Shown: positions 1-64,000 of the stretch, one piece after another
Layout: each line of letters starts with the position of its first letter
Numbering within the stretch: the first letter of the stretch is position 1
Origin: Sinohyriopsis cumingii
Lineage: Eukaryota; Mollusca; Bivalvia; Unionida; Unionidae
Assembly (NCBI GenBank): GCA_028554795.2
Contig: JAPYKE020000276.1
Coordinates: 123,501 to 187,500 of the forward strand
Direction of reading: 5' to 3'
Length of the DNA: 64,000 nucleotides
Notes under the pieces: generated by a model
What the model was told of the DNA's origin: nothing
Seen by the model: only the letters and a program-made list of their open reading frames with translations
The model's database searches: none
Made by a program: the position numbers and the translations under genes

Positions 1-810
1 GTTATTCCCCTGTTCGTAAACCAAACATTGCCACCTTACGCGGCGGGCCCGACAGTCTGTGCTTAAATTTTTTGGGTCAGATAAGACGGTCCTATGTTTG
101 GTTTGCAGCGAATGAACCAAAATTTACCACTTCATGCAGCGGGACATGATGGTCTGGGCTTAGGACCACCTTATATGGTTCAATTCTTCTTTAAGGGGCG
201 AGTTTCCTTGGATTGTTTTCCTGGCATTTCTCTCAATACCAATATCCTGCTAAGGAAGAAAGGAGGTGCTTTATTTTCTTTCTAAAGAGAAGTGCATGCA
301 AGATTTTTCAGTTGGAGTATAGCGTGAGTTAGATGAAGAGGCCGGTGAGGAGACTTCATTTCCTGAATAATACGAAATTTGTTTTTTTACCAGTGATTTT
401 TCAGGGAACGAGTGAGGGGGTCCTTCTACTCCGAGTTTTGAGAGTGGCAAGCCCTTACTGGCAACCAAATCCCATAGTGAGAAAGTTTACTAATACAGTC
501 CCTGTCGTGGAGTTTTCTCCTCCCCAGTCTGGACATGACGAATTTCCCATTTTCTAATAGCTATGTACGGTTTGTTTTCTTTATTAGAGATTGTTGGTTC
601 TATTTTGCGGGTGGTATGTTGTGTCCTAGCTTTGGATTAATTTTGTCCTCTTTTCACTATCTCCGAAAGGTAACACAGGAAATTGTTACATATCATGTCG
701 ATATTTCAGCTCCAAGTTAAGGAATTCTGGGTAGATTATTGTGGCTTTGAGATTTATCTGTTTGTCCATGAATGTTTTTCTCTCTTCGGTGTATCTGGGG
801 GATTCCTTGA

Positions 811-887
811 TAGCATGGTGTAGTGGTTCTGTAATGGGGAAAGTGCGGACAGTTAGTGTCTGTTAAGCTGATACTAGGTACGAATCT
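811..887 (+). other. tRNA-like / SINE-head-like segment (repeated in all units)
   Basis: TGGTGTAGTGG at 816-826 resembles an RNA polymerase III A box, and GGTACGAATCT at 877-887 differs at two positions from the B-box consensus GGTTCGAATCC. Their starts are 61 nt apart, longer than in a standard tRNA but possible for a long variable arm or a SINE head. I see no clean cloverleaf, so this is more likely a decayed tRNA-derived SINE than a working tRNA gene. Copies start at 8496, 16146, 23811, 31484 and 39137. Confidence 0.35.
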
Positions 888-1116
888 ACAGATCTGCCGG
901 CTAGAAGGGTTTTCCGACTTTTATTCTTGTTTTGTCTTTGATGTCATGTTGGTTCACAAGTTTTGGGGCTCAAACATTTCTGCGTAGGCTGGAGCCACAC
1001 ACGGGACTACACTTCGGCTAAATACCAGCACACACTACAAGGATTTGGTTAATACGATTAGTTGGAGTTGAAGCCACGCATTCGATTCTGTCTGGATAGC
1101 ATGCAACTCGATATGC

Positions 1117-1236
1117 ATGCCTGGACGCAGAAAAGGAGGACAAGGCTGGCAGGAGTCCCCAAGCGTCACAGCTACCATACGAAACGCCAAGAATATACTA
1201 CAAGCCCAATTCTGTCAAGTTATCTAATTCGGGCAG
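1117..1236 (+). pseudogene. Histone H4-like 5' fragment, copy A
   Basis: Starts ATGCCTGGACGCAGAAAAGG, close to an H4 start (Met-Ser-Gly-Arg-Gly-Lys-Gly). It continues with AAGCGTCACAG, as in the Ala-Lys-Arg-His-Arg part of H4, and later has ACAAGCCC followed by an ATTC stretch, as in Thr-Lys-Pro-Ala-Ile-Arg. Spacing is off by about 4 nt twice, so the frame is lost; only about the first 40 codons are represented. Seen: the nucleotide resemblance and its recurrence in every unit. Inferred: origin from an H4 gene. Other copies: 8802-8921, 16452-16571, 24117-24236, 31790-31909, 39443-39562. Confidence 0.45.
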
Positions 1237-2541
1237 TTTGCTATTGCCAATTGTGTGTGATCCACATATTATAATTAGAGTTCCGCTTATCAGTTGACAC
1301 ATTTTCCTATCCATATCATTTTAGAATTTTGTGTACAGAGTTTACATAGTTTACCAACAAAAAAAAATAAAAATATAAGGTCTAAGTGACCTATACTAAT
1401 TAGGGGTCAAGGTCGATAAATATGACAATCTGTTTCGAAGCGGTGATCAGAAGGTTCATATTTATATGAAGAAGATTGATATCAAAATGGGGTTTCAAGC
1501 CAAAAGGAAAACCTTAGTATAGGAGGCAATAATGGTTACTAGTCCTTACAAGGGCTGAGGTTATACCTATGGAAACAATACCAGGAACGGTCTTAGATGT
1601 TCAGGTGGTATGAATTTCTGCCCCATCCGCCCTTGACTTGAGTTTGGGTTGATTAGATCTGTTATCACCATGTCGTCCAGTTATGGCCGTACATGATGGG
1701 TTGGGTCGGGATACTAAAGACTCTTATCATCTCATTTACTATTATCATCAATACAGGCAAGACTGGTGAACGCGCGGCTTAATACATACTTTAAGCACTG
1801 ACGTGACGAAAAACGTCCTTCACACATAATACAAATGGAATATAAAATTCGTGGACCTAGTAGAAACCATTCTTCCGCCTTTTTATATAGGTTTACACAA
1901 GGTAAGGAAGTATTTATAGACACAATTTATACCTCTATAAACAAACACTATAATCAAGGAACACGTTTTATAAGATAAGAGGATTTAAGTTTAAGTTTTT
2001 GAGTGGGAAAGACATTGCATACACAACAAACATAAAAAACACGTTTTTTGGGGGGCAAGATTAGGTTTCAACGCAGCACAGGATCGCACCTTCTAAATGA
2101 GAACTAAAATTCCTCCTTCTCTATTATGTACTTCATCTCTTCTCGTCCCTCCTTTTGTTGCTGCTGCTGTCGTTGTCTTTGCTATCCCATCTATCTCCTC
2201 TCCTAGTCTTTTTTCCTGTGCCATTTTTAAGAAGATGGTGTTTTTCCTCTCATTACTCTTCTGGATCAGGTCCTGCTTGACCTGGTGTTAGTAACTCATA
2301 GCTGCAATCAATTTAGTGATCTTACACGTTTAGTACTTGAGGAGGAAACAATGGATGGAAGATTGAATGAATGAATTTGAAGTTGAATTTATAGACGTAT
2401 GTCAGCCATTTGACCCTGAACGTCTGTACCCTGAATTCAGAGTTTAACTGTGCGCACTGCGCATTGCTTAATTACTCGAAGAATGGGTATCAAGCACCCA
2501 TTCGACGCATTGCTGTATGCACCGCATGCTACTTGATTGAC

Positions 2542-2664
2542 ATGTCTGGGCGCGGAAAAGGAGAAGTCAATCTGTAGTCCCCAAACGCAAGCAGAACCTC
2601 TCTGAAACGCCACAGAGGTACTAACGTTCAAATTCTGTCCAGTTTTAACTACATCGGGCGATCC
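2542..2664 (+). pseudogene. Histone H4-like 5' fragment, copy B
   Basis: Begins with 21 nt that read Met-Ser-Gly-Arg-Gly-Lys-Gly, the shared N-terminus of H4 and H2A, then loses the frame. It aligns along its length with copy A: shared AGTCCCCAA, GAAACGCCA, CAAATTCTGTC-like and ATCGGGC blocks, plus a shared GCATGC-containing leader. The two are therefore diverged duplicates of one H4-like source. Other copies: 10227-10349, 17877-17999, 25542-25664, 33215-33337, 40868-40990. Confidence 0.45.
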
Positions 2665-4033
2665 CTAACAACCAATAAATAGTGTACATCATTTCTACAA
2701 AACATATACACAATCCATGAATACAAGTTACTCCTTTTAATTAAGCATAATGCTCTAAATTTTGATATATGTATGGTTGTATTTTTAACGGTGGCTCAAA
2801 AATGGTCAAAATGGTGATTTAAAAACGCATTATTAAAATGGGTTTTCAATACGCCATTGGAAAGCCCCATACAGTCAGGGAAATTCAACCAGTCCGCCAT
2901 TGGAAAAGTACCTCTCAGTAACTTGTCCAGATAAGTCCTCGAACAGGCTGATCCGATTCCAGTCGTTCTATGTGGTTTAATCCCAGAAACCTCAATTCAC
3001 CTTTACATCGGCCTTCTTTCTTGGCTTGCTGCACGCCATTGGTCTGTTATTCTCAGGTCCAGGAAAATGCTTCTTACCTTTCCAATCGGTATTCTTTCCT
3101 GGCCTGCTATACTCATAGTCGGGGTGAGGGTTACAACTTTATCTTGATCTTCATACAGGTGTATAAAATTCGGTTCTTGCCCTTACAGCTCACATGACAT
3201 CTCACCTCTGTCCACGTGTGTTCGAATTTTGGCGCGGAAGTGTGGGTATGTGCGAAAGCTTACCATGGTCGTGGGTCGGTGGTTCGTCCTAGGGGTTTCC
3301 TGGGTTCTTCCTCCACCAAATATACTTGCTGCAATCTATTGCCTATCATGTTCTGAAAAATGGTGTTAAACCCACAAAACAAAACAAAACACAGCGCGAA
3401 ACACAATGCCGATGATGCTCCGATTGGGTTGGACATGCGAAATTTAACCCATAATTTACCACGAGTCAATGTTAAATCACTACAGAAGTAGTTAATGAGC
3501 CTACTACTCAGTTATCCACAACACTGACCATTAGATGTTTTCATATTGCACATTGTCCGATAAGGTTAGGTAGCTAGGTTCGACTTATACCAGTACTCCA
3601 GCATGATTTAAAACAACAATTCAACATAAGATCTGATGAACTTAATACCAACATTACATAAAACAAATGAGTCATCAAAACAAGCATTGATTTGCAAGAC
3701 CTATATATATAGATACAATTGGACACAACACAGGTCATAACCGGAAATATAAGCAAGCAAAGCATTTTAAAAGGTAGTGATTCAACGTGAATTTAGTGTA
3801 TGGATAAATTAAAACCAAAATTTACGATAAGTTCAACCCCATACAAATATTGGTACAATTGAAATTTAAATTTAATGCAGACGCACCAAATTAGGACTAA
3901 AATGCATGCTGGGATGCAGATTATGCCTTACTCAGAAGAAAGGAACTAAGAGTAGGACACGTAATAAAGCATGACACAAAGACAGATAAACAAGAAGCAC
4001 AAGCATTAGCTATCGTCATTAAGGAGGGGGGTA

Positions 4034-4869
4034 TTATTTGCAGATATTACATTTACAGCCTTTACCATTCCCTCAGAGAATTAAAGAAGTAAACGAATTA
4101 AATTTTGATTGCTATCTAAAGTGATTTGGTACCTCATTCCATAAAATGGCAGCTGCGTATATAAAAGATTTTTGGCCAAATGTTGACGTTTTTCTTCTTG
4201 GGACATTTAAAATATTTCAATATCTAAAACTGCATTTATTGTGTATAAGATACACTAAATCATCCAAACATTTGGGAGCACGCTTATCCGTAATTTTAAA
4301 AGTCTCTAGAGATATAACCAAAAGTCTACGCAGCACCTTTAGGGTTGGCATTCTTGCCTAAGTAAGAGTTTATGATAGCTGCTTGTGTAGGCATCATACA
4401 CAAATCTGAGAGCAAGTTCTTGTATTTTTTCCCATAATTTAGTAGTGTTCATGTCACTGCAGAAATGTCATGCTAAGGGACAGAACTTGAAGTTGGAGAG
4501 GGCAAGTGTATGTAAGCTGGTCAGTTTGTTGAGTCCAGTTAGCTTCTGATCAATACGTTTCAAGAAAGGCAGTGCACTGAAGTTTTCCTTCAGAAATTTT
4601 TTTTATGCATGTATATCGAATTGCACCTGATAACCAATGTGAATTCCTAGCAGTTTAACAATGTCTTCACAGAGTATGACAACACTGCTTATGTTTAGTA
4701 CAGGCATCATACTGAATGTCGTTTTACCCACAGCTAGTGCTTGAAACCTCTCATGGTTGGCTTGCATTTCATTAGCAGTGAACAAGTCAATCAGAATGCT
4801 GGAATTTGCTTCAGGTGTGGTAATCAGAGTATCAACATCCGAAGAATATCTCTCAGATTTCACAGTCAT
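4034..4869 (-). mobile_element. Decayed LINE (non-LTR) reverse transcriptase, C-terminal part
   Basis: The minus strand encodes the end of a jockey/CR1-like ORF2. An 88-codon stretch (4603-4869) contains NEMQANHERFQAL and VKLLGIHIGY, typical of the RT thumb region. Past a stop come LPFLKRIDQKL, LSNFKFCPLA, HFCSDMNTTKLWEKIQE and ALRFVYDAY, then NILNVPRRKTSTFGQKSF, WNEVPNHFR, and at the end GCKCNICK and a stop at 4034. At least three stops and several frame changes are present, so it is long dead. The catalytic YxDD core and endonuclease are absent. Copies: 11719-12554, 19369-20204, 27034-27869, 34707-35542, 42360-43195. Confidence 0.85.
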
Positions 4870-5620
4870 TGCTTATATTAGTCAAATCTATTTTGCATAT
4901 TCTTGAAAAGAGAATTGAAAAGTTAAGACTTGTTTGGAGAAACCATTGCTTCAGAAAAGAACTATTTTTATTTGCGTTAATAAAGTTATATTATATTTAT
5001 TGTATACTACCCTGCACATACCCAATCTGAGAGAATTAATATTCTCACATGAGAGAAATTGTTGATGCCAAGTGATGTAGAATCACCCATTTCCCATACT
5101 GGTATTGCTAGCACACTCCATGCCTCTTCAGGGTACAGAGGTAAGATAATTAGGTGGTTTATTTTTACATGTATCTGCTATAGATGGATATACAAAAGAA
5201 AAGCTGGTTTGAGTCTAATATGAGAAAATGCACTTGTCTAAATGAGACAGTATTAGCAGGAATTAACAGACATATGGATCTTCTTGGAACAGTCAAAGCT
5301 ACTTCTGCTGAAGGTAGAGTATATATGCCGGTCTCAGTCTAAATGGAGACAACATATTCGCAGTTGTTATGATATGTTAATATAGGAAGGTGTCACATGC
5401 TCAGTTTCTTGAGGCAGACAAATCTATTTTCAATCGGGGTGGAATAAAACCACGGCTTAATTATATTGATGAGAGAATTTTACCCTTCAAAATTTGCAAA
5501 AACTATTTTATCACATGAAAGACATATTGCTGCCAATGGATAAGGACCAAACGTAGAATTTTCCAGTAACACATTCCTTGCACACTCGAAGCTACTACTG
5601 CTATAGAAGAAACGAAACTG

Positions 5621-5626
<6 letters not shown>

Positions 5627-5687
<61 letters not shown>

Positions 5688-5689
5688 CA
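5627..5689. repeat. CA microsatellite, length-variable between units
   Basis: (AC)n with one GC interruption in units 1 and 2. Lengths are 63, 39, 39, 47, 29 and 55 nt in units 1-6 (5627-5689, 13312-13350, 20962-21000, 28627-28673, 36300-36328, 43953-44007). A short GA run follows and also varies. ORFs of poly-Val-Cys or poly-Thr-His across it are artefacts. Confidence 0.95.
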
Positions 5690-7685
5690 GAGATATATAC
5701 ATACATAAGACTTTTACCTCATTAATTCAATATCAACGGAAGGATAGGGTAATATTGTATATTGCACGATGACACTGTTCAGACGGTTCAGAAAGATACA
5801 ATTTCCAGGTAAATACAACATCAAAGCTTAATGGATCAGACATACCTGCCCTTTTTATATGGGATTTCGCTGAGAGTTTAAAACCAACAGACAATTGTAT
5901 GTACATAAGATGGAGTCGTGTTTGATATTAAATTGTCATAAAAGACGGAAAACACAGTCAGTGTGAGATAGATCCCTTTTGTGATATTTTATTACTTTTA
6001 TATATTATTCCTTAGATGGTATATAGACTTTATTGAAAAATGTAAATATTCTGAATAAATGTAATAATTTCGTCCTTTAGATGTCAAACACTCACAGAAG
6101 AACCTGCGTGCATGATTTGCCATGATTTTTTTTATGAATAAGTCGCTCTGTTGAAAAAATAATTTAATTTTTCAAGAAAATAAAAGAACTAAAGTATACA
6201 AACATATAAATTGATAGACATTCAGAGAGATCAATAAATATAGGTAGATGACAGATGGAAATATATGCAAAAGGAAAGAGGGGAAAATATAGCGAGAAGT
6301 GTAGGAAAAGGAAAGAAATATAAAGAAGAAAAATGTAACGGGAAAATAAGAGAAATAAGTCATTAGGACCAAATGATTGTTTGGTGTTATTTTGGTAAGT
6401 AGCGTGTTTACTTTGTTTATTTCTCTATTCCTTGCAAGAACTTGTACTCTACAATAAATTCAAGATAAATTATACTTTTTATATTAAAAAAATACGTAAC
6501 ACGTATATCCTGAATAAATTGTTGCTTGCGTTATGTGCATTTATCAAAGCTTTTCATACAGGAAAAAAAGTAAGAGACACCGGTCGACATTTACTGCAAC
6601 CTGGGTGAAAACAAACATTTATTAAGGTGACTCCATTTTAAGGCTCAAGGCTGAAGGAAAGGGTAAACACCGCTCATCTTTTAATGGTAAAATAAATATA
6701 ATTTTACAACCTTACAAACGACCTTACCTACATAACTAAACTTGATATTTTGATGTTGTATTAAGTACTATCCGTGAATCATTACTTTTCGTATTATGAC
6801 ACATACTGGTATCATGTTTCTTTCTAAGAACAAAACTGTGGTTAATAGAAATTGAAATAGACTTATGAACACTGTCATCATTACGTGAATATCGATTATT
6901 GATACACTGATTCGTCTATTACAAATAACGAAGTCAAAGGTCAATACTGCCAATTTGGTGCGATTTCATTTTCATATTAGCAAAAATGAAATTAATGTTA
7001 ACACGTGTCTTCTTGTTCAAGTCAGTAATTTTCTGCTTTATAATCATTCGTTAGCTTTTTAAATTTTGACACTTTTGTTCGATTTCATTATTTCATTTGT
7101 TGTAAATATTCTGAATTTTTCTATCGTGCACCCCGCATCTCAGGGCGTCTGTAATTGATAAATCTTAAATCCCCTTCATGTGTCTAATCATTGCTGCCGT
7201 TCACAATCATTTTGTGTTTGACGCTCTCTATCGTTTTGGTTAACTCTGCTCAATTATTCTGCTTTTATAACTCTGACTGGTAATTAATTTTAGAAATCGT
7301 TTTCTTGTTCCGAAAAGAATGTTGTATTGCACCTGAATTTTGAATATACAGACTATGTGGGGTTTTGTTTGACGGTTGGATAAGGGTGATATTGTTAAAA
7401 GAGGAAAGAGTTACACTGTATATTGGATCATGACCAGGATTAAAAAATCTTTTCTACATTTTGTAATCATTTGCACCTTTATGTTGAATTGTAGCGTAGG
7501 TTTTAAATTATGCTGTATTTTATTGTCTAGTCTAGCTTAGTTGTTGGTGCAGTTGCTTACCTTTATTTACCTTTATGTTTATGTGGTTTGATAATAAACC
7601 GGTGCCGCATTGTGAAGTTGGCCCTGGTGATCTGGGAATTTGATAAACCTTATATAATTTTGGGATCAGATTAGCGGTTCCTACG

Positions 7686-10600
7686 GTTATTCCCCTGTTC
7701 GTAAACCAAACATTGCCACCTTACGCGGCGGGCCCGACAGTCTGTGCTTAAATTTTTTGGGTCAGATAAGACGGTCCTATGTTTGGTTTGCAGCGAATGA
7801 ACCAAAATTTACCACTTCATGCAGCGGGACATGATGGTCTGGGCTTAGGACCACCTTATATGGTTCAATTCTTCTTTAAGGGGCGAGTTTCCTTGGATTG
7901 TTTTCCTGGCATTTCTCTCAATACCAATATCCTGCTAAGGAAGAAAGGAGGTGCTTTATTTTCTTTCTAAAGAGAAGTGCATGCAAGATTTTTCAGTTGG
8001 AGTATAGCGTGAGTTAGATGAAGAGGCCGGTGAGGAGACTTCATTTCCTGAATAATACGAAATTTGTTTTTTTACCAGTGATTTTTCAGGGAACGAGTGA
8101 GGGGGTCCTTCTACTCCGAGTTTTGAGAGTGGCAAGCCCTTACTGGCAACCAAATCCCATAGTGAGAAAGTTTACTAATACAGTCCCTGTCGTGGAGTTT
8201 TCTCCTCCCCAGTCTGGACATGACGAATTTCCCATTTTCTAATAGCTATGTACGGTTTGTTTTCTTTATTAGAGATTGTTGGTTCTATTTTGCGGGTGGT
8301 ATGTTGTGTCCTAGCTTTGGATTAATTTTGTCCTCTTTTCACTATCTCCGAAAGGTAACACAGGAAATTGTTACATATCATGTCGATATTTCAGCTCCAA
8401 GTTAAGGAATTCTGGGTAGATTATTGTGGCTTTGAGATTTATCTGTTTGTCCATGAATGTTTTTCTCTCTTCGGTGTATCTGGGGGATTCCTTGATAGCA
8501 TGGTGTAGTGGTTCTGTAATGGGGAAAGTGCGGACAGTTAGTGTCTGTTAAGCTGATACTAGGTACGAATCTACAGATCTGCCGGCTAGAAGGGTTTTCC
8601 GACTTTTATTCTTGTTTTGTCTTTGATGTCATGTTGGTTCACAAGTTTTGGGGCTCAAACATTTCTGCGTAGGCTGGAGCCACACACGGGACTACACTTC
8701 GGCTAAATACCAGCACACACTACAAGGATTTGGTTAATACGATTAGTTGGAGTTGAAGCCACGCATTCGATTCTGTCTGGATAGCATGCAACTCGATATG
8801 CATGCCTGGACGCAGAAAAGGAGGACAAGGCTGGCAGGAGTCCCCAAGCGTCACAGCTACCATACGAAACGCCAAGAATATACTACAAGCCCAATTCTGT
8901 CAAGTTATCTAATTCGGGCAGTTTGCTATTGCCAATTGTGTGTGATCCACATATTATAATTAGAGTTCCGCTTATCAGTTGACACATTTTCCTATCCATA
9001 TCATTTTAGAATTTTGTGTACAGAGTTTACATAGTTTACCAACAAAAAAAAATAAAAATATAAGGTCTAAGTGACCTATACTAATTAGGGGTCAAGGTCG
9101 ATAAATATGACAATCTGTTTCGAAGCGGTGATCAGAAGGTTCATATTTATATGAAGAAGATTGATATCAAAATGGGGTTTCAAGCCAAAAGGAAAACCTT
9201 AGTATAGGAGGCAATAATGGTTACTAGTCCTTACAAGGGCTGAGGTTATACCTATGGAAACAATACCAGGAACGGTCTTAGATGTTCAGGTGGTATGAAT
9301 TTCTGCCCCATCCGCCCTTGACTTGAGTTTGGGTTGATTAGATCTGTTATCACCATGTCGTCCAGTTATGGCCGTACATGATGGGTTGGGTCGGGATACT
9401 AAAGACTCTTATCATCTCATTTACTATTATCATCAATACAGGCAAGACTGGTGAACGCGCGGCTTAATACATACTTTAAGCACTGACGTGACGAAAAACG
9501 TCCTTCACACATAATACAAATGGAATATAAAATTCGTGGACCTAGTAGAAACCATTCTTCCGCCTTTTTATATAGGTTTACACAAGGTAAGGAAGTATTT
9601 ATAGACACAATTTATACCTCTATAAACAAACACTATAATCAAGGAACACGTTTTATAAGATAAGAGGATTTAAGTTTAAGTTTTTGAGTGGGAAAGACAT
9701 TGCATACACAACAAACATAAAAAACACGTTTTTTGGGGGGCAAGATTAGGTTTCAACGCAGCACAGGATCGCACCTTCTAAATGAGAACTAAAATTCCTC
9801 CTTCTCTATTATGTACTTCATCTCTTCTCGTCCCTCCTTTTGTTGCTGCTGCTGTCGTTGTCTTTGCTATCCCATCTATCTCCTCTCCTAGTCTTTTTTC
9901 CTGTGCCATTTTTAAGAAGATGGTGTTTTTCCTCTCATTACTCTTCTGGATCAGGTCCTGCTTGACCTGGTGTTAGTAACTCATAGCTGCAATCAATTTA
10001 GTGATCTTACACGTTTAGTACTTGAGGAGGAAACAATGGATGGAAGATTGAATGAATGAATTTGAAGTTGAATTTATAGACGTATGTCAGCCATTTGACC
10101 CTGAACGTCTGTACCCTGAATTCAGAGTTTAACTGTGCGCACTGCGCATTGCTTAATTACTCGAAGAATGGGTATCAAGCACCCATTCGACGCATTGCTG
10201 TATGCACCGCATGCTACTTGATTGACATGTCTGGGCGCGGAAAAGGAGAAGTCAATCTGTAGTCCCCAAACGCAAGCAGAACCTCTCTGAAACGCCACAG
10301 AGGTACTAACGTTCAAATTCTGTCCAGTTTTAACTACATCGGGCGATCCCTAACAACCAATAAATAGTGTACATCATTTCTACAAAACATATACACAATC
10401 CATGAATACAAGTTACTCCTTTTAATTAAGCATAATGCTCTAAATTTTGATATATGTATGGTTGTATTTTTAACGGTGGCTCAAAAATGGTCAAAATGGT
10501 GATTTAAAAACGCATTATTAAAATGGGTTTTCAATACGCCATTGGAAAGCCCCATACAGTCAGGGAAATTCAACCAGTCCGCCATTGGAAAAGTACCTCT

Positions 10601-13305
10601 CAGTAACTTGTCCAGATAAGTCCTCGAACAGGCTGATCCGATTCCAGTCGTTCTATGTGGTTTAATCCCAGAAACCTCAATTCACCTTTACATCGGCCTT
10701 CTTTCTTGGCTTGCTGCACGCCATTGGTCTGTTATTCTCAGGTCCAGGAAAATGCTTCTTACCTTTCCAATCGGTATTCTTTCCTGGCCTGCTATACTCA
10801 TAGTCGGGGTGAGGGTTACAACTTTATCTTGATCTTCATACAGGTGTATAAAATTCGGTTCTTGCCCTTACAGCTCACATGACATCTCACCTCTGTCCAC
10901 GTGTGTTCGAATTTTGGCGCGGAAGTGTGGGTATGTGCGAAAGCTTACCATGGTCGTGGGTCGGTGGTTCGTCCTAGGGGTTTCCTGGGTTCTTCCTCCA
11001 CCAAATATACTTGCTGCAATCTATTGCCTATCATGTTCTGAAAAATGGTGTTAAACCCACAAAACAAAACAAAACACAGCGCGAAACACAATGCCGATGA
11101 TGCTCCGATTGGGTTGGACATGCGAAATTTAACCCATAATTTACCACGAGTCAATGTTAAATCACTACAGAAGTAGTTAATGAGCCTACTACTCAGTTAT
11201 CCACAACACTGACCATTAGATGTTTTCATATTGCACATTGTCCGATAAGGTTAGGTAGCTAGGTTCGACTTATACCAGTACTCCAGCATGATTTAAAACA
11301 ACAATTCAACATAAGATCTGATGAACTTAATACCAACATTACATAAAACAAATGAGTCATCAAAACAAGCATTGATTTGCAAGACCTATATATATAGATA
11401 CAATTGGACACAACACAGGTCATAACCGGAAATATAAGCAAGGAAAGCATTTTAAAAGGTAGTGATTCAACGTGAGTTTAGTGTATGGATAAATTAAAAC
11501 CAAAATTTACGATAAGTTCAACCCCATACAAATATTGGTACAATTGAAATTTAAATTTAATGCAGACGCACCAAATTAGGACTAAAATGCATGCTGGGAT
11601 GCAGATTATGCCTTACTCAGAAGAAAGGAACTAAGAGTAGGACACGTAATAAAGCATGACACAAAGACAGATAAACAAGAAGCACAAGCATTAGCTATCG
11701 TCATTAAGGAGGGGGGTATTATTTGCAGATATTACATTTACAGCCTTTACCATTCCCTCAGAGAATTAAAGAAGTAAACGAATTAAATTTTGATTGCTAT
11801 CTAAAGTGATTTGGTACCTCATTCCATAAAATGGCAGCTGCGTATATAAAAGATTTTTGGCCAAATGTTGACGTTTTTCTTCTTGGGACATTTAAAATAT
11901 TTCAATATCTAAAACTGCATTTATTGTGTATAAGATACACTAAATCATCCAAACATTTGGGAGCACGCTTATCCGTAATTTTAAAAGTCTCTAGAGATAT
12001 AACCAAAAGTCTACGCAGCACCTTTAGGGTTGGCATTCTTGCCTAAGTAAGAGTTTATGATAGCTGCTTGTGTAGGCATCATACACAAATCTGAGAGCAA
12101 GTTCTTGTATTTTTTCCCATAATTTAGTAGTGTTCATGTCACTGCAGAAATGTCATGCTAAGGGACAGAACTTGAAGTTGGAGAGGGCAAGTGTATGTAA
12201 GCTGGTCAGTTTGTTGAGTCCAGTTAGCTTCTGATCAATACGTTTCAAGAAAGGCAGTGCACTGAAGTTTTCCTTCAGAAATTTTTTTTATGCATGTATA
12301 TCGAATTGCACCTGATAACCAATGTGAATTCCTAGCAGTTTAACAATGTCTTCACAGAGTATGACAACACTGCTTATGTTTAGTACAGGCATCATACTGA
12401 ATGTCGTTTTACCCACAGCTAGTGCTTGAAACCTCTCATGGTTGGCTTGCATTTCATTAGCAGTGAACAAGTCAATCAGAATGCTGGAATTTGCTTCAGG
12501 TGTGGTAATCAGAGTATCAACATCCGAAGAATATCTCTCAGATTTCACAGTCATTGCTTATATTAGTCAAATCTATTTTGCATATTCTTGAAAAGAGAAT
12601 TGAAAAGTTAAGACTTGTTTGGAGAAACCATTGCTTCAGAAAAGAACTATTTTTATTTGCGTTAATAAAGTTATATTATATTTATTGTATACTACCCTGC
12701 ACATACCCAATCTGAGAGAATTAATATTCTCACATGAGAGAAATTGTTGATGCCAAGTGATGTAGAATCACCCATTTCCCATACTGGTATTGCTAGCACA
12801 CTCCATGCCTCTTCAGGGTACAGAGGTAAGATAATTAGGTGGTTTATTTTTACATGTATCTGCTATAGATGGATATACAAAAGAAAAGCTGGTTTGAGTC
12901 TAATATGAGAAAATGCACTTGTCTAAATGAGACAGTATTAGCAGGAATTAACAGACATATGGATCTTCTTGGAACAGTCAAAGCTACTTCTGCTGAAGGT
13001 AGAGTATATATGCCGGTCTCAGTCTAAATGGAGACAACATATTCGCAGTTGTTATGATATGTTAATATAGGAAGGTGTCACATGCTCAGTTTCTTGAGGC
13101 AGACAAATCTATTTTCAATCGGGGTGGAATAAAACCACGGCTTAATTATATTGATGAGAGAATTTTACCCTTCAAAATTTGCAAAAACTATTTTATCACA
13201 TGAAAGACATATTGCTGCCAATGGATAAGGACCAAACGTAGAATTTTCCAGTAACACATTCCTTGCACACTCGAAGCTACTACTGCTATAGAAGAAACGA
13301 AACTG

Positions 13306-13348
<43 letters not shown>

Positions 13349-15348
13349 CAGAGATATATACATACATAAGACTTTTTTACCTCATTAATTCAATATCAAC
13401 GGAAGGATAGGGTAATATTGTATATTGCACGATGACACTGTTCAGACGGTTCAGAAAGATACAATTTCCAGGTAAATACAACATCAAAGCTTAATGGATC
13501 AGACATACCTGCCCTTTTTATATGGGATTTCGCTGAGAGTTTAAAACCAACAGACAATTGTATGTACATAAGATGGAGTCGTGTTTGATATTAAATTGTC
13601 ATAAAAGACGGAAAACACAGTCAGTGTGAGATAGATCCCTTTTGTGATATTTTATTACTTTTATATATTATTCCTTAGATGGTATATAGACTTTATTGAA
13701 AAATGTAAATATTCTGAATAAATGTAATAATTTCGTCCTTTAGATGTCAAACACTCACAGAAGAACCTGCGTGCATGATTTGCCATGATTTTTTTTATGA
13801 ATAAGTCGCTCTGTTGAAAAAATAATTTAATTTTTCAAGAAAATAAAAGAACTAAAGTATACAAACATATAAATTGATAGACATTCAGAGAGATCAATAA
13901 ATATAGGTAGATGACAGATGGAAATATATGCAAAAGGAAAGAGGGGAAAATATAGCGAGAAGTGTAGGAAAAGGAAAGAAATATAAAGAAGAAAAATGTA
14001 ACGGGAAAATAAGAGAAATAAGTCATTAGGACCAAATGATTGTTTGGTGTTATTTTGGTAAGTAGCGTGTTTACTTTGTTTATTTCTCTATTCCTTGCAA
14101 GAACTTGTACTCTACAATAAATTCAAGATAAATTATACTTTTTATATTAAAAAAATACGTAACACGTATATCCTGAATAAATTGTTGCTTGCGTTATGTG
14201 CATTTATCAAAGCTTTTCATACAGGAAAAAAAGTAAGAGACACCGGTCGACATTTACTGCAACCTGGGTGAAAACAAACATTTATTAAGGTGACTCCATT
14301 TTAAGGCTCAAGGCTGAAGGAAAGGGTAAACACCGCTCATCTTTTAATGGTAAAATAAATATAATTTTACAACCTTACAAACGACCTTACCTACATAACT
14401 AAACTTGATATTTTGATGTTGTATTAAGTACTATCCGTGAATCATTACTTTTCGTATTATGACACATACTGGTATCATGTTTCTTTCTAAGAACAAAACT
14501 GTGGTTAATAGAAATTGAAATAGACTTATGAACACTGTCATCATTACGTGAATATCGATTATTGATACACTGATTCGTCTATTACAAATAACGAAGTCAA
14601 AGGTCAATACTGCCAATTTGGTGCGATTTCATTTTCATATTAGCAAAAATGAAATTAATGTTAACACGTGTCTTCTTGTTCAAGTCAGTAATTTTCTGCT
14701 TTATAATCATTCGTTAGCTTTTTAAATTTTGACACTTTTGTTCGATTTCATTATTTCATTTGTTATAAATATTCTGAATTTTTCTATCGTGCACCCCGCA
14801 TCTCAGGGCGTCTGTAATTGATAAATCTTAAATCCCCTTCATGTGTCTAATCATTGCTGCCGTTCACAATCATTTTGTGTTTGACGCTCTCTATCGTTTT
14901 GGTTAACTCTGCTCAATTATTCTGCTTTTATAACTCTGACTGGTAATTAATTTTAGAAATCGTTTTCTTGTTCCGAAAAGAATGTTGTATTGCACCTGAA
15001 TTTTGAATATACAGACTATGTGGGGTTTTGTTTGACGGTTGGATAAGGGTGATATTGTTAAAAGAGGAAAGAGTTACACTGTATATTGGATCATGACCAG
15101 GATTAAAAAATCTTTTCTACATTTTGTAATCATTTGCACCTTTATGTTGAATTGTAGCGTAGGTTTTAAATTATGCTGTATTTTATTGTCTAGTCTAGCT
15201 TAGTTGTTGGTGCAGTTGCTTACCTTTATTTACCTTTATGTTTATGTGGTTTGATAATAAACCGGTGCCGCATTGTGAAGTTGGCCCTGGTGATCTGGGA
15301 ATTTGATAAACCTTATATAATTTTGGGATCAGATTAGCGGTTCCTACG
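7686..15348 (+). repeat. Macrosatellite unit 2
   Basis: 7663 bp. Contents: tRNA-like segment 8496-8572, H4-like fragments 8802-8921 and 10227-10349, LINE remnant 11719-12554, CA tract 13312-13350. It shares the diagnostic bases of unit 1 and has a private A near 14765 plus two extra T residues near 13375. Confidence 0.95.
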
Positions 15349-18300
15349 GTTATTCCCCTGTTCGTAAACCAAACATTGCCACCTTACGCGGCGGGCCCGA
15401 CAGTCTGTGCTTAAATTTTTTGGGTCCTATGTTTGGTTTGCAGCGAATGAACCAAAATTTACCACTTCATGCAGCGGGACATGATGGTCTGGGCTTAGGA
15501 CCACCTTATATGGTTCAATTCTTCTTTAAGGGGCGAGTTTCCTTGGATTGTTTTCCTGGCATTTCTCTCAATACCAATATCCTGCTAAGGAAGAAAGGAG
15601 GTGCTTTATTTTCTTTCTAAAGAGAAGTGCATGCAAGATTTTTCAGTTGGAGTATAGCGTGAGTTAGATGAAGAGGCCGGTGAGGAGACTTCATTTCCTG
15701 AATAATACGAAATTTGTTTTTTTACCAGTGATTTTTCAGGGAACGAGTGAGGGGGTCCTTCTACTCCGAGTTTTGAGAGTGGCAAGCCCTTACTGGCAAC
15801 CAAATCCCATAGTGAGAAAGTTTACTAATACAGTCCCTGTCGTGGAGTTTTCTCCTCCCCAGTCTGGACATGACGAATTTCCCATTTTCTAATAGCTATG
15901 TACGGTTTGTTTTCTTTATTAGAGATTGTTGGTTCTATTTTGCGGGTGGTATGTTGTGTCCTAGCTTTGGATTAATTTTGTCCTCTTTTCACTATCTCCG
16001 AAAGGTAACACAGGAAATTGTTACATATCATGTCGATATTTCAGCTCCAAGTTAAGGAATTCTGGGTAGATTATTGTGGCTTTGAGATTTATCTGTTTGT
16101 CCATGAATGTTTTTCTCTCTTCGGTGTATCTGGGGGATTCCTTGATAGCATGGTGTAGTGGTTCTGTAATGGGGAAAGTGCGGACAGTTAGTGTCTGTTA
16201 AGCTGATACTAGGTACGAATCTACAGATCTGCCGGCTAGAAGGGTTTTCCGACTTTTATTCTTGTTTTGTCTTTGATGTCATGTTGGTTCACAAGTTTTG
16301 GGGCTCAAACATTTCTGCGTAGGCTGGAGCCACACACGGGACTACACTTCGGCTAAATACCAGCACACACTACAAGGATTTGGTTAATACGATTAGTTGG
16401 AGTTGAAGCCACGCATTCGATTCTGTCTGGATAGCATGCAACTCGATATGCATGCCTGGACGCAGAAAAGGAGGACAAGGCTGGCAGGAGTCCCCAAGCG
16501 TCACAGCTACCATACGAAACGCCAAGAATATACTACAAGCCCAATTCTGTCAAGTTATCTAATTCGGGCAGTTTGCTATTGCCAATTGTGTGTGATCCAC
16601 ATATTATAATTAGAGTTCCGCTTATCAGTTGACACATTTTCCTATCCATATCATTTTAGAATTTTGTGTACAGAGTTTACATAGTTTACCAACAAAAAAA
16701 AATAAAAATATAAGGTCTAAGTGACCTATACTAATTAGGGGTCAAGGTCGATAAATATGACAATCTGTTTCGAAGCGGTGATCAGAAGGTTCATATTTAT
16801 ATGAAGAAGATTGATATCAAAATGGGGTTTCAAGCCAAAAGGAAAACCTTAGTATAGGAGGCAATAATGGTTACTAGTCCTTACAAGGGCTGAGGTTATA
16901 CCTATGGAAACAATACCAGGAACGGTCTTAGATGTTCAGGTGGTATGAATTTCTGCCCCATCCGCCCTTGACTTGAGTTTGGGTTGATTAGATCTGTTAT
17001 CACCATGTCGTCCAGTTATGGCCGTACATGATGGGTTGGGTCGGGATACTAAAGACTCTTATCATCTCATTTACTATTATCATCAATACAGGCAAGACTG
17101 GTGAACGCGCGGCTTAATACATACTTTAAGCACTGACGTGACGAAAAACGTCCTTCACACATAATACAAATGGAATATAAAATTCGTGGACCTAGTAGAA
17201 ACCATTCTTCCGCCTTTTTATATAGGTTTACACAAGGTAAGGAAGTATTTATAGACACAATTTATACCTCTATAAACAAACACTATAATCAAGGAACACG
17301 TTTTATAAGATAAGAGGATTTAAGTTTAAGTTTTTGAGTGGGAAAGACATTGCATACACAACAAACATAAAAAACACGTTTTTTGGGGGGCAAGATTAGG
17401 TTTCAACGCAGCACAGGATCGCACCTTCTAAATGAGAACTAAAATTCCTCCTTCTCTATTATGTACTTCATCTCTTCTCGTCCCTCCTTTTGTTGCTGCT
17501 GCTGTCGTTGTCTTTGCTATCCCATCTATCTCCTCTCCTAGTCTTTTTTCCTGTGCCATTTTTAAGAAGATGGTGTTTTTCCTCTCATTACTCTTCTGGA
17601 TCAGGTCCTGCTTGACCTGGTGTTAGTAACTCATAGCTGCAATCAATTTAGTGATCTTACACGTTTAGTACTTGAGGAGGAAACAATGGATGGAAGATTG
17701 AATGAATGAATTTGAAGTTGAATTTATAGACGTATGTCAGCCATTTGACCCTGAACGTCTGTACCCTGAATTCAGAGTTTAACTGTGCGCACTGCGCATT
17801 GCTTAATTACTCGAAGAATGGGTATCAAGCACCCATTCGACGCATTGCTGTATGCACCGCATGCTACTTGATTGACATGTCTGGGCGCGGAAAAGGAGAA
17901 GTCAATCTGTAGTCCCCAAACGCAAGCAGAACCTCTCTGAAACGCCACAGAGGTACTAACGTTCAAATTCTGTCCAGTTTTAACTACATCGGGCGATCCC
18001 TAACAACCAATAAATAGTGTACATCATTTCTACAAAACATATACACAATCCATGAATACAAGTTACTCCTTTTAATTAAGCATAATGCTCTAAATTTTGA
18101 TATATGTATGGTTGTATTTTTAACGGTGGCTCAAAAATGGTCAAAATGGTGATTTAAAAACGCATTATTAAAATGGGTTTTCAATACGCCATTGGAAAGC
18201 CCCATACAGTCAGGGAAATTCAACCAGTCCGCCATTGGAAAAGTACCTCTCAGTAACTTGTCCAGATAAGTCCTCGAACAGGCTGATCCGATTCCAGTCG

Positions 18301-20955
18301 TTCTATGTGGTTTAATCCCAGAAACCTCAATTCACCTTTACATCGGCCTTCTTTCTTGGCTTGCTGCACGCCATTGGTCTGTTATTCTCAGGTCCAGGAA
18401 AATGCTTCTTACCTTTCCAATCGGTATTCTTTCCTGGCCTGCTATACTCATAGTCGGGGTGAGGGTTACAACTTTATCTTGATCTTCATACAGGTGTATA
18501 AAATTCGGTTCTTGCCCTTACAGCTCACATGACATCTCACCTCTGTCCACGTGTGTTCGAATTTTGGCGCGGAAGTGTGGGTATGTGCGAAAGCTTACCA
18601 TGGTCGTGGGTCGGTGGTTCGTCCTAGGGGTTTCCTGGGTTCTTCCTCCACCAAATATACTTGCTGCAATCTATTGCCTATCATGTTCTGAAAAATGGTG
18701 TTAAACCCACAAAACAAAACAAAACACAGCGCGAAACACAATGCCGATGATGCTCCGATTGGGTTGGACATGCGAAATTTAACCCATAATTTACCACGAG
18801 TCAATGTTAAATCACTACAGAAGTAGTTAATGAGCCTACTACTCAGTTATCCACAACACTGACCATTAGATGTTTTCATATTGCACATTGTCCGATAAGG
18901 TTAGGTAGCTAGGTTCGACTTATACCAGTACTCCAGCATGATTTAAAACAACAATTCAACATAAGATCTGATGAACTTAATACCAACATTACATAAAACA
19001 AATGAGTCATCAAAACAAGCATTGATTTGCAAGACCTATATATATAGATACAATTGGACACAACACAGGTCATAACCGGAAATATAAGCAAGGAAAGCAT
19101 TTTAAAAGGTAGTGATTCAACGTGAGTTTAGTGTATGGATAAATTAAAACCAAAATTTACGATAAGTTCAACCCCATACAAATATTGGTACAATTGAAAT
19201 TTAAATTTAATGCAGACGCACCAAATTAGGACTAAAATGCATGCTGGGATGCAGATTATGCCTTACTCAGAAGAAAGGAACTAAGAGTAGGACACGTAAT
19301 AAAGCATGACACAAAGACAGATAAACAAGAAGCACAAGCATTAGCTATCGTCATTAAGGAGGGGGGTATTATTTGCAGATATTACATTTACAGCCTTTAC
19401 CATTCCCTCAGAGAATTAAAGAAGTAAACGAATTAAATTTTGATTGCTATCTAAAGTGATTTGGTACCTCATTCCATAAAATGGCAGCTGCGTATATAAA
19501 AGATTTTTGGCCAAATGTTGACGTTTTTCTTCTTGGGACATTTAAAATATTTCAATATCTAAAACTGCATTTATTGTGTATAAGATACACTAAATCATCC
19601 AAACATTTGGGAGCACGCTTATCCGTAATTTTAAAAGTCTCTAGAGACATAACCAAAAGTCTACGCAGCACCTTTAGGGTTGGCATTCTTGCCTAAGTAA
19701 GAGTTTATGATAGCTGCTTGTGTAGGCATCATACACAAATCTGAGAGCAAGTTCTTGTATTTTTTCCCATAATTTAGTAGTGTTCATGTCACTGCAGAAA
19801 TGTCATGCTAAGGGACAGAACTTGAAGTTGGAGAGGGCAAGTGTATGTAAGCTGGTCAGTTTGTTGAGTCCAGTTAGCTTCTGATCAATACGTTTCAAGA
19901 AAGGCAGTGCACTGAAGTTTTCCTTCAGAAATTTTTTTTATGCATGTATATCGAATTGCACCTGATAACCAATGTGAATTCCTAGCAGTTTAACAATGTC
20001 TTCACAGAGTATGACAACACTGCTTATGTTTAGTACAGGCATCATACTGAATGTCGTTTTACCCACAGCTAGTGCTTGAAACCTCTCATGGTTGGCTTGC
20101 ATTTCATTAGCAGTGAACAAGTCAATCAGAATGCTGGAATTTGCTTCAGGTGTGGTAATCAGAGTATCAACATCCGAAGAATATCTCTCAGATTTCACAG
20201 TCATTGCTTATATTAGTCAAATCTATTTTGCATATTCTTGAAAAGAGAATTGAAAAGTTAAGACTTGTTTGGAGAAACCATTGCTTCAGAAAAGAACTAT
20301 TTTTATTTGCGTTAATAAAGTTATATTATATTTATTGTATACTACCCTGCACATACCCAATCTGAGAGAATTAATATTCTCACATGAGAGAAATTGTTGA
20401 TGCCAAGTGATGTAGAATCACCCATTTCCCATACTGGTATTGCTAGCACACTCCATGCCTCTTCAGGGTACAGAGGTAAGATAATTAGGTGGTTTATTTT
20501 TACATGTATCTGCTATAGATGGATATACAAAAGAAAAGCTGGTTTGAGTCTAATATGAGAAAATGCACTTGTCTAAATGAGACAGTATTAGCAGGAATTA
20601 ACAGACATATGGATCTTCTTGGAACAGTCAAAGCTACTTCTGCTGAAGGTAGAGTATATATGCCGGTCTCAGTCTAAATGGAGACAACATATTCGCAGTT
20701 GTTATGATATGTTAATATAGGAAGGTGTCACATGCTCAGTTTCTTGAGGCAGACAAATCTATTTTCAATCGGGGTGGAATAAAACCACGGCTTAATTATA
20801 TTGATGAGAGAATTTTACCCTTCAAAATTTGCAAAAACTATTTTATCACATGAAAGACATATTGCTGCCAATGGATAAGGACCAAACGTAGAATTTTCCA
20901 GTAACACATTCCTTGCACACTCGAAGCTACTACTGCTATAGAAGAAACGAAACTG

Positions 20956-21003
<48 letters not shown>

Positions 21004-23000
21004 AGAGATATATACATACATAAGACTTTTACCTCATTAATTCAATATCAACGGAAGGATAGGGTAATATTGTATATTGCACGATGACACTGTTCAGACG
21101 GTTCAGAAAGATACAATTTCCAGGTAAATACAACATCAAAGCTTAATGGATCAGACATACCTGCCCTTTTTATATGGGATTTCGCTGAGAGTTTAAAACC
21201 AACAGACAATTGTATGTACATAAGATGGAGTCGTGTTTGATATTAAATTGTCATAAAAGACGGAAAACACAGTCAGTGTGAGATAGATCCCTTTTGTGAT
21301 ATTTTATTACTTTTATATATTATTCCTTAGATGGTATATAGACTTTATTGAAAAATGTAAATATTCTGAATAAATGTAATAATTTCGTCCTTTAGATGTC
21401 AAACACTCACAGAAGAACCTGCGTGCATGATTTGCCATGATTTTTTTTATGAATAAGTCGCTCTGTTGAAAAAATAATTTAATTTTTCAAGAAAATAAAA
21501 GAACTAAAGTATACAAACATATAAATTGATAGACATTCAGAGAGATCAATAAATATAGGTAGATGACAGATGGAAATATATGCAAAAGGAAAGAGGGGAA
21601 AATATAGCGAGAAGTGTAGGAAAAGGAAAGAAATATAAAGAAGAAAAATGTAACGGGAAAATAAGAGAAATAAGTCATTAGGACCAAATGATTGTTTGGT
21701 GTTATTTTGGTAAGTAGCGTGTTTACTTTGTTTATTTCTCTATTCCTTGCAAGAACTTGTACTCTACAATAAATTCAAGATAAATTATACTTTTTATATT
21801 AAAAAAATACGTAACACGTATATCCTGAATAAATTGTTGCTTGCGTTATGTGCATTTATCAAAGCTTTTCATACAGGAAAAAAAGTAAGAGACACCGGTC
21901 GACATTTACTGCAACCTGGGTGAAAACAAACATTTATTAAGGTGACTCCATTTTAAGGCTCAAGGCTGAAGGAAAGGGTAAACACCGCTCATCTTTTAAT
22001 GGTAAAATAAATATAATTTTACAACCTTACAAACGACCTTACCTACATAACTAAACTTGATATTTTGATGTTGTATTAAGTACTATCCGTGAATCATTAC
22101 TTTTCGTATTATGACACATCCTGGTATCATGTTTCTTTCTAAGAACAAAACTGTGGTTAATAGAAATTGAAATAGACTTATGAACACTGTCATCATTACG
22201 TGAATATCGATTATTGATACACTGATTCGTCTATTACAAATAACGAAGTCAAAGGTCAATACTGCCAATTTGGTGCGATTTCATTTTCATATTAGCAAAA
22301 ATGAAATTAATGTTAACACGTGTCTTCTTGTTCAAGTCAGTAATTTTCTGCTTTATAATCATTCGTTAGCTTTTTAAATTTTGACACTTTTGTTCGATTT
22401 CATTATTTCATTTGTTGTAAATATTCTGAATTTTTCTATCGTGCACCCCGCATCTCAGGGCGTCTGTAATTGATAAATCTTAAATCCCCTTCATGTGTCT
22501 AATCATTGCTGCCGTTCACAATCATTTTGTGTTTGACGCTCTCTATCGTTTTGGTTAACTCTGCTCAATTATTCTGCTTTTATAACTCTGACTGGTAATT
22601 AATTTTAGAAATCGTTTTCTTGTTCCGAAAAGAATGTTGTATTGCACCTGAATTTTGAATATACAGACTATGTGGGGTTTTGTTTGACGGTTGGATAAGG
22701 GTGATATTGTTAAAAGAGGAAAGAGTTACACTGTATATTGGATCATGACCAGGATTAAAAAATCTTTTCTACATTTTGTAATCATTTGCACCTTTATGTT
22801 GAATTGTAGCGTAGGTTTTAAATTATGCTGTATTTTATTGTCTAGTCTAGCTTAGTTGTTGGTGCAGTTGCTTACCTTTATTTACCTTTATGTTTATGTG
22901 GTTTGATAATAAACCGGTGCCGCATTGTGAAGTTGGCCCTGGTGATCTGGGAATTTGATAAACCTTATATAATTTTGGGATCAGATTAGCGGTTCCTACG
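15349..23000 (+). repeat. Macrosatellite unit 3 (mosaic)
   Basis: 7652 bp. Near 15425 it lacks 13 bp that in other units lie between two copies of GGTC, a classic slippage deletion. Its first ~2 kb carries the bases of units 1-2, while sites near 19647 and 22120 carry those of units 4-6, so it is a recombinant. Contents: tRNA-like 16146-16222, H4-like 16452-16571 and 17877-17999, LINE remnant 19369-20204, CA tract 20962-21000. Confidence 0.95.
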
Positions 23001-26000
23001 GTTATTCCCCTGTTCGTAAACCAAACATTGCCACCTTACGCGGCGGGCCCGACAGTCTGTGCTTAAATTTTTTGGGTCAGATAAGACGGTCCTATGTTTG
23101 GTTTGCAGCGAATGAACCAAAATTTACCACTTCATGCAGCGGGACATGATGGTCTGGGCTTAGGACCACCTTATATGGTTTAATTGTTCTTTAAGGTGCG
23201 AGTTTCCTTGGATTGTTTTCCTGGCATTTCTCTCAATACCAATATCCTGCTAAGGAAGAAAGGAGGTGCTTTATTTTCTTTCTAAAGAGAAGTGCATGCA
23301 AGATTTTTCAGTTGGAGTATAGCGTGAGTTAGATGAAGAGGCCAGTGAGGAGAGTTCATTTCCTGAATAATACGAAATTTGTTTTTTTACCAGTGATTTT
23401 TCAGGGAACGAGTGAGGGGGTCCTTCTACTCCGAGTTTTGAGAGTGGCAAGCCCTTACTGGCAACCAAATCCCATAGTGAGAAAGTTTACTAATACAGTC
23501 CCTGTCGTGGAGTTTTCTCCTCCCCAGTCTGGACATGACGAATTTCCCATTTTCTAATAGCTATGTACGGTTTGTTTTCTTTATTAGAGATTGTTGGTTC
23601 TATTTTGCGGGTGGTATGTTGTGTCCTAGCTTTGGATTAATTTTGTCCTCTTTTCACTATCTCCGAAAGGTAACACAGGAAATTGTTACATATCATGTCG
23701 ATATTTCAGCTCCAAGTTAAGGAATTCTGGGTAGATTATTGTGGCTTTGAGATTTATCTGTTTGTCCATGAATGTTTTTCTCTCTTCGGTGTATCTGGGG
23801 GATTCCTTGATAGCATGGTGTAGTGGTTCTGTAATGGGGAAAGTGCGGGCAGTTAGTGTCTGTTAAGCTGATACTAGGTACGAATCTACAGATCTGCCGG
23901 CTAGAAGGGTTTTCCGACTTTTATTCTTGTTTTGTCTTTGATGTCATGTTGGTTCACAAGTTTTGGGGCTCAAACATTTCTGCGTAGGCTGGAGCCACAC
24001 ACGGGACTACACTTCGGCTAAATACCAGCACACACTACAAGGATTTGGTTAATACGATTAGTTGGAGTTGAAGCCACGCATTCGATTCTGTCTGGATAGC
24101 ATGCAACTCGATATGCATGCCTGGACGCAGAAAAGGAGGACAAGGCTGGCAGGAGTCCCCAAGCGTCACAGCTACCATACGAAACGCCAAGAATATACTA
24201 CAAGCCCAATTCTGTCAAGTTATCTAATTCGGGCAGTTTGCTATTGCCAATTGTGTGTGATCCACATATTATAATTAGAGTTCCGCTTATCAGTTGACAC
24301 ATTTTCCTATCCATATCATTTTAGAATTTTGTGTACAGAGTTTACATAGTTTACCAACAAAAAAAAATAAAAATATAAGGTCTAAGTGACCTATACTAAT
24401 TAGGGGTCAAGGTCGATAAATATGACAATCTGTTTCGAAGCGGTGATCAGAAGGTTCATATTTATATGAAGAAGATTGATATCAAAATGGGGTTTCAAGC
24501 CAAAATGAAAACCTTAGTATAGGAGGCAATAATGGTTACTAGTCCTTACAAGGGCTGAGGTTATACCTATGGAAACAATACCAGGAACGGTCTTAGATGT
24601 TCAGGTGGTATGAATTTCTGCCCCATCCGCCCTTGACTTGAGTTTGGGTTGATTAGATCTGTTATCACCATGTCGTCCAGTTATGGCCGTACATGATGGG
24701 TTGGGTCGGGATACTAAAGACTCTTATCATCTCATTTACTATTATCATCAATACAGGCAAGACTGGTGAACGCGCGGCTTAATACATACTTTAAGCACTG
24801 ACGTGACGACAAACGTCCTTCACACATAATACAAATGGAATATAAAATTCGTGGACCTAGTAGAAACCATTCTTCCGCCTTTTTATATAGGTTTACACAA
24901 GGTAAGGAAGTATTTATAGACACAATTTATACCTCTATAAACAAACACTATAATCAAGGAACACGTTTTATAAGGTAAGAGGATTTAAGTTTAAGTTTTT
25001 GAGTGGGAAAGACATTGCATACACAACAAACATAAAAAACACGTTTTTTGGGGGGCAAGATTAGGTTTCAACGCAGCACAGGATCGCACCTTCTAAATGA
25101 GAACTAAAATTCCTCCTTCTCTATTATGTACTTCATCTCTTCTCGTCCCTCCTTTTGTTGCTGCTGCTGTCGTTGTCTTTGCTATCCCATCTATCTCCTC
25201 TCCTAGTCTTTTTTCCTGTGCCATTTTTAAGAAGATGGTGTTTTTCCTCTCATTACTCTTCTGGATCAGGTCCTGCTTGACCTGGTGTTAGTAACTCATA
25301 GCTGCAATCAATTTAGTGATCTTACACGTTTAGTACTTGAGGAGGAAACAATGGATGGAAGATTGAATGAATGAATTTGAAGTTGAATTTATAGACGTAT
25401 GTCAGCCATTTGACCCTGAACGTCTGTACCCTGAATTCAGAGTTTAACTGTGCGCACTGCGCATTGCTTAATTACTCGAAGAATGGGTATCAAGCACCCA
25501 TTCGACGCATTGCTGTATGCACCGCATGCTACTTGATTGACATGTCTGGGCGCGGAAAAGGAGAAGTCAATCTGTAGTCCCCAAACGCAAGCAGAACCTC
25601 TCTGAAACGCCACAGAGGTACTAACGTTCAAATTCTGTCCAGTTTTAACTACATCGGGCGATCCCTAACAACCAATAAATAGTGTACATCATTTCTACAA
25701 AACATATACACAATCCATGAATACAAGTTACTCCTTTTAATTAAGCATAATGCTCTAAATTTTGATATATGTATGGTTGTATTTTTAACGGTGGCTCAAA
25801 AATGGTCAAAATGGTGATTTAAAAACGCATTATTAAAATGGGTTTTCAATACGCCATTGGAAAGCCCCATACAGTCAGGGAAATTCAACCAGTCCGCCAT
25901 TGGAAAAGTACCTCTCAGTAACTTGTCCAGATAAGTCCTCGAACAGGCTGATCCGATTCCAGTCGTTCTATGTGGTTTAATCCCAGAAACCTCAATTCAC

Positions 26001-28620
26001 CTTTACATCGGCCTTCTTTCTTGGCTTGCTGCACGCCATTGGTCTGTTATTCTCAGGTCCAGGAAAATGCTTCTTACCTTTCCAATCGGTATTCTTTCCT
26101 GGCCTGCTATACTCATAGTCGGGGTGAGGGTTACAACTTTATCTTGATCTTCATACAGGTGTATAAAATTCGGTTCTTGCCCTTACAGCTCACATGACAT
26201 CTCACCTCTGTCCACGTGTGTTCGAATTTTGGCGCGGAAGTGTGGGTATGTGCGAAAGCTTACCATGGTCGTGGGTCGGTGGTTCGTCCTAGGGGTTTCC
26301 TGGGTTCTTCCTCCACCAAATATACTTGCTGCAATCTATTGCCTATCATGTTCTGAAAAATGGTGTTAAACCCACAAAACAAAACAAAACACAGCGCGAA
26401 ACACAATGCCGATGATGCTCCGATTGGGTTGGACATGCGAAATTTAACCCATAATTTACCACGAGTCAATGTTAAATCACTACAGAAGTAGTTAATGAGC
26501 CTACTACTCAGTTATCCACAACACTGACCATTAGATGTTTTCATATTGCACATTGTCCGATAAGGTTAGGTAGCTAGGTTCGACTTATACCAGTACTCCA
26601 GCATGATTTAAAACAACAATTCAACATAAGATCTGATGAACTTAATACCAACATTACATAAAACAAATGAGTCATCAAAACAAGCATTGATTTGCAAGAC
26701 CTATATATATAGATACAATTGGACACAACACAGGTCATAACCGGAAATATAAGCAAGGAAAGCATTTTAAAAGGTAGTGATTCAACGTGAGTTTAGTGTA
26801 TGGATAAATTAAAACCAAAATTTACGATAAGTTCAACCCCATACAAATATTGGTACAATTGAAATTTAAATTTAATGCAGACGCACCAAATTAGGACTAA
26901 AATGCATGCTGGGATGCAGATTATGCCTTACTCAGAAGAAAGGAACTAAGAGTAGGACACGTAATAAAGCATGACACAAAGACAGATAAACAAGAAGCAC
27001 AAGCATTAGCTATCGTCATTAAGGAGGGGGGTATTATTTGCAGATATTACATTTACAGCCTTTACCATTCCCTCAGAGAATTAAAGAAGTAAACGAATTA
27101 AATTTTGATTGCTATCTAAAGTGATTTGGTACCTCATTCCATAAAATGGCAGCTGCGTATATAAAAGATTTTTGGCCAAATGTTGACGTTTTTCTTCTTG
27201 GGACATTTAAAATATTTCAATATCTAAAACTGCATTTATTGTGTATAAGATACACTAAATCATCCAAACATTTGGGAGCACGCTTATCCGTAATTTTAAA
27301 AGTCTCTAGAGACATAACCAAAAGTCTACGCAGCACCTTTAGGGTTGGCATTCTTGCCTAAGTAAGAGTTTATGATAGCTGCTTGTGTAGGCATCATACA
27401 CAAATCTGAGAGCAAGTTCTTGTATTTTTTCCCATAATTTAGTAGTGTTCATGTCACTGCAGAAATGTCATGCTAAGGGACAGAACTTGAAGTTGGAGAG
27501 GGCAAGTGTATGTAAGCTGGTCAGTTTGTTGAGTCCAGTTAGCTTCTGATCAATACGTTTCAAGAAAGGCAGTGCACTGAAGTTTTCCTTCAGAAATTTT
27601 TTTTATGCATGTATATCGAATTGCACCTGATAACCAATGTGAATTCCTAGCAGTTTAACAATGTCTTCACAGAGTATGACAACACTGCTTATGTTTAGTA
27701 CAGGCATCATACTGAATGTCGTTTTACCCACAGCTAGTGCTTGAAACCTCTCATGGTTGGCTTGCATTTCATTAGCAGTGAACAAGTCAATCAGAATGCT
27801 GGAATTTGCTTCAGGTGTGGTAATCAGAGTATCAACATCCGAAGAATATCTCTCAGATTTCACAGTCATTGCTTATATTAGTCAAATCTATTTTGCATAT
27901 TCTTGAAAAGAGAATTGAAAAGTTAAGACTTGTTTGGAGAAACCATTGCTTCAGAAAAGAACTATTTTTATTTGCGTTAATAAAGTTATATTATATTTAT
28001 TGTATACTACCCTGCACATACCCAATCTGAGAGAATTAATATTCTCACATGAGAGAAATTGTTGATGCCAAGTGATGTAGAATCACCCATTTCCCATACT
28101 GGTATTGCTAGCACACTCCATGCCTCTTCAGGGTACAGAGGTAAGATAATTAGGTGGTTTATTTTTACATGTATCTGCTATAGATGGATATACAAAAGAA
28201 AAGCTGGTTTGAGTCTAATATGAGAAAATGCACTTGTCTAAATGAGACAGTATTAGCAGGAATTAACAGACATATGGATCTTCTTGGAACAGTCAAAGCT
28301 ACTTCTGCTGAAGGTAGAGTATATATGCCGGTCTCAGTCTAAATGGAGACAACATATTCGCAGTTGTTATGATATGTTAATATAGGAAGGTGTCACATGC
28401 TCAGTTTCTTGAGGCAGACAAATCTATTTTCAATCGGGGTGGAATAAAACCACGGCTTAATTATATTGATGAGAGAATTTTACCCTTCAAAATTTGCAAA
28501 AACTATTTTATCACATGAAAGACATGTTGCTGCCAATGGATAAGGACCAAACGTAGAATTTTCCAGTAACACATTCCTTGCACACTCGAAGCTACTACTG
28601 CTATAGAAGAAACGAAACTG

Positions 28621-28676
<56 letters not shown>

Positions 28677-30673
28677 AGAGATATATACATACATAAGACT
28701 TTTACCTCATTAATTCAATATCAACGGAAGGATAGGGTAATATTGTATATTGCACGATGACACTGTTCAGACGGTTCAGAAAGATACAATTTCCAGGTAA
28801 ATACAACATCAAAGCTTAATGGATCAGACATACCTGCCCTTTTTATATGGGATTTCGCTGAGAGTTTAAAACCAACAGACAATTGTATGTACATAAGATG
28901 GAGTCGTGTTTGATATTAAATTGTCATAAAAGACGGAAAACACAGTCAGTGTGAGATAGATCCCTTTTGTGATATTTTATTACTTTTATATATTATTCCT
29001 TAGATGGTATATAGACTTTATTGAAAAATGTAAATATTCTGAATAAATGTAATAATTTCGTCCTTTAGATGTCAAACACTCACAGAAGAACCTGCGTGCA
29101 TGATTTGCCATGATTTTTTTTATGAATAAGTCGCTCTGTTGAAAAAATAATTTAATTTTTCAAGAAAATAAAAGAACTAAAGTATACAAACATATAAATT
29201 GATAGACATTCAGAGAGATCAATAAATATAGGTAGATGACAGATGGAAATATATGCAAAAGGAAAGAGGGGAAAATATAGCGAGAAGTGTAGGAAAAGGA
29301 AAGAAATATAAAGAAGAAAAATGTAACGGGAAAATAAGAGAAATAAGTCATTAGGACCAAATGATTGTTTGGTGTTATTTTGGTAAGTAGCGTGTTTACT
29401 TTGTTTATTTCTCTATTCCTTGCAAGAACTTGTACTCTACAATAAATTCAAGATAAATTATACTTTTTATATTAAAAAAATACGTAACACGTATATCCTG
29501 AATAAATTGTTGCTTGCGTTATGTGCATTTATCAAAGCTTTTCATACAGGAAAAAAAGTAAGAGACACCGGTCGACATTTACTGCAACCTGGGTGAAAAC
29601 AAACATTTATTAAGGTGACTCCATTTTAAGGCTCAAGGCTGAAGGAAAGGGTAAACACCGCTCATCTTTTAATGGTAAAATAAATATAATTTTACAACCT
29701 TACAAACGACCTTACCTACATAACTAAACTTGATATTTTGATGTTGTATTAAGTACTATCCGTGAATCATTACTTTTCGTATTATGACACATCCTGGTAT
29801 CATGTTTCTTTCTAAGAACAAAACTGTGGTTAATAGAAATTGAAATAGACTTATGAACACTGTCATCATTACGTGAATATCGATTATTGATACACTGATT
29901 CGTCTATTACAAATAACGAAGTCAAAGGTCAATACTGCCAATTTGGTGCGATTTCATTTTCATATTAGCAAAAATGAAATTAATGTTAACACGTGTCTTC
30001 TTGTTCAAGTCAGTAATTTTCTGCTTTATAATCATTCGTTAGCTTTTTAAATTTTGACACTTTTGTTCGATTTCATTATTTCATTTGTTGTAAATATTCT
30101 GAATTTTTCTATCGTGCACCCCGCATCTCAGGGCGTCTGTAATTGATAAATCTTAAATCCCCTTCATGTGTCTAATCATTGCTGCCGTTCACAATCATTT
30201 TGTGTTTGACGCTCTCTATCGTTTTGGTTAACTCTGCTCAATTATTCTGCTTTTATAACTCTGACTGGTAATTAATTTTAGAAATCGTTTTCTTGTTCCG
30301 AAAAGAATGTTGTATTGCACCTGAATTTTGAATATACAGACTATGTGGGGTTTTGTTTGACGGTTGGATAAGGGTGATATTGTTAAAAGAGGAAAGAGTT
30401 ACACTGTATATTGGATCATGACCAGGATTAAAAAATCTTTTCTACATTTTGTAATCATTTGCACCTTTATGTTGAATTGTAGCGTAGGTTTTAAATTATG
30501 CTGTATTTTATTGTCTAGTCTAGCTTAGTTGTTGGTGCAGTTGCTTACCTTTATTTACCTTTATGTTTATGTGGTTTGATAATAAACCGGTGCCGCATTG
30601 TGAAGTTGGCCCTGGTGATCTGGGAATTTGATAAACCTTATATAATTTTGGGATCAGATTAGCGGTTCCTACG
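23001..30673 (+). repeat. Macrosatellite unit 4
   Basis: 7673 bp, first member of the unit 4-6 subgroup. Contents: tRNA-like 23811-23887, H4-like 24117-24236 and 25542-25664, LINE remnant 27034-27869, CA tract 28627-28673. Private G near 28526. Confidence 0.95.
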
Positions 30674-33600
30674 GTTATTCCCCTGTTCGTAAACCAAACA
30701 TTGCCACCTTACGCGGCGGGCCCGACAGTCTGTGCTTAAATTTTTTGGGTCAGATAAGACGGTCCTATGTTTGGTTTGCAGCGAATGAACCAAAATTTAC
30801 CACTTCATGCAGCGGGACATGATGGTCTGGGCTTAGGACCACCTTATATGGTTTAATTGTTCTTTAAGGTGCGAGTTTCCTTGGATTGTTTTCCTGGCAT
30901 TTCTCTCAATACCAATATCCTGCTAAGGAAGAAAGGAGGTGCTTTATTTTCTTTCTAAAGAGAAGTGCATGCAAGATTTTTCAGTTGGAGTATAGCGTGA
31001 GTTAGATGAAGAGGCCAGTGAGGAGAGTTCATTTCCTGAATAATACGAAATTTGTTTTTTTACCAGTGATTTTTCAGGGAACGAGTGAGGGGGTCCTTCT
31101 ACTCCGAGTTTTGAGAGTGGCAAGCCCTTACTGGCAACCAAATCCCATAGTGAGAAAGTTTACTAATACAGTCCCTGTCGTGGAGTTTTCTCCTCCCCAG
31201 TCTGGACATGACGAATTTCCCATTTTCTAATAGCTATGTACGGTTTGTTTTCTTTATTAGAGATTGTTGGTTCTATTTTGCGGGTGGTATGTTGTGTCCT
31301 AGCTTTGGATTAATTTTGTCCTCTTTTCACTATCTCCGAAAGGTAACACAGGAAATTGTTACATATCATGTCGATATTTCAGCTCCAAGTTAAGGAATTC
31401 TGGGTAGATTATTGTGGCTTTGAGATTTATCTGTTTGTCCATGAATGTTTTTCTCTCTTCGGTGTATCTGGGGGATTCCTTGATAGCATGGTGTAGTGGT
31501 TCTGTAATGGGGAAAGTGCGGGCAGTTAGTGTCTGTTAAGCTGATACTAGGTACGAATCTACAGATCTGCCGGCTAGAAGGGTTTTCCGACTTTTATTCT
31601 TGTTTTGTCTTTGATGTCATGTTGGTTCACAAGTTTTGGGGCTCAAACATTTCTGCGTAGGCTGGAGCCACACACGGGACTACACTTCGGCTAAATACCA
31701 GCACACACTACAAGGATTTGGTTAATACGATTAGTTGGAGTTGAAGCCACGCATTCGATTCTGTCTGGATAGCATGCAACTCGATATGCATGCCTGGACG
31801 CAGAAAAGGAGGACAAGGCTGGCAGGAGTCCCCAAGCGTCACAGCTACCATACGAAACGCCAAGAATATACTACAAGCCCAATTCTGTCAAGTTATCTAA
31901 TTCGGGCAGTTTGCTATTGCCAATTGTGTGTGATCCACATATTATAATTAGAGTTCCGCTTATCAGTTGACACATTTTCCTATCCATATCATTTTAGAAT
32001 TTTGTGTACAGAGTTTACATAGTTTACCAACAAAAAAAAATAAAAATATAAGGTCTAAGTGACCTATACTAATTAGGGGTCAAGGTCGATAAATATGACA
32101 ATCTGTTTCGAAGCGGTGATCAGAAGGTTCATATTTATATGAAGAAGATTGATATCAAAATGGGGTTTCAAGCCAAAATGAAAACCTTAGTATAGGAGGC
32201 AATAATGGTTACTAGTCCTTACAAGGGCTGAGGTTATACCTATGGAAACAATACCAGGAACGGTCTTAGATGTTCAGGTGGTATGAATTTCTGCCCCATC
32301 CGCCCTTGACTTGAGTTTGGGTTGATTAGATCTGTTATCACCATGTCGTCCAGTTATGGCCGTACATGATGGGTTGGGTCGGGATACTAAAGACTCTTAT
32401 CATCTCATTTACTATTATCATCAATACAGGCAAGACTGGTGAACGCGCGGCTTAATACATACTTTAAGCACTGACGTGACGACAAACGTCCTTCACACAT
32501 AATACAAATGGAATATAAAATTCGTGGACCTAGTAGAAACCATTCTTCCGCCTTTTTATATAGGTTTACACAAGGTAAGGAAGTATTTATAGACACAATT
32601 TATACCTCTATAAACAAACACTATAATCAAGGAACACGTTTTATAAGGTAAGAGGATTTAAGTTTAAGTTTTTGAGTGGGAAAGACATTGCATACACAAC
32701 AAACATAAAAAACACGTTTTTTGGGGGGCAAGATTAGGTTTCAACGCAGCACAGGATCGCACCTTCTAAATGAGAACTAAAATTCCTCCTTCTCTATTAT
32801 GTACTTCATCTCTTCTCGTCCCTCCTTTTGTTGCTGCTGCTGTCGTTGTCTTTGCTATCCCATCTATCTCCTCTCCTAGTCTTTTTTCCTGTGCCATTTT
32901 TAAGAAGATGGTGTTTTTCCTCTCATTACTCTTCTGGATCAGGTCCTGCTTGACCTGGTGTTAGTAACTCATAGCTGCAATCAATTTAGTGATCTTACAC
33001 GTTTAGTACTTGAGGAGGAAACAATGGATGGAAGATTGAATGAATGAATTTGAAGTTGAATTTATAGACGTATGTCAGCCATTTGACCCTGAACGTCTGT
33101 ACCCTGAATTCAGAGTTTAACTGTGCGCACTGCGCATTGCTTAATTACTCGAAGAATGGGTATCAAGCACCCATTCGACGCATTGCTGTATGCACCGCAT
33201 GCTACTTGATTGACATGTCTGGGCGCGGAAAAGGAGAAGTCAATCTGTAGTCCCCAAACGCAAGCAGAACCTCTCTGAAACGCCACAGAGGTACTAACGT
33301 TCAAATTCTGTCCAGTTTTAACTACATCGGGCGATCCCTAACAACCAATAAATAGTGTACATCATTTCTACAAAACATATACACAATCCATGAATACAAG
33401 TTACTCCTTTTAATTAAGCATAACGCTCTAAATTTTGATATATGTATGGTTGTATTTTTAACGGTGGCTCAAAAATGGTCAAAATGGTGATTTAAAAACG
33501 CATTATTAAAATGGGTTTTCAATACGCCATTGGAAAGCCCCATACAGTCAGGGAAATTCAACCAGTCCGCCATTGGAAAAGTACCTCTCAGTAACTTGTC

Positions 33601-36293
33601 CAGATAAGTCCTCGAACAGGCTGATCCGATTCCAGTCGTTCTATGTGGTTTAATCCCAGAAACCTCAATTCACCTTTACATCGGCCTTCTTTCTTGGCTT
33701 GCTGCACGCCATTGGTCTGTTATTCTCAGGTCCAGGAAAATGCTTCTTACCTTTCCAATCGGTATTCTTTCCTGGCCTGCTATACTCATAGTCGGGGTGA
33801 GGGTTACAACTTTATCTTGATCTTCATACAGGTGTATAAAATTCGGTTCTTGCCCTTACAGCTCACATGACATCTCACCTCTGTCCACGTGTGTTCGAAT
33901 TTTGGCGCGGAAGTGTGGGTATGTGCGAAAGCTTACCATGGTCGTGGGTCGGTGGTTCGTCCTAGGGGTTTCCTGGGTTCTTCCTCCACCAAATATACTT
34001 GCTGCAATCTATTGCCTATCATGTTCTGAAAAATGGTGTTAAACCCACAAAACAAAACAAAACACAGCGCGAAACACAATGCCGATGATGCTCCGATTGG
34101 GTTGGACATGCGAAATTTAACCCATAATTTACCACGAGTCAATGTTAAATCACTACAGAAGTAGTTAATGAGCCTACTACTCAGTTATCCACAACACTGA
34201 CCATTAGATGTTTTCATATTGCACATTGTCCGATAAGGTTAGGTAGCTAGGTTCGACTTATACCAGTACTCCAGCATGATTTAAAACAACAATTCAACAT
34301 AAGATCTGATGAACTTAATACCAACATTACATAAAACAAATGAGTCATCAAAACAAGCATTGATTTGCAAGACCTATATATATAGATACAATTGGACACA
34401 ACACAGGTCATAACCGGAAATATAAGCAAGGAAAGCATTTTAAAAGGTAGTGATTCAACGTGAGTTTAGTGTATGGATAAATTAAAACCAAAATTTACGA
34501 TAAGTTCAACCCCATACAAATATTGGTACAATTGAAATTTAAATTTAATGCAGACGCACCAAATTAGGACTAAAATGCATGCTGGGATGCAGATTATGCC
34601 TTACTCAGAAGAAAGGAACTAAGAGTAGGACACGTAATAAAGCATGACACAAAGACAGATAAACAAGAAGCACAAGCATTAGCTATCGTCATTAAGGAGG
34701 GGGGTATTATTTGCAGATATTACATTTACAGCCTTTACCATTCCCTCAGAGAATTAAAGAAGTAAACGAATTAAATTTTGATTGCTATCTAAAGTGATTT
34801 GGTACCTCATTCCATAAAATGGCAGCTGCGTATATAAAAGATTTTTGGCCAAATGTTGACGTTTTTCTTCTTGGGACATTTAAAATATTTCAATATCTAA
34901 AACTGCATTTATTGTGTATAAGATACACTAAATCATCCAAACATTTGGGAGCACGCTTATCCGTAATTTTAAAAGTCTCTAGAGACATAACCAAAAGTCT
35001 ACGCAGCACCTTTAGGGTTGGCATTCTTGCCTAAGTAAGAGTTTATGATAGCTGCTTGTGTAGGCATCATACACAAATCTGAGAGCAAGTTCTTGTATTT
35101 TTTCCCATAATTTAGTAGTGTTCATGTCACTGCAGAAATGTCATGCTAAGGGACAGAACTTGAAGTTGGAGAGGGCAAGTGTATGTAAGCTGGTCAGTTT
35201 GTTGAGTCCAGTTAGCTTCTGATCAATACGTTTCAAGAAAGGCAGTGCACTGAAGTTTTCCTTCAGAAATTTTTTTTATGCATGTATATCGAATTGCACC
35301 TGATAACCAATGTGAATTCCTAGCAGTTTAACAATGTCTTCACAGAGTATGACAACACTGCTTATGTTTAGTACAGGCATCATACTGAATGTCGTTTTAC
35401 CCACAGCTAGTGCTTGAAACCTCTCATGGTTGGCTTGCATTTCATTAGCAGTGAACAAGTCAATCAGAATGCTGGAATTTGCTTCAGGTGTGGTAATCAG
35501 AGTATCAACATCCGAAGAATATCTCTCAGATTTCACAGTCATTGCTTATATTAGTCAAATCTATTTTGCATATTCTTGAAAAGAGAATTGAAAAGTTAAG
35601 ACTTGTTTGGAGAAACCATTGCTTCAGAAAAGAACTATTTTTATTTGCGTTAATAAAGTTATATTATATTTATTGTATACTACCCTGCACATACCCAATC
35701 TGAGAGAATTAATATTCTCACATGAGAGAAATTGTTGATGCCAAGTGATGTAGAATCACCCATTTCCCATACTGGTATTGCTAGCACACTCCATGCCTCT
35801 TCAGGGTACAGAGGTAAGATAATTAGGTGGTTTATTTTTACATGTATCTGCTATAGATGGATATACAAAAGAAAAGCTGGTTTGAGTCTAATATGAGAAA
35901 ATGCACTTGTCTAAATGAGACAGTATTAGCAGGAATTAACAGACATATGGATCTTCTTGGAACAGTCAAAGCTACTTCTGCTGAAGGTAGAGTATATATG
36001 CCGGTCTCAGTCTAAATGGAGACAACATATTCGCAGTTGTTATGATATGTTAATATAGGAAGGTGTCACATGCTCAGTTTCTTGAGGCAGACAAATCTAT
36101 TTTCAATCGGGGTGGAATAAAACCACGGCTTAATTATATTGATGAGAGAATTTTACCCTTCAAAATTTGCAAAAACTATTTTATCACATGAAAGACATAT
36201 TGCTGCCAATGGATAAGGACCAAACGTAGAATTTTCCAGTAACACATTCCTTGCACACTCGAAGCTACTACTGCTATAGAAGAAACGAAACTG

Positions 36294-36331
<38 letters not shown>

Positions 36332-38326
36332 AGATATATACATACATAAGACTTTTACCTCATTAATTCAATATCAACGGAAGGATAGGGTAATATTGTA
36401 TATTGCACGATGACACTGTTCAGACGGTTCAGAAAGATACAATTTCCAGGTAAATACAACATCAAAGCTTAATGGATCAGACATACCTGCCCTTTTTATA
36501 TGGGATTTCGCTGAGAGTTTAAAACCAACAGACAATTGTATGTACATAAGATGGAGTCGTGTTTGATATTAAATTGTCATAAAAGACGGAAAACACAGTC
36601 AGTGTGAGATAGATCCCTTTTGTGATATTTTATTACTTTTATATATTATTCCTTAGATGGTATATAGACTTTATTGAAAAATGTAAATATTCTGAATAAA
36701 TGTAATAATTTCGTCCTTTAGATGTCAAACACTCACAGAAGAACCTGCGTGCATGATTTGCCATGATTTTTTTTATGAATAAGTCGCTCTGTTGAAAAAA
36801 TAATTTAATTTTTCAAGAAAATAAAAGAACTAAAGTATACAAACATATAAATTGATAGACATTCAGAGAGATCAATAAATATAGGTAGATGACAGATGGA
36901 AATATATGCAAAAGGAAAGAGGGGAAAATATAGCGAGAAGTGTAGGAAAAGGAAAGAAATATAAAGAAGAAAAATGTAACGGGAAAATAAGAGAAATAAG
37001 TCATTAGGACCAAATGATTGTTTGGTGTTATTTTGGTAAGTAGCGTGTTTACTTTGTTTATTTCTCTATTCCTTGCAAGAACTTGTACTCTACAATAAAT
37101 TCAAGATAAATTATACTTTTTATATTAAAAAAATACGTAACACGTATATCCTGAATAAATTGTTGCTTGCGTTATGTGCATTTATCAAAGCTTTTCATAC
37201 AGGAAAAAAAGTAAGAGACACCGGTCGACATTTACTGCAACCTGGGTGAAAACAAACATTTATTAAGGTGACTCCATTTTAAGGCTCAAGGCTGAAGGAA
37301 AGGGTAAACACCGCTCATCTTTTAATGGTAAAATAAATATAATTTTACAACCTTACAAACGACCTTACCTACATAACTAAACTTGATATTTTGATGTTGT
37401 ATTAAGTACTATCCGTGAATCATTACTTTTCGTATTATGACACATCCTGGTATCATGTTTCTTTCTAAGAACAAAACTGTGGTTAATAGAAATTGAAATA
37501 GACTTATGAACACTGTCATCATTACGTGAATATCGATTATTGATACACTGATTCGTCTATTACAAATAACGAAGTCAAAGGTCAATACTGCCAATTTGGT
37601 GCGATTTCATTTTCATATTAGCAAAAATGAAATTAATGTTAACACGTGTCTTCTTGTTCAAGTCAGTAATTTTCTGCTTTATAATCATTCGTTAGCTTTT
37701 TAAATTTTGACACTTTTGTTCGATTTCATTATTTCATTTGTTGTAAATATTCTGAATTTTTCTATCGTGCACCCCGCATCTCAGGGCGTCTGTAATTGAT
37801 AAATCTTAAATCCCCTTCATGTGTCTAATCATTGCTGCCGTTCACAATCATTTTGTGTTTGACGCTCTCTATCGTTTTGGTTAACTCTGCTCAATTATTC
37901 TGCTTTTATAACTCTGACTGGTAATTAATTTTAGAAATCGTTTTCTTGTTCCGAAAAGAATGTTGTATTGCACCTGAATTTTGAATATACAGACTATGTG
38001 GGGTTTTGTTTGACGGTTGGATAAGGGTGATATTGTTAAAAGAGGAAAGAGTTACACTGTATATTGGATCATGACCAGGATTAAAAAATCTTTTCTACAT
38101 TTTGTAATCATTTGCACCTTTATGTTGAATTGTAGCGTAGGTTTTAAATTATGCTGTATTTTATTGTCTAGTCTAGCTTAGTTGTTGGTGCAGTTGCTTA
38201 CCTTTATTTACCTTTATGTTTATGTGGTTTGATAATAAACCGGTGCCGCATTGTGAAGTTGGCCCTGGTGATCTGGGAATTTGATAAACCTTATATAATT
38301 TTGGGATCAGATTAGCGGTTCCTACG
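30674..38326 (+). repeat. Macrosatellite unit 5
   Basis: 7653 bp with the shortest CA tract (36300-36328). It shares with unit 6 a C in the motif CATAACGCTC near 33424, where units 1-4 have T. Contents: tRNA-like 31484-31560, H4-like 31790-31909 and 33215-33337, LINE remnant 34707-35542. Confidence 0.95.
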
Positions 38327-41300
38327 GTTATTCCCCTGTTCGTAAACCAAACATTGCCACCTTACGCGGCGGGCCCGACAGTCTGTGCTTAAATTTTTTG
38401 GGTCAGATAAGACGGTCCTATGTTTGGTTTGCAGCGAATGAACCAAAATTTACCACTTCATGCAGCGGGACATGATGGTCTGGGCTTAGGACCACCTTAT
38501 ATGGTTTAATTGTTCTTTAAGGTGCGAGTTTCCTTGGATTGTTTTCCTGGCATTTCTCTCAATACCAATATCCTGCTAAGGAAGAAAGGAGGTGCTTTAT
38601 TTTCTTTCTAAAGAGAAGTGCATGCAAGATTTTTCAGTTGGAGTATAGCGTGAGTTAGATGAAGAGGCCAGTGAGGAGAGTTCATTTCCTGAATAATACG
38701 AAATTTGTTTTTTTACCAGTGATTTTTCAGGGAACGAGTGAGGGGGTCCTTCTACTCCGAGTTTTGAGAGTGGCAAGCCCTTACTGGCAACCAAATCCCA
38801 TAGTGAGAAAGTTTACTAATACAGTCCCTGTCGTGGAGTTTTCTCCTCCCCAGTCTGGACATGACGAATTTCCCATTTTCTAATAGCTATGTACGGTTTG
38901 TTTTCTTTATTAGAGATTGTTGGTTCTATTTTGCGGGTGGTATGTTGTGTCCTAGCTTTGGATTAATTTTGTCCTCTTTTCACTATCTCCGAAAGGTAAC
39001 ACAGGAAATTGTTACATATCATGTCGATATTTCAGCTCCAAGTTAAGGAATTCTGGGTAGATTATTGTGGCTTTGAGATTTATCTGTTTGTCCATGAATG
39101 TTTTTCTCTCTTCGGTGTATCTGGGGGATTCCTTGATAGCATGGTGTAGTGGTTCTGTAATGGGGAAAGTGCGGGCAGTTAGTGTCTGTTAAGCTGATAC
39201 TAGGTACGAATCTACAGATCTGCCGGCTAGAAGGGTTTTCCGACTTTTATTCTTGTTTTGTCTTTGATGTCATGTTGGTTCACAAGTTTTGGGGCTCAAA
39301 CATTTCTGCGTAGGCTGGAGCCACACACGGGACTACACTTCGGCTAAATACCAGCACACACTACAAGGATTTGGTTAATACGATTAGTTGGAGTTGAAGC
39401 CACGCATTCGATTCTGTCTGGATAGCATGCAACTCGATATGCATGCCTGGACGCAGAAAAGGAGGACAAGGCTGGCAGGAGTCCCCAAGCGTCACAGCTA
39501 CCATACGAAACGCCAAGAATATACTACAAGCCCAATTCTGTCAAGTTATCTAATTCGGGCAGTTTGCTATTGCCAATTGTGTGTGATCCACATATTATAA
39601 TTAGAGTTCCGCTTATCAGTTGACACATTTTCCTATCCATATCATTTTAGAATTTTGTGTACAGAGTTTACATAGTTTACCAACAAAAAAAAATAAAAAT
39701 ATAAGGTCTAAGTGACCTATACTAATTAGGGGTCAAGGTCGATAAATATGACAATCTGTTTCGAAGCGGTGATCAGAAGGTTCATATTTATATGAAGAAG
39801 ATTGATATCAAAATGGGGTTTCAAGCCAAAATGAAAACCTTAGTATAGGAGGCAATAATGGTTACTAGTCCTTACAAGGGCTGAGGTTATACCTATGGAA
39901 ACAATACCAGGAACGGTCTTAGATGTTCAGGTGGTATGAATTTCTGCCCCATCCGCCCTTGACTTGAGTTTGGGTTGATTAGATCTGTTATCACCATGTC
40001 GTCCAGTTATGGCCGTACATGATGGGTTGGGTCGGGATACTAAAGACTCTTATCATCTCATTTACTATTATCATCAATACAGGCAAGACTGGTGAACGCG
40101 CGGCTTAATACATACTTTAAGCACTGACGTGACGACAAACGTCCTTCACACATAATACAAATGGAATATAAAATTCGTGGACCTAGTAGAAACCATTCTT
40201 CCGCCTTTTTATATAGGTTTACACAAGGTAAGGAAGTATTTATAGACACAATTTATACCTCTATAAACAAACACTATAATCAAGGAACACGTTTTATAAG
40301 GTAAGAGGATTTAAGTTTAAGTTTTTGAGTGGGAAAGACATTGCATACACAACAAACATAAAAAACACGTTTTTTGGGGGGCAAGATTAGGTTTCAACGC
40401 AGCACAGGATCGCACCTTCTAAATGAGAACTAAAATTCCTCCTTCTCTATTATGTACTTCATCTCTTCTCGTCCCTCCTTTTGTTGCTGCTGCTGTCGTT
40501 GTCTTTGCTATCCCATCTATCTCCTCTCCTAGTCTTTTTTCCTGTGCCATTTTTAAGAAGATGGTGTTTTTCCTCTCATTACTCTTCTGGATCAGGTCCT
40601 GCTTGACCTGGTGTTAGTAACTCATAGCTGCAATCAATTTAGTGATCTTACACATTTAGTACTTGAGGAGGAAACAATGGATGGAAGATTGAATGAATGA
40701 ATTTGAAGTTGAATTTATAGACGTATGTCAGCCATTTGACCCTGAACGTCTGTACCCTGAATTCAGAGTTTAACTGTGCGCACTGCGCATTGCTTAATTA
40801 CTCGAAGAATGGGTATCAAGCACCCATTCGACGCATTGCTGTATGCACCGCATGCTACTTGATTGACATGTCTGGGCGCGGAAAAGGAGAAGTCAATCTG
40901 TAGTCCCCAAACGCAAGCAGAACCTCTCTGAAACGCCACAGAGGTACTAACGTTCAAATTCTGTCCAGTTTTAACTACATCGGGCGATCCCTAACAACCA
41001 ATAAATAGTGTACATCATTTCTACAAAACATATACACAATCCATGAATACAAGTTACTCCTTTTAATTAAGCATAACGCTCTAAATTTTGATATATGTAT
41101 GGTTGTATTTTTAACGGTGGCTCAAAAATGGTCAAAATGGTGATTTAAAAACGCATTATTAAAATGGGTTTTCAATACGCCATTGGAAAGCCCCATACAG
41201 TCAGGGAAATTCAACCAGTCCGCCATTGGAAAAGTACCTCTCAGTAACTTGTCCAGATAAGTCCTCGAACAGGCTGATCCGATTCCAGTCGTTCTATGTG

Positions 41301-43946
41301 GTTTAATCCCAGAAACCTCAATTCACCTTTACATCGGCCTTCTTTCTTGGCTTGCTGCACGCCATTGGTCTGTTATTCTCAGGTCCAGGAAAATGCTTCT
41401 TACCTTTCCAATCGGTATTCTTCCCTGGCCTGCTATACTCATAGTCGGGGTGAGGGTTACAACTTTATCTTGATCTTCATACAGGTGTATAAAATTCGGT
41501 TCTTGCCCTTACAGCTCACATGACATCTCACCTCTGTCCACGTGTGTTCGAATTTTGGCGCGGAAGTGTGGGTATGTGCGAAAGCTTACCATGGTCGTGG
41601 GTCGGTGGTTCGTCCTAGGGGTTTCCTGGGTTCTTCCTCCACCAAATATACTTACTGCAATCTATTGCCTATCATGTTCTGAAAAATGGTGTTAAACCCA
41701 CAAAACAAAACAAAACACAGCGCGAAACACAATGCCGATGATGCTCCGATTGGGTTGGACATGCGAAATTTAACCCATAATTTACCACGAGTCAATGTTA
41801 AATCACTACAGAAGTAGTTAATGAGCCTACTACTCAGTTATCCACAACACTGACCATTAGATGTTTTCATATTGCACATTGTCCGATAAGGTTAGGTAGC
41901 TAGGTTCGACTTATACCAGTACTCCAGCATGATTTAAAACAACAATTCAACATAAGATCTGATGAACTTAATACCAACATTACATAAAACAAATGAGTCA
42001 TCAAAACAAGCATTGATTTGCAAGACCTATATATATAGATACAATTGGACACAACACAGGTCATAACCGGAAATATAAGCAAGGAAAGCATTTTAAAAGG
42101 TAGTGATTCAACGTGAGTTTAGTGTATGGATAAATTAAAACCAAAATTTACGATAAGTTCAACCCCATACAAATATTGGTACAATTGAAATTTAAATTTA
42201 ATGCAGACGCACCAAATTAGGACTAAAATGCATGCTGGGATGCAGATTATGCCTTACTCAGAAGAAAGGAACTAAGAGTAGGACACGTAATAAAGCATGA
42301 CACAAAGACAGATAAACAAGAAGCACAAGCATTAGCTATCGTCATTAAGGAGGGGGGTATTATTTGCAGATATTACATTTACAGCCTTTACCATTCCCTC
42401 AGAGAATTAAAGAAGTAAACGAATTAAATTTTGATTGCTATCTAAAGTGATTTGGTACCTCATTCCATAAAATGGCAGCTGCGTATATAAAAGATTTTTG
42501 GCCAAATGTTGACGTTTTTCTTCTTGGGACATTTAAAATATTTCAATATCTAAAACTGCATTTATTGTGTATAAGATACACTAAATCATCCAAACATTTG
42601 GGAGCACGCTTATCCGTAATTTTAAAAGTCTCTAGAGACATAACCAAAAGTCTACGCAGCACCTTTAGGGTTGGCATTCTTGCCTAAGTAAGAGTTTATG
42701 ATAGCTGCTTGTGTAGGCATCATACACAAATCTGAGAGCAAGTTCTTGTATTTTTTCCCATAATTTAGTAGTGTTCATGTCACTGCAGAAATGTCATGCT
42801 AAGGGACAGAACTTGAAGTTGGAGAGGGCAAGTGTATGTAAGCTGGTCAGTTTGTTGAGTCCAGTTAGCTTCTGATCAATACGTTTCAAGAAAGGCAGTG
42901 CACTGAAGTTTTCCTTCAGAAATTTTTTTTATGCATGTATATCGAATTGCACCTGATAACCAATGTGAATTCCTAGCAGTTTAACAATGTCTTCACAGAG
43001 TATGACAACACTGCTTATGTTTAGTACAGGCATCATACTGAATGTCGTTTTACCCACAGCTAGTGCTTGAAACCTCTCATGGTTGGCTTGCATTTCATTA
43101 GCAGTGAACCAGTCAATCAGAATGCTGGAATTTGCTTCAGGTGTGGTAATCAGAGTATCAACATCCGAAGAATATCTCTCAGATTTCACAGTCATTGCTT
43201 ATATTAGTCAAATCTATTTTGCATATTCTTGAAAAGAGAATTGAAAAGTTAAGACTTGTTTGGAGAAACCATTGCTTCAGAAAAGAACTATTTTTATTTG
43301 CGTTAATAAAGTTGTATTATATTTATTGTATACTACCCTGCACATACCCAATCTGAGAGAATTAATATTCTCACATGAGAGAAATTGTTGATGCCAAGTG
43401 ATGTAGAATCACCCATTTCCCATACTGGTATTGCTAGCACACTCCATGCCTCTTCAGGGTACAGAGGTAAGATAATTAGGTGGTTTATTTTTACATGTAT
43501 CTGCTATAGATGGATATACAAAAGAAAAGCTGGTTTGAGTCTAATATGAGAAAATGCACTTGTCTAAATGAGACAGTATTAGCAGGAATTAACAGACATA
43601 TGGATCTTCTTGGAACAGTCAAAGCTACTTCTGCTGAAGGTAGAGTATATATGCCGGTCTCAGTCTAAATGGAGACAACATATTCGCAGTTGTTATGATA
43701 TGTTAATATAGGAAGGTGTCACATGCTCAGTTTCTTGAGGCAGACAAATCTATTTTCAATCGGGGTGGAATAAAACCACGGCTTAATTATATTGATGAGA
43801 GAATTTTACCCTTCAAAATTTGCAAAAACTATTTTATCACATGAAAGACATATTGCTGCCAATGGATAAGGACCAAACGTAGAATTTTCCAGTAACACAT
43901 TCCTTGCACACTCGAAGCTACTACTGCTATAGAAGAAACGAAACTG

Positions 43947-44010
<64 letters not shown>

Positions 44011-45627
44011 ATATATACATACATAAGACTTTTACCTCATTAATTCAATATCAACGGAAGGATAGGGTAATATTGTATATTGCACGATGACACTGTTCAG
44101 ACGGTTCAGAAAGATACAATTTCCAGGTAAATACAACATCAAAGCTTAATGGATCAGACATACCTGCCCTTTTTATATGGGATTTCGCTGAGAGTTTAAA
44201 ACCAACAGACAATTGTATGTACATAAGATGGAGTCGTGTTTGATATTAAATTGTCATAAAAGACGGAAAACACAGTCAGTGTGAGATAGATCCCTTTTGT
44301 GATATTTTATTACTTTTATATATTATTCCTTAGATGGTATATAGACTTTATTGAAAAATGTAAATATTCTGAATAAATGTAATAATTTCGTCCTTTAGAT
44401 GTCAAACACTCACAGAAGAACCTGCGTGCATGATTTGCCATGATTTTTTTTATGAATAAGTCGCTCTGTTGAAAAAATAATTTAATTTTTCAAGAAAATA
44501 AAAGAACTAAAGTATACAAACATATAAATTGATAGACATTCAGAGAGATCAATAAATATAGGTAGATGACAGATGGAAATATATGCAAAAGGAAGGAGGG
44601 GAAAAGATAGCGAGAAGTGTAGGAAAAGGAAAGAAATATAAAGAAGAAAAATGTAACGGGAAAATAAGAGAAATAAGTCATTAGGACCAAATGATTGTTT
44701 GGTGTTATTTTGGTAAGTAGCGTGTTTACTTTGTTCATTTCTCTATTCCTTGCAAGAACTTGTACTCTACAATAAATTCAAGATAAATTATACTTTTTAT
44801 ATTAAAAAAATACGTAACACGTATATCCTGAATAAATTATTGCTTGCGTTATGTGCATTTATCAAAGCTTTTCATACAGGAAAAAAAGTAAGAGACACCG
44901 GTCGACATTTACTGCAACCTGGGTGAAAACAAACATTTATTAAGGTGACTCCATTTTAAGGCTCAAGGCTGAAGGAAAGGGTAAACACCGCTCATCTTTT
45001 AATGGTAAAATAAATATAATTTTACAACCTTACAAACGACCTTGCCTACATAACTAAACTTGATATTTTGATGTTGTATTAAGTACTATCCGTGAATCAT
45101 TACTTTTCGTATTATGACACATCCTGGTATCATGTTTCTTTCTAAGAACAAAACTGTGGTTAATAGAAATTGAAATAGACTTATGAACACTGTCATCATT
45201 ACGTGAATATCGATTATTGATACACTGATTCGTCTATTACAAATAACGAAGTCAAAGGTCAATACTGCCAATTTGGTGCGATTTCATTTTCATATTAGCA
45301 AAAATGAAATTAATGTTAACACGTGTCTTCTTGTTCAAGTCAGTAATTTTCTGCTTTATAATCATTCGTTAGCTTTTTAAATTTTGACACTTTTGTTCGA
45401 TTTCATTATTTCATTTGTTGTAAATATTCTGAATTTTCTATCGTGCACCCCGCATCTCAGGGCGTCTGTAATTGATAAATCTTAAATCCCCTTCATGTGT
45501 CTAATCATTGCTGCCGTTCACAATCATTTTGTGTTTGACGCTCTCTATCGTTTTGGTTAACTCTGCTCAATTATTCTGCTTTTATAACTCTGACTGGTAA
45601 TTAATTTTAGAAATCGTTTTCTTGTTC
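38327..45627 (+). repeat. Macrosatellite unit 6, right-truncated edge copy
   Basis: Identity to the unit ends within the octamer TCTTGTTC at 45620-45627; the last ~375 bp of the unit are absent. This edge copy has the most private substitutions (near 40653, 41423, 41653, 43110, 43313, 44596, 44606, 44736, 44839, 45044 and one lost T near 45437). Contents: tRNA-like 39137-39213, H4-like 39443-39562 and 40868-40990, LINE remnant 42360-43195, CA tract 43953-44007. Confidence 0.95.
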
Positions 45628-45708
45628 GAGTCAGTAATTATCTGTTTTCAAATCCTATTCAGCTTTTTAATTTTTTGACACTTTTGTTTGATTTTATTAT
45701 TTTAAATT
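45620..45708 (+). repeat. Diverged copy of unit interior at the array edge
   Basis: From TCTTGTTC onward the flank resembles unit positions 7011-7098 (in unit 6, about 45337-45424): shared AGTCAGTAATT, AGCTTTTTAA, TTTTGACACTTTTGTT and TTTATTATTT-like blocks with many substitutions. The array therefore ends where two copies of this ~90-bp sequence, one older, meet at TCTTGTTC. Confidence 0.75.
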
Positions 45709-47289
45709 TTAATGCAACTGTTCCAGTTGAGATTGTCAACGTATTTTAGTAAGTTGTTTGTATTTCACCTGCACATTGGGGCAAGGGGCGGCAAGTGGGC
45801 ACTAGCCACCACCCCCGCCTGGATTTTACCTTTAAACATGTTTTTGCATATATCTTTAAAACTTAATAGCTGACCACTACATGTTTGCCCACCCACCCAC
45901 CCCTCCAAAAGATTTCTGCGGCGATCCTGATGCAGTAAAGTCTTCAAAGCAGATATTTTCAGCTGGTTTCAACTATTCAATGAACATACTCTTTTCACTT
46001 GCATTCAAATATCGTTTAATGCTAGGTGTGCTGTCTACTATTTTCCTTATTGCCTGAAGGGTGTAAGTAAATCAATGGATGATTAAAATATATGCATCCG
46101 TCGTTTTGGTAGGCTGAGCAAAATTGAAATAAGGCTTTCAGAGAGATTAAGCTGTTGTTTTTCCCGTTAATCTCTGAGTACAAAATGGATGACACGCAAT
46201 GATGATATTTAATTTATGATAAAAGTAATGAAACCCACACAGGTTTTATGAAATGGGTATATTTGGCCAGCTTAACAACCCTGTTATTCACACGTGTCTG
46301 ACCGTAATAGTATAAGGATGGTATTATAATGCATCTAGGCAAATCGGTGTCAGCCAACGAGTTACCTGCACATCAATAGAGCCGCCTGTCGCATAAAAAT
46401 TTTTTGACTTAAATCAGACAGAGACAAAGACAATGACAGAACGATGGAGAGATTTGGAATAAAGTTAACGGATGAATGAAGCAATTAATTCCCCCGAAAA
46501 AGAAAGATAAGAAAACTGTATTAAATACGAATTTTTCAATACAACTGTTCAGAAAGCGCACAAGTTTACCTTTCACTTTGATCTTGTATATGAATCAGAG
46601 ATATAATTTTGTGCTCTCATTTTGGTCTGGAATGCCTTATTCTACTTCCAAATAAATAAATTAAATTTGCGTGCGGATTTAAAAGACAAATAACAACAAA
46701 AACATAGTTACGATAAAGTGTCAAAATGGGCCCTGGACTGAAATAGTAAAACCAAAAAAGGAAGATGAAGTATACGATGCTTTTAGAAAGAGGCAGGTAT
46801 GTCACAGTGTACCCAAGGTAATTTAAGGAGACAGAAGAGGGGTCGCTCTGCAACATGGAGGAAACAATGGCAAAAAGCGATATGAAACTGAAAATGTTAA
46901 AATTGCAATTTTATTATGTACATTTTCAAGATGTGATATGACTGTTAAACTAGGATAAAGACACAAGCAAAATAGACACAAAGCACAACAACTTGCGGCT
47001 ATGCTACCTAAAGTTCACATGTCCAGTAATATCAAATGGACACATAGCTTGTCAATTTTTCAAGGGACTAAACTACCGTTAAAAACTAAAGCAAACGAAT
47101 AGAAGCTTGAAGAGGCACATATAAAGGGCATTTTAGCAATCTATTAAATGGACGTCAAGTTAAGCATATTAATGATAAACAGACTTTTAAACAGCAAATG
47201 CCCATATTAAGATTGAAAATCAATTGGGATAAAGGTCATATATATGTGGATTTAATTTTGTGCCTAAATCTTTAAATTGTTGATGAAAA

Positions 47290-47290
<1 letters not shown>
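45709..47290. other. Unique AT-rich flank, no gene seen
   Basis: No ORF with protein-family resemblance, no repeat structure and no RNA gene recognised. A C-rich patch (CCACCCACCC, about 45889-45902) is the only compositional feature. Confidence 0.6.
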
Positions 47291-47368
<78 letters not shown>

Positions 47369-47409
47369 GATATATGCATATATATATATGTATATATATC
47401 TATCTATAT

Positions 47410-47506
<97 letters not shown>
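47291..47506. repeat. (TA)n microsatellite
   Basis: About 215 bp of nearly pure AT dinucleotide with a few GT, GA, GC and CT interruptions around 47361-47430. It directly abuts the left end of the Polinton-type element. Its Tyr-Ile ORFs are meaningless. Confidence 0.97.
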
Positions 47507-47508
<2 letters not shown>

Positions 47509-47517
47509 TAGTGAAGT

Positions 47518-47741
47518 GGGTCACCCTAGGGACAATGGAAAGTCCACTCAAAACACCTCTGGGTCACTCTAGGGACAATGGAAATTTAACATGGAGAAAA
47601 ATCGTGGGTCACTCTAGGGACAAGGGGAATTAGCATTACATGGGAATAGAGTTTGGGTCTGTCTAGGGACAATAAAGTTTGGGTCACTCTAGGGACAAGG
47701 GGAATTTAACATAGAGTTTGGGTCTGTCTAGAGACAAGGGG
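47518..47741 (+). repeat. Left subterminal repeats
   Basis: Six imperfect copies of GGGTCACTCTAGGGACAA (variants GGGTCACCCTAGGG, GGGTCTGTCTAGGG and GGGTCTGTCTAGAG) start near 47518, 47561, 47606, 47654, 47680 and 47720 at irregular 26-48 bp spacing. All are in the same orientation. They are probably part of the element's terminal repeat and may be host- or element-protein binding sites. Confidence 0.8.
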
Positions 47742-47761
47742 AATTGAATATGGGATTTTTT

Positions 47762-47806
47762 TTTTTGAAATTTTTTTTAAATTTAAATTTAAATTTAAAT
47801 TTAAAA
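47762..47806. repeat. T-rich tract and (AAATTT)n
   Basis: A run of T and A followed by about five AAATTT hexamers, separating the subterminal repeats from the first gene's 3' end. Confidence 0.85.
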
Positions 47807-47852
47807 AAGGGGTAGGCAATTGAAAGGCTATCTCTTTTCGAGAAATATGGGT

Positions 47853-47868
47853 GGCCCTGAAAAGGGCC
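47853..47868 (-). terminator. Histone-type 3' stem-loop 1 (for the gene at 47890-48468)
   Basis: On the minus strand this reads GGCCCTTTTCAGGGCC: a six-base-pair stem with a TTTC loop, as in animal replication-dependent histone mRNAs. The flanks also fit: CCAAA just before and ACCCA just after. About ten bases further, CGAAAAGAGATAG is a plausible histone downstream element for U7 snRNA. It starts 22 nt after the stop codon of the gene, as in histone genes. Inferred role: SLBP- and U7-dependent cleavage without polyadenylation. Confidence 0.85.
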
Positions 47869-47889
47869 TTTGGGTTTCTTCTTCTTCTT

Positions 47890-48468
47890 CTAACTCCTTA
47901 ACTTGTTCCACCAAGTCCTCACTTTTTCCATTATTCCTTTCTTCTTCTTTTTCTCCTCTGGCATCCAGTCTGGATGGCCCAAGGCTCTAAACTTTTCCTG
48001 GACTTTCATCCAATTCTGGTTTAGCCTCTCGAACTCTTCCTTTTTCTTTTTGTTTTCTTTTTCTTTTCTTTCTACATTCCAAATGTCTTTTATTATCTTG
48101 ACTTGTTTGCTCATCACTTTCCTCATCATCTCCTCTGCTTTCATCATTTGATTTAAACCCCATTTCACATAGGACCACTCAGTCCACTCTTTTAAAAAAC
48201 ACCTCACTTCAATAGCATAATCAAGGGCCTCTTTCAGTTTACCTACTTTCACATAGTCAAGTTTTATGAAACCTCTTAATTTTTTAACCTCCTCTTCAAT
48301 CATGTCCTCAATCAGATCCCTGGCAAGTTTTAGACTCGTCACTTGACTTTTGACAAAGTCCTTAGTAACTTCATGCATCCACTCCTTCTCTAGCCTTTCC
48401 ACCACATAGGCTGCATCTGTCATCCAGTACCAACTATCCTTTAGCTCATTAAATAGTTCAATACTCAT
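47890..48468 (-). CDS. Helical charged protein L1 (192 aa), element left-end gene
   Basis: No known family recognised. The 192-residue protein is almost entirely helical in appearance, Lys/Glu/Trp rich, with a basic C-terminus (EEKKKKKG, then WWNKLRS). Two internal repeats are visible: residues ~45-62 (SLKLARDLIEDMIEEEV) resemble the gene at 49743, and residues ~75-125 repeat a KLKEAL...VR..L pattern. ATG at 48468 lies ~50 nt downstream of a TATA box (48517-48524), and a histone-type stem-loop follows the stop by 22 nt. Codons and frame look intact. A role in nucleic-acid or virion-core binding is only a guess. Confidence 0.75.
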   Translation of the reverse strand: MSIELFNELKDSWYWMTDAAYVVERLEKEWMHEVTKDFVKSQVTSLKLARDLIEDMIEEEVKKLRGFIKLDYVKVGKLKEALDYAIEVRCFLKEWTEWSYVKWGLNQMMKAEEMMRKVMSKQVKIIKDIWNVERKEKENKKKKEEFERLNQNWMKVQEKFRALGHPDWMPEEKKKKKGIMEKVRTWWNKLRS

Positions 48469-48516
48469 TTTCTTGGGTTCTTCCGTAGAATGGTTCCGAC
48501 GACGAACGTGGTGGGT

Positions 48517-48524
48517 TCTTATAG
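48517..48524 (-). promoter_or_regulatory. TATA box of L1
   Basis: Minus strand CTATAAGA, ~50 nt upstream of the ATG. Immediately upstream lie two copies of a shared promoter element (48531-48555 and 48601-48624). Confidence 0.6.
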
Positions 48525-48530
48525 TGAAAG

Positions 48531-48624
48531 TGCGGACGTGAAGGAAAACATCCCCCTAAAACATAAAATTGATCTTACCTAGATCATGACCTAACAACGC
48601 GCGGACGTGAAGGAAAACATCCCC
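48531..48624 (-). promoter_or_regulatory. Repeated upstream element of L1 promoter
   Basis: The plus strand shows GCGGACGTGAAGGAAAACAT twice (48532 and 48601), ~70 bp apart, separated by AAAATTGATCTTACCTAGATC. The same arrangement recurs upstream of L2 (49312 and, degenerate, 49385). The core TCACGTCC on the minus strand is CRE/ATF-like. This is probably a shared activator site for co-regulated genes. Confidence 0.6.
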
Positions 48625-48857
48625 TACTTTCTCATTTCTTATAATAAAACCCAAACTATACTCTCCACATACGCTAAGAAACAATAAAGAAACCCATAAT
48701 CTACTATTCACACAAACATACCTGAGCTCTTACAAACACAAACACACAAACACATACCCTCACACTATCTTAAAAAAAGAGTTAGTGTTTATATTCACAC
48801 TACTCTACCTACACACATTGGCAAATTGATGGTTATTTCTTTTCTAGAGTATTGGTT

Positions 48858-48873
48858 AGCCCTGAAAAGGGCT
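48858..48873 (-). terminator. Histone-type 3' stem-loop 2 (for L2)
   Basis: Minus strand AGCCCTTTTCAGGGCT, same loop and a compensated A-T closing pair. It is followed by AACCAA and then CTAGAAAAGAAATA, a good purine-rich downstream element. It lies 164 nt after the L2 stop, farther than usual. Confidence 0.8.
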
Positions 48874-49036
48874 GTTTTTTTTGTTTTGAACTCCAGATGC
48901 ACCTATCTAATGGTTGCACCTTCCAGGCCTGGCGCCACACACACATCTTTGACTCCAGTCTCTTTTTACTTTTTGTCTTGAGAGTGCAGAGGCGGGATGA
49001 TTCGCTTCAGCACCCCAATCCTCTGTCTCTGGTATC

Positions 49037-49243
49037 TTATAAGTCATCCTCTGTCTCTGGTATCTTATAAGTCATCCTCTCTCCTATTTTCTTTTCCTCC
49101 TCTTCCCTCTCTCTTCTCTCCTCCTCTTCCTTCTGTATTCTTGCTTCTTCTACGATAGCCTCCGCTGATAGTTCATTTACTATGCGCCTGGCATATTCCA
49201 GGTGCATCTGGAGTTCTAACAGTTTCACTATTCTGATGTTCAT
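49037..49243 (-). CDS. Helical charged protein L2 (68 aa)
   Basis: ATG chosen at 49243 (MNIRIVKLLELQ); the frame is open six codons further but without an ATG. Residues ~12-30 (HLEYARRIVNELSAEAIVEE) resemble the helical motif of L1 and L3. A run of Glu/Arg (EEEERREREEEEKK) forms a likely coiled coil. A 28-bp sequence is duplicated at the 3' end (about 49020-49075). TATA (49298-49303) precedes the ATG by 55 nt and stem-loop 2 lies downstream. Function unknown. Confidence 0.55.
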   Translation of the reverse strand: MNIRIVKLLELQMHLEYARRIVNELSAEAIVEEARIQKEEEERREREEEEKKIGERMTYKIPETEDDL

Positions 49244-49297
49244 TCTTCTGGTGTTGATCAATCAACAAGGGTAGCTAGACTACCGAGCGAGTTTCAA

Positions 49298-49303
49298 TTT
49301 ATA
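49298..49303 (-). promoter_or_regulatory. TATA box of L2 with upstream repeated element
   Basis: Minus strand TATAAATTG. The block 49304-49371 is ~90% the same as 48524-48592 upstream of L1, showing duplicated promoters. Confidence 0.6.
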
Positions 49304-49695
49304 CTGAAAGCGCGGACGTGATGGAAAACATCCCCTAAAAACATAAAATTGATCTTACCTAGATCATAACCAAAAACAACAACGCGCGGACCTAAAAGAA
49401 ACACTCACTTTTTTATGCTACCCATCACTATTTTAATTTTTTTTTATAAATCACTTCAATAGACTATTTACATACGCAAAGCAATCCAATCTAACCCCCA
49501 AATCTACACCTCTAACAGCCCAAAAAAACCAAACATCATTTTAATCTACTATCCATACCAACGTACGTGAGCACTTACAAACACATAAACACATACCCTC
49601 ACATTTTTTAAAAAAAGAGTTAGTGTTTATTTTCACACTACTCTACCTACACACATTGGCAAATGGATAGCTATTTCTTTTCTAGAGTATTGGGT

Positions 49696-49711
49696 AGCCC
49701 TGAAAAGGGCT
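49696..49711 (-). terminator. Histone-type 3' stem-loop 3 (for L3)
   Basis: Minus strand AGCCCTTTTCAGGGCT, then ACCCA and ten bases later TAGAAAAGAAATAG. It lies 32 nt after the L3 stop. About 160 bp around it (49567-49724) are nearly the same as 48721-48888 around stem-loop 2. Confidence 0.82.
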
Positions 49712-49742
49712 GTTTTTTTTGTTTGCTATGGCAATCTTTTTT

Positions 49743-50114
49743 TTAGTTTCTAAGAATGCGATGTCCTCTGAGGATAGACTTTCTGGCGATAGGTCTGCTT
49801 CTTCGGAAAGAGAAGAAGAACTCTTTGGTGTCGATACGACAATCGACAAAGCCTCTGTCAGGTTCAGGTTGCTGCTGCTGCTGCTGTTGTTGTTGCTGCT
49901 GTTGCTGCTGTTGCTGCTGTCTCTGAAGTCTGTACTTCTCTGTCCATTCTTCTTTCTCCCTGTTCACTTCTTCTCTGAAGAGCTCTTCTATCAGGTCTTC
50001 AGTGACTTTTAGCATTCTCACATTCTCTATTTCTTCTGGCTTCGGTATCAGACTGTGTCTGACCCTATGCAAATTCACGTAGGCTTCGTTGAGTTTAGCT
50101 AGTTTGGAGCACAT
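49743..50114 (-). CDS. Helical poly-Gln protein L3 (123 aa)
   Basis: Start taken at the ATG at 50114 (MCSKLAKLNEAY); the open frame runs further but only through a C/G homopolymer. Residues ~27-48 (ENVRMLKVTEDLIEELFREEV) match the motif in L1. A CAG/CAA repeat then encodes about 17 Gln, followed by an Arg-rich tail. The 3' stem-loop is shared with L1 and L2, but no TATA like theirs is visible upstream. Function unknown. Confidence 0.55.
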   Translation of the reverse strand: MCSKLAKLNEAYVNLHRVRHSLIPKPEEIENVRMLKVTEDLIEELFREEVNREKEEWTEKYRLQRQQQQQQQQQQQQQQQQQPEPDRGFVDCRIDTKEFFFSFRRSRPIARKSILRGHRILRN

Positions 50115-50160
50115 CTTCGTAGGAGGATGAGTCGACAATGGATGGTTAGACTGGAAACAA

Positions 50161-50175
50161 CCCCCGGGGGGGGGG
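50161..50175. repeat. C5G10 homopolymer
   Basis: CCCCC followed by ten G, isolated in otherwise mixed sequence between L3 and the next gene. It could be a real slippage-prone tract or an assembly artefact. Confidence 0.9.
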
Positions 50176-50244
50176 CATGGCAAACAGATCCAGTTCCGTC
50201 TTGGAACAAGCGCAAGATTCTCGGTGCATCATTTTTTCTGTATT

Positions 50245-50661
50245 TCAATAATTGAAAACGTCTAAGTCTCGAACGGTTTTTCTTTTCTTGGCCTTTCTAG
50301 CTTGAAGTCTAGTGAAAGGGTGTTTTCTTCGTCGTCTCTTTCTGCCTTGTCCTTGCTGAATGCCTGATTCGGTAGCGTGCAGGTCATTTATAGGTGTGTC
50401 TCGTCGGCCCAAAATGTCTTTGCCCGTTTGCAGCAAGACATTTTTGCCTGCCCTCATGAAGGCTTCTTTAGGGTTTTGTTTGTCGATGATGACATTTTGG
50501 AGAAATTCTTTGCCTTGCGTCAGTGCCGCATCTTTTAAGGCGTGCAATCCGCGTGTCACCATCGGTTTCAACACCGGGGCCACCGAACGAAAGGCCGATT
50601 TTAACATATCTCCTAATCCGTGTCCTCGCTGTCGAGCAACCCCTCGGTACACTGGATACAT
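50245..50661 (-). CDS. Basic minor virion/core-like protein (138 aa)
   Basis: Begins MYPVYRGVARQRGHGLGDML, then an amphipathic hydrophobic stretch and a strongly basic tail (GRKRRRRKHPF, KAKKRKT). Small proteins with an N-terminal RGHGxG signature and a Lys/Arg tail recur in invertebrate Polinton-type elements and resemble adenovirus pVI/pX-type minor proteins; that family link is from memory. The gene sits 7 bp downstream of the capsid-like gene, in the expected structural cluster. Frame intact. Confidence 0.65.
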   Translation of the reverse strand: MYPVYRGVARQRGHGLGDMLKSAFRSVAPVLKPMVTRGLHALKDAALTQGKEFLQNVIIDKQNPKEAFMRAGKNVLLQTGKDILGRRDTPINDLHATESGIQQGQGRKRRRRKHPFTRLQARKAKKRKTVRDLDVFNY

Positions 50662-50668
50662 GACTTAC

Positions 50669-51607
50669 TTACGAGTCGTGAGAGAACCGTTTTCGAAAAT
50701 GGAGTTTCACCGTGACGTTTCCTTTGGTGAATGGAATATTTTGTCCCAAATCTCCTTTTATAGTAATGTTGACTGTGTCCAAATTCGGCTTGCTGACAGG
50801 CAAATAGTGAGGATGGACAAATTCGCGGTGAACGTGGTAAGTGTTTCCACCTTCCTCGTCAGCGTTTGCGGCAGAATCCACTTTGAATGGAATGACACGC
50901 AGTAACGGCACGGAGGTGTGTCCCACCACGTTGTACTCCACCACATCAGAGTACACAAACATCAAATTCAGTCCTTGGTTCAGTTCTACCGGGGTAAGAA
51001 AATACTTGGCAAAAGTCTCGTTGTCGCCAATGATTGGTAATTCGGGTTTTTGTTCTACTTTCTTCCTCAGCTCCATGTCACCGCCCAACATGTCAAACAA
51101 TTCAGGACAAAATAAGAAAGACATCATTTTACGCCCCTCAGGAAATTTTATCAGGAAGCGACGAGCTGTTTTGTGGTACACCAGGGTGACGATACCTCTA
51201 TTGGCACTTTCCAAAGCTTTCAGAAACACGCCATTAAACCTGGTAGCTATGGTGTTGACCAAATGTTGACCACTAAAATAATAGCCTGGGGGAATGAACA
51301 AGTGATAGGTGGTGTACTTTTGAGTTTTTGTGGGAGGGGTTTTCTTGTCATATTTGCTATTGTCATCCATCCACTTTTGCACTAGCTCGTCATGAACTTC
51401 CACATCAAATTTATTTTGATTGGGAAGGACATTGAGGACTTGGGTCGGGTGAATCATTTCTACTAAAGCCACTTCCCAATGGGCTTCGTGATCTAAGGGG
51501 ATGGCTTGAGGTAATTTAGCCGTGTAACAGCACAACATGTTGTTGGGAAACACCTCCATGGAACTGTCACTGGGTAAGGTTAAGTAAAATTGGTTTTGGT
51601 GACTCAT
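50669..51607 (-). CDS. Capsid-like structural protein of Polinton type (312 aa)
   Basis: Begins MSHQNQFYLTLPSDSSMEVF and contains HWEVALVEMIHPTQVLNV, a signature common to a protein of invertebrate Polinton-type elements and their domesticated relatives. Length and beta-rich look suit a single jelly-roll minor capsid or penton protein better than the ~600-residue double jelly-roll major capsid; which of the two is not settled here. The frame is whole. The start overlaps the end of the next upstream gene by 4 nt (ATGA). Confidence 0.65.
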   Translation of the reverse strand: MSHQNQFYLTLPSDSSMEVFPNNMLCCYTAKLPQAIPLDHEAHWEVALVEMIHPTQVLNVLPNQNKFDVEVHDELVQKWMDDNSKYDKKTPPTKTQKYTTYHLFIPPGYYFSGQHLVNTIATRFNGVFLKALESANRGIVTLVYHKTARRFLIKFPEGRKMMSFLFCPELFDMLGGDMELRKKVEQKPELPIIGDNETFAKYFLTPVELNQGLNLMFVYSDVVEYNVVGHTSVPLLRVIPFKVDSAANADEEGGNTYHVHREFVHPHYLPVSKPNLDTVNITIKGDLGQNIPFTKGNVTVKLHFRKRFSHDS

Positions 51608-52020
51608 AATTCCAGAGTTCTGTGGCTGTCCGAGGGGTTACTGGACGTCAGAGGCGTGTCTCCGTCTAAAATGGGGTTCTGATTGTGGTTGAAGTGGTGA
51701 CTGGCACTAGCACTGGACACAAGGTTCCCGGGGTTCCCGTTCGAGGAGAATTTCAGGGAGGGATTAGGAAGCAGGTAACCGATGCAACTGCTCAATAAAA
51801 TAGTCCACAATTGTTTGTCTCCTTGTTGCAAACTCAAATTGGCAATGGCTGCCCCGATGACACAATACACCACGAAGATTTGGCAGAAAAAGACGATTTG
51901 CGTTTTAGGCACACGTTCTCCACACCACACCCACAAAGGTTGTTTTTGTAAATCTTGCACAGAAGAACTAGGTGAAGAAGGAGTGGTCGACGTAGCTGCG
52001 TCTGCTGTGTGAAAGGGCAT
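51604..52020 (-). CDS. Two-helix membrane protein conserved in Polinton-type elements (138 aa)
   Basis: Start at the ATG at 52020 (MPFHTADAA). Ser/Thr-rich N-terminus, then RVPKTQIVFFCQIFVVYCVI and LWTILLSSCIGYLLPNPSL, two hydrophobic segments joined by NLSLQQGDK. The pattern of PKTQIVFF, NLSL and GYLLP recurs next to capsid genes of these elements (recalled, not searched). It may be a virion membrane or assembly protein. Five bp separate it from the integrase end. Confidence 0.6.
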   Translation of the reverse strand: MPFHTADAATSTTPSSPSSSVQDLQKQPLWVWCGERVPKTQIVFFCQIFVVYCVIGAAIANLSLQQGDKQLWTILLSSCIGYLLPNPSLKFSSNGNPGNLVSSASASHHFNHNQNPILDGDTPLTSSNPSDSHRTLEL

Positions 52021-52025
52021 GATGG

Positions 52026-53136
52026 TCACTTCTTTTTATAGTCGATGACTTGCGAAGCGTCGATCCAAGAATCAAAACTGGGTGGATATCCTTTCCAACG
52101 TACTTTAACTTCTTTGACACGTCGTTTGCCCACTTTACGGGTTCCGCGTTCGAGAATGCTTTCGATGTCGTACACGTCGTCTTCTTTTTTGGTGACACGT
52201 TGTAACTCGGGCAAATAAAACGTTCCTTTGAGCACTTCTCCGTTCATGTCTTCCAATTTATAGACGGCAGGATGACGGCCATGCACTCGTCCAGTGACGC
52301 GAAACAATTCGGTCGTCCAGTTAGGTAAGTAACCTTTGTCGAAAGTGCGTTTGGTTTTGCCAATGCGCACCCAATCTCCTACGGCCAACACTCCACTTTT
52401 CTTGGGGACAGCCCTCGTCGGGGACGTACCAAACAGACGCTCAAACACCAACACTTCGTTGTCGGGAGTCACGTCTTGCGGGGCACGTCCGATGCTTCGA
52501 TGGTAGGATTGGTTGTACGCTTGCACCAGGTGCGGTAAGATGTCGATGTACTTCAGAGTGTGGTGATGCGTAAAATATTTCCACTTGCGTTCTTTCAAAG
52601 TGCGTTGAAAACGTTCCACGATGCTGGCTTTGGTTTCGGGATTCTCGGTGGTAAAAAAAATGAATGTCACGTTTCTTTAATTCTTTTTGGAAAGCTTGGT
52701 TCAGAAATTCGGTACCTTTGTCCGTTTGCCATCGAAGAGGGTGACGACCGCTTTGTTTCAACACCCGTTGCAGGGCTCGCACTAACTCGCTGCTCGATTT
52801 GGATGTCAAGGGCACGACCCAGGCAAATTTGGAAAAGACGTCGATGACACAAAACAAATATTTGTAGCCACGATTGTAGCTGGCCAAATGAGAGACATCG
52901 GCTAAATCGGCTTGCCATTGATGATCGATGCCTTCCACTCGGGTGCGACTTCTGGCAAACTTGCGTCGAATGGGTTTGTGTAAAGTGTAGGTAGCTTGTT
53001 CTTGTAACCATCGTTGCACTTGAGGTAAACGGAGACTTTTCAGTCGAGTTTTGGCAGCATGATACAATTTTTGAACTCCTGCGTAACCTGCAGGATGGGA
53101 GGGATCGTAGTAAATGCTGGCTAAGACTTTTTCCAT
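52026..53136 (-). pseudogene. Retrovirus-like integrase with C-terminal chromodomain
   Basis: The N-terminal part shows the usual Polinton integrase look (YYDPSHPAGYAGVQKLYHAAK, YTLHKPIRRKF) and rve-core features WQADLADV, YKYLFCVIDVFSKFAWVVP and WQTDKGTEFLN. The C-terminal part includes a chromodomain (VYDIESILERG, VKVRWKGYPPSFDSWI) that may steer insertion to modified histones. The gene would insert the element and make the target-site duplication. It looks broken, with about one break. Confidence 0.85.
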
Positions 53137-53157
53137 TTTTTTGTGTTGGTTGGTGTG

Positions 53158-53801
53158 TTAATAAGACACCCACTCTTGGAGGATGCTACTCTTTTTCTCT
53201 TGGGGTACTTTCTTGGATTGCAATGCTTTGCGTGTGCGGCCGGCAATAGGTGTTGAAGAGGAGGAGGATGTCTGAGCGGGGGATATCGGTTCTTGTTTCA
53301 CTTCTGTCTTCACTTCTGTCTTCACTTTCTTTTTCTCTTGTGATGATGAAGGGGTGGCCATCATCTTTTTAATCCATCCAATTCTGGAGGTAGGTGGTGT
53401 TGTTAACTTGCGTACTTTTTCTGGTGGAGTTTGAAACCCTTCTTCTTCTTCTCCTTTTTCTTTCTTGGTCACGGGTACTGGTGGCACTGGTATTGGTACT
53501 GGTACTGGTGATGGTGTTGGACTTTTCATCAAGGTCTTAAAATCTTTCAGAGTGGGTAGAGCTGTTTCGTCTAAAGCTTTCTGGTGAAATAGTTGCAGTC
53601 GTTGCAAAAGTTGACCGTACTTTGCGATTTTTCTGTTTCGGACAAATCTTGGCGATCCATCAATGACTGCAATTCGTGTTGTAACTGGGACATCTCGCTC
53701 AAATTGGGATTGGGAGGTAAATGCGGGGTGCGTTGTTCTTGCCACCGATGGTATTCCATCCATCGTTTGTAAGGCACTAAAGCTAGTTTTCGTCCTTCCA
53801 T
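53158..53801 (-). pseudogene. Polinton-type conserved protein of unknown role
   Basis: N-terminus MEGRKLALVPYKRWMEYH resembles a protein that often starts with a KLxLVP motif in these elements, placed beside the core genes. The C-terminal half is Pro/Val (SPVPVPIPVPPVPV) then Lys/Glu and Ser rich, low-complexity. A TATA-like GATAAAAAGA (53846-53855) lies 45 nt upstream. The locus looks broken, about one break. No enzymatic motif seen. Confidence 0.45.
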
Positions 53802-53850
53802 GGGGTTGTCAGCGGTCGATTCTGAGATCTTGGGACTTCCGAGGGTCTTT

Positions 53851-54237
53851 TTATCTTGCTCCCACTAGTCCTCCCAACATGGTTCGCAAGACTCCTTTCA
53901 GTATGGGGCCTAACAAGAGAGGCAAAATGCCTTCACGTTGGACCAACATCTTCTTTTTTTGACGAATGGGAATTTTCTTTTGAACCATTTGGCGAAGAAC
54001 GTGACGATGTTTGCCTAAGCATTGTTTCTGGTGTTTGGACAAAGGGATCGTGCCTTTTAAAACGTTCAAACAACATTTGCACACGGTATCGATGAACTCT
54101 TTGGAGGCCGTTTGAATGAGTTTTTTTCGTAGGGGTGGAGAAGCTTTGGACAGGACAGATAACATGTCCCCATGTTTGGCTAAACGTGGTGGCAGTCCTT
54201 TCCTTTTCTTTCCTTGGGGTTTTCTGGAGGGTGACAT
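53851..54237 (-). CDS. Core-like protein with NVLxGxIPL motif (128 aa)
   Basis: ATG at 54237 (MSPSRKPQGKKRKG). Basic N-terminus, then LRKKLIQTASKEFIDTVCKC and LNVLKGTIPLSKHQ, a pattern frequent in Polinton-type and domesticated Polinton loci, and a Leu/Gly-rich hydrophobic end (LLLGPILKGVLRTMLGGLVG). It is probably a virion core or membrane-active protein by analogy with adenovirus minor proteins. Intact, neighbours in the same direction. Confidence 0.6.
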   Translation of the reverse strand: MSPSRKPQGKKRKGLPPRLAKHGDMLSVLSKASPPLRKKLIQTASKEFIDTVCKCCLNVLKGTIPLSKHQKQCLGKHRHVLRQMVQKKIPIRQKKKMLVQREGILPLLLGPILKGVLRTMLGGLVGAR

Positions 54238-54277
54238 CCTTGAGTCTTCAGGAGCACCAGAAAAAAACACTGATACC

Positions 54278-55249
54278 CTACTCGGTCACAGGCCTTTTTG
54301 ATACTGGAACGCGTCGCCACTGATTGTCTTTACGTCGTATCAGTTTGAGGACAGGCACGACACGTCGTGCAGGGGTACGTAACGGACTAAATCGAGCCAG
54401 TTCTTGCTTGGACAAATCCAGTAAACTTTGTAACATGCCCGATCTTTCATGGACTTTGATTTTGGGAGAAGGTACTTTGTGAGCAGCAGCCACTGCCGCT
54501 AAATTGGAGGGTCCTGCCACTGGGGAAGTTCTTTTGGGGGTCATCAACGGAGAAGTTCTTGGTGTGATCAACGTCTCCATGTACTCTTCAGTTCCTGGTG
54601 TCATCAACGGAGAAGTGGACAAACGTGAGGATGACGGAGACGCAGTCACCGCCGTGGCAGATCGTGGTTTGCGAGTGTAAGGTTGCGTCCTGGCCGAAGT
54701 GCCTCTCTTGAGACTAGTATTCTTCTGTGGACTTTTCTTTTTCTGGGGACTTTTTCTCTGTTTCTTTTTCTGGGGGCTTCTTTTCTTTTTCCGGGGTGGT
54801 GTCTGGTAAGAGGAGGGTCCCGCCACTGGAGAAGTTCTTCGTGGGGACCTGGTCTTTTTCTTTTTCTTCTTGGGGCTTCGTTGGACTTTTGTCTTGGGGA
54901 TAACTTTGGGGGCATTAGGATCCCATCTTAAGAGTGAGCGAATGATGACCCCTCCTAGAGTACAGCTCCCTCCAGGTTTCAAAATGATTTGTTTTTTGGT
55001 TTGAGTGTCGATGCGGGGATCGGCCAGTTGGACCAAAGCGACTTTGTTTCGATCGAAAAAGCGTTTGGTTTGATGAGGAATCTGAATGATTCCTTGGAGT
55101 ATTTGACGTGCCGTCACCGTGAACCATCGTAAGACTTCTTTGAGACTAGCTTCTAAGACACGGGCTCGTGTTTGTGGATTTTTTTCTCGACTGATGCCAT
55201 ACAAGGCACGAATCAATTTGACGGGAAGATGCGACTGAAGGGACGTCAT
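54278..55249 (-). CDS. Long basic SPKK-rich core-like protein (323 aa)
   Basis: ATG at 55249 (MTSLQSHLPVKLIRALYG). Residues 1-110 look globular. Residues ~120-250 are Lys/Ser/Pro rich with many SPKK/SPQKK/SPRR motifs, like histone H1 tails and DNA-condensing proteins. TSPVAGPS and TSPLMTP repeats follow. The likely role is packing of genome DNA, comparable to adenovirus core protein V; no sequence homology is claimed. Many S/T-P sites suggest cyclin-dependent kinase control, an inference. Frame intact. Confidence 0.6.
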   Translation of the reverse strand: MTSLQSHLPVKLIRALYGISREKNPQTRARVLEASLKEVLRWFTVTARQILQGIIQIPHQTKRFFDRNKVALVQLADPRIDTQTKKQIILKPGGSCTLGGVIIRSLLRWDPNAPKVIPKTKVQRSPKKKKKKTRSPRRTSPVAGPSSYQTPPRKKKRSPQKKKQRKSPQKKKSPQKNTSLKRGTSARTQPYTRKPRSATAVTASPSSSRLSTSPLMTPGTEEYMETLITPRTSPLMTPKRTSPVAGPSNLAAVAAAHKVPSPKIKVHERSGMLQSLLDLSKQELARFSPLRTPARRVVPVLKLIRRKDNQWRRVPVSKRPVTE

Positions 55250-55304
55250 GTTCAAAATGTGTGAGACAGACGAAAAAGGGTCTGAGGTTTTAATAGATTT
55301 TTTT

Positions 55305-56048
55305 TTATGGGGAGTGAAATGAAGTCGAGGACGGAGACGTGTACAGGACAGGCCCTCCGTCTTGGCACCAGTGGTGAAACAAGTGGGTACGAAATCGCAA
55401 ATCCTCGGGAGTCGTAGGTTTCAAATCGACGAGTAAATAGGCGTGTGGCGTTTGAGTGGCATCGTCGTACGCCTGAGTCAGCCAAGGCGTTCCTAACTGT
55501 TTGGCTAAGACTTGCACTTGCGATTTATCTCGAGGGCTTTTAAACAAGACCACGTAATGCGCATTGAGACTGATGGTGCGATGGGCTTTACTTTGTTGAA
55601 ACAAATTTTGGGTGATGTAAACGACACTGGCATTACGGTGATGCCCTTTGCGCGTGAACCACAATTTAATTTCTTCTTCGTCTTCTCCTAACATGTCGTC
55701 GAAAATGACCAAATGGGTTTGATGGGAGTCAGAGACGATGCCGTCGTGTTCTTTAGGAATGCCTTCCACAAACACGATGGAATCGCCTTGACTTTCTCGC
55801 GAGAGGTTGTACGCCGATTGCCATTCTTTGTAACACCACACGATCCGTTGAGGTGGCCGATCGATCAAATGATGTTTATGTTCGATCAAACGTTTGACGA
55901 ATTCGGTTTTGCCTGAACCGCTAGGTCCAGCAATGAGCATGTTAAAGGGATGGCGAAGATACAAAGCCTCCCAACAGGCACGATCTAAGTGTTCGTCGAT
56001 GACTTTGACAGTAGAGGAAGAGGGAGCAGAGACAGCAGAGGTAGCCAT
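55305..56048 (-). CDS. Polinton packaging ATPase (A32/FtsK-HerA type, 247 aa)
   Basis: ATG at 56048 (MATSAVSAPSSS) preferred to the open frame above it because a TATA box lies 50 nt upstream. Walker A GPSGSGKT at residues 41-48, Walker B LVIFDDM at ~113-119, and a sensor-like YITQN at ~144-148 place it in the family that pumps DNA into capsids. Length is typical. Intact; head-to-tail with the basic protein gene. Confidence 0.92.
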   Translation of the reverse strand: MATSAVSAPSSSTVKVIDEHLDRACWEALYLRHPFNMLIAGPSGSGKTEFVKRLIEHKHHLIDRPPQRIVWCYKEWQSAYNLSRESQGDSIVFVEGIPKEHDGIVSDSHQTHLVIFDDMLGEDEEEIKLWFTRKGHHRNASVVYITQNLFQQSKAHRTISLNAHYVVLFKSPRDKSQVQVLAKQLGTPWLTQAYDDATQTPHAYLLVDLKPTTPEDLRFRTHLFHHWCQDGGPVLYTSPSSTSFHSP

Positions 56049-56096
56049 TGTGTGAGAAATGTCACTTGTGACACGAATAAACAAACAAGACAAGAG

Positions 56097-56104
56097 TTTA
56101 TATA
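56097..56104 (-). promoter_or_regulatory. TATA box of the ATPase gene
   Basis: Minus strand TATATAAA, 50 nt upstream of the ATPase ATG and only 16 nt past the poly(A) signal of the upstream gene. Confidence 0.65.
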
Positions 56105-56119
56105 CTTTTTCAGAACACG

Positions 56120-56125
56120 TTTATT
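56120..56125 (-). terminator. Poly(A) signal AATAAA
   Basis: AATAAA on the minus strand 17 nt after the stop of the membrane-tail ORF. It shows that other genes of the element use ordinary polyadenylation. Confidence 0.55.
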
Positions 56126-56141
56126 GAATGTTTTTTTTCTT

Positions 56142-56489
56142 TCAAACATGAATACGAAAGACAAAAATACATAAAAGCCAAAGGCTTAAGTACAAGAATA
56201 AAAGGCACATGATAACCATGAACGTGGAATAAAAACAAGTGTCTGTACAACAACATGTTTTGGGTAATGTTCTAACCAGTTCTATAGTAGGGGGTAAGGT
56301 CACACAAGTGTCCTCCCGAAAGGGTCTTTCTGGCCTGTCCACGACAGTCCTGTCCTGGGTGACGGGTTCTTCTGGCACCGTCACTAACACGGGTTGAAAA
56401 GTAACTTTTTTCCTTGAACAACTCTCGTGCATACTGGGCCACATCTTGGGTCCAAGCCTCAAAACCCCATTCTTTCCAGGCACGGACAT
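56142..56489 (-). pseudogene. C-terminally membrane-anchored accessory protein (part)
   Basis: The C-terminus is Cys-rich (KTCCCTDTCF) then a long hydrophobic stretch ending FVFRIHV, a tail-anchor or single-pass segment. Family not recognised. The locus, together with the open stretch up to about 56560, reads as broken with at least one break; the pieces are reported separately and not combined. Confidence 0.4.
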
Positions 56490-56644
56490 CTGTCCAATGG
56501 GGATGTAAGTCACAAGCTACACACACATCATTATACACGTCTTGGGTAGCTAAAAAAGTTGACGAATCTTTTTTTCCTGTTGAGGTCGAGAAGTATCCAG
56601 ATGAAAACGCAAGGCTTTGAGCAAAAGGAGTTTTTCGTGACCAT

Positions 56645-56869
56645 TTAAGGCCATTGAGGTGGTAAGTACTGATCGTAAAGAGTCCACAAAGAATCGGCTG
56701 GTAAACGAAATCCCAGAAAACAAGTCACTAAGACACACACCACTTGTCGTCCCAAATTGAATGGATACAGTTCTTGTAATAATTGATGGTAATGATCCAC
56801 GGTTTGAATATGGTCATTGAGTTCCTTCCACGGAATCTGTTCAATGATATGTGACATAATCCGTGGCAT
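56645..56869 (-). CDS. Unrecognised accessory ORF (74 aa)
   Basis: Begins MPRIMSHIIEQIPWKELNDH with a hydrophobic VVCVLVTCFLGF stretch. The upstream ATG fits the tight packing with the neighbouring LP-box gene (28-nt overlap of ends). No family recognised; it may be a fragment of a longer accessory gene with the membrane-anchored piece downstream. Confidence 0.35.
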   Translation of the reverse strand: MPRIMSHIIEQIPWKELNDHIQTVDHYHQLLQELYPFNLGRQVVCVLVTCFLGFRLPADSLWTLYDQYLPPQWP

Positions 56870-57338
56870 GGCAACTTGATTTTATAGTGTCCTTGTTTCG
56901 GAAGCAATAAAGGTAATTTCTAACCAAACATGTTCGTTCTCCAGTAGGGAATTTAAATGTTACATACTGTAACTGAAACGTCAGAGTTTGTCTAGATGTT
57001 TCGTCTTTTTCTAAGCGGATTCCATGTAACAAATGTTGGTAATCCTTTAACTCGTCTTCCTCAATACGTTGCAGTAAGTGAATCTCTAAGTAACCAAAAT
57101 TACGAACGTCTGGTCCATCATCATTCACAAATTGAAAGTGTTCAACAAGGTCTGACCAGTGAAAAAATTTCTGACGAATCAGTCCTCTTATACCATTCAG
57201 GTACCAGTGGTTAAAGATCTGGTGACGTAACGGATGCAATTGTTCTTTACGTTTGACTTGTATTTTCACCAGCTCTCGGTAAATCCTTTCTCTCAACTCC
57301 ACAGGCAAGGCACGAATGTTCTCTAGCAAAGTATCCAT
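56841..57338 (-). CDS. LP-box (F-box-like?) accessory protein 1 (165 aa)
   Basis: MDTLLENIRALPVELRERIY resembles the first helix of an F-box (LPxELxxxI). The rest is not recognised: FHWSDLVEHF and DYQHLLHGIRL correspond to similar stretches in the next gene. An F-box would recruit SCF ubiquitin ligase, a common strategy of large DNA viruses, but the match is short. The first ~50 codons are nearly the same as in the neighbouring copy. Frame intact. Confidence 0.5.
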   Translation of the reverse strand: MDTLLENIRALPVELRERIYRELVKIQVKRKEQLHPLRHQIFNHWYLNGIRGLIRQKFFHWSDLVEHFQFVNDDGPDVRNFGYLEIHLLQRIEEDELKDYQHLLHGIRLEKDETSRQTLTFQLQYVTFKFPTGERTCLVRNYLYCFRNKDTIKSSCHATDYVTYH

Positions 57339-57350
57339 GAATAGGTCATA

Positions 57351-57806
57351 CTAAATCCTCTTTGGTCTGACACAAGAAATGTACTGTTTGCACAGACATG
57401 GTTTTAATTCATTGTCGAATCTAAATCGTTTAGTCACTAATTTACACGTTACAATTCGTTCAGAAGTTTGTTCTTTCACCAAGTTGACATTGCGTACAAG
57501 ATGTTGGTAATTCGTTAACTCTTCCTCTGGAATTCGATGCAGTACGTTTACAATGTAGTAGATAGAATCGTCCATACCAAACCATTCCTTTTTAAAACCA
57601 GGGGGTCGATGATCAATGTCTGTCCAATGGAACACTTTCAACTCAATCAGTCCTTGTATAGCCTGAAGGTACCAGTGGTTCAAACACCGGTGACGTAACG
57701 GATGCAATTGTTCTTTACGTTTCACTTGTATTTTGACCAGCTCTCGGTAAATGCGTTCTCTCAACTCCACAGGCAAAGCACGAATGTTCTCTTGTAAAGT
57801 ATCCAT
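57351..57806 (-). CDS. LP-box (F-box-like?) accessory protein 2 (151 aa)
   Basis: Paralogue of the preceding gene, 12 nt apart end to start. Residues 1-40 differ at about two positions, while the remainder is only loosely similar (NYQHLVRNVNL, VLHRIPEEEL). Such a sharp change points to partial gene conversion or very uneven constraint. Confidence 0.5.
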   Translation of the reverse strand: MDTLQENIRALPVELRERIYRELVKIQVKRKEQLHPLRHRCLNHWYLQAIQGLIELKVFHWTDIDHRPPGFKKEWFGMDDSIYYIVNVLHRIPEEELTNYQHLVRNVNLVKEQTSERIVTCKLVTKRFRFDNELKPCLCKQYISCVRPKRI

Positions 57807-57838
57807 GAATAAGTCAGTCCGTACAATTCACAATCTTC

Positions 57839-58222
57839 TCATAGAGAGCAAAAGTAATCAACATAGTGAGTAATTTCTGACCACTGCCATTCAGGGTAAC
57901 GTCCAAGAATGTCACTGAACTCTTTTGATGTAAACGGTCTAAAGCGATATAATAGGAGGAATGCACCCTTGACCCAAAGAAATCTAACACACTGGTTGAC
58001 TTTTTTCACTTTCCTCTTGTGAATTTCTCGACACAAAAGTTCTACAGTCACCCATTGAGATTTCAATCTGGCAAGTCCCTGCCAAACTTCCTTGTAAATC
58101 TTCTCTTGCAGTTCTTTAGGTAATGATTCAATATCGTTTTTGAAATGAAGTTTAAATACTGGTCTCGGTGATGTCCAACATTTGACTCCTAGCCAATCTG
58201 GTTTCTTCTTCGTCAACGACAT
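57839..58222 (-). CDS. LP-box (F-box-like?) accessory protein 3 (127 aa)
   Basis: More distant member: IESLPKELQEKIYKEVWQGL corresponds to the start of the two neighbours, preceded here by ~30 extra residues. The end (SEITHYVDYF) parallels their W-S/T-D-L/I region. Frame intact; no TATA seen. Confidence 0.45.
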   Translation of the reverse strand: MSLTKKKPDWLGVKCWTSPRPVFKLHFKNDIESLPKELQEKIYKEVWQGLARLKSQWVTVELLCREIHKRKVKKVNQCVRFLWVKGAFLLLYRFRPFTSKEFSDILGRYPEWQWSEITHYVDYFCSL

Positions 58223-58233
58223 GGTAAGTTACT

Positions 58234-58605
58234 TTAATGTCTTGGTCCCACTAAGGGTAAGTAATGACAATTCGGTGACCATCGAGCATGTTCTACGTAG
58301 GCCGAATCTTGCGGTTCCCAGTGGTGAAGTGACACACCGCTACTGAAGCACTTGACTGTATCTCCTTCGCCCAAGTAGAAAAATCCGGCTCTGGCTAATT
58401 CTTCGGGGGTCGGTCCTCCCAGATACTTAGGCCATTTTCCTTTGAACGATTGAAGACGATTTTCAAAGTCGCAGTATTCCGACAAACGCACAGGAAACGA
58501 ATATTCGTCTTTCACAGGTTCGTTTCGATGAGGGTTGAGTGTCATGGCAGGAGTTTGCTCAAGGCTGGATGACATCCGTAGGGGGGTAGACGTGAAGGTG
58601 AACAT
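58234..58605 (-). CDS. BIR-domain (IAP-like) protein (up to 123 aa)
   Basis: From residue ~48: FENRLQSFKGKWPKYLGG, TPEELARAGFFYLGEGDTVKCF, WEPQDS and VEHARWSPNCHYL, the ordered signature of a baculoviral IAP repeat. A single BIR and no RING. IAPs block caspases or act in cell division (survivin), so this is a plausible host-derived anti-apoptotic accessory gene. Three in-frame ATGs (58605, 58575, 58545) are possible starts. Whether the zinc site works cannot be judged here. Confidence 0.8.
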   Translation of the reverse strand: MFTFTSTPLRMSSSLEQTPAMTLNPHRNEPVKDEYSFPVRLSEYCDFENRLQSFKGKWPKYLGGPTPEELARAGFFYLGEGDTVKCFSSGVSLHHWEPQDSAYVEHARWSPNCHYLPLVGPRH

Positions 58606-58896
58606 TCCCCTTTCAAACGAAACTCAGTAAAATGTCCAAGAGGACGAGCGGCATCATTTTCGCATCCCACAGGTTTGACACGCACAGCATCCCTTTCCAT
58701 GATAGGGGTAGGGACACTAAAGTTCCCATGATGCTTTACGGCATCGCTCAGGTCACAACGTACAGCATCGTACCCATCGCAAAGCTCACAATCGGATTCC
58801 ACTTCCGAAGCCTCACACTTGAATTGTGCCTTTCTATGTTCTGTGTTTCTCTGAAAGTATTCATCTTGTTCGCTCGGTCTTGGTAGTCACAATGAA
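58606..58896. other. Spacer between polymerase end and BIR gene
   Basis: About 290 bp. A minus-strand ORF (58542-58802, 86 aa, ESDCELCDGYDAVRC near its start) overlaps the BIR gene but matches no family I know. It is either a small gene or a 5' extension of that locus. Confidence 0.3.
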
Positions 58897-61800
58897 CTAT
58901 CGATCTTGCCTAGGGTTCCTTTTTATATACAGACCAATACCGACGTGACCGTACGGCAACGTAAAGTGATTGGGAAGTCTCACTCGCTTCTCGTACACGA
59001 TTTGATAGACTTTTTCCAAGGGTCGACTGACGATGTGGTGAGTGGGTAAACGTACAATCTTGTTCGGTTGATAGGTGGTCACTTTAAAGTGTCCATCCTC
59101 TCCCGATTGCAAGGCTTCTTTCAATACCCCAAAGTTGACCACTCGACTGGTACGATAATTCAGAGTCAGTCCTTTCACTTTGCACGTCGTGTGCACTTCT
59201 CCTTGTTTGTCCCGGTATTTGTAGCCGTAATTTTTGGGACCGCCACTGACGAAACTTAGAATCTTGTCGTCGGGATGCTCGTCTGTCCAGGCTCCTAAAC
59301 GGTCTCCTTCGATGTCAGGGTGATGTTGAATCGGGTGATGGACGTAAATGCAACTGTCCGTGTCAAAGTACTGGACGCGTTCTTCTAACAGTTCTAAAGC
59401 TTCGTACAATTTTAAGCGAGCATGAGTTGTCACGTAAGCGGCAATGATGACATTTCCAAAAGGGTCGTCTTGTACAAAGTCCAGATCTTCTTCGTAATTG
59501 ACCAAGATCAAATCCTCTCGAACGACGTCCACGTGTTTCATATATTTGGTTTTGTCGTGAATCATCTGGAAGTAGCGGGAAGGGTCTGTCAAATATTCCG
59601 TCTTGGGTAAACACGGTCGTTGTGCCATTTTACCCCACAAGCAATTTAACATCACTTTGGCAAACGATCGCCTGCCTTCGTTTTTCTCGATGTGGTCTAA
59701 AGAGATGCCTTCTTGTTCGTAGTATTTCTCTTTGAATTGTATTTGGTCTTCGGGAGTGTGACACCAGGACGGATAGCCGCTGGCTTCTTGCTTCAGTTTC
59801 AAAAAGGCATCCACGTAGTCGGCGAAAATGCCTTTCTGACTGGGGTCACCCTTGTGGTATTGTTGTGTCTTGGGAAAGTGGCAAATTTCGTACACTTCTA
59901 ACAATTGGTATCCCATGTCCAGAGCTTTGAACAATTCTACGCTGACCCAGGTTCCCGTCAAGGCCCGTTCTTCCTGGCTGTGCTGACAAGGTTGGTCTTG
60001 GATGCACGTTTCGGCACAAGTACGGCACAATGGAAACATCAGTTTGCCTTGACAATGGTGAGGTAAGACGGGATGGTATAGGTTCGTGGGAGGCAAAACT
60101 TTACACTTGATCAAGCCTTCGTATTGTCGAATGTTTTTCAGGTCGATGTGTTCCGTCAGCAATTGTGGGTGCCCTACAGGAAAGCGACAATATTTGCACA
60201 CGTAGGGATACAGCGAACACACGTCCAAGTATTTGATTTCTTCTCCTTTCTCTTCGTCGGCTTGGTACAGCAAACAGGTGGCATTGGTCCTTCCTCCGTA
60301 CAAACTATCCCTCGGGTTCAGCGGGTCCATGAACTGGTAACTTTCGACGAGGCGTTTAAACTCGGGATCGGTTTTCATACGGTGATCGTACTCGTGTACC
60401 CACATTTCCACCACTTGGTATCCTTCCTGTTCTAACTTTAGGCGTCGCTGACAAGTGTCCTGGTACAAGTCTTCCATGGTTCGTTGCAAAAACTGATTTT
60501 TAGTGCCACGGTCAGGGTAACAGACGGGACATCCGTGAAATAAGCAACCGTTAAACTCGTACACGATCTTGGGGTTTTCTAAGTCCCAGCCATCGACCGA
60601 ATACGTTCCGATGGTCTTTTCGCCCCCTCCGTTGCGGCCATGCTGAATCCACTTGTCTTCCTTGTCGCACAAGTAATGTAACCAACGTAGGGCTTTGACC
60701 GAGTATTGACGTTTGACAAAGTGGGTCGTTTGAGGGCTAATGACAGCCACGGTGTTTTCAGGCATGAATCGTTGTCGATACACTAAGGAACACGCTTTGG
60801 CAATGGTGCAAGCTTCTTTCAAAGGATCGACCCCTCCGTGTTCCATGAACAGTTCTCGAAATTTTCCACAGCAACGCCGTAAAATGTCCACGTCGGAACG
60901 ACAATACTTTAGCATTTCTTCCTGAATGTCGAAAGGGTCCGAGGCGTGAGCCTGGTACCAAGCGTAGAAAGCTTCTCGTTGTTCGGTACGCATGTTGTAG
61001 GGGTCGTAATAGTGAGCCTCAGGCAAATGGGGTAGAACGGCGTGTTGATTGGCTTCCGTATTGAAAAAGTGTGGAAAGTACCCTTTAGCCATTTCTGTCA
61101 TTCCAAACGTTTTAGGCATTCGACTCAAAGGCATGGCCAAATAGCTCATCGAATCTTTAAACTGCACTTGTCCCACTTGCATGAAAATGATTTTGGCTCC
61201 GTTCAAAGTCACTTTAGGACGTTCGGTGCCTTGTTCCGTATAGTACCTGAAAAGAAACTGTCCATCGTATCTGGAGAAATTGTGAGCCATCACCGTGGCA
61301 TGACGATGACAATCTCCGTAACGTTCGATGTCCTCTTGGCTCCACGTCTTGTCGATGGGGTCTAAAACCCATTGGGCAAAATCGGCTAACGTGTTCGGTC
61401 CCCGAAAGATTTTTTCACGCCCTCCAGGAATCTTGCTGCAGTGAGGGCAATAACTGAAGATAGGTTCTTGAATGCACTTCTCGCACGCTCGATGAGCCAC
61501 GCAGAAATTAGGGATGTGAATGCCGGTCTCTTGCATGCATTCGAAATCGAAAAAGATGAAATTGCCTTTCTTCTTTTGACCGTCCTCTTTCTCTGGTGGG
61601 GGTTGGCATTTTTGCACGTAACATTCGTGTTCCAAGTCCACGATGTGGTGACAAATGTGACATTTTTTCTTTCCTCGACATACGTGTGCCTTGGCATTGT
61701 TGGCAAGTATGCCTTGTCCACATGTAGGGCACAATCTCAGGAGTTGACAAGCACATTTCTTCTGTGAACCTTGTGTTTTCAAATGTTGCTGATAACAGGT

Positions 61801-62961
61801 AGGGCTGACAAACGTGCGCAGACAAGTTGAACAAGGCACTGGTTCTTCGCTCAGACAGGGTGGAGAGGCCAAACATCCTGAGCATTTCCATCCACAATGT
61901 TTGTGTTGCTCTCGATTATTATAACCATAGTCACATTTCTCACAATAATAAACATATCCCAGGAATCCGGTGATACTGGTAATGGTATCGAAATGGTCAT
62001 CGTGATAATAGACATGAATGTATTTTCCGTCCTTAAAATCTTGGCCTCGAAACAACAGAGGCCCACGCACTTCTTGAGGGTGAACTTTCAAGGTGTAGCG
62101 TGGAGCTAGGGCATCTTGCAATGTTTGCATCTCAGGAATGCCACAGGGTGTGTCTTTGGACAGGCCAGCTTGTTGCAACAGGAGTTCTGCTTCGTTTCGT
62201 TGTTTGGTTCGGTTCGATTTTCGAATGTTCTCCCAGGTTCTTTTCCATTCTGTCGTGTCGTTCTTGTTGGCATAGGTTCGTCCCACCACGATGGCACGGG
62301 CTAAACACATCTGGTCTTGAGGGTTGTTAATTCGGACGAGACTTGTTTTGGTGCTGCGAAGGTCGTCCACCAATAAGACCTTTTTGCGTCCAGTCCCTTG
62401 AGGAGGAGAGACGTGGGCCATTTTCAGTGTGGCTTTACCATCGGTGATGTCAAACTGGTCATTAGATTGTTGTACGTGTTGAATCTTGTCCATGACTTTG
62501 GAAGGGGTTAGTTCTGCGGGTCTGTTAAACTCGATCCAAACAGGGGATTTCAAACCGTCGTGATCTATGGATAGTGTCAAGCGATCGTCTTCTTTGGGCT
62601 GACATTGTCGCTTGAGTGCGGTGAGCAAAGAATCCCACATCTCGGTGATAAACCGTTCTGCTTTCTCTAAGGGTACGTCGGCCTTGAAATCTTTAAACTT
62701 CACCGTGTATTTGTAAGCCGTGGTTCTAAATTTTCTAGAGGAGCGCTTTTCCGTCTCTCGAATGGAATAGTATTTTTCAGGGTTGACTAAGGGTGGTGAA
62801 CTTGGTTTAGAGGTTTCAAATTCTGGTTCACTCATGTCCTCTTCAAAATCACTGGCATGAATTTGTGCCAAGATTTCAGCCCTGGTACGAGGCGATAGAT
62901 CATGTTTCTGCCTGTTACTTTCTTCTTCTTCTTTCTTCTCGAATGAATAGGATCGTTTCAT
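58897..62961 (-). CDS. polB: Protein-primed DNA polymerase B (1354 aa)
   Basis: Replicates the element from a terminal-protein primer. Order: unassigned N-terminus (1-330), Cys/His-rich zinc-finger-like region (~335-460; CEKC, CSGC, CPTC, CHIC), exonuclease motifs FFDFE (~471), HNFSRYD (~560) and YCRSDVD (~688), then polymerase motif A LDVCSLYP (~913), motif B KVMLNCLWG (~1104), motif C YFDTDS (~1200) and KVKGLTL (~1260). These are the hallmarks of protein-primed family B (DNA_pol_B_2). The frame looks whole and at full Polinton length. ATG at 62961, with a TATA box 49 nt upstream in a divergent promoter. Confidence 0.97.
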   Translation of the reverse strand: MKRSYSFEKKEEEESNRQKHDLSPRTRAEILAQIHASDFEEDMSEPEFETSKPSSPPLVNPEKYYSIRETEKRSSRKFRTTAYKYTVKFKDFKADVPLEKAERFITEMWDSLLTALKRQCQPKEDDRLTLSIDHDGLKSPVWIEFNRPAELTPSKVMDKIQHVQQSNDQFDITDGKATLKMAHVSPPQGTGRKKVLLVDDLRSTKTSLVRINNPQDQMCLARAIVVGRTYANKNDTTEWKRTWENIRKSNRTKQRNEAELLLQQAGLSKDTPCGIPEMQTLQDALAPRYTLKVHPQEVRGPLLFRGQDFKDGKYIHVYYHDDHFDTITSITGFLGYVYYCEKCDYGYNNREQHKHCGWKCSGCLASPPCLSEEPVPCSTCLRTFVSPTCYQQHLKTQGSQKKCACQLLRLCPTCGQGILANNAKAHVCRGKKKCHICHHIVDLEHECYVQKCQPPPEKEDGQKKKGNFIFFDFECMQETGIHIPNFCVAHRACEKCIQEPIFSYCPHCSKIPGGREKIFRGPNTLADFAQWVLDPIDKTWSQEDIERYGDCHRHATVMAHNFSRYDGQFLFRYYTEQGTERPKVTLNGAKIIFMQVGQVQFKDSMSYLAMPLSRMPKTFGMTEMAKGYFPHFFNTEANQHAVLPHLPEAHYYDPYNMRTEQREAFYAWYQAHASDPFDIQEEMLKYCRSDVDILRRCCGKFRELFMEHGGVDPLKEACTIAKACSLVYRQRFMPENTVAVISPQTTHFVKRQYSVKALRWLHYLCDKEDKWIQHGRNGGGEKTIGTYSVDGWDLENPKIVYEFNGCLFHGCPVCYPDRGTKNQFLQRTMEDLYQDTCQRRLKLEQEGYQVVEMWVHEYDHRMKTDPEFKRLVESYQFMDPLNPRDSLYGGRTNATCLLYQADEEKGEEIKYLDVCSLYPYVCKYCRFPVGHPQLLTEHIDLKNIRQYEGLIKCKVLPPTNLYHPVLPHHCQGKLMFPLCRTCAETCIQDQPCQHSQEERALTGTWVSVELFKALDMGYQLLEVYEICHFPKTQQYHKGDPSQKGIFADYVDAFLKLKQEASGYPSWCHTPEDQIQFKEKYYEQEGISLDHIEKNEGRRSFAKVMLNCLWGKMAQRPCLPKTEYLTDPSRYFQMIHDKTKYMKHVDVVREDLILVNYEEDLDFVQDDPFGNVIIAAYVTTHARLKLYEALELLEERVQYFDTDSCIYVHHPIQHHPDIEGDRLGAWTDEHPDDKILSFVSGGPKNYGYKYRDKQGEVHTTCKVKGLTLNYRTSRVVNFGVLKEALQSGEDGHFKVTTYQPNKIVRLPTHHIVSRPLEKVYQIVYEKRVRLPNHFTLPYGHVGIGLYIKRNPRQDR

Positions 62962-63009
62962 CTTGAGTGCAAAACGTCAAATGACTCAAGTTTAAACACC
63001 ATAGACTAA

Positions 63010-63041
63010 TTTATAGTCATGGCAGACCAGTGTATATAAAA
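63010..63041. promoter_or_regulatory. Divergent promoter of polymerase and zinc-knuckle genes
   Basis: Two opposed TATA boxes ~20 bp apart: TATAAA on the minus strand (63010-63015) for the polymerase, and TATATAAAA on the plus strand (63033-63041) for the knuckle gene. TCACTATTCATT ~28 bp beyond the latter looks like an initiator. The two genes are probably expressed together, likely early. Confidence 0.7.
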
Positions 63042-63095
63042 GGGTGTGTGTCTTGTCCTTTCACTATTCATTTCACTCTCAAGCCGAGCACAACG

Positions 63096-63602
63096 ATGGA
63101 AGAGACTAACCAAATCGAACGTTTCGTCAGAGCTTTGCGAGGGGTCATTAGAAAATTCTCTTCAGACCAACCCACGGACTACTCTCCTTCCTTTCGAGAT
63201 AAAAGTCAAGATACTTGCTATATCTGTCAGAAGAAAGGGCATTGGTCTTCAGAGTGTCCAGACCGTGAAAAAAGAAAAAAAAAACAGGGGCTAAAAAAGA
63301 CAAAAGTCAAGATACCTGTTATTATTGTAAAGAAAAAAGGACATTGGTCTCCAGATTGCCCAAAAAAGAAACAAGAGGAGTCAGAAAAAAAGAGGAATTC
63401 TTCAGAAGAAGAGAGGGATTCTTCGGAAGAAGAGAGGGATTCTTCAGAGGAAGAGAGGGATTCTTCAGAGGAAGAAGAGGAAGAAAGAAGACAATTCTAT
63501 TTACAAGAGGCAAAGAAACAGGAGAAGAAAAGAAGAAGGGAAGAAAATCAGGAGAAAGAAGAGGAAAAGACGGTGAAGAAATTTAAAAAACAGAGAGACT
63601 AA
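63096..63602 (+). CDS. Zinc-knuckle, Ser/Glu-repeat protein (168 aa)
   Basis: Only clear plus-strand gene of the element. ATG at 63096 (MEETNQIERF) chosen because the open frame above it covers the TATA box. A CCHC knuckle (CYICQKKGHWSSECP) is followed by a second, degenerate knuckle-like stretch (KKGHWSPDCP). Then come four tandem SSEEERD units, likely casein kinase 2 targets, and a Lys/Arg/Glu coiled tail. CCHC knuckles bind single-stranded nucleic acid, so a replication or RNA-binding role is possible. Confidence 0.65.
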   Translation: MEETNQIERFVRALRGVIRKFSSDQPTDYSPSFRDKSQDTCYICQKKGHWSSECPDREKRKKKQGLKKTKVKIPVIIVKKKGHWSPDCPKKKQEESEKKRNSSEEERDSSEEERDSSEEERDSSEEEEEERRQFYLQEAKKQEKKRRREENQEKEEEKTVKKFKKQRD

Positions 63603-63687
63603 ACAAGGAGAAAGAAGAAGTCAATGAACTTTTAATTAAAGTGTTCAGTTGTGAATTGTGAATTGGATTGTAAAAAATGGATAAAAG

Positions 63688-63693
63688 AATAAA
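63688..63693 (+). terminator. Poly(A) signal of zinc-knuckle gene
   Basis: AATAAA 86 nt after the stop codon, in an AT-rich trailer; conventional polyadenylation is expected for this gene. Confidence 0.6.
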
Positions 63694-63853
63694 TTAATGA
63701 TATAAGGTAAGTGTCTTTGAGTTTTGATTTTAAAATAAGAACGTACACTCACGCACTCATACACAGACACGTACTATAAGGGTAAAATGGGTTGTTTTTT
63801 TTTTTTGAGTTATTGGCAAATTGAAATTGTATTTCTTTCCGAGAAATGTGGGT

Positions 63854-63869
63854 GGCCCTGAAAAGGGCC
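63854..63869 (-). terminator. Histone-type 3' stem-loop 4 (right end)
   Basis: Minus strand GGCCCTTTTCAGGGCC followed by ACCCA and CGGAAAGAAATA. It points away from the zinc-knuckle gene, so it would serve a minus-strand gene lying to the right (beyond 63870), which is not visible here. The segment 63740-63870 resembles the intergenic stretches near stem-loops 2 and 3 (ACA-rich, then TTGGCAAA). Confidence 0.8.
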
Positions 63870-64000
63870 TTTTTTCTTTATGGTTTAGGGGTGAGTTTAA
63901 GCAATCAACTTTAACTGCCTTAAGCCTTTGCCACGGCCAAGGCCTACTTCTGGACTGCGTAATGTTGATGATGATAATGATTGGGTTGAAATCACTAAGG
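63870..64000. other. Right edge, nothing assigned
   Basis: Short sequence with a small hairpin (GCCTT...AAGGC around 63923-63942) and a GATGATGATAATGAT run. It could be the 3' end of another gene of the element, or flanking repeat DNA. Confidence 0.3.

Follow-up and report, generated by a model that had tools for sequence, protein, structure and literature searches.

The window, a 64-kb stretch of DNA from the mollusc Sinohyriopsis cumingii, contains a Polinton/adintovirus-like provirus that is broken in this copy. The following genes and domains were located.

47890 to 48468, minus strand: L3 gene (family B), 192 amino acids (aa), predicted helical bundle
49037 to 49243, minus strand: L2 gene, interrupted frame, 28-bp tandem duplication
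49743 to 50114, minus strand: L1 gene, 123 aa, Q-rich with an Arg-rich C terminus
50669 to 51607, minus strand: 312-aa ORF
52026 to 52247: chromodomain, in a frame separate from the integrase (PF00385, E 2.2e-7)
52441 to 53136, minus strand: rve integrase core (PF00665, E 6.6e-15)
55305 to 56048, minus strand: A32-like packaging ATPase (PF04665, E 6.3e-8, above its cut-off)
58234 to 58605, minus strand: BIR (IAP-like) domain protein (PF00653, E 9.5e-22)
58897 to 62961, minus strand: type B DNA polymerase (PolB), 1354 aa (PF03175, E 8.8e-41)
63096 to 63602, plus strand: zinc-knuckle gene, convergent with gene D (PF00098, E 2.2e-9; AATAAA at 63688)

PolB, whose best named relatives are in bivalves, the rve integrase with a chromodomain, and the A32-like packaging ATPase form the gene set of Polintons/Mavericks and adintoviruses. 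The likeness may extend to sister pieces of the element, where ORFs near L1 that we take to be capsid-like (L085 and L086) and protease-like (one of the two) gave no Pfam match at E ≤ 0.01; those of L085 are homologous to ORFs of L037, a contig of a second Polinton lineage (E 3e-45 and 1e-11). No capsid or protease ORFs were found beside L1 in the window copy. The 312-aa ORF, putatively penton-like, had no Pfam match at E ≤ 1 and no PHROGs match at E ≤ 0.01. The adintovirus definition, as excerpted from PMC11071296, includes an N-terminal OTU-like domain of PolB, and no OTU family was among the Pfam matches of the window. The element continues past the right edge of the window, where 8,000 further bases were taken and 5,000 of them are N.

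Four genes of this element end in a histone-type hairpin followed by a purine element.

47828 to 47873, minus strand: L3 3′ end, hairpin 47853-47868, purine core AAAAGAG 47832-47838
48833 to 48878, minus strand: L2 3′ end, hairpin 48858-48873, purine core AAAAGA 48838-48843
49671 to 49716, minus strand: L1 3′ end, hairpin 49696-49711, purine core AAAAGA 49676-49681
63830 to 63874, minus strand: gene D 3′ end, hairpin 63854-63869, purine core GAAAGA 63834-63839

A preliminary description had placed such hairpins after three minus-strand genes, L1 to L3, and had credited one of them with the full animal histone consensus, including the CCAAA and ACCCA flanks. The hairpins were borne out: L1, L2, and L3 each have a 6-bp stem with a TTTC loop, a 3′ flank (ACCCA in L1 and L3, AACCA in L2), and the purine element, which starts 14 nt past the stem in all four hairpins, and the L3 sequence is CCAAA-GGCCCT-TTTC-AGGGCC-ACCCA. 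The description had overlooked the fourth hairpin, after gene D, and its treatment of all three as genes needs amending for L2, whose frame is interrupted, carries an exact 28-bp tandem duplication at 49018-49073, and stops 163 nt before the hairpin (31 nt in L1, 21 nt in L3). Two of the four hairpins exceed the cut-off of 34 bits of the Rfam Histone3 model (RF00032) in a search of the whole window (L3, 42.5 bits, E 3.2e-9; D, 40.0 bits), and L1 (31.2 bits, E 1.7e-5) and L2 (26.6 bits, E 8.6e-4) fall below it in a 20-kb search. In L1 and L2 the first stem pair is A-U and the 5′ flank ends in C, not A; full affinity for SLBP is reported, in an excerpt of PMC10388802, to need two adenines in this flank. 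In a scan of both strands of the 64 kb, Watson-Crick stems of 6 bp with a closing T-A pair and a 4-nt loop starting TT occurred 10 times, as these four hairpins and six stems without any G or C.

The hairpin-bearing genes encode no recognizable histone, unlike the replication-dependent histone genes, and no histone family was among the Pfam matches of L1 to L3 at E ≤ 1; their products are helical-bundle, Q-rich, or Arg-rich proteins. L3 has nine relatives at 49 to 57% identity and an all-helical AlphaFold2 model (mean pLDDT, 80.6) with no match at E ≤ 0.001 in a fold search, and the products of families A, C, and D were judged from their reading frames alone. L1 is matched in three sister copies at 88 to 97% identity, with five (L085), four (L086), and six (L087) of the six hairpin pairs intact. 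The C terminus of gene D, PEVGLGRGKGLRQLKLIA, precedes the 63830-63874 hairpin and is common to family D loci, and the gene body extends past the right end of the window.

We compared these 3′ ends with those of the host histone genes. Host H3, H4, H2B, H2A, and H1 each carry such a hairpin 27 to 38 nt after the stop codon (35.0 to 39.4 bits with RF00032), followed in all five by a GAAAAG core 14 to 15 nt past the stem (the H4 spacing was read by eye, as the script caught an earlier match). The C at the end of the 5′ flank that marks L1 and L2 also occurs in four of the five host hairpins. The element thus shares with replication-dependent histone genes, as captured by RF00032 and associated with SLBP and U7, the hairpin, the 3′ flank, the purine element, its spacing, and the short distance from stop codon to hairpin.

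The likeness is not confined to 3′ ends: L2- and L3-type genes also bear a host histone promoter box, which the preliminary description had not noted, and like histone genes combine it with a TATA-like box.

48530 to 48552, minus strand: L3 proximal box, 2 mismatches, TATA-like box near 48523
48599 to 48621, minus strand: L3 distal box, 1 mismatch to host H2B
49310 to 49332, minus strand: L2 H2B-type box, all 23 nt shared with the upstream region of host H2B (full match, 24 nt)
49381 to 49401, minus strand: L2 H4-type box, 21 of 21 nt shared with the upstream region of host H4

The 23-nt box is common to the upstream regions of host H2B and H1, and the second form is that of H4. With up to three mismatches allowed, the box was present at 11 of 12 family B loci (L009 included) and all 11 family C loci, each time followed by a TATA-like box (loose pattern), and had no occurrence in 685,293 mononucleotide-shuffled bases. 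It also lies upstream of L1 in L085 and L086. It is missing upstream of window L1 and of all family A (0 of 29) and family D (0 of 23) loci, so the dual 5′ and 3′ mimicry concerns part of the gene set only; at one of the 29 A loci the box does occur, but within the 1 kb on the downstream side. A candidate histone-like box between genes A and D was rejected (matches of only 13 to 17 nt, E ~0.04, three loci).

A search of the host genome gave 589,472 first-look candidates, of which 75 were scored; all 75 exceeded the Rfam cut-off and could be assigned to four gene families of the element (A to D) at dispersed loci. This table is no census, because the host histone hairpins (35.0 to 39.4 bits) are missing from it. 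At 44 loci an intact ORF stops no more than 60 nt (the limit used in the script) before the hairpin, with stop-to-hairpin gaps of 7 to 47 nt and family medians of 16 to 25. Because it was the hairpin that defined these 75 loci, within the scored part of the candidates, their hairpin conservation proves nothing alone, and we therefore turned to partner genes, which were not selected for a hairpin. Of 75 partner hairpins, 70 are present, with all six pairs in 59 and one or two broken pairs in the other 11; each partner has a well-preserved hairpin linked to it, so that younger copies may be favored. At the first stem position, both sides are changed to A-U in 19 partner hairpins, 2 have G-U, and 5 have a broken pair (12 broken pairs over all stem positions), but the A-U pair is weak evidence for compensation, because it is mostly the inherited L1/L2 type.

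Divergence was measured in partner genes with an intact frame and hairpin (20 of 23 A genes, 14 of 29 D genes; pairs with dS outside 0.02 to 1.5 dropped; pairs that involve related copies lack independence). Among A genes (n = 20; mean dS, 0.67), differences per site were 0.007 in the stem-loop, 0.054 in the purine core, and 0.137 in the spacer, and among D genes (n = 14; dS, 0.10) they were 0.018, 0.000, and 0.150, the D stem-loop value being lower than dS by a factor of only ~5 and lower than dN by a factor of 2.4. Host-like sequence and spacing, occurrence in several gene families, and conservation in unselected genes all argue for the reading of these signals as histone-type 3′ ends that the preliminary description had proposed.

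We consider it very probable, from these sequence features, that a Polinton/adintovirus-like family in this mollusc has put several of its own genes under histone-gene control, by the 3′ end and in part by the promoter. The hairpin at the mRNA 3′ end would be the binding site of SLBP, and the purine element 14 nt beyond it would pair with the U7 snRNP, yielding an mRNA cleaved after the hairpin, lacking poly(A), and stable in S phase only. For their promoters, L2- and L3-type genes, along with L1 in two sister copies, would use the H2B/H1 box or its second, H4 form, and histone-type promoters on some of the hairpin genes give a separate reason to expect replication-coupled expression. Together, the hairpins and promoters suggest that the element times these genes to host DNA replication, the period when it could itself replicate or be packaged.

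It is unlikely that SLBP recruitment by the hairpins serves just mRNA stability or translation, with the mRNAs cleaved and polyadenylated downstream and no real coupling to replication. An AATAAA at 49631, 45 nt past the L1 purine core, means that L1 mRNA could be polyadenylated too; an ATTAAA lies ~220 nt after the D hairpin, and an AATAAA also follows the hairpin of L037. Against this, neither AATAAA nor ATTAAA occurs for more than 500 nt past the L2 and L3 hairpins, and both the purine element and its distance of 14 nt are kept, features expected to be important for U7 cleavage and not for SLBP binding.

A host histone repeat that was recently inserted, or copied in by gene conversion, leaving hairpins without a role, would account for the sequence identity with host signals, but we think it very unlikely. 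The preliminary description had raised an inserted host repeat as a contrary finding, and none was seen: apart from low-complexity matches, which were dropped, what the element region shares exactly with the single histone unit examined is limited to the hairpin core (14 to 17 nt), the promoter boxes (21 and 24 nt), and two further matches of 15 to 16 nt, a length that a control stretch also reached. Moreover, the motifs end different gene families across the 75 dispersed loci and diverge far less than synonymous sites or adjoining spacer.

There is little to recommend the hairpins as the element's own DNA-level or processing signals (recombination, termination, or packaging), since, although the window hairpins sit toward both element ends, they follow stop codons closely, on the coding strand, even in the divergent A/D pair and have the flanks and purine element of host histone 3′ ends; we know of no DNA-level use of such hairpins. 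That the genes are domesticated host genes is the most improbable account: median dN/dS is below 1 in all four families (44 of the 75 loci with an intact ORF plus window L3; pairs with dS outside 0.05 to 2 dropped) and at 44 of 75 loci the 1.5 kb examined by tblastn showed no core gene of the element, but the loci are dispersed, 31 of 75 lack an intact ORF, the zinc-knuckle ORF and PolB lie within 1.5 kb of D in 23 of 23 cases, and of the three sister pieces, two have L1 adjoining the putative capsid and protease ORFs.

Scanning other Polintons with the Rfam histone model, as the preliminary description had proposed, gave a mixed outcome. One of two other Polinton contigs, L037, carries a hairpin (35.8 bits) after a C2H2 zinc-finger gene, with a purine element at 14 nt, but L036 does not, nor do five IMG/VR relatives of PolB have one above the cut-off. 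Those five were weak matches (23 to 26% identity) to a PolB alignment; the window PolB alone found no relatives in IMG/VR. Exact hairpin patterns matched 0, 0, and 1 IMG/VR contigs, and we took the single match for chance because its contig is GC-rich, a long ORF encloses it, its score is 21.3 bits, and it fits the model only to the 3′ flank. A phage collection yielded remote matches only (<60% identity, ≤25% of the query), and one 7.7-kb stretch of the array had no Rfam match at E ≤ 0.5.

The histone-type 3′ ends and promoters set this element apart from other Polintons/Mavericks and adintoviruses, and the literature searched gave no report of either in those groups. Replication-dependent histone mRNAs are called, in excerpts of PMC6303110 and PMC10388802, the sole known metazoan mRNAs of this kind. 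Adoption of the histone program (promoter plus SLBP/U7 3′ end) by an animal virus-like lineage seems a reasonably likely account, under which these would be the first known non-histone protein-coding mRNAs that are tailless and S-phase restricted, possibly made in the histone locus body, and more than one Polinton lineage would have evolved or acquired the trick. If so, a selfish element could time its genes to host replication without cell-cycle regulators of its own, and its genes would provide natural material for finding out how much of a histone gene suffices for S-phase expression, and which parts. The activity of such elements may also be underestimated, because poly(A)-selected RNA-seq would miss tailless transcripts. 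Another animal DNA virus with a histone connection is found in the Xeno-class adomaviruses, whose "Histoid" gene has remote similarity to histone proteins according to the excerpted text of PMC11071296; there the likeness is that of a protein, whereas in the present element it is the regulatory signals that are histone-like.

A Polinton/adintovirus-like provirus occupies the right quarter of the window and carries a type B DNA polymerase (PolB), an A32-like ATPase, and an rve integrase with chromodomain; besides these it has a gene for a BIR protein, a zinc-knuckle gene, and a number of small ORFs. The preliminary description had placed histone-type hairpins 3′ of three consecutive minus-strand genes (L1 to L3), and all three are indeed present, that of L3 scoring above the 34-bit cut-off of the Rfam histone mRNA 3′ stem-loop model (Histone3, RF00032). 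A fourth hairpin terminates gene D, whose C terminus is seen at the window edge.

Histone3 hairpins in the window
47853-47868, minus strand: L3 hairpin, 42.5 bits
48858-48873, minus strand: L2 hairpin, 26.6 bits
49696-49711, minus strand: L1 hairpin, 31.2 bits
63830-63874: gene D hairpin region, 40.0 bits

All four hairpins are contained in a 66-bp repeat, the other three copies being 71 to 79% identical to that of L3, and each is followed 14 nt beyond the stem by a purine core (AAAAGAG, AAAAGA twice, and GAAAGA). The host histone array was examined in one unit of 8.35 kb (H3, H4, H2B, H2A, and H1), in which each of the five genes is likewise followed by a Histone3 hairpin (35.0 to 39.4 bits), with the sequence GGCCCTTTTHAGGGCC in four genes and GGTCCTTTTCAGGACC in H1, and by a purine core, GAAAAG, 14 to 15 nt beyond the stem (the 14-nt spacing in H4 was read by eye from the sequence; an earlier AAAAG at 3 nt was caught by script). 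The purine core that pairs with U7 in the mouse H2a element is AAAGAG (excerpt of PMC7026596). The host array has two unit spacings, ∼8,267 and ∼8,292 bp.

A Histone3 search of the 2.9-Gb host genome, in which 75 of 589,472 first-look candidates were scored, placed all 75 above the cut-off. Peptide motifs upstream of the hairpin assign 74 loci to four element gene families (A, 29; D, 23; C, 11; B, which includes L3, 11), and tblastn assigns the other, L009, to family B, leaving none of the 75 to be assigned to a histone gene. Where an intact ORF ends within a preset limit of 60 nt from the hairpin (44 loci), the stop codon precedes it by 7 to 47 nt (family medians, 16 to 25). A zinc-knuckle gene and PolB lie within 1.5 kb of all 23 D loci; any core gene lies that close in only 8 of the 52 non-D loci, and PolB in 5. 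A and D are paired divergently, with start codons 217 to 231 bp apart (26 of 29 A loci, those with both starts found), and each such locus therefore includes a partner hairpin that played no part in its selection.

Counts of conservation use these partner hairpins only. They adjoin 26 of 29 A loci and all 23 D loci (≤2 mismatches in 21 nt) and occur upstream of B, C, and L009 in 21 of 23 cases (≤4 mismatches); over all 75 loci, 59 keep six pairs, ten five, and one four, and five are absent. In pairwise comparisons, whose counts are not independent because copies share descent, unselected A genes (20 of 23, 150 pairs) have a mean dS of 0.67 and dN of 0.077, with differences at 0.7% of stem-loop, 5.4% of purine core, and 13.7% of intervening spacer sites; unselected D genes (14 of 29, 91 pairs) have a dS of 0.10 and dN of 0.043, with 1.8%, 0%, and 15%, respectively; and median dN/dS is 0.135 for A (194 pairs), 0.345 for D (51), 0.338 for C (6), and 0.230 for B (3). 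The hairpin and purine element thus look constrained and the spacer between them does not, and the coding sequences are, judging from these ratios, likewise under purifying selection.

Histone-like sequence is also found upstream of element genes. With low-complexity matches left out, the longest exact match of the 16.5-kb element region to the histone unit is 24 nt, shared by the upstream regions of L2 and H2B; the second (21 nt) is shared by those of L2 and H4, the third is the 17-nt hairpin core, and the remainder are 14 to 16 nt, two of them hairpin cores. A control stretch from the array in the left part of the window matches the histone unit over at most 16 nt. The 23-nt H2B box recurs upstream of host H1 with one mismatch (an inverted copy with 4 mismatches lies upstream of H2A) and, at ≤3 mismatches within 1 kb upstream, in 11 of 12 B loci (including L009) and all 11 C loci; a TATA-like sequence (loose pattern) follows it shortly in all 22. 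It is found upstream of none of the 29 A or 23 D loci and nowhere in 685,293 mononucleotide-shuffled bases. At L1 the box is absent in the window and present in L085 and L086, two of the three sister pieces of the element that were fetched. The ACGTCCGC core is reminiscent of the HINFP (HiNF-P) site known from mammalian H4 genes. HiNF-P recruits NPAT to H4 promoters (excerpt of a review, PMC5706932).

Scanning other Polinton contigs with Histone3, as had been proposed, gave a hairpin in one of two: L036 has none, and L037, assigned by binning to a bacterial MAG and representing a second lineage, has one of 35.8 bits. A C2H2 zinc-finger ORF stops 28 nt before this hairpin, which is followed at 14 nt by a purine element of its own. 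L037 encodes a Polinton-like PolB and an integrase whose chromodomain match falls slightly under the Pfam cut-off. Zinc-finger genes with remote CTCF similarity are reported in some adintoviruses (excerpt of PMC11071296).

Because histone-like signals stand at one or both gene ends, the host 3′-end machinery and S-phase histone transcription factors would be their obvious users. Host SLBP and U7 would act on the 3′ ends, and the transcription factors would drive those genes bearing histone-like promoters; the likely benefit would be expression while the host replicates its DNA, with element mRNAs disappearing once replication stops. The L1 hairpin keeps five, four, and six pairs in sister pieces L085, L086, and L087 and therefore decays in some copies, which lowers our still high confidence in the best reading by the slightest amount. 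L3 is a predicted helical bundle with no fold matches, and the family A protein has an Arg-rich tail; our guess is that L1 to L3, A, and D act in virion or genome handling. Replication-dependent histone mRNAs are described as the only known metazoan mRNAs of the SLBP/U7 kind (excerpt of PMC10388802). Histone-type 3′ ends are unreported in Polinton, Maverick, or adintovirus elements among the matches listed from the openly licensed literature (titles and abstract openings), and the matches listed there for viral mRNA and SLBP contain none in such elements.

The window copy of the element is broken. Frames are interrupted in L2 and in the integrase, whose core and chromodomain (52026-53136) are split over separate frames; a single ORF holds both in L037. 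Homology between the window and L085 or L086 ends immediately upstream of L1, where a capsid-like ORF stands in both sister pieces and different genes stand in the window; a protease-like ORF at this position is complete in L085, and L087 has neither ORF. The L085 capsid-like and protease-like ORFs are homologous to L037 ORFs (32% identity, E = 3e-45; 28%, E = 1e-11) and have no Pfam match at E ≤ 0.01, so that their names are tentative and based on motifs. At locus L040, a 332-aa ORF resembles the protease-like ORF at its start and L3 at its end, which suggests two element genes fused by internal deletion.

Within the provirus, the BIR (inhibitor of apoptosis) domain gene lies at 58234-58605 (E = 9.5e-22), and neighboring ORFs at 56841-57338 and 57351-57806 are paralogous (85% identity over 203 nt). 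The zinc-knuckle gene (63096-63602) has 21-bp repeats in which acidic residues and serine are abundant, is convergent with D, and has its own AATAAA. Close to the element's left edge, an AT-rich microsatellite is followed by diverged ∼43-bp repeats (47292-47755). The left 45.6 kb of the window (1-45627) is an array of six ∼7.65-kb units, ∼99.5% identical and the last incomplete; an Rfam search of its first 7.7 kb gave no match, and every unit has an 88-aa ORF. We take the host to be a mollusc from the named best relatives of PolB and of host H1, which are molluscan, for the most part bivalve.
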